The position numbers were made by a program, and so were the translations under genes. The notes under the pieces were generated by a model. It saw only the letters and a program-made list of their open reading frames with translations, was not told the DNA's origin and ran no database searches. A stretch of DNA of 22,715 nt from a virus: the IMG/VR virus record IMGVR_UViG_3300044729_002026, positions 1-22,715 of that record. One strand, written 5' to 3'. Every line of letters begins with the position of its first letter. The first letter of the stretch is position 1. Positions 1-22,715 of the stretch are shown here, piece after piece.

Positions 1-317
1 AGCGCCTCACTAAAGCGATAGACGCTGCCGTAGCCGTGGTCGAACGCCAGCTCGCCAAGCGTCTTGTCGCCGATATCACGGTCAGCGGCAGGCAGCGTCG
101 GCGCGGTGCCGGGCGGCCGGGGCGGGTGGTTGGTGCGGCGCGGCGGGGCGTCGGCCTCCTCCATCGCGCGCTGCGCGGCCCGCGCTTGCACCTGCGCCTG
201 TTGCGACTGGCGCATCTGCAAGAGCAGCTTCTCGGTGACCTGCACAGGCGCGCGGCGCCCGTCGCCATACTGCCAGTAGAAGCGGCGGTTGTGGATGACG
301 GCATGGCGGTTGGTCAT
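1..317 (-). CDS. Hypothetical phage protein, C-terminus beyond the window (partial)
   Basis: Leftward reading frame that starts at ATG 317-315 and stays open for at least 105 codons to the window edge, so the end is missing. A Shine-Dalgarno-like AAGGGG lies 8 bases before the start. The visible protein begins MTNRHAVIHNRRFYWQYGDG. A Gln/Ala/Arg-rich stretch follows (about residues 25-50), then a Pro/Arg linker (about 52-70), then a more ordered part (DIGDKTLGELAFDHGYGSVY). Its start lies 13 bases after the stop of the 54-residue gene, so both probably share the promoter near 543-571. I do not recognise the family. The helix-linker pattern would suit a small accessory protein, but that is a guess. 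Confidence 0.7.
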   Translation of the reverse strand, partial: MTNRHAVIHNRRFYWQYGDGRRAPVQVTEKLLLQMRQSQQAQVQARAAQRAMEEADAPPRRTNHPPRPPGTAPTLPAADRDIGDKTLGELAFDHGYGSVYRFSEA

Positions 318-329
318 GGTGCGTACCCC

Positions 330-494
330 TTAGATCAAGTCGGCGACGGTTGCGCCGTCGAACCACAGGTTATTGATGGCGTCAGCGGCGCCCTTGACCT
401 GCTCGCCGTCCGCAATGCGGGCGGCAAGCGCCTCGTTCAGCGTGGCGAGCTCATCGGTGGTATACACATAGTCGGTGTTGTCGTGCGTGAACAT
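330..494 (-). CDS. Small acidic hypothetical protein, 54 aa
   Basis: Leftward frame of 54 codons, ATG at 494, stop TAA at 332-330. The leader carries GGAG 8 bases before the start (GGAGACCGACCAATG), the same leader as the 44-residue gene at 1937. The product (MFTHDNTDYVYTTDELATLN...) is acidic and mostly helical in appearance, with no Cys and no membrane segment. It is the first gene after promoter cassette copy 1 and lies 12 bases before the partial gene at 317. Promoter, leader and good codon structure support a real gene. The family is not recognised. Small acidic early phage proteins often inhibit host enzymes, but nothing here shows that directly. Confidence 0.7.
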   Translation of the reverse strand: MFTHDNTDYVYTTDELATLNEALAARIADGEQVKGAADAINNLWFDGATVADLI

Positions 495-513
495 TGGTCG
501 GTCTCCAGACTGT

Positions 514-571
514 GGGGCAGAGCCCCGGTTGGTGATGCGCTATGCTTAGGGCCTGTGGCCCTTGCTGTCAA
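514..571 (-). promoter_or_regulatory. Early promoter cassette, copy 1
   Basis: Leftward promoter: -35 TTGACA (571-566), a 17-base gap, -10 TAAGCA (548-543). The gap contains the palindrome GGGCC-N3-GGCCC (549-561). Downstream, in the presumed mRNA leader, lies GGGGC-N3-GCCCC (514-526), followed by the GGAG ribosome site of the 54-residue gene. Distance from -35 to the start codon is 77 bases, against 76 in copies 2 and 3. The -10 is the weakest of the three closely matching copies. Confidence 0.7.
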
Positions 572-594
572 CTGCTGTTTTGCGCGGAGCCTGC

Positions 595-963
595 TTAGAA
601 GAAGCGCAGGACGTGCAGTTCCTTCGCGTGGTCGTACCGCTTCGAAATGGCGCTCTTGTTGCCCCACGTTGAGGAGCAGAAGGCCGCGACGTTGCTCTGA
701 AGGACGCCAACGTCGAAGTCGCCGTACGGGATCTTGGCCACACCGTACGGCTCCAGATTGCCGACGTAGGGGATGAAGTGCGCGCGCAGTACGCCGGGCG
801 GGTAGAGGCCCGGGCCCTTGCGCTTCGACTTGGGCGGCGGAGCCAACTCCAGCGTGCCGTACGTCTCGCCGTTGTACACGACGGCGTACTGTGCGCCGAC
901 AGCGTCGAGCATGCGCAGGGTGCGCTCGAAGGCTATGTCTTGGATGGTCTGTGTGGTCGTCAT
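595..963 (-). CDS. Hypothetical protein, 122 aa
   Basis: Leftward frame of 122 codons, ATG at 963, stop TAA at 597-595. GGAG lies 8 bases before the start. The gene has its own promoter (cassette copy 2). The sequence has a helical N-terminus (IQDIAFERTLRMLDAVGAQY), a beta-like middle, a Lys/Pro stretch (about residues 42-55, PPPKSKRKGPGLYPPG) and an aromatic-rich C-terminal part. The N-terminus of about 40 residues looks like a small DNA-mimic or regulator fold, but no motif settles this. I see no catalytic signature, signal peptide or membrane helix. It is probably an orphan early phage protein. It appears to be the only gene of its transcription unit unless transcription reads on into the genes at 494 and 317. 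Confidence 0.8.
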   Translation of the reverse strand: MTTTQTIQDIAFERTLRMLDAVGAQYAVVYNGETYGTLELAPPPKSKRKGPGLYPPGVLRAHFIPYVGNLEPYGVAKIPYGDFDVGVLQSNVAAFCSSTWGNKSAISKRYDHAKELHVLRFF

Positions 964-982
964 TGTCTGTGCTCCAGTTGGT

Positions 983-1039
983 GGGGCGGTGCCCCGTTGC
1001 TGAGGTGTGTAGACTAGGGCCGGCGGCCCATGCTGTCAA
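983..1039 (-). promoter_or_regulatory. Early promoter cassette, copy 2
   Basis: Leftward promoter: -35 TTGACA (1039-1034), 17-base gap, -10 TAGTCT (1016-1011). The gap holds GGGCC-N3-GGCCC (1017-1029); the leader holds GGGGC-N3-GCCCC (983-995). The -35 contains the TGA stop codon of the upstream PP-loop gene (1038-1036), so promoter and coding sequence overlap. It drives the 122-residue gene starting at 963. Confidence 0.75.
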
Positions 1040-1806
1040 GCGCCGCAAAAGCCACTATCGCAGTCAGGCTCGTCCTCAACTGCCGGGGAATACTTGCCGC
1101 GCTCTGAGTTCGCCCAACGCATGACCTCGCGGACACCCTCCGCTCCGGCGTAACCCTTTGGGCGAAACATGTGGCGCCCTATCTCGCGTTCAAGCTGCTC
1201 GATCTGATCGACTCGCTCGGGCGAGACGTTGCGCAGATCGGCGCGGCTGCTGAAGATGCAGGGGCTGCACTCAAGCGAGCGGTGCGGCAACAACTCGAAC
1301 GGCGTGCGCGCCACAAGCGCGTCGCGGTCGGCGTCAGAGAACTCTGCGAGCGGCGACCACAGCGGCCGCCCTCCGTGGCTGGCGCTCACCGGTGTGAAGA
1401 CCGGCGTGCCGGCACGGCGCAGGCTTTCCGCCCGGCGCACACCGTTGACCGCCGTCGCGAGGTGATCGGGATCGTGTTGCTCTAGCCAGCGCTTAGCCGG
1501 CTCGATCTTAAGCTCGCCGGTGCAAAACTGCATGTTGCCCCGTGGGAACGTCTTGCGGCGACGCGCCAAGTCGGCAAAGCCGACTGACTGCGTGCGGTGG
1601 ATCTCAAAGCCCAAAGACGCGGCCCACTGTTCAGCCTGTTCGACGCGCGCCAGCCAAGAAGGATCTGCCCAGCCAGTGTCGCTAAACAAGGCAACGCAGC
1701 GACGTTGCCGGGGCAAATTGTATTCGTGCAGCAATTGGGCCGCCGCAACGCTGTCGTTGCCCCAAGAAGTGAAAAGCGTGAAGGCGATAGGTTTTTGGTT
1801 AGTCAC
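1036..1806 (-). CDS. PP-loop protein of the PAPS reductase / DndC-like family, 256 aa
   Basis: The start is GTG at 1806, overlapping the stop of the 44-residue gene as GTGA, which suggests coupled translation. The product has the layout of the phosphoadenosine-phosphosulfate reductase family, PP-loop enzymes that bind and activate an adenylated or ATP substrate. Visible features are a PP-loop at residues 14-19 (SWGNDS, where SGGKDS-like is usual), SDTGW at 42-46, QFCTGELKIEP at 93-103, NGVRRAESLRR at 121-131 and WSPL at 150-153. Two Cys pairs (C180/C183, C249/C254) near the C-terminus could hold zinc or an Fe-S cluster. Known relatives reduce sulfate, modify tRNA or take part in DNA phosphorothioation; which applies here cannot be told. 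The second Gly of the loop is Trp, so activity may differ. No Dnd or sulfur-transfer partner is visible nearby. Confidence 0.8.
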   Translation of the reverse strand: MTNQKPIAFTLFTSWGNDSVAAAQLLHEYNLPRQRRCVALFSDTGWADPSWLARVEQAEQWAASLGFEIHRTQSVGFADLARRRKTFPRGNMQFCTGELKIEPAKRWLEQHDPDHLATAVNGVRRAESLRRAGTPVFTPVSASHGGRPLWSPLAEFSDADRDALVARTPFELLPHRSLECSPCIFSSRADLRNVSPERVDQIEQLEREIGRHMFRPKGYAGAEGVREVMRWANSERGKYSPAVEDEPDCDSGFCGA

Positions 1807-1937
1807 AGGCTCGCTCCCAGCAAAGCAACGATCAGAGTCTGTTCGCGAGCGGTGCGTTTGGCAACAGGCTTCGCGATGGCACGAGCAGCTTGAGCGGCAG
1901 TGAAACCGTGGTTGGCGAGGATAACGGTGTCAGTCAT
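1803..1937 (-). CDS. Small basic protein overlapping the PP-loop gene, 44 aa
   Basis: Leftward frame of 44 codons, ATG at 1937, stop TGA at 1805-1803. The stop overlaps the GTG start of the PP-loop gene by four bases, the usual mark of translational coupling. The leader GGAGACCGACCAATG is identical to that of the 54-residue gene. The protein begins MTDTVILANHGFTAAQAARA and is Ala/Arg/Lys-rich, with a possible short helix-turn-helix-like run (FTAAQAARAIAKPVAKRTAR). It is the first gene of the operon driven by promoter cassette copy 3. It may be a leader peptide that sets expression of the PP-loop gene, or a small DNA-binding or partner protein. Confidence 0.65.
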   Translation of the reverse strand: MTDTVILANHGFTAAQAARAIAKPVAKRTAREQTLIVALLGASL

Positions 1938-1956
1938 TGGTCGGTCTCCGTGTCGT

Positions 1957-2013
1957 GGGGCAGCGCCCCGTTGCTGATATGTGTAGACTAGGGCCTGCGG
2001 CCCGTGCTGTCAA
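1957..2013 (-). promoter_or_regulatory. Early promoter cassette, copy 3
   Basis: Leftward promoter: -35 TTGACA (2013-2008), 17-base gap, -10 TAGTCT (1990-1985). The gap is filled by GGGCC-N3-GGCCC (1991-2003), and the leader holds GGGGC-N3-GCCCC (1957-1969). The -35 begins three bases after the stop codon of the 59-residue gene (2019-2017). It drives the 44-residue gene and the PP-loop gene. The arms of both palindromes match copies 1 and 2 exactly, while the three central bases differ. Confidence 0.75.
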
Positions 2014-2016
2014 CAG

Positions 2017-2196
2017 TTATTTCGCAGCGGCGATCACGTCGGTGACCGCCGTCAACAGGCGCAGCGCCTCGTTCGCCTCGGGCTGGCCGTCGTCGCCGTC
2101 GATCACGTCGGCGTAGCGGTCAAGGTAGTCGGCGACCTCCTGCAGCATGGCGAGCATGTCAGCATATCGCGCCCCCGGTGTGTGCTTCGCGCTCAT
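2017..2196 (-). CDS. Small acidic hypothetical protein, 59 aa
   Basis: Leftward frame of 59 codons, ATG at 2196, stop TAA at 2019-2017. A longer upstream extension of the frame exists, but this ATG fits best: it overlaps the stop of the 82-residue gene as TAATG, with GGAG a few bases upstream. The product (MSAKHTPGARYADMLAMLQE...) looks wholly helical, with heptad-like hydrophobic spacing (about residues 12-35, then 42-59), and could form a coiled coil or small bundle. It is the last gene of the operon led by the 58-residue gene. The family is not recognised. Confidence 0.7.
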   Translation of the reverse strand: MSAKHTPGARYADMLAMLQEVADYLDRYADVIDGDDGQPEANEALRLLTAVTDVIAAAK

Positions 2197-2444
2197 TAAA
2201 TCTGCTCCTTTATGGCGACGGCTTCGGCGACAAGCTCGGCCGCGATGGTGTGGATCGCCTTGAGGCGGGTGTAGTGCGCGTCCCGATCGGCCACGCACTG
2301 GTCGTTGTGGGCGTAGTCCCGGCCGTTGGGCGCCACCCGCTGCAGCGCCTTGATGGCGGCCTGCAGGAGGTCGTAGGCCTCGCGGCGCGGCTGGATCAGG
2401 TCGTGCGCGCTGCTGCCGTTGCTGTTGAGGGTGGGGAGGATCAT
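2196..2444 (-). CDS. Hypothetical helical protein, 82 aa
   Basis: Leftward frame of 82 codons, ATG at 2444, stop TAA at 2198-2196. AGGAG lies about 9 bases before the start, just after the end of the 57-residue gene. The protein has a flexible N-terminus (MILPTLNSNGSSAHDLIQPR) and then two long helices separated near residues 38-50 (APNGRDYAHND). It resembles small phage helical-hairpin proteins in general shape only. There is no Cys pair apart from one single Cys, and no membrane segment. Stop and next start overlap (TAATG), so translation is probably coupled to the 59-residue protein. Confidence 0.75.
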   Translation of the reverse strand: MILPTLNSNGSSAHDLIQPRREAYDLLQAAIKALQRVAPNGRDYAHNDQCVADRDAHYTRLKAIHTIAAELVAEAVAIKEQI

Positions 2445-2459
2445 GCTGGTGTGCTCCTC

Positions 2460-2633
2460 TCAAAAGTTCCAAGGGGTGGCGCCCAGCGCCTTGGCGATGT
2501 CGCGCGCCTCGCGCTTGCCAGAGACGCTGAAGGGGGTGCGGCGGTTGACGCGCTCGCCGCCGACGATCTCAACGATGTCGAGCTTGGCGGGGCGGGTCTT
2601 GCTGCCGTTGGTGTATTCTGCGGCGAGGATCAT
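2460..2633 (-). CDS. Small hypothetical protein, 57 aa
   Basis: Leftward frame of 57 codons, ATG at 2633, stop TGA at 2462-2460. A longer in-frame extension to 2798 is possible but overlaps the neighbour heavily. The ATG at 2633 has GGAG 8 bases upstream inside a 15-base leader shared exactly with the 58-residue gene. The product (MILAAEYTNGSKTRPAKLDI...) looks beta-rich first (residues 1-40) and ends in a helix (REARDIAKALGATPW). Tyr, Trp and basic residues suggest nucleic-acid or protein contact, but no family is recognised. Confidence 0.7.
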   Translation of the reverse strand: MILAAEYTNGSKTRPAKLDIVEIVGGERVNRRTPFSVSGKREARDIAKALGATPWNF

Positions 2634-2658
2634 GTCAGTGTCTCCGGTTGGTGTGGTG

Positions 2659-2835
2659 TCAGACGGCGCGCTCGGCAATGGCGTCGAGGATGGCGTCGGC
2701 CCATCCTGCGAAATACCAGCCGGTCTGGTTGGTGTTGGGCAGGACGCCGTAAGCGTGCACCTCACCGTTACGGGCGATGCGGACGCGCTCGGCGTCAACG
2801 TGGGCGATAATGGCGGCGCGGTTGGTCTTGGTCAT
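2659..2835 (-). CDS. Small hypothetical protein, 58 aa, first gene of the leftward block
   Basis: Leftward frame of 58 codons, ATG at 2835, stop at 2661-2659. GGAG sits just before the start inside the shared leader element. The frame can be extended upstream into the repeat-rich intergenic DNA, but that part has low-complexity composition and lacks a ribosome site, so the ATG at 2835 is preferred. The product (MTKTNRAAIIAHVDAERVRI...) has a basic N-terminus, a beta-like centre (NGEVHAYGVLPN) and an aromatic C-terminal helix (WYFAGWADAILDAI). It heads a four-gene operon (58, 57, 82, 59 residues) under promoter copy 4. Function unknown. Confidence 0.7.
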   Translation of the reverse strand: MTKTNRAAIIAHVDAERVRIARNGEVHAYGVLPNTNQTGWYFAGWADAILDAIAERAV

Positions 2836-2868
2836 TGGGTGTCTCCGGTTGGTCGTTGTTGATGCCCC

Positions 2869-2897
2869 CTTGTACGGGCCACAGACCCAACAGTCAA
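2869..2897 (-). promoter_or_regulatory. Early promoter, divergent fourth copy
   Basis: Leftward promoter before the 58-residue gene: -35 TTGACT (2897-2892), 17-base gap, -10 TACAAG (2874-2869). The gap holds an imperfect form of the palindrome (GGGTC-N3-GGCCC, 2888-2876). The second, leader palindrome of copies 1-3 is absent, and the distance to the start codon is shorter (62 against 76-77 bases). It reads as a diverged member of the same cassette. Confidence 0.55.
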
Positions 2898-2959
2898 CAG
2901 CAAAGTTGAGTGCTGCTGCATTAAAATTGTGTAACGAGGGAGGGTCAACACTGCGGTTG

Positions 2960-3205
2960 TCACCACGCACCACCATGCACCGTGGTGCACCGTGGTGCAG
3001 TGGTGCGGCAGGCGCAGCATGCACCACGGTGGGGGGACACCCCTTTAGGGGTGCCCCTCGTGGTGCACCGAGCCGTGGTGGTGGTGTGGTGTAATTTTTG
3101 GCGGTGCGGTGTGCTGACTCGAGACCTCACTGCGACACGCTCGCGCACCGCGGTGCGTCGTGGTGCAGTGGTGCGCGGTGTTGACGGTGCGCGGTGCGGT
3201 GCTGT
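2960..3205. repeat. GGTGC/GCACC iteron-like cluster
   Basis: By eye, about 19 copies of GGTGC or its complement GCACC fall in roughly 240 bases, in both orientations. Tandem 10-base units (CACCGTGGTG) occur near 2978-2999. A 17-base exact direct repeat (CGTGGTGCAGTGGTGCG) is present at 2991-3007 and again at 3159-3175. An inverted CCGTGGTGCA lies at 3019-3028. Spacing near one helical turn suggests a protein-binding array, such as a replication origin or operator set. No DnaA-box-like sequence was seen. Confidence 0.7.
3033..3057. repeat. Inverted repeat with TTTA loop
   Basis: CACCCC-TTTA-GGGGTG (3038-3053), with flanking GGGG and CCCC that can extend the stem across a one-base bulge. No T-run follows on either strand, so it is not a normal intrinsic terminator. 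It lies in the middle of the iteron-like array and may be a cruciform or a binding site. Confidence 0.55.
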
Positions 3206-3210
3206 AGGGT
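3181..3210 (+). promoter_or_regulatory. Candidate rightward promoter of the packaging/head operon
   Basis: TTGACG (3181-3186) lies 18 bases before TAGGGT (3205-3210), or 16 bases before TGTAGG (3203-3208). The gap contains three GGTGC units of the array, so a protein bound to them would cover the promoter. The first gene begins at 3241. The -10 match is weak. Confidence 0.45.
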
Positions 3211-3240
3211 ACAACCGTAGAGTTGATGGGAGCACATCGC

Positions 3241-3540
3241 ATGACGACAGAGACGAAACCGAAGCGCAGCCGCAAGAAGCCGGTGGGTGTCAGTGCGCCG
3301 CCGCCGCCGATCAAGGCGCCCCGGGAGCCCCGCGAGATGGATACTCGCAACGCAGAGCTCGAGCACCGCCGCATGGCTGTGCGCGGCTCGCGTGACCTGC
3401 TGGCGGCGCTGGCCAGATCGGCGTTCAAGCACGGCATCGCCCTGCGCGACATGACGCCAGAGGAGCAGCTGCGCGCCGCCACGGCGGATGGGTGGCAGGG
3501 GCGCGTCATCGGCGCGTCGCGTTGGGCTGGCGGCGCGTAG
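3241..3540 (+). CDS. Hypothetical protein upstream of terminase, 99 aa
   Basis: The start is taken as ATG 3241 because GGGAG lies 8 bases upstream; an in-frame TTG at 3223 would place that ribosome site inside the gene. The protein opens with a Lys/Arg/Pro-rich tail (TETKPKRSRKKPVGV, residues 2-16). A Pro run (about 18-32) and a helical C-terminal part follow (AELEHRRMAVRGSRDLLAAL). The basic tail suggests DNA contact. It lies directly before the small terminase gene, so a role in packaging or its control is possible by position only. I do not recognise the family. Confidence 0.75.
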   Translation: MTTETKPKRSRKKPVGVSAPPPPIKAPREPREMDTRNAELEHRRMAVRGSRDLLAALARSAFKHGIALRDMTPEEQLRAATADGWQGRVIGASRWAGGA

Positions 3541-3562
3541 GGCTGTGTGGTAGGATGTGGGC

Positions 3563-4024
3563 ATGAGCGAAGAGCCTGTGAAGAAGAGCCGCAAGGGCAT
3601 TGGTGGCGCGCCGAGCAAGTATTTGCCGGAGTACTGCGAGCGCGTGATCGAGATGGGCCGCGAGGGCATGTCCATCGTCGAGATGGCGGCTGAGATCGGT
3701 GTGCATCGCGAGACGCTGGAGGAGAAGTGGGTAGAGGCGCAGCCAGAGTTCGCCGCAGCCTTCGCGCGTGCGCGCGAGCTCAGCCAAGCGTGGTGGGAGC
3801 GGCAGGGCCGGCTGGGCTTGACGGCCGACCGCTTCAACGCGCAGCTGTACAGCCGCAGCATGTCGGCGCGCTTCCCGAAGGACTGGCGCGAGACGAAGGA
3901 GCAGCGCATCGCCGGTGCGGACGGCGGCGCGATCAAGACGGAGGCGGTGGGCGCCACGCCCGACGCCATGCGCGAGCTGACCGAGGCGCTGCTGAAGCAG
4001 GCGGCCGACAAGGCGAAGGGCTGA
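3563..4024 (+). CDS. terS: Terminase small subunit (TerS), 153 aa
   Basis: Start ATG 3563 with AGG 8 bases upstream; a GTG two codons earlier is less likely. TerS recognises the packaging site on phage DNA and feeds it to the large subunit. Residues 15-58 (GGAPSKYLPEYCERVIEMG, then MSIVEMAAEIGVHRETLEEK) form a helix-turn-helix like that of other phage TerS proteins. Two helices follow (63-100), the usual oligomerisation region, with a Trp pair and FPKDW at 104-108. The C-terminus (about 134-153, AMRELTEALLKQAADKAKG) is a helix that in relatives contacts TerL. Length and position directly before terL fit. The alternative, a general DNA-binding protein, is less likely. Confidence 0.85.
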   Translation: MSEEPVKKSRKGIGGAPSKYLPEYCERVIEMGREGMSIVEMAAEIGVHRETLEEKWVEAQPEFAAAFARARELSQAWWERQGRLGLTADRFNAQLYSRSMSARFPKDWRETKEQRIAGADGGAIKTEAVGATPDAMRELTEALLKQAADKAKG

Positions 4025-4048
4025 CGCCACTTGCCGAACCGGCGCTCC

Positions 4049-4065
4049 GCCCCTATCCTAGGGGC
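4049..4065 (+). promoter_or_regulatory. Perfect inverted repeat covering the terL ribosome site
   Basis: GCCCCTA (4049-4055), a three-base loop (TCC), then TAGGGGC (4059-4065). The second arm contains AGGGG, the only Shine-Dalgarno-like sequence before the GTG start at 4068. In mRNA the hairpin would hide the ribosome site, which could hold down TerL synthesis. It could equally be a DNA site for TerS. Confidence 0.6.
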
Positions 4066-4067
4066 CA

Positions 4068-5528
4068 GTGAGCACAGCCGCCATCCTCCCGACGCTGAAC
4101 GCGCAGCAGCAGGCGTTCGCCCTGTGGCAGCACCAGTGGGCCAACACGGCGCGCCCGAATCAGATCCCTGAGCTCGTGTCGCCGCCCGGCTTCGTCGAGA
4201 TGGGCTACCTCGCCGGTCGCGGCTTCGGCAAGACCCGCGTCGGCGCCGAGTGGCTGGGCCGCGCCACATACCTTGACGGCGCCGGCTTCGACAGCGCGGT
4301 CATCGCGCCGACCTATCAGGACGTCAAGTTCACCTGCTTCGAGGGCGAGAGCGGGTTGCTGTCCGTCATCCCGCCCGAGCTGATCAAGGCGTACAACAAG
4401 TCGGATCTCGTCATCGAGATGTACAACGTCGCCGGCGGCGTGTCGTCGATCCGCGGCTTCACGGCTGAGAAGCCCGAGCGGCTGCGCGGCCCGCAGCATA
4501 CTCGCATTTGGGCGGATGAGCTGGCGGCGTGGATATACGACGACGTCTGGGACATGGCCATGATGGGCCTGCGCCTCGGCCAGCACCCGCAGGCGCTGTG
4601 GACGACCACGCCCAAGCCCAAGGAGCTGGTGCGCAAGCTCGTGGCCAAGAAGCCGGGGCGCGTGATCGTCACCGGCTCGACGTACGACAACAAGGCGAAC
4701 CTGCCCGACAGCTTCTTCGACCAGCTGGCGCAGTACGAGGGTACGACGCTGGGCCGTCAAGAGCTATACGGCGAGCTGATCGACCCGGAAGAGAGCGGCA
4801 TCGTCAAGCGCAGCCAGTTCAGGCTGTGGGCGCACGACAAGCCGCTGCCGCGCTTCGACCTCGTGGTCATGTCGCTCGACACGGCGTTCACCGAGAAGAC
4901 CATGGACAAACGCAGCGGCGACCCCGACCCGACGGCGTGCAGCGTGTGGGGTGTGTTCTTCCACGAGAAGCGCAACAACGTCATGCTGTTGGACTGCTGG
5001 GAGGAGCACCTCGGCCTGCCCGACCTGATCCGCAAGGTGAAGAAGGAGCTGAACGTCAGCTACGGCGACGACGACGACACGGCCGTGATCAAGCCGCTGT
5101 TCGGCTCAGCCAAGCCGTTGACGTCGGGGCGCAAGCCGGACATCCTGCTGATCGAGGACAAGGGCAGCGGCATCTCGCTGCGCCAGATGCTCGAGCGCGA
5201 GGGCATCGAGGCGTACGCCTACAACCCCGGCCGCGCCGACAAGTTGACCCGTCTGCACATCGTCTCGCCGATCTTCGCACGCAGGATGGTCTGGCTGCCC
5301 GAGAGCGCCAAGCACCCCGGCCAGCCGCGCAACTGGGTCGACCCGCTGCTGCACCAGCTGTGCAGCTACACCGGGCCCGGTAGCATCAAGCATGACGACT
5401 TCGTCGATAGCGTCTCCCAGTGCTTCAGGCTGATGATGGACAAACGCCTACTGGATGCGGTACAAGCCAAAAAAGACGAGCCGTCTGGGCCCCCGCCCAA
5501 ACCGGTTAGCAATCCGTACGCTGTCTAA
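4068..5528 (+). CDS. terL: Terminase large subunit (TerL), 486 aa
   Basis: The DNA-packaging motor: an N-terminal ATPase drives DNA into the head through the portal and a C-terminal RNase H-like nuclease cuts it. Visible motifs are Walker A GRGFGKTR (residues 50-57), Walker B RIWADE (146-151), the coupling motif TTTPKP (179-184), and nuclease acids D271 (SLDTAF), E363/D364 (LIEDKGSG) and D444/D447 (HDDFVDS). The full 486 residues match the normal family size. The start is GTG 4068, 43 bases after terS, with AGGGG only three bases away and inside a hairpin, so initiation may be restricted. The C-terminus is Pro-rich (EPSGPPPKP). The call is secure from motif order and neighbours. Confidence 0.96.
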   Translation: MSTAAILPTLNAQQQAFALWQHQWANTARPNQIPELVSPPGFVEMGYLAGRGFGKTRVGAEWLGRATYLDGAGFDSAVIAPTYQDVKFTCFEGESGLLSVIPPELIKAYNKSDLVIEMYNVAGGVSSIRGFTAEKPERLRGPQHTRIWADELAAWIYDDVWDMAMMGLRLGQHPQALWTTTPKPKELVRKLVAKKPGRVIVTGSTYDNKANLPDSFFDQLAQYEGTTLGRQELYGELIDPEESGIVKRSQFRLWAHDKPLPRFDLVVMSLDTAFTEKTMDKRSGDPDPTACSVWGVFFHEKRNNVMLLDCWEEHLGLPDLIRKVKKELNVSYGDDDDTAVIKPLFGSAKPLTSGRKPDILLIEDKGSGISLRQMLEREGIEAYAYNPGRADKLTRLHIVSPIFARRMVWLPESAKHPGQPRNWVDPLLHQLCSYTGPGSIKHDDFVDSVSQCFRLMMDKRLLDAVQAKKDEPSGPPPKPVSNPYAV

Positions 5529-5537
5529 GGAGCGGGC

Positions 5538-8120
5538 ATGGAAGACGATGACGATCTGCCCGAAACCGAAATGGTTGATCTGGGCGAGGCCGACGAGGAG
5601 GACGTGATCGACACGCCCGACGGCGGCGCCATCGTCCGACTGGACGACGGTGACGACCTCGCCCCGCGCTCCGACGACTTCCTCGCCAACTTGGCCGAGG
5701 AGATGCCCGAGAGCGAGCTTCAGTCGCTGGCGCAGACGTACCTCGACCTGATCAGCAAAGACAAGGAAGCGCGCAAGAAGCGCGACGAGCAGTACGAAGA
5801 GGGCCTGCGCCGCACCGGTCTGGGCGACGACGCGCCCGGCGGCGCGCTGTTCAATGGTGCCACTAAGGTGGTGCATCCGATGCTCACCGAGGCCTGCGTC
5901 GACTTCGCCTCGCGCGCCATCAAAGAGCTGTTCCCGCCGCAGGGCCCCGTCAAAGACTTCATCCCCGGCGAGCCGGACGGCGAGAAAGTCAAGAAGGCCA
6001 AGCGCAAGACCCAGTTCATGAACTGGCAGTTGACCGTGCAGTCCAGCGAGTTCCGCGCCGAGCTGGAGCAGCTGCTCACTCAGGTGCCGCTGGGCGGCGC
6101 GCAGTACATGAAGGTGACGTGGAACGAGGCGCGCAACCGCCCCGACTTCCTGTTCGTCGCCATCGACGATCTGCACCTGCCGTTTGCCGCGACGAACTTC
6201 TACACGGCGCAGCGCAAGACGCACGTGCAGTACCTGACGGCCGTGGACTACCAGCGCCGCGTCAAGAGCGGCATGTACCGCGACGTTGACCTCGGGCCGG
6301 TCAGCATGGAGCCCGACTACAGCGTCGCCGAGAAAGCCAACAACAAGATCGAGGGCCGCGAAGAGACTTCCTACAACGAAGACGGGCTGCGCACGATCTT
6401 CGAGGTGTACACCATCGCTGCCATTGAGGGCGATGAGGCGCTGCCGTACATCATCAGCATCGACAAGCCGAGCGGCAAGGTGCTGAGCATCTACCGCAAC
6501 TGGGACGAACTGGACGAGGCGCAGGAAGAGCTGCAGTGGTTCGTCGAGTTCCCGTTCGTGCCGTGGCGCGGCGCGTACCCCATCGGCCTGCCGCACATGG
6601 TCGGCGGTCTGGCGGCCGCATCGACGGGCGCCCTGCGTGCGCTGCTCGACAGCGCGCACATCAGCAACAGCCAGACGATGCTCAAGCTTAAGGGCGGCAG
6701 CAAGGGCGGGCAGAGCCTCGAGATCCAGCCGACGCAGGTGATGGAGATCGAGGGCGGCATGGCTGCGGACGACATCCGCAAGCTGATCATGCCGCTGCCG
6801 TACAACCCACCGTCCGCGGTTCTGTTCCAGTTGCTTGGCTTCCTAATCGACGCGGGCAAGGGCGTCATCCGCACGACCATCGACGATGTGGCCGACGGCA
6901 ACCCGAACGCGCCGGTCGGCACGACGCTCGCCAAGATCGAGCAGGGCATGGTGGTGTTCAGCGCCATCCACGCGCGCCTGCACAACGCCATGGCCAAGCT
7001 GCTGGGCATCCTGCACCGCCTCAACGCCATGTACCTCGACGACGAGGACACGGATGCCGAGATGGGCGAAGAGCTGGCCACGCGCGCCGACTTCGAAGGC
7101 CCGCTCGACGTGGTGCCGGTTAGCGACCCGAACATCTTCAGCGAGGCGCAGCGCTTTGCGCAGGTGCAGGCGGTGGCGCAGCGCGCGGCGCAGATGCCGC
7201 AGCTGTACAACCAGCGCAAGGTCGAGGAGCGCATCCTTGAGACGCTCAAGATCCCCAACGCCAAGGAACTGCTCAACCCGGCGATGGAGCCGAGGGAGCA
7301 GAACGCGGTCAACGAGAACGTGGCGGCGACCATGGGCCGCGCGATTGTCGCCTTCCCCGAGCAGGACCACATCGCCCACCTCAAGACGCACCTCGCCTAC
7401 CTGATGTCGCCGGCGCTGGGCATGAGCCCGCTCATTGCGCCGGCCTTCATTCCGGCCATCCTGAACCATATCAAGGAGCACATCGCGATGTGGTACGCCG
7501 CGAGCGTGTTCGACCTCGGCACCGAGGCAACGGGCGGCGTGGATCTGGGCGACCTGCTCAAGCAGCTGAAGACCCCCGACGACAAGCGCGCCTTCGACGG
7601 CATGCTGGCCGAGGCCTCGCAGACTGTGGCACAGACGGCGGGCAGCGTGTTCGCGTCGCTGCCGCCCGTCATCCAGCAGGCGCAGCAGGTCATGCAGTCG
7701 TTCGCGCCGCAGCCGCCCGTCGACCCGAGCGTGCAGCTGGCTCAGGCGCAGCTGCAGGCGCAGGCCCAGCGTGACGCGCAGCGTGCGCAGATTGACGCCC
7801 AGCGCCTGCAGCTTACGGCCGCGCAGACCCAGCAGAAGGCGCAGATCGATGCAGCCAAGCTGCAGCAGGGCGCCGCCGCCGACCAGCAGCGCACCCAGCT
7901 CGACGTGGCGCAGATGCAGCTTGACGCGCAGCAGGAGCAGGCGCGGATTGCGCTGGCGCAGCAGGTCGAGCAGCAGGAGACAGAGCGCAAGCTGGCTGAG
8001 ATGCAGGTGCGTCAGGCGATGAACACGCAGGACAACCTGACGGCCATGGAGCTGGCGCAACTCGAAGTCGAGACGGGCGAGCGCTTCAGCGTCAGCACCG
8101 GCACCGGCATCAACCCGTAA
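5538..8120 (+). CDS. Portal protein, 860 aa
   Basis: Begins 9 bases after the terL stop with AGGAG before ATG 5538. The portal forms the ring at one capsid vertex through which DNA enters and leaves. The N-terminus (about 1-60) is very acidic. A portal-like segment follows (near residue 106, NGATKVVHPMLTEACVDFAS, then the IKELFPPQGPV region), with a long mixed alpha/beta body to about 640. The C-terminus (about 727-835) is Gln/Ala-rich with strong heptad character, like the coiled-coil barrel of P22-type portals. At 860 residues it is large, as in some podoviruses. Assignment rests on position after terL, size and these features. A portal with a fused extension is possible. Confidence 0.85.
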   Translation: MEDDDDLPETEMVDLGEADEEDVIDTPDGGAIVRLDDGDDLAPRSDDFLANLAEEMPESELQSLAQTYLDLISKDKEARKKRDEQYEEGLRRTGLGDDAPGGALFNGATKVVHPMLTEACVDFASRAIKELFPPQGPVKDFIPGEPDGEKVKKAKRKTQFMNWQLTVQSSEFRAELEQLLTQVPLGGAQYMKVTWNEARNRPDFLFVAIDDLHLPFAATNFYTAQRKTHVQYLTAVDYQRRVKSGMYRDVDLGPVSMEPDYSVAEKANNKIEGREETSYNEDGLRTIFEVYTIAAIEGDEALPYIISIDKPSGKVLSIYRNWDELDEAQEELQWFVEFPFVPWRGAYPIGLPHMVGGLAAASTGALRALLDSAHISNSQTMLKLKGGSKGGQSLEIQPTQVMEIEGGMAADDIRKLIMPLPYNPPSAVLFQLLGFLIDAGKGVIRTTIDDVADGNPNAPVGTTLAKIEQGMVVFSAIHARLHNAMAKLLGILHRLNAMYLDDEDTDAEMGEELATRADFEGPLDVVPVSDPNIFSEAQRFAQVQAVAQRAAQMPQLYNQRKVEERILETLKIPNAKELLNPAMEPREQNAVNENVAATMGRAIVAFPEQDHIAHLKTHLAYLMSPALGMSPLIAPAFIPAILNHIKEHIAMWYAASVFDLGTEATGGVDLGDLLKQLKTPDDKRAFDGMLAEASQTVAQTAGSVFASLPPVIQQAQQVMQSFAPQPPVDPSVQLAQAQLQAQAQRDAQRAQIDAQRLQLTAAQTQQKAQIDAAKLQQGAAADQQRTQLDVAQMQLDAQQEQARIALAQQVEQQETERKLAEMQVRQAMNTQDNLTAMELAQLEVETGERFSVSTGTGINP

Positions 8121-8131
8121 GGAGAGTGACG

Positions 8132-8272
8132 ATGAAGAGTGACACCAAGGGTAAGCCGGTCAGCGGCGACGCCATCCCGATGCACAAGCGTCTGGCGATG
8201 GGCGAAGCTGTTGAGACCGGCGCTGGCAAGGGCGCACTGGGCGGCAAGAACTCGCCGAAGACGCCTGCATGA
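8132..8272 (+). CDS. Small Gly/Lys-rich hypothetical protein, 46 aa
   Basis: ATG 8132 follows the portal stop by 11 bases, with GGAG 7 bases upstream. The frame of 46 codons gives a Gly/Lys/Ala-rich, probably disordered protein (MKSDTKGKPVSGDAIPMHKR; ends GGKNSPKTPA). Its TGA stop overlaps the next start (ATGA), so the two are likely coupled. The good ribosome site and tight packing support expression. Short proteins of this kind are common after phage portal genes, but I know no function. Confidence 0.7.
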   Translation: MKSDTKGKPVSGDAIPMHKRLAMGEAVETGAGKGALGGKNSPKTPA

Positions 8273-8463
8273 GAATTGAGGTTCTGCTGCAGCGTCTGGA
8301 GCAATCGCAGGCCGATTTGGCACGCGATGCGCTGGAGCAGCCTCAAGGCCGCGACACGTTCGAGTACGGGCGTGTCGTCGGCATTTACGCTGGTCTTGAG
8401 CTTGCCAAGACTGTGTTGCTAGACACGGTCGCGGAGAAAGAGCGAAAAGACTTTAATCTATAA
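8269..8463 (+). CDS. Hypothetical helical protein, 64 aa
   Basis: Starts at ATG 8269, overlapping the previous stop by four bases. No clear ribosome site is present, so translation probably depends on coupling. The protein (MRIEVLLQRLEQSQADLARD...) forms two amphipathic helices around a short turn (EQPQGRDTFEYGR, about 23-35), ending in a charged tail (EKERKDFNL). It could be a small assembly or adaptor protein. The family is not recognised. Confidence 0.75.
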   Translation: MRIEVLLQRLEQSQADLARDALEQPQGRDTFEYGRVVGIYAGLELAKTVLLDTVAEKERKDFNL

Positions 8464-8485
8464 CCACTTGAGCGGAGGAGCACCC

Positions 8486-8914
8486 GTGCAAGACTACGTG
8501 ATGAACAAAGTGCAGTTTGAATATTCCGGCATCGACGAGGCATTCCCGCCTATCGACCCCGGCGTGAAGCCCTTCGGCAGCCGCGTGCTGTGCCAGATCC
8601 GTCTGGCCAAGAAGAAGACGAAGGGTGGCATCATCCTGACTGGCGACACCAAGGACACCGAGATCTGGAACACGCAGGTGGCCCGCGTTGTAGCCGTCGG
8701 AGATCTGGCATTCAAAAACCGGAACACACAAGAGCCTTGGCCAGAGGGCTCGTGGGCTACGCCGGGGGACTTCGTCCGCGTCCCCAAGTACGGCGGTGAC
8801 AAGTGGACGGTCAAAATCGACGATGATCAGGAAGTGATCTTCGTCATTCTCAACGATCTGGATCTGATCGGCGTAGTCACTGGCGACCCGCTCGCCATGA
8901 AGGCGTTCGTCTGA
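8486..8914 (+). CDS. GroES-like co-chaperonin, 142 aa
   Basis: The start is taken as GTG 8486 because GGAGGAG lies 5 bases upstream; the upstream in-frame TTG 8468 would put that site inside the gene. GroES-type proteins cap the GroEL cage in which capsid proteins fold; phage T4 gp31 is the known case. Residues 28-38 (KPFGSRVLCQI) match the GroES entry strand. Residues 45-54 (TKGGIILTGD) match the mobile loop, with I49-I50-L51 as the tripeptide that docks on GroEL. ARVVAVGD (66-73) and GDFVRVPKYGG (94-104) match later conserved strands. It is longer than the 95-100 residues of bacterial GroES because of an N-terminal extension and an insert at about 75-92. Placement between portal and scaffold supports a role in head assembly. 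Confidence 0.85.
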   Translation: MQDYVMNKVQFEYSGIDEAFPPIDPGVKPFGSRVLCQIRLAKKKTKGGIILTGDTKDTEIWNTQVARVVAVGDLAFKNRNTQEPWPEGSWATPGDFVRVPKYGGDKWTVKIDDDQEVIFVILNDLDLIGVVTGDPLAMKAFV

Positions 8915-8939
8915 TCCATAAGGCTGAAAGGAGCCGATC

Positions 8940-9875
8940 ATGGCTGATGTACTAAGCGAGAAGGACGACGAAGAGATCGTCGTGGTAGAGACGGAGGACG
9001 AGAACTTCCCCGTTGCAAAAGAGGAAGAGCCCGCCGAGGACGATGATGACGGCGAGGACGAGTCCCGCATGGGCATGTCCGAAGACGACTCAGAGGACGA
9101 GATTGTCGACCGGACAAAGAAGAACCGCGACAGCCGCGTCAAGCGCCGCCAGCTGCAGAAAGTCGCCAAGGAGCGCGCCGAGCGCGAGTTGGCTTACCTG
9201 CGCCAGCAGAACGCTGAACTGATGCGGCGCATGTCGGCCGTCGAGGGAAACACGCTGACCCAGAACGCCGCCGGCGTGCAGCAGCATTTGCAGCAGGCAC
9301 TGGCCGAGGCCCGGCAGGCTGAGCAGATTATGGCCCGCGCGATTGAGGCCGGCAACGGCGAGGACGCCGCAACGGCGCTCCGCATCCGCGACGAGGCCAA
9401 GGAGCGCGCCGCGCAGCTTTCCGCGTACAAGGATCGTTTCGAGGCTGCCGCCAAGGAGGCGACCGCACCGCGCGCTGACCCGCGCGTGACGAACTACGCG
9501 CAGCAGTGGCTGTCAGCCAACGAGTGGTACGACCCAGCGGGCCGCGACGAGGACAGCGCCGTCACCAAAGCGATTGACAACGCTTTGGCCCGCGAGGGCT
9601 GGGATCCGGCGTCTGCTGAGTATTGGCACGAGCTGACGCGCCGCGTGGCCAACCGCATTGGTGATGGGGACGACGCGCCCGCCCGCAACGCCAAGCGCAA
9701 GGCTCCGCCGACCGGCAGCGGCCGCGAATACGCGCCGCCAAGCACCAAGAACGAAGTGGTAGTGACACCTGAGCGTAAACAGGCTATGGTAGAGGCTGGC
9801 GTTTGGGACGATCCTGTCGCTCGCAAGCGCTACCTGAAGGCGTATCAGGACTACGACCGCAACACAGCTCGCTAA
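8940..9875 (+). CDS. Putative capsid scaffolding protein, 311 aa
   Basis: ATG 8940 with AAGGAG 6 bases upstream. The N-terminus (1-60) is intensely acidic (runs of D and E). Residues about 60-165 are charged and helical with coiled-coil character. The C-terminal half contains WLSANEWYDPAGRDE (about 188-202) and a basic region (NAKRKAPP), ending with YLKAYQDYDRN. Acidic, coiled-coil proteins placed between portal and major capsid genes are typically scaffolds that guide capsid shell assembly and then leave. No protease gene or cleavage site is evident. Other options are a head-interior protein or an assembly factor. Confidence 0.65.
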   Translation: MADVLSEKDDEEIVVVETEDENFPVAKEEEPAEDDDDGEDESRMGMSEDDSEDEIVDRTKKNRDSRVKRRQLQKVAKERAERELAYLRQQNAELMRRMSAVEGNTLTQNAAGVQQHLQQALAEARQAEQIMARAIEAGNGEDAATALRIRDEAKERAAQLSAYKDRFEAAAKEATAPRADPRVTNYAQQWLSANEWYDPAGRDEDSAVTKAIDNALAREGWDPASAEYWHELTRRVANRIGDGDDAPARNAKRKAPPTGSGREYAPPSTKNEVVVTPERKQAMVEAGVWDDPVARKRYLKAYQDYDRNTAR

Positions 9876-9889
9876 AAAGGAGAGAGCTA

Positions 9890-10432
9890 ATGTCTGAAGA
9901 CCGTATGGATGATCGCCTTAAAAAAGAACTGGGTGTTAGTCGGCAACCCCGTGAGACGCAGGATCGGCGCACGACGCAGAACCGCGAAATCTCGGAAGAT
10001 GACCGGCTCGCGATGTTCCGAATGCAGTTGTATAACGATGCTCTACCCAACATTCCAGATATCCCCGGGTATCATGTGTGCTGGCTGACGACGACGAACA
10101 ATGGTGACACGATCCAACACCGCCTGCGTCTGGGCTACGAACTCATTCGTGCCGAGGACGTTCCGGGAATGGAACTGGTTACCATGAAGACCGGCGAATA
10201 CGCCGGCTGCGTTGCCGTCAAGGAAATGATCGCGGCTAAGCTGCCCTTGTCCCTGTACTACAGGTACATGCAGGAAGCTCACCACGACGCACCCATGCGG
10301 GAGGAGAACAAGCTCGAGGAAACCGCGCAGATGATGCGCGAGCAAGCCGAGCGTTCTGGCGGTCGTCTCGTTGAAGAGGACGACGTGCGGGGAGGGTATG
10401 GTTCAAACCCGGCAAAGGGCATTTTTGCCTGA
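9890..10432 (+). CDS. Hypothetical head-region protein, 180 aa
   Basis: ATG 9890 with AAGGAGAG upstream, 14 bases after the scaffold candidate. The N-terminal 50 residues are highly charged (MSEDRMDDRLKKELGVSRQP). The middle (about 55-110) looks beta-rich (GYHVCWLTTTNNGDTIQHRL, then GYELIRAEDV). The C-terminal part is helical and Glu-rich (EENKLEETAQMMREQAERSG), then a Gly-rich tail. It lies between scaffold and capsid genes, so it is probably expressed with them and may be a minor head component or assembly factor. I do not recognise it. Confidence 0.8.
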   Translation: MSEDRMDDRLKKELGVSRQPRETQDRRTTQNREISEDDRLAMFRMQLYNDALPNIPDIPGYHVCWLTTTNNGDTIQHRLRLGYELIRAEDVPGMELVTMKTGEYAGCVAVKEMIAAKLPLSLYYRYMQEAHHDAPMREENKLEETAQMMREQAERSGGRLVEEDDVRGGYGSNPAKGIFA

Positions 10433-10467
10433 TGCCTATCGAAACCCTTTCGTGAGGAAATAAGCTC

Positions 10468-11043
10468 ATGTCTATGACGGTAAACGCACCGTTCGGACTG
10501 CGCCCCGCGTACTCGCCCAGTGGTGTGATTCGTCCCACCGCCTTCACGTGTGCGTCGGGCTATGCCCAGAACATCTTCCAGAACCAGCCGGTTCGCATCG
10601 CCCCCAGCACTGGCGGCGGTGAAACTGAAGGCACCCTTGTGGCGGCCGCCGTTGGCGCTGCTTTCATCGGCACCTTTCAGGGCGTGGAGTTCACCGACAG
10701 CGACGGTCGCCGCCGCGTGTCGAACAAGTGGACTGCATCGCAGGTTGGCACCGATGTCGTGGCCTACGCCACGCTCGATCCGACCATTGTCTACGAAGTG
10801 CAGAGCGATGCCGCTCTGACCGTCGCGGACATCGGCAAGCAGTACAACCTGACTGCCATCTCCGGCAACACCACCACTGGCCTGTCCACGCAGGCTCTGG
10901 GTGTGTCGACCGCCGCCGCCAACGCCTCGGTTCGTCTGATCGGCATCACGCCCGGCCCAGACAACGCCTTCGGCGACACCTATGTCATCGCGCAGGTTCA
11001 GATCAGCGAACACCAGTTCGTTGCTGACGTCGCTGCTATCTAA
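10468..11043 (+). CDS. Putative head decoration / capsid-associated protein, 191 aa
   Basis: ATG 10468 with GAGGA 9 bases upstream. The protein is Ala/Thr/Gly-rich with alternating beta strands, almost no Lys, and a characteristic entry (APFGLRPAYSPSGVIRPTAF, about residues 7-26). Proteins of this size and composition directly before the major capsid gene are often decoration or cement proteins that bind the outside of the shell. Its stop is 14 bases before the capsid gene, which has a strong ribosome site. A role in the capsid is inferred from position and composition; the exact family is not clear. Confidence 0.65.
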   Translation: MSMTVNAPFGLRPAYSPSGVIRPTAFTCASGYAQNIFQNQPVRIAPSTGGGETEGTLVAAAVGAAFIGTFQGVEFTDSDGRRRVSNKWTASQVGTDVVAYATLDPTIVYEVQSDAALTVADIGKQYNLTAISGNTTTGLSTQALGVSTAAANASVRLIGITPGPDNAFGDTYVIAQVQISEHQFVADVAAI

Positions 11044-11057
11044 GGAGGGCTTGAACT

Positions 11058-11972
11058 ATGGCTATGCCGATGCGTTCAACCGACTTTCGTTCAATCGTCG
11101 AACCGATTCTGAACGAAGAGTTTAATGGTATCTACGATCAGCGCGCTGACGAGTGGTCGCAGGTCTTCAAGGAGTTCAAGGGCATCCCCCGGAACTACCA
11201 TGAAGAGCCGGTGCTCTACGGCTTCGGCGCCGCACCGGAACTGCCCGATGGCATGCCGGTGACCTACCAGTCGGGCGGCGTGCTGTTCATTCAGCGCTAC
11301 GTCTATCGCGTCTACGGTCTGGCGTTTGCCCTGACCAAGGTGCTGGTGGAAGACGGTGACCACATCCGTATCGGTCAGACCTATGCGCGTCACCTCGCGC
11401 AGTCGCTGATCGAGACGAAGGAAACCCTCGGTGCCAACGTCCTGAACCGCGCCTTCAACGCTGCCTACCCGGGCGGCGACGGCAAGGAACTGGTCGCCAC
11501 CGATCACCCGATTGCGAACGGCACGTTCAGCAACAAGCTCAACGTGGCTGCGGCTCTGTCGCAGACCTCGCTCGAGCAGCTGCTGATCCAGATCCGCAAC
11601 GCTGTTGACAACAACGGCAAGCGTATCCGCCTGACGCCGAAGAAGATCGTGACCGGCCCGTCGAACGTCTTCCAAGCCGAAGTGCTGCTGAAGAGCGTCC
11701 TGCGTGCAGGCACTGCCGACAATGATATCAACCCAGTCAAAAGTCTCGGGTTGCTCACTGAAGGTCAGGCCAACCTGTCGCGTATCACCTCCAACACGGC
11801 CTTCTGGGTCGAGACCGACGCGCCGGAAGGCCTCAAGCTCGCGATGCGTCGCGGCCTCGAGAAGTCGATGGAAGGTGACTTCGAGACGGACAGCATGCGT
11901 TATAAGGCAACCGAGCGCTACGCGTTTGGTTGGACTGACCCGCGCGGTGTCTTCGGAACTCCGGGTATCTGA
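11058..11972 (+). CDS. Major capsid protein, 304 aa (HK97-fold, Mu gpT-like)
   Basis: ATG 11058 with the very strong AGGAGGG 8 bases upstream, as expected for the most abundant virion protein. The protein builds the icosahedral shell. Its layout fits the HK97 fold of the Mu gpT-like branch: an N-terminal arm and helix (RSIVEPILNEEFNGIYDQRA), an E-loop-like region (PVTYQSGGVLFIQRYVYRVY), a long spine helix (about 108-135, IRIGQTYARHLAQSLIETKE), a peripheral domain (TSLEQLLIQIRNAVDNNGKR) and a C-terminal part ending FGWTDPRGVFGTPGI. No obvious N-terminal delta domain is seen, in agreement with a separate scaffold gene. A terminator follows immediately. Confidence 0.9.
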   Translation: MAMPMRSTDFRSIVEPILNEEFNGIYDQRADEWSQVFKEFKGIPRNYHEEPVLYGFGAAPELPDGMPVTYQSGGVLFIQRYVYRVYGLAFALTKVLVEDGDHIRIGQTYARHLAQSLIETKETLGANVLNRAFNAAYPGGDGKELVATDHPIANGTFSNKLNVAAALSQTSLEQLLIQIRNAVDNNGKRIRLTPKKIVTGPSNVFQAEVLLKSVLRAGTADNDINPVKSLGLLTEGQANLSRITSNTAFWVETDAPEGLKLAMRRGLEKSMEGDFETDSMRYKATERYAFGWTDPRGVFGTPGI

Positions 11973-11983
11973 CGCAAAGCACT

Positions 11984-12035
11984 GAAAAGCCTAGCTTTTC
12001 AACCCCCGGCGCGAAAGCGTCGGGGGTTTTTCTTT
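11984..12035 (+). terminator. Strong intrinsic terminator after the capsid gene, with preceding hairpin
   Basis: A 10-pair stem (12003-12012 with 12017-12026, one G-U pair) closed by a GAAA tetraloop is followed by TTTTTCTTT (12027-12035), a textbook intrinsic terminator. Just before it, 11984-12000 forms a second perfect hairpin (GAAAAGC-CTA-GCTTTTC). Together they should end most transcripts of the head operon and protect their 3' ends. Confidence 0.93.
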
Positions 12036-12041
12036 GCGCGC

Positions 12042-12070
12042 TTGACAGCTTAAGGGTGTTTTGCTACTAG
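12042..12070 (+). promoter_or_regulatory. Early-type promoter of the endonuclease gene
   Basis: TTGACA (12042-12047), 17-base gap, TACTAG (12065-12070). The start codon is only six bases past the -10, so the transcript should begin at or next to the ATG. The -35 context GCGCTTGACAGC and the bases CTAGTC-ACACA resemble the leftward early cassettes, but the palindromes are missing. Confidence 0.75.
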
Positions 12071-12076
12071 TCACAC

Positions 12077-13546
12077 ATGGCTAGAACCGATCAACCGCAC
12101 AAACTCACCTTTGACGCTTTCGTTGCCGCCGTCACGGATTTCACCAATCCGCTGAACGAGAAGCACCGGAACTTGGACTACGGCCGCCCGGAGACGCAGG
12201 CTGCGTGGAACGGCGCAAAGAGCAAGATACCCATCTGGTGCAACGAGCATCAGGAGTTCTTCGTCCAAATGGCAGCCAACCACCGCGGCCTTGGACAAGG
12301 CTGCCCGAAGTGCGGCAAACAGACGTACAAAGACAAGCGACGCCACCAAGACCCGGTGGCCTTGTTTCGTGAGGTTCACGGCGACGCCTACGACTACTCG
12401 CGCGTTGTGTATGTCAACAACCACGCACCGGTCACCATCCTGTGCGGCGCCCATGGGTTGTTCGAGCAGAAGCCGGCAGCACATTTGCGAGGGGCGGGCT
12501 GTCCTGAGTGCTGGAAACGTCGCAAGTTGGCCTTCGCCAAAGACCGCACGGCGGATTACCAAGCCACCTACGCCCAGCGCGCCGCGAAGGTCCACGACGG
12601 ACGCTACGCGCTGCTGACGACACCCACCGATTCGCACGACACAGTGCGTCTAAACTGCCCTAAGCACGGCGACTTTGAGCAGAAGGCCTATTCACACCTC
12701 CTCGGCCACGGTTGCCCGGCGTGCGGCAAGATTACCTCTTACGCCCAGCGCGACCTAGCGGCGTTTGTAGAGTCCCTCGGCGTCGTGGTAGAGCACGATA
12801 ACCGCACGGTTCTTGGGGGCTTGCACATCGACGTCTGGTGCCCCGAGCGGAGCCTCGGTATCGAGTATCACGGCAGCTTCTGGCACACGCAAAGCCGGGT
12901 CGGCAACAAGCACCGAGAAAAATGGGAGCGGGCGCAGGCCGCCGGCGTTCGCCTTGTTCAGGTCTTCGACTTTGAGTGGTTGGAGCGCCGCTCGTCTGTT
13001 GAAAACCGGTTGCGCGCTATGCTCGGCGCTTCCCCGGCTGTAGCTGCCCGCAAGTGCGAGGTGCGCGCGATTAGCCCGGCTGACGCAAACATCTTCTGCA
13101 AGACATACCACACGCAAGGATCTGGCCTTCGCCACAAATCCGCGTACGGCCTGTACCACGAGGGTGAACTCGTGGCGTGCATGACCTTCGGCTTGAGCCG
13201 CTACTCTACCGAGGGGTGGGAACTGCTGCGCTTTGCGACCAAGGGCCGCGTGCAGGGCGCGTTCGGGAGGTTGTTCGCTGCGTTCGAGCGCGAGCACAGC
13301 CCGGATAGCATCACGTCTTATTGTGACTTGCGGTGGGGAACAGGGGGTGTCTACGCTGCGAACGGCTTCGTCCTCGATGGTGTAACGGCTCCCGACTACT
13401 GGTACGCGTCGAAGGATCGCCGCGTCTCTAGGTACGCTGCGCAACACCGCCCCAAGGGCCAGACCGAGCGCGAGTGGGCGGAAGAGCATGGGTACGAGAA
13501 AGTTCTCGGTGTTGGGCATCAGCGTTGGGTCTGGCGGTGCTCCTGA
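12077..13546 (+). CDS. Free-standing homing-endonuclease-like protein with zinc-ribbon repeats, 489 aa
   Basis: Three repeats of CxxH...CxxC (C55/H58/C76/C79; C123/H126/C142/C145; C194/H197/C213/C216) sit in the N-terminal 220 residues, each with the pattern HG-x-F-x-x-x-x-x-x-H then GCPxC. They look like DNA-binding zinc ribbons. Residues about 220-320 form a Vsr-like nuclease core: IDVWCPE (251-257), GIEYHGSFWH (261-270), HREKWERA (279-286) and VRLVQVFDFEW (291-301). A C-terminal domain of about 165 residues follows. Such proteins are known as free-standing homing nucleases of phages, which cut intron- or gene-less alleles and spread their own gene. The gene is an insertion between the capsid terminator and the next structural genes, with its own promoter and no visible ribosome site. 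Confidence 0.8.
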   Translation: MARTDQPHKLTFDAFVAAVTDFTNPLNEKHRNLDYGRPETQAAWNGAKSKIPIWCNEHQEFFVQMAANHRGLGQGCPKCGKQTYKDKRRHQDPVALFREVHGDAYDYSRVVYVNNHAPVTILCGAHGLFEQKPAAHLRGAGCPECWKRRKLAFAKDRTADYQATYAQRAAKVHDGRYALLTTPTDSHDTVRLNCPKHGDFEQKAYSHLLGHGCPACGKITSYAQRDLAAFVESLGVVVEHDNRTVLGGLHIDVWCPERSLGIEYHGSFWHTQSRVGNKHREKWERAQAAGVRLVQVFDFEWLERRSSVENRLRAMLGASPAVAARKCEVRAISPADANIFCKTYHTQGSGLRHKSAYGLYHEGELVACMTFGLSRYSTEGWELLRFATKGRVQGAFGRLFAAFEREHSPDSITSYCDLRWGTGGVYAANGFVLDGVTAPDYWYASKDRRVSRYAAQHRPKGQTEREWAEEHGYEKVLGVGHQRWVWRCS

Positions 13547-13551
13547 CACCG

Positions 13552-13560
13552 TGCTATAGT
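13552..13560 (+). promoter_or_regulatory. Extended -10 promoter of the second structural segment
   Basis: TG-C-TATAGT is an extended -10 element six bases past the endonuclease stop codon; no good -35 is seen at the right distance. The bases after it (TATAGTNNCCGCG) match the promoter at 18425. It would drive the structural genes from 13649 onward, which lie beyond the capsid terminator. Confidence 0.6.
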
Positions 13561-13608
13561 CCCCGCGAACTGGGCAAACCCCAGCTTGTCAGACCGGCCC
13601 AGCGGACG

Positions 13609-13637
13609 ATGCACAGACTGACAGGCTACTTGTGCAT
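13609..13637 (+). promoter_or_regulatory. Leader stem-loop before the 136-residue gene
   Basis: ATGCAC (13609-13614) and GTGCAT (13632-13637) pair across a 17-base loop, ending directly before the ribosome site AAGGA (13638-13642). The loop contains AGGCTACT, close to AGGCTGCT in the leader at 18453-18485. It may stabilise the mRNA or control translation. Confidence 0.4.
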
Positions 13638-13648
13638 AAGGACTGATT

Positions 13649-14059
13649 ATGGCTTCGACCACATTCTCCGGGCCGGTAACCTCGACCAACGGCTTCATCG
13701 GCAACATCACCGGCAACATCACCGGCAACGTGACGGGCAACGTCACGGGCGACCTGACCGGCCGCGTCTTCGGCACTGTCGGCACCCGCTCGGGCGCTGG
13801 CGCTGTGCCGATCACGTCGGGCACCGTGCGCCTGACCACGACCGGCACTGACGCTCTGACGCTGGCCAACGGTGCCAACGGCCAGCTCCTGACCATCGTT
13901 ATGGTGGCTGACAGCGGCGACGGCACGCTGACCCCGACCACGAAGACCGGCTTCTCGACCATCGTCTTCACGGCAGTCGGCAACGCGGTCACCCTTCAGT
14001 ACTTCACCACGCTAGGCTGGATGGTCATCGACAACTACGGCGCTACCGTTAACCCGTAA
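13649..14059 (+). CDS. Putative virion structural protein with GNxTG repeats, 136 aa
   Basis: ATG 13649 with AAGGA 6 bases upstream. The N-terminal half has four-residue repeats (GNITGNITGNVTGNVTGDLT, residues 18-37) typical of beta-helical or fibre-like surfaces. The C-terminal half is a beta-rich domain (VRLTTTGTDALTLANGANGQ, then TIVFTAVGNAVTLQYFTTLG), as in small phage head or fibre proteins. No Cys and few charges, which suits a virion surface. It is the first gene after the endonuclease insertion. Possible roles are a head fibre, a decoration protein or a tail-associated protein; position alone does not decide. Confidence 0.7.
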   Translation: MASTTFSGPVTSTNGFIGNITGNITGNVTGNVTGDLTGRVFGTVGTRSGAGAVPITSGTVRLTTTGTDALTLANGANGQLLTIVMVADSGDGTLTPTTKTGFSTIVFTAVGNAVTLQYFTTLGWMVIDNYGATVNP

Positions 14060-14071
14060 TCGGTATGGGGG

Positions 14072-14103
14072 CAGGCTGGGCGAATGGAAGTGCGCCCGGC
14101 CTG
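14072..14103 (+). promoter_or_regulatory. Intergenic hairpin between structural genes
   Basis: CAGGCTGGGC (14072-14081) and GCCCGGCCTG (14094-14103) form a 10-pair stem with one G-U pair and a 12-base loop. An alternative pairing of GGCAGG (14070-14075) with CCTGCC (14107-14112) competes with it. There is no T-run, so it is more likely a processing or mRNA-stability element, or a weak attenuator, than a terminator. Confidence 0.55.
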
Positions 14104-14128
14104 TCTCCTGCCATAGAAGGACACGCCA

Positions 14129-14791
14129 ATGCGCCCCATCCAGCAGACCTATAACATCGAGACGGCCGACCCGAATGGCGTGGTGACGGCCGAGACCCCG
14201 GTAAACAACGTCGCGCTCACCCTCGACGGTGCCTACACCTCGGGCGGCGTGGCTACGTTCCCGTTCCCGACTGCGGTCACGTTCACCAGCACCAGCAACC
14301 TTTCGACCGTGACGTTCACGGTGGTTGGCACGGACACTGGCGGCGTGTATCAGACGGAAGCCATCGTCGGGCCGAATAACAACACCGTTACCGGCACCAA
14401 GACTTTCAAGACCGTGACCAGCATCACCGTTGCGACCGCCACGACCTTCACGACCGAAGTGGTTGACGCGGGCGGCGCAGCTGTGGGTATCGGTAACGGC
14501 CCGTGGTGGCCGCTGGACATCTATACACCCAATCAGGTGACGACCATCTCGGCGAACATCCTCGCCAGCGGCAGCGCCACCTACAGCGTGCAGTACACCA
14601 ACGAGGACGTGTTCAACCTGCCGGCCGCTGACTGCCTTGCAGTCGCGCACCCGGCTGCCGGTGGCGCGTTCACCAGTGCGACGACCGACCAGACGCACTT
14701 CACCACGACCTTGATGCGCGCCGTGCGTGTCAACGTGGCGAGCGGCTCTGGGCAGCTGCGCGTAACTGTGGTTCAGCAATCCACCGCCTAA
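14129..14791 (+). CDS. Beta-rich virion structural protein, 220 aa
   Basis: ATG 14129 with AAGGA 7 bases upstream. The sequence is Thr/Val/Gly-rich, poor in charged residues, with many alternating strands (ATFPFPTAVTFTSTSNLSTV), a conserved-looking centre (GNGPWWPLDIYTPNQVTTIS, about 122-141) and a late segment QTHFTTTLMRAVRVNVASGS. No enzyme motif is present. Proteins of this look are common in marine and freshwater tailed phages and are usually called structural. A decoration, neck or fibre role is possible. Confidence 0.75.
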   Translation: MRPIQQTYNIETADPNGVVTAETPVNNVALTLDGAYTSGGVATFPFPTAVTFTSTSNLSTVTFTVVGTDTGGVYQTEAIVGPNNNTVTGTKTFKTVTSITVATATTFTTEVVDAGGAAVGIGNGPWWPLDIYTPNQVTTISANILASGSATYSVQYTNEDVFNLPAADCLAVAHPAAGGAFTSATTDQTHFTTTLMRAVRVNVASGSGQLRVTVVQQSTA

Positions 14792-14803
14792 GAGGGGCAC
14801 CGC

Positions 14804-15430
14804 ATGGCCAACGTCAAGATTACCGATCTCACAGCGGCCGCTACGCCCCTCGCGGGCACGGAGCTGTTCGAGACGGTGCAAGGCGGCTCGAGCAAGAAGG
14901 TGGCGGCGAGCGCCATCGGCAACAGCGCCAACGCGCTTCCGTTTGCGTCGGTCACTGGCCGCGACCGGCTCATTGCCTACAACACGGGCGATGTCACGTT
15001 CGCGGTCAACACCCCCAAGACCATCCCCTTCGACACGGTCGGCATCACCAGCGGCATCACTGTCGCCAACGACGGGGGCGGCAGCCCCACGCGCATTACC
15101 TTCGCCGCCGCCGGCACCTTCGAAATTGCTGTGCACGGGCAATTCGCGAACGTCGATAGCGCGAGCCACACCGCCAGCGTTTGGTTCCGCCTAAACGGCA
15201 CGGACATCGCGTATTCCGCGACTTTGGTCAACGTGCCCAAGGCCGCTGACGGCGGCACCACGTTCTATCAGGTGCAGGGTCTGCTGCAGGTGACTGCGGG
15301 GCAGTATGTGGAGGTCGTTGTCGCCGTTGCGGACGTGGATGTGTCGCTAGACTTCACGGGGGCGATTACGTCGCCCTATAATCGCCCGTCGATACCGTCC
15401 ATGCTCGTTGTTGCGTACAGGATCGCCTGA
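14804..15430 (+). CDS. Virion protein with C1q/TNF-like jelly-roll domain, 208 aa
   Basis: ATG 14804 with GAGGGG 6 bases upstream. The N-terminus (MANVKITDLTAAATPLAGTE, then LFETVQGGSSKKVAASAI) is the common attachment segment of phage fibre-type proteins. From about residue 70 to the end the pattern of strands (GTFEIAVHGQFANV, then ASVWFRLNGTDIAYS, then FYQVQGLLQVTAGQYVEVVV) resembles C1q/TNF-like jelly-roll domains, which form trimers and bind receptors or sugars. It may therefore be a short head or tail fibre. Its stop overlaps the next start (TGATG), so translation is coupled. Confidence 0.75.
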   Translation: MANVKITDLTAAATPLAGTELFETVQGGSSKKVAASAIGNSANALPFASVTGRDRLIAYNTGDVTFAVNTPKTIPFDTVGITSGITVANDGGGSPTRITFAAAGTFEIAVHGQFANVDSASHTASVWFRLNGTDIAYSATLVNVPKAADGGTTFYQVQGLLQVTAGQYVEVVVAVADVDVSLDFTGAITSPYNRPSIPSMLVVAYRIA

Positions 15431-16281
15431 TGCCCGGCGGCTTTTCCTTCGACCTCGACGCAATGCGGGCGCGGGATGAGATCAACGACGCGCTGAGCGT
15501 CATGAAGACCGGCGCGCCGCCGATGCCACGGCTGCCGATGCCCCAGATGGGCATGCCGCAGCCACAAATGCCGCCGATGCAACCGCAAATGGCTCAAATG
15601 CGCCCTCAAATGGCTCAGATGCAGCCGCAAATGGCTCAAATGGGCGCGCAAATGGGCCAGATGCGCCCTCAAATGCCGCAAATGGGCGCTCCGTTGGGGC
15701 AAATGGGCGCTATGCGGCCGCCGATGGCGCCTCAAATGGGCCCTCCGTTGCGTTTTAAGCGCGGCGGACACGTCAGTGGCGACGATTTCGCCGTAAAGCG
15801 CGACGAATACGCCTCCGGGGGCGGTGCGTGGACGCGCAAAGAGGGCAAAAACCCTGAGGGCGGCCTAAATGCCAAGGGCCGCGCGTCTCTGCGGGCGCAG
15901 GGGCAGGACATCAAGCCGCCCGTGAGCGCAAAACAGGCTGCCAAGTCGCCCAAGTCGGCCGCGCGGCGCAAGAGCTTCTGCGCCCGGATGGGCGGCATGG
16001 AAGGCCCGATGAAGGACGAGAAGGGCCGCCCGACCCGCAAGGCGCTGGCGCTGCGCAAGTGGGACTGTAAGGCGCAGGGCGGCATGGTCGAGGGCTATGC
16101 CGAGGGCGGCGAGTCGCGCGTCAACGAGGCGGGCAACTACACCAAGCCGGGGATGCGCAAATCGCTGTTCAACTCAATCAAGGCTGGCGGCAAGGGCGGC
16201 GCACCGGGTCAGTGGTCGGCGCGCAAGGCACAGATGCTGGCGCGTGAGTACAAGGCCAAGGGCGGTGGCTACCGTGATTAA
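15430..16281 (+). CDS. Met-rich repeat protein with conserved basic C-terminal domains, 283 aa
   Basis: Starts at ATG 15430 in the TGATG overlap. Residues 31-104 consist of PQMAQM-like repeats with about one Met in every three residues. A basic middle follows (KEGKNPEGGLNAKGRASLRA at 137-156; RRKSFCARMGGM at 179-190; PTRKALALRKWDC at 201-213). The end (EAGNYTKPGMRKSLFNSIKA, then GAPGQWSARKAQMLAREYKA) resembles a domain of unknown function seen in phages, bacteria and large viruses. I recall Pfam labels DUF6321 or DUF5872 for such modules but cannot confirm which. No enzyme motif is seen. The high positive charge fits nucleic-acid binding, perhaps an internal or ejected virion protein. Confidence 0.8.
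   Translation: MPGGFSFDLDAMRARDEINDALSVMKTGAPPMPRLPMPQMGMPQPQMPPMQPQMAQMRPQMAQMQPQMAQMGAQMGQMRPQMPQMGAPLGQMGAMRPPMAPQMGPPLRFKRGGHVSGDDFAVKRDEYASGGGAWTRKEGKNPEGGLNAKGRASLRAQGQDIKPPVSAKQAAKSPKSAARRKSFCARMGGMEGPMKDEKGRPTRKALALRKWDCKAQGGMVEGYAEGGESRVNEAGNYTKPGMRKSLFNSIKAGGKGGAPGQWSARKAQMLAREYKAKGGGYRD
15548..15740 (+). repeat. In-frame repeats encoding PQMAQM units
   Basis: An imperfect array of 18-base units with the core CAAATGGCTCAAATG encodes (P/A)QM-x-QM repeats within the 283-residue gene. Unit copies differ by a few bases, which suggests expansion by slippage or unequal exchange. Confidence 0.75.
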
Positions 16282-16531
16282 GAAGCCGCAGCAGAGCCTC
16301 AAGGCGTGGACGAAGCAGGACTGGCGCACCAAGTCCGGCAAGCCGTCTACGCAGGGCCCAGAGGCGACTGGCGAGCGGTATCTGCCGGCCAAGGCGATCA
16401 AGTCGCTGTCGGTCAAGGAATACGCCGCGACCACCCGCGCAAAACGAAAGGCGACTGCCGCTGGCAAACAGTTCGCCAAGCAACCCAAGAAGGTTGCGGA
16501 AAAGACCGCCAGTTTTCGTGTGAAGGGATAA
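16274..16531 (+). CDS. Small basic conserved phage protein, 85 aa
   Basis: The start is taken as GTG 16274, which overlaps the end of the previous gene by eight bases. The frame can be extended upstream to 16097, but that part lies wholly inside the previous gene and has shadow-like composition. The protein (VIKKPQQSLKAWTKQDWRTK, read with initiator Met) is Lys/Arg-rich and has WTKQDWRTKSGKPS (residues 12-25), then GERYLPAKAIKSL (33-45), and a basic helical tail. I recognise the layout as a small protein family of unknown function in phages, bacteria and giant viruses. Function unknown; DNA binding is plausible from charge. Confidence 0.75.
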   Translation: MIKKPQQSLKAWTKQDWRTKSGKPSTQGPEATGERYLPAKAIKSLSVKEYAATTRAKRKATAAGKQFAKQPKKVAEKTASFRVKG

Positions 16532-16535
16532 GGCA

Positions 16536-17087
16536 ATGGACGGCTTCAAAGACAGCACCAAGATGAAGTACATGGGCGGCGGCATGGTCGGCGGCTACGC
16601 CAAGGGCGGCATGGCCAAGGGCGAGGCCAAAATCGGCAAGGTCATGGGCGAGTTCAAGAAGGGCGAACTGCACAGCGGCTCGAAGGAAGGCCCGAAGGTC
16701 AAGAGCCCGAAGCAGGCTATCGCCATTGCCATGAGCGAGGCGCGCAAGGCCGGCATGAAGGCCCCGATGAAGAAGGGCAGCGGCGGTGACGTGAAGATGC
16801 CCTCCCCCGCCGAGAGCGCAGCCAGCGGCAACCGCATGGCCGAAATGGAGGCCAAGGAAGAGCGCTTCATGGCTCGCCGCGCCCCGGGCGTGGGCTCCAA
16901 GACTGAGCGCGAGATGCGCGAGATGAAGAAGCGCGTGCCGGCCACGAGCCGCGAGCCGATGCTGCCGCCGGTTGGCGAGAGCGTGAAGAGCGGCAACCGC
17001 ATGTCGGCGCAGGAAGGCGCTGAGATGCGCGGTATGATGCGTCGCAAGATGGGCGGCCTCGCCGCCATGCCAAAGAAAGGCTGCTGA
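16536..17087 (+). CDS. Gly/Lys/Met-rich protein with DUF6496-like domain, 183 aa
   Basis: ATG 16536, five bases after the previous stop, with GGGA and AAGG just upstream. Residues 13-29 are GGGMVGGYAKGGMAKGE. Residues 32-73 (KIGKVMGEFKKGELHSGSKE, then KSPKQAIAIAMSEARKAGMK) match my memory of DUF6496, a small domain of unknown function in bacteria and phages. The rest is charged and helical with two copies of a (A/S)xGNRM(A/S) segment (ASGNRMAE, KSGNRMSA). It ends MGGLAAMPKKGC, almost the same tail as the next protein. Strongly basic, no membrane helix. Possibly a DNA-associated virion protein. Confidence 0.75.
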   Translation: MDGFKDSTKMKYMGGGMVGGYAKGGMAKGEAKIGKVMGEFKKGELHSGSKEGPKVKSPKQAIAIAMSEARKAGMKAPMKKGSGGDVKMPSPAESAASGNRMAEMEAKEERFMARRAPGVGSKTEREMREMKKRVPATSREPMLPPVGESVKSGNRMSAQEGAEMRGMMRRKMGGLAAMPKKGC

Positions 17088-17088
17088 T

Positions 17089-18384
17089 ATGTCGAGCCCG
17101 CTGCCGCCCCTTCCGGGCGAAACCCCTGAACAGCGTCGAGCGCGGCTGAGCGCGGCGTATGCGGTTCAGGCGCGCATTGATGCTCAAAGGCAAGCGGAAT
17201 TGGAGGCGCAGGAAGAGGCTCGGCGCAAAGAGATGCAGGCGCGGATAGATAATATGCTGCGTTCCGCTTACGTGCTGCCGCCGCTGCCGCAGCTGCCTGT
17301 GGGAGTGGGGAGTGGGTCGGGAGTGGGGCCTGCGCCGGTGGGGCCTGCGCCGGTGGGGCCTGCGCCGGTGAAGACGACGCGGCCAGACCCCAATGTTATC
17401 CAGTCGACTATTGTGACAGCGGATGGTTACGTACCAAACCCAGCGTACACTGCGGATGTTGCGATGCAACGGTATCGCGCCGAGTTGCTCAACAACAATT
17501 ACTATTCGCCGCAAGAACGTCAGCAAATCATGAGCAGCATTGAGAATGCCTACGCTCAACCCGGCGCAACCGGCCAGCAGGTGAAGGACGCGTACCAAAA
17601 CGCTTCGGCTGCGGCGACCCAAGCGCGGCACCGTGAACAAGAAGCCAAGAATGCTGCGTATTATGCGCAGCAGCCGCCAGCGCCGCTGTCAAATCTGCCA
17701 CCAGACATTGTGGCAAAACCGATAGATCCGTATCTAAGGGAACTGATTACGCCGGTGCCATCGCCGCCGCCGATCCCAACGTACTACGATCCGGTGCCGC
17801 CGGTGATGCCGCCGGTCGATCCGGGCTTTGTAATGGATATCCCAACGTTCCAGCCGCCGGTGATGCCGCCTACGATGGTGCCACCTCCGCTTCAAAACTT
17901 GGGGGAGGTTCTTCAGCGCATCCAGCAAAAGCAGCCGCAGGTAATGCCGCCGGTCGATCCGGGCTTTGTAATTGGGCCAAGGGAGCCGACCGGGCCGATC
18001 CCAACGTACTACGATCTGGTGCCGCCGGTGGAGCAGCCAACGCCGCCGACGATGCAGCCGCCGATGCCGGTCGATCCGGGCTTTGTAATGGATATCCCAA
18101 TGTTCCGGCCGCCGATGCAGCCGCCGACGCAGGTCGATCCGGGCTTTGTAATGGATATCCCAACGTTCCGGCCGCCGCTGCCGACGCCGGAGCCCTACAC
18201 GCCGCCGGTGTTTGAGCCCTACACGCCGCCGATGGCTGAGCCATACACGCCGCCGAGCATGCAATTCAGTGTCGACATGCCGCGCATGAATTACGCCCGG
18301 GATCTGTACGGCGTTATTCCCGACAATGTGTCGATGCTCAAAAGGGGCGGCCTCGCCGTGAAGCCCAAGAAGGGCAAGTGCTAA
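17089..18384 (+). CDS. Proline-rich repeat protein, 431 aa
   Basis: ATG 17089 overlaps no gene but lies one base after the previous stop; AAGG is 8 bases upstream. Residues 1-60 are helical and charged (PEQRRARLSAAYAVQARIDA, then RQAELEAQEEARRKEMQARI). Three APVGP units follow, then a helical part (about 105-195). Residues about 220-415 are Pro-rich with four VDPGFV(M/I) repeats, three of them as VDPGFVMDIP(T/M)F, plus PIPTYYD twice and EPYTPP three times. It ends LKRGGLAVKPKKGKC, like the preceding protein. It is probably a structural or ejected virion protein with an extended Pro-rich arm. No family is recognised. Confidence 0.75.
   Translation: MSSPLPPLPGETPEQRRARLSAAYAVQARIDAQRQAELEAQEEARRKEMQARIDNMLRSAYVLPPLPQLPVGVGSGSGVGPAPVGPAPVGPAPVKTTRPDPNVIQSTIVTADGYVPNPAYTADVAMQRYRAELLNNNYYSPQERQQIMSSIENAYAQPGATGQQVKDAYQNASAAATQARHREQEAKNAAYYAQQPPAPLSNLPPDIVAKPIDPYLRELITPVPSPPPIPTYYDPVPPVMPPVDPGFVMDIPTFQPPVMPPTMVPPPLQNLGEVLQRIQQKQPQVMPPVDPGFVIGPREPTGPIPTYYDLVPPVEQPTPPTMQPPMPVDPGFVMDIPMFRPPMQPPTQVDPGFVMDIPTFRPPLPTPEPYTPPVFEPYTPPMAEPYTPPSMQFSVDMPRMNYARDLYGVIPDNVSMLKRGGLAVKPKKGKC
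17325..17369 (+). repeat. Three exact tandem 15-base repeats
   Basis: GGGGCCTGCGCCGGT occurs three times without a gap (17325-17339, 17340-17354, 17355-17369) and encodes repeated APVGP. Exact identity suggests recent expansion. Confidence 0.9.
17815..18168 (+). repeat. Four in-frame VDPGFV repeats
   Basis: GTCGATCCGGGCTTTGTAAT recurs at 17815, 17953, 18070 and 18133. In copies 1, 3 and 4 the identity runs on through GGATATCCCAA. DNA identity is close to complete although synonymous changes would be free, which points to recent duplication or conversion. It is not a CRISPR: the units are in frame and the spacers are coding and irregular. Confidence 0.88.
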
Positions 18385-18392
18385 GACTGGGA

Positions 18393-18430
18393 GCGTCTGG
18401 CTTGTCGCCGGACGCCCCCTCCTGTATAGT
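18393..18430 (+). promoter_or_regulatory. Promoter of the third structural segment, with hairpin at the -35
   Basis: TTGTCG (18402-18407), 17-base gap, TATAGT (18425-18430). The -35 lies in the loop of an 8-pair hairpin (GCGTCTGG 18393-18400 with CCGGACGC 18408-18415, one G-U pair). There is no T-run, so termination is doubtful. TATAGTNNCCGCG matches the promoter at 13552. Confidence 0.6.
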
Positions 18431-18452
18431 TGCCGCGCCAGAGATGCCTGCT

Positions 18453-18485
18453 CTCGCTAGTAGGCTGCTGAATGAACCCAGCGAG
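18453..18485 (+). promoter_or_regulatory. Leader stem-loop before the adaptor gene
   Basis: CTCGCT (18453-18458) pairs with AGCGAG (18480-18485) across a 21-base loop that contains AGGCTGCT, ending a few bases before the weak GGGA site and ATG 18494. It resembles the leader at 13609-13637. Confidence 0.4.
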
Positions 18486-18493
18486 CGGGATTG

Positions 18494-19480
18494 ATGGCTT
18501 ACAGCAACACAGTATCGCAGACGGTGTTCGACACCCGGAAGGTCATGGAAAATGCCTTCCGGCGCTGCCGTGTGCGCCCGGAAATGATCACGGCTGAGTA
18601 TGTCAGCGTCGCCAACGACCAGCTGTATCTGCTGCTGTCGGATCTCGCCAACATGGGCGCGCCGCTCTGGTGCATCGAGAAGCAGATCCTGCCGCTGTAC
18701 GACGGCGAGGGCTACATCACGCTCGACGCCAAGGTCGTCGACATCCTCAACAGCAACCTGCGCCAGCTGCAGACGGTGACCGGCACCAACACGACCACGG
18801 CCACGACGCACACGATTGCCTTCGGCGGCGCCACGTTCGTCACGACGGTCGGCGTGCTCTGGACGGCGGCCGCCGTGCCGATTGCCCTCGAGCGCTCAGT
18901 TGACGGCATTGTCTGGACGACCATACAAACCGAAACGCCGACTGCAGTAGCCGGGGAGTGGACTTGGTACGATCTCGAAAGCAGCGTTGCCACGCCGTAT
19001 TTCCGCGTGCGGGCCACCAGCGGCAATCTAAACTTCCTCGAGATCTACACCGGCAACACGCCGACCGAGATCCCGTTGGCGCGGCTGAACCGCGACGACT
19101 ACACGAACCTGCCGAACAAAAGCTTTCAATCGAACCGGCCGCTGCAGTACTGGTACGACCGCTTGATCCCAAATCCCGTGATGCGGCTCTGGCCTGTGCC
19201 AAACAGTGGCGCGATTACGTCGCAAATCGTCCTGTGGGTGCAGCGCTACATCATGGACGTTGGGACGATGACCCAGCAAGTTGAAGTGCCGCAGCGCTGG
19301 TACGAGGCGATTGTCGCCATGCTGGCGTCTAAGCTGGCGCTCGAGATCGCCGAAGTCGACACGTCGCTGATCCCGCTGCTCGACCAGAAGGCCAACGTCG
19401 CGCTGTACACGGCGCAGGCCGAGGAGCGCGACAACAGCCCGATGATGATGGCGCCCAATATCGCCGTCTACACGAGGTAA
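18494..19480 (+). CDS. Putative head-tail adaptor / tail accessory protein, 328 aa
   Basis: Start ATG 18494, preferred over the preceding in-frame TTG; the ribosome site is weak (GGGA). The N-terminus (about 1-90) is helical with VFDTRKVMENAFRRCRVRPE and EGYITLDAKVVDILNSNLRQ. It resembles the helical region of podovirus adaptor proteins such as P22 gp4 and T7 gp11. Residues about 93-188 form a beta-rich insert (SVDGIVWTTIQTE, YFRVRATSG) like a carbohydrate-binding or Ig-like module. The last 140 residues (RPLQYWYDRLIPNPVMRLWP, then QRWYEAIVAMLASKLALEIA) return to the adaptor pattern. Such a protein would close the portal and connect the tail. The family is inferred, not proven. Confidence 0.6.
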   Translation: MAYSNTVSQTVFDTRKVMENAFRRCRVRPEMITAEYVSVANDQLYLLLSDLANMGAPLWCIEKQILPLYDGEGYITLDAKVVDILNSNLRQLQTVTGTNTTTATTHTIAFGGATFVTTVGVLWTAAAVPIALERSVDGIVWTTIQTETPTAVAGEWTWYDLESSVATPYFRVRATSGNLNFLEIYTGNTPTEIPLARLNRDDYTNLPNKSFQSNRPLQYWYDRLIPNPVMRLWPVPNSGAITSQIVLWVQRYIMDVGTMTQQVEVPQRWYEAIVAMLASKLALEIAEVDTSLIPLLDQKANVALYTAQAEERDNSPMMMAPNIAVYTR

Positions 19481-19484
19481 CGCG

Positions 19485-19787
19485 ATGCCGGTCTTCCTCG
19501 ACACTCGCGGTAAAAGCACACTGGCGATTGGCATCTGCGGACGCTGCTCGCGCAAGTTCTCCATGACCGAACTGGCGCCAGACCCGAACTATCCGGGCTT
19601 GCTCGTGTGCGACGTTGACCGCGACAACTACGATCCGTACCGCCTGCCCGCGCGCCAGCCTGAGAACATCACGCTGCGCTTCGCACGCCCCGACACGCCC
19701 ATCGGCACAAACCCCGCTGGCCTCATCGCTGAAAACGGCGATCAGTTCCTGATCAACGAGGGCAACGATGAGTATCTGGAGCCGTAA
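19485..19787 (+). CDS. Small Cys-motif structural-region protein, 100 aa
   Basis: ATG 19485 with GAGG about 7 bases upstream, four bases after the adaptor candidate. The N-terminus has a CxxC pair (C18/C21) and C42 followed by Asp (LLVCDVDRDNYDP), an incomplete zinc-ribbon pattern. The second half (PARQPENITLRFARPDTPIG) is extended and Pro-rich. Its place between an adaptor and a fibre gene suggests a small virion or assembly protein. Its stop touches the next start (TAAATG). Confidence 0.75.
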   Translation: MPVFLDTRGKSTLAIGICGRCSRKFSMTELAPDPNYPGLLVCDVDRDNYDPYRLPARQPENITLRFARPDTPIGTNPAGLIAENGDQFLINEGNDEYLEP

Positions 19788-22418
19788 ATGACAACCGTAC
19801 CCAGCAACCTCATCCCCACAACCATTACGCAGCTGCCTGAGTACAGCGGCGCAAGCACGGCTGGATATCTGCCCTATGTCCTCGGTGGCGTCACCTACAA
19901 GGTTCAGTTCAGCAACATCGCGGCTGTGGGCGCGGTGCCGTCGAGCCGGACGATCACTGGCGGAAGCGGCCTTACTGGTGGCGGCGATCTGTCTGCTGAC
20001 CGGGTCATATCTATTGCTGCTGGCGGTGTTGGCTTCAGCCAACTTGCTGACAGTGGCGTCGTCGCGGGTACCTACGGCGATCCTGCGAATATCCCGGTTC
20101 TAGACATCGACGCCAAGGGCCGCGTCACTATCGCCAGCACCACGCCGATCAACCTCGGCGGCTACGTCCCGACCTCGCGCAGCATCTTGGCGGGCGCAGG
20201 CCTGACGGGCGGCGGCACGCTGGCGGCTGACCGCACCATTTCAATGATCCTCTCGACTGCGCTGCCGCAGTCTGGTGGCACGCCCAGCGCCGGCGCGAAC
20301 AGCGTCGCGGCGCGCGAAGATCACGTCCACCCGGCGGTGGACCTGTCCGATACCACTGAGACCTCTGGCGTGCTCCCCATGTCTCGTGGTGGCACCGGCA
20401 GCAACCTATCCCCTGTTGCCGGTGCCATACTTTACAGCGACGGCTCCAACGTGGACTTGTCCAACCCGGGCACCGCCAATCAGGTGCTGTTCTCGGCCGG
20501 CACGGCGGCGCCCGTGTGGCGCGGCATTACGGGCGGTACGACCGGCCTGAACTTCAGCATCTCCGGCGTTGACTGGGTGCTCGGCGGCACGCTGGCGATT
20601 GCCAACGGCGGCACGAACGCAACGACGGTGCCGGCTGCGCGCGTCAACCTGCTGCCCAGCTACAGCGGCAATGCCGGTAAGGCGCTTGTCCTGAACGCTG
20701 GCGGCACCGATGTCGAGTGGATCTCGATCACGGGCGCGGGCACCGTGACTTCGGTCAACGCGAGCGGTGGCACGACCGGTTTAACCTTTAGCGGTGGGCC
20801 GATAACCAGCGCCGGTACACTGACACTGGCTGGCGCACTGGTCGCGGTCAACGGTGGTACGGGCATCACCAGCTACGGCGTCGGCGACCTGCTCTTCGCC
20901 AACACGACGACGACCCTCGACAAGCTGCCGGTGGGCTCTAACGGCTTCCTGCTGGCGTCGAACGGCACGGCTCCGGCCTACGTCAACCCGTCAACGGTGA
21001 CCGTGGGCAACGCGACCAACGCGGTCACTGCCACGACGGCGACGACTGCCACCTCGGCCACGTCGGCGACGACCGCAACGAACATCGCAGGCGGCGCTGC
21101 GGGCTCTGTCCCGTATCAGAGCGGCGCAGGCGCGACGACGTTCTTGGCGGCTGGCACGGGCGTGCTGGTCAACGCCGGCGGCAACCCCAGCTACAGCATG
21201 ACGCCGTCGCTCACGTCGGTGACGGTGGCGGGCAATCCGACCGTTGCTCTGCAAGTGGCGACGAAGCAGTACGTCGATGGTCTGGTGGCGACTGGCCTGA
21301 CGTACCACGCCGCCGTCAAGTACGAGGTGCCCAGCACCACGGGCAATCTCAACGCGACCTACAACCAGCCGGGCGGCCCCGGCGTGGGCGTGGGCGCAAC
21401 GCTGACCAACAACGGCACCAAGGCGGCCTTTGCGCCAGACGGCCCGACCGCGATAGTCGGCGACCGCATCCTGATCTACAACCAGACCAACGCCTTTGAG
21501 AACGGCATCTACGAGGTGACGACGGTCGGCACGCCCGATCCGGGCGGCACGAACTGGGTGCTGACGCGCACAGCAGACGCCGACACCTACGCGCTGAAAG
21601 ACCCCAACGGTCTGGGCGAGGGCGACGCGTTCTTTATCACGAGCGGCGACACCGGCAAGGGCGAGACCTACGAGGTCAGCACGCAGGGCGTGATCACGTT
21701 CGGCACGACGGCGATCAACTTCGTGCAGATTAGCTCCGCGCAGGTCTACAGCGCGGGCACGGGCCTGACGCTGACCGGCACCGTCTTCAGCCTCACATCG
21801 CCTGTCGCCACGACGCTGGGCGGCACGGGCCTGACGAGCTTCACGACGAACGGCGCGGTCTACGCGACATCGACCTCGGCGCTGACGACCGGCACGCTGC
21901 CGACCGCCTCGGGCGGCACGGGGCAGACGACGTTCACCGACGGGCAGTTGCTGATCGGCAATACCACCGGCAACACGCTGACCAAGGCGACGTTGACGGC
22001 GGGCACGGCCATCAGCATCACAAACGGCTCTGGCTCAATCACTGTCACGAACAGCGCACCCGATCAGACCGTTGTGCTGACCCCGGGCAGCGGTATTTCA
22101 ATTAGCGGCACATACCCCAGCTTTACCATATCAGCCTCTGGTGGCGGCACTGTCACCTCGGTGGATGTCAGCGGCGGGACGACGGGCTTGACGTTCAGCG
22201 GCGGCCCGGTGACGGCTGCGGGCACGATCACGATGGCCGGCACACTGGCCATTGCCAATGGCGGCACGAACGGCACTGCTGCCCCGACTGCCGGGGGCGT
22301 TGCCTTCGGCACGGGTACGGCTTACAATTTCACGAGTGCTGGCACTGCCGGTCAAGTTCTGGTATCTAACGGGGCGTCAGCGCCTGCGTTCGGTGGTATT
22401 GACGGAGGAACCTTCTAA
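19788..22418 (+). CDS. Tail fibre protein, 876 aa
   Basis: ATG 19788 directly after the previous stop, with GGAG 6 bases upstream. The protein is Gly/Thr/Ser-rich with fibre repeats: SRTITGGSGLTGGGDLSADR (53-72) and SRSILAGAGLTGGGTLAADR (130-149), AREDHVHP (175-182, the HxH type that holds metal ions in phage fibres), and many GGTG and GGTN turns. Residues about 490-645 (VATKQYVDGL, then GDRILIYNQTNAFENGIYEV) match a domain common in prophage and phage fibres. Two long repeats (about residues 318-360 and 785-830) share VTSV-x(2)-SGGTTGLTFSGGP. It would form a trimeric fibre that binds the host surface. The stop overlaps the next start (TAATG). Confidence 0.9.
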   Translation: MTTVPSNLIPTTITQLPEYSGASTAGYLPYVLGGVTYKVQFSNIAAVGAVPSSRTITGGSGLTGGGDLSADRVISIAAGGVGFSQLADSGVVAGTYGDPANIPVLDIDAKGRVTIASTTPINLGGYVPTSRSILAGAGLTGGGTLAADRTISMILSTALPQSGGTPSAGANSVAAREDHVHPAVDLSDTTETSGVLPMSRGGTGSNLSPVAGAILYSDGSNVDLSNPGTANQVLFSAGTAAPVWRGITGGTTGLNFSISGVDWVLGGTLAIANGGTNATTVPAARVNLLPSYSGNAGKALVLNAGGTDVEWISITGAGTVTSVNASGGTTGLTFSGGPITSAGTLTLAGALVAVNGGTGITSYGVGDLLFANTTTTLDKLPVGSNGFLLASNGTAPAYVNPSTVTVGNATNAVTATTATTATSATSATTATNIAGGAAGSVPYQSGAGATTFLAAGTGVLVNAGGNPSYSMTPSLTSVTVAGNPTVALQVATKQYVDGLVATGLTYHAAVKYEVPSTTGNLNATYNQPGGPGVGVGATLTNNGTKAAFAPDGPTAIVGDRILIYNQTNAFENGIYEVTTVGTPDPGGTNWVLTRTADADTYALKDPNGLGEGDAFFITSGDTGKGETYEVSTQGVITFGTTAINFVQISSAQVYSAGTGLTLTGTVFSLTSPVATTLGGTGLTSFTTNGAVYATSTSALTTGTLPTASGGTGQTTFTDGQLLIGNTTGNTLTKATLTAGTAISITNGSGSITVTNSAPDQTVVLTPGSGISISGTYPSFTISASGGGTVTSVDVSGGTTGLTFSGGPVTAAGTITMAGTLAIANGGTNGTAAPTAGGVAFGTGTAYNFTSAGTAGQVLVSNGASAPAFGGIDGGTF
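20741..20867 (+). repeat. Long fibre repeat, copy 1 (second copy near 22145-22275)
   Basis: Encodes VTSVNASGGTTGLTFSGGP and the following AGTL-x-LAG-x-LVAVNGGTG. A second copy inside the same gene near 22145-22275 encodes VTSVDVSGGTTGLTFSGGP and LAIANGGTN. Protein identity is higher than DNA identity, so the duplication is older or under selection. Confidence 0.8.
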
Positions 22419-22715
22419 TGGCGGCTACTGGTTTCACGCCGATCCAACTGTATCGCACGTCCACTGCGAGCGCGGTGCCGCTTGCCGCCAACCTCGCGGC
22501 GGGCGAATTGGCGATCAACACGGCTGACGTGGCGCTGTTTGCGGAAAACGCGAGCGGCACCGTCACCCGGATCATGAACAACCCAGCCGGCTTGGTCTAT
22601 CCAACTGCGGACGGCACCAGCGGTCAATTGCTGACGACGAACGGTTCTGGAACAATATCTTTTGCCGCCGTGACCGGAACGGGCGACGTTGTTCGCGCTA
22701 CGTCACCTACTCTTG
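22418..22715 (+). CDS. Second tail fibre-type protein (partial, N-terminus only)
   Basis: ATG 22418 overlaps the preceding stop (TAATG), with a strong GGAGG 9 bases upstream (22404-22408). The frame is open to the window end, giving 99 codons. The start (MAATGFTPIQLYRTSTASAV) is followed by LAAGELAINTADVALFAENA (27-46), a well-known attachment segment of phage fibres in which an 'AGELAINT-D-LF' strand begins the shaft. GQLLTTNGSGTISFAAVTG and GDVVRATSPTL follow. The rest lies outside. It probably encodes a fibre or spike that works together with the 876-residue protein. Confidence 0.85.
   Translation, partial: MAATGFTPIQLYRTSTASAVPLAANLAAGELAINTADVALFAENASGTVTRIMNNPAGLVYPTADGTSGQLLTTNGSGTISFAAVTGTGDVVRATSPTL

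Follow-up and report, generated by a model that had tools for sequence, protein, structure and literature searches.

A hairpin-centred GGTGC iteron array next to terS as a probable phage replication origin

Introduction

The C-terminal domains of P4 alpha, SaPI Rep and SCCmec Cch2 bind iterons (PMC7581432, PMC4234260). In RSF1010, the iterons are bound by RepC, and RepB' primes at ssi stem-loops that are exposed by RepA (PMC4234260). pRN1 requires a stem-loop located 3' of its prim-pol-helicase gene, and the authors of the pRN1 work had noted similar phages (PMC4234260).

Here we analysed a 22.7-kb viral record, the whole of which is referred to as the window. A dense array of GGTGC/GCACC cores lies in it between a leftward gene block and terS-terL. 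As judged from sequence comparisons, this array is very probably the iteron-type replication origin of the phage, bound by its helicase-primase. An origin was one of three options offered in the initial annotation, beside an early/late switch and a packaging-initiation site, and it is this option that gained support, from covariation of the array with the helicase C-terminus and from the homologous elements that many phages carry next to helicase genes. In the open-access literature we found no description of the element and no paper on the hairpin letters (subscription journals were outside our coverage), and none of the phage records examined carries an origin annotation.

Results

A dense iteron array surrounds a hairpin between two gene blocks

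The window contains 115 exact GGTGC/GCACC cores, of which 18 are found at 2967-3202, 12 in the plus and 6 in the minus orientation. The initial annotation had estimated about 19 cores in about 240 bases; the dense array is thus real, and the exact count is one fewer. It had also proposed a comparison with shuffled sequence, which bore the enrichment out: in 2000 local dinucleotide shuffles of 2960-3205 the core count averaged 3.3 with a maximum of 9, and 18 was never reached (0/2000). When the whole window was shuffled 200 times, 246-bp stretches contained at most 8 cores, and the densest 246-bp stretch of the window outside the array holds 6. Chance or base composition as the source of the array was ruled out by the shuffles. 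The further traits described earlier were all recovered, namely cores in both orientations, their 10-bp tandem spacing, a central hairpin, and two exact copies of the 17-mer CGTGGTGCAGTGGTGCG, 168 bases apart at 2991 and 3159. The features of the region are as follows.

2920-2948, minus strand: possible leftward promoter TTGACC-17-TTTAAT, recognised by eye and oriented towards the leftward gene block
2966-3006, both orientations: left iteron cluster of GCACC/GGTGC copies with 10-bp tandem spacing, including one copy of the 17-bp repeat
3020-3067: central hairpin, DNA fold z = -2.6
3103-3107, plus strand: solitary core that lies after the hairpin and before the right cluster
3144-3174: right iteron cluster, an inverted pair and two direct copies, including the second copy of the 17-bp repeat
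3186-3202, plus strand: three promoter-proximal cores, which run through the spacer that separates TTGACG (3181-3186) from a weak TAGGGT (3205-3210), both boxes recognised by eye
3223-3540, plus strand: first rightward gene, likely ATG at 3241; no PHROG or Pfam match, not a copy of the winged helix, relatives exist
3557-4024, plus strand: terminase small subunit gene (terS), PHROG 309, E 1.8e-21; uncoupled from the array type
4068-5528, plus strand: terminase large subunit gene (terL), PHROG 38, Pfam Terminase_6N; query for relatives

The rightward genes are ordered as the small gene, terS, terL and portal, and the leftward block consists of small genes and a PAPS-reductase-like gene (1036-1806, leftward; PHROG moron-category family). 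A similar PAPS-reductase-like gene directly follows the helicase gene in Roseobacter phage CRP-831.

Two iterons in inverted orientation make up the outer stem of the hairpin, TGCACCACG/CGTGGTGCA; the inner stem is CACCCC-TTTA-GGGGTG, whose 5' arm carries a 1-nt bulge. The hairpin is not an intrinsic terminator: it is followed by no T run, and no terminator-like site was detected across 2700-3400. Its core, ACCCCTTTAGGGGT or a variant of it, recurs in window-family arrays and in unrelated phages.

The same element lies beside helicase-primase genes in many phages

The hairpin 18-mer ACACCCCTTTAGGGGTGT was found in 96 viral and 42 bacterial/archaeal genome stretches, against chance expectations, estimated from the collection size, of ~1 and ~7 stretches, respectively. 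Nearly all of these matches form the centre of an array built from a single NNNNACA-type 7-mer, for example CGGGACA, CGGTACA, GGTAACA, CCGGACA, GGGTACA, CGTGACA, CGTTACA or TGCCACA. Three archaeal contigs (L265, L266 and L268, Poseidoniales/Euryarchaeota) have the 18-mer hairpin without an iteron array, and the hairpin letters alone therefore do not identify the element.

ORF clustering, which covered the surroundings of 176 hairpins, revealed one family common to most repeat types: a protein of 650-800 aa whose gene ends ~60-120 bp before the hairpin (118 loci). These 118 loci carry 43 repeat labels, some of which are registers of one motif. The family contains AAA_25 with Toprim, with Prim-Pol and PriCT_1, or with PriCT_2, and by these domain matches it is a RepA-class helicase-primase. 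In all, the element was found in more than 100 other viral or prophage loci, nearly always just 3' of the RepA/AAA_25 helicase-primase gene and each with its own iteron. When loci were selected by the helicase only, a 7-mer occurred at least 5 times within the next 330 bp in 29 of 58 loci, compared with 1 of 246 control stretches. A helicase scan with an L272-type query gave zero matches, and no clear array of the same kind was seen in the stretches examined of G020 to G024.

The helicase 3' ends were also inspected in six named records that had been selected by the helicase, one of which (RHph_X2_25) had matched a hairpin query too. In five of them (16-3, RHph_X2_25, PB15, CRP-831 and BcepGomr), repeats surround a hairpin with the loop TTTA or TATA. 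CGTGACA occurs 16 and 15 times in Rhizobium phages RHph_X2_25 and 16-3, respectively, and the hairpin of 16-3 carries a compensated C-G to T-A change (ACTCCTTTAGGAGT). The repeats are TGAACCA in Alteromonas phage PB15, TTATACA in Roseobacter phage CRP-831 and of the GAAAAATA type in Burkholderia phage BcepGomr. The sixth record, an E. coli phage-plasmid, has AAAAGTGAG repeats.

Relatives of the window keep the site and change the core

We fetched 58 TerL relatives with the window TerL as the query; the closest named ones are Caulobacter phages KcrB, RW, RLK and GB2A at 62%. The GGTGC array is retained in L001-L004 and L006 (partly in L003), and most other relatives reaching the region have an array with another core at the same intergenic position, TGCAGCA in L055, L040, L044, L009, L031 and others, and TGCAACA in L034 and L035. 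All share one register, TGCA-C-C in the window, TGCA-G-C and TGCA-A-C, and differ by one base that is exchanged in the majority of an array's copies. In the relatives, the array occurs once. The initial annotation had made its reading depend on conservation of the region: the site is conserved, and the repeat letters are not. Most of these arrays retain the CCCC-TTTA-GGGG hairpin core or a close variant, with a C-G to T-A change in L002/L004. The CCCC/GGGG hairpin is absent from some arrays, which counts against the origin reading; in L010 and L047 a different inverted repeat takes its place.

The helicase gene is absent from the window, and the link from the window to the helicase runs via L004 and its relatives. 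The helicase was found in 14 of 16 window-family records searched. Since AAA_25 also matches cellular proteins, as it did in all 14 control genomes, this helicase assignment rests on full-length alignments. In L004, a near-identical relative of the window (98% TerL identity) with a window-type array at ~7.2-7.6 kb, the helicase gene is at contig positions 14653-16773, that is ~7 kb from the array and leftward relative to terS. No second array of the same kind lies beside the helicase gene on the L004 contig. Unlike in other phages, the array of the window family is not adjacent to the helicase gene, a point against the origin reading. In KcrB a related helicase is present, and a search for the array found none.

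Other repeats and TerL variants were observed among these genomes. KcrB (OQ137561) has dense ACCTCAG/CGCTGAG repeats at 6401-7250 (up to 18 in 350 bp) and, at 57120-59923, two nearby genes matching TerL, gp095c over its whole length and gp097c partially at 35%. Further dense arrays are AATTGGC (~17 copies) in G015 (the L057 contig) at 16051-16450 and CAACCGG (~12 copies) in G004 (the L044 contig) at 49651-49900. An insert resembling an intein (CFVAGTQVSTPTGDVPIERLQPGD...FANGVLVHN) is present in the TerL ORF of L056 (1250-3274, 674 aa), upstream of which lie 56-58-bp tandem repeats containing GCACCTAACTAGGTGC. The GGTGC-containing repeats upstream of terL in L056 belong to this separate tandem repeat and were rejected as the same element.

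A single C-terminal residue of the helicase covaries with the switched base

In the relatives selected by the helicase only, the C-termini end with RDxR(K/R)Q-X-xxRA. The residue X matches base 5 of TGCA-N-C in all 40 loci with a clear array: His goes with C (15 loci), Arg, Lys or Val with A (18) and Ser with G (7), with zero exceptions. The L004 helicase has His, as predicted from the TGCACC array. Additional family members have Thr with a TGCAGCA array (L347) and Asn with a TGCAACA array (L344); in L027, X is Asp and the array is a mixture of G and A.

A coarse partial Mantel test, run on entire domains, linked the iteron no less strongly with the AAA domain than with the C-terminus. Because this whole-domain result was not specific to the C-terminus, the test was replaced by a per-column one on 23 helicases of less than 85% identity. 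Among 292 variable columns, X was the sole perfect predictor of the base (1.403 bits, normalised 0.849; next column, 0.573). The specificity for the C-terminus comes only from this residue-level test. Nine base changes were placed on a tree of the helicase without its last 100 residues. Supported branches offered five independent pairs, and in all five the residue shifted alongside the base, a number of pairs that alone cannot reach p 0.05; in the sisters L388 (His, C) and L394 (Arg, A), both residue and base differ.

AlphaFold2 modelled the C-terminal domain with helices at 32-45, 54-64 and 76-88 and strands at 95-98 and 101-104, with a core pLDDT of ~90-95. The helicase C-terminus is thus predicted to be a winged helix (H-H-H-wing), and X, residue 79, would fall within the third (recognition) helix. 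Fold matches in the PDB include the winged-helix domains of histone H1x, MORF WH and FoxP3, none below E 0.001, and P4 alpha is absent among the matches listed. By profile, the domain matched no PDB chain significantly and no Pfam model, and homology between it and the P4 alpha origin-binding domain was not detectable.

Possible promoters flank the array

The same array could act as an operator only, at which either the winged helix of the helicase or a free-standing protein with such a fold would repress divergent promoters and time early versus late genes. Its cores overlap the gap of the possible rightward promoter and end near the possible leftward one, and stand-alone ORFs with only the winged-helix motif (RDTRRQSVVRA and similar) and no helicase adjoin the array in five relatives, with stop codons at L010:6734, L026:4988, L027:7032, L030:4550 and L047:7428. 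A strict sigma-70 scan detected neither promoter, so that of the initial claim that the array enters the -35/-10 gap of a rightward promoter, the cores between boxes picked by eye remain and the promoter itself was not recovered. In addition, most phages have the array in a short gap after the helicase gene, usually centred on a hairpin, and not in a divergent promoter region, and the protein that binds an operator need not be a replicative helicase. We therefore regard a purely regulatory site as unlikely. The protein bound there may in addition act as an early/late switch, and regulation of both flanking gene blocks by it is possible, but a switch leaves the hairpin and the link to the helicase gene unexplained. 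The stand-alone ORFs are possibly regulators or competitors of origin firing.

The array type does not follow TerS

The third option of the initial annotation, a packaging-initiation (pac/cos) site bound by TerS, would suit an array just upstream of terS and terL, and in Caulobacter phage KcrB the 2940-bp terminal repeat spans terS. In L006, TerS is 36% identical to that of the window and 72% to that of the TGCAGCA phage L055; the array is nonetheless of the window type. The TerS of L026 is 91% identical to that of the window, yet the array is different. Because these two phages uncouple TerS identity from array identity, the array type does not follow TerS, and TerS as the array binder is rejected. 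Moreover, the element sits at the helicase gene in most other phages. A packaging site is accordingly very improbable.

TerS itself seems chimeric. When window 3557-4024 was compared with L006:4655-5110 and L055:7549-8001, the last ~48 residues were 65-69% identical and the N-terminal part differed, which suggests domain swapping.

Discussion

The covariation and the position beside helicase genes argue for a replication origin. A partition or incompatibility (parS-like) site with a dedicated binding protein would share the clustered inverted short repeats and, in many phages, the adjoining replication gene, but this reading is the least credible, as the helicase is both the family common to the array types and the one that covaries with them, and no partition protein was present among the window proteins searched.

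If the array is an origin, the C-terminal winged helix of the RepA/AAA_25 helicase-primase, whose gene would lie ~7 kb to the left outside the window, may bind the GGTGC (TGCACC) iterons that flank the hairpin on either side. The bound protein would then assemble the helicase on the DNA at the hairpin-centred site and open it, and the hairpin, exposed on single strands, would probably serve as a priming or loading site as the RSF1010 ssi sites do. We infer physical binding, opening, priming and the start of replication at the array from these comparisons. The AT maxima of the region are modest (57% at 2900-2939 and 42% at 3075-3114), and no strongly AT-rich opening element stands out. The initial annotation had suggested cumulative GC skew as a check, and this shows no turn at the array. 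In five relatives the turning point of the cumulative AT skew coincides with the array or is no more than a few hundred bp away; this AT-skew minimum fits an origin and divergent transcription equally.

Beyond the window, we lean towards the view that the element represents an undescribed, widespread class of tailed-phage origins, an iteron-flanked hairpin whose letters diversify with the recognition helix of the helicase-primase according to the code H-C, R/K/V/N-A and S/T-G. The window family would have uncoupled its origin from the helicase gene and moved it to the divergent junction at terS. If so, the residue-to-base code predicts the origin sequence from the protein and sorts phages into origin-compatibility groups. 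The signature of a hairpin with iterons, usually right after a RepA-type helicase gene, would make origins recognisable in more than 100 viral and prophage loci and in phage 16-3. Covariation of one residue with one base makes origin recognition testable by exchange, and it would provide a natural series of orthogonal origin-initiator pairs.

Comparison with known systems

P4 alpha and its ori are alike in that one phage protein combines primase, helicase and a C-terminal winged helix that binds origin repeats (PMC4234260), a combination predicted for the present element. The differences here are a helicase of the RecA/RepA (AAA_25) type, which carries Toprim, Prim-Pol or PriCT modules, and a hairpin enclosed by the repeats. 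In SaPI Rep and SCCmec Cch2, the helicase C-terminal domain binds short iterons just 3' of the helicase gene (PMC7581432), as is predicted here, whereas the present element has another helicase class, far more iterons and a central hairpin, and the window-family array is ~7 kb from the helicase gene. RSF1010 oriV likewise has a RepA-class hexameric helicase, iterons and stem-loops, ssiA/ssiB, which serve for priming (PMC4234260). Its iterons are bound by a separate RepC, a task that in the present element seems to fall to a winged helix within the helicase. The pRN1 orf904 origin is similar in its prim-pol-helicase with a C-terminal winged helix and in its essential stem-loop downstream of the gene (PMC4234260), but it lacks iterons, its stem-loop is large (100 nt) and its helicase is of the SF3 class. 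The present element thus unites traits of P4 alpha/SaPI/SCC, RSF1010 and pRN1 in one arrangement.
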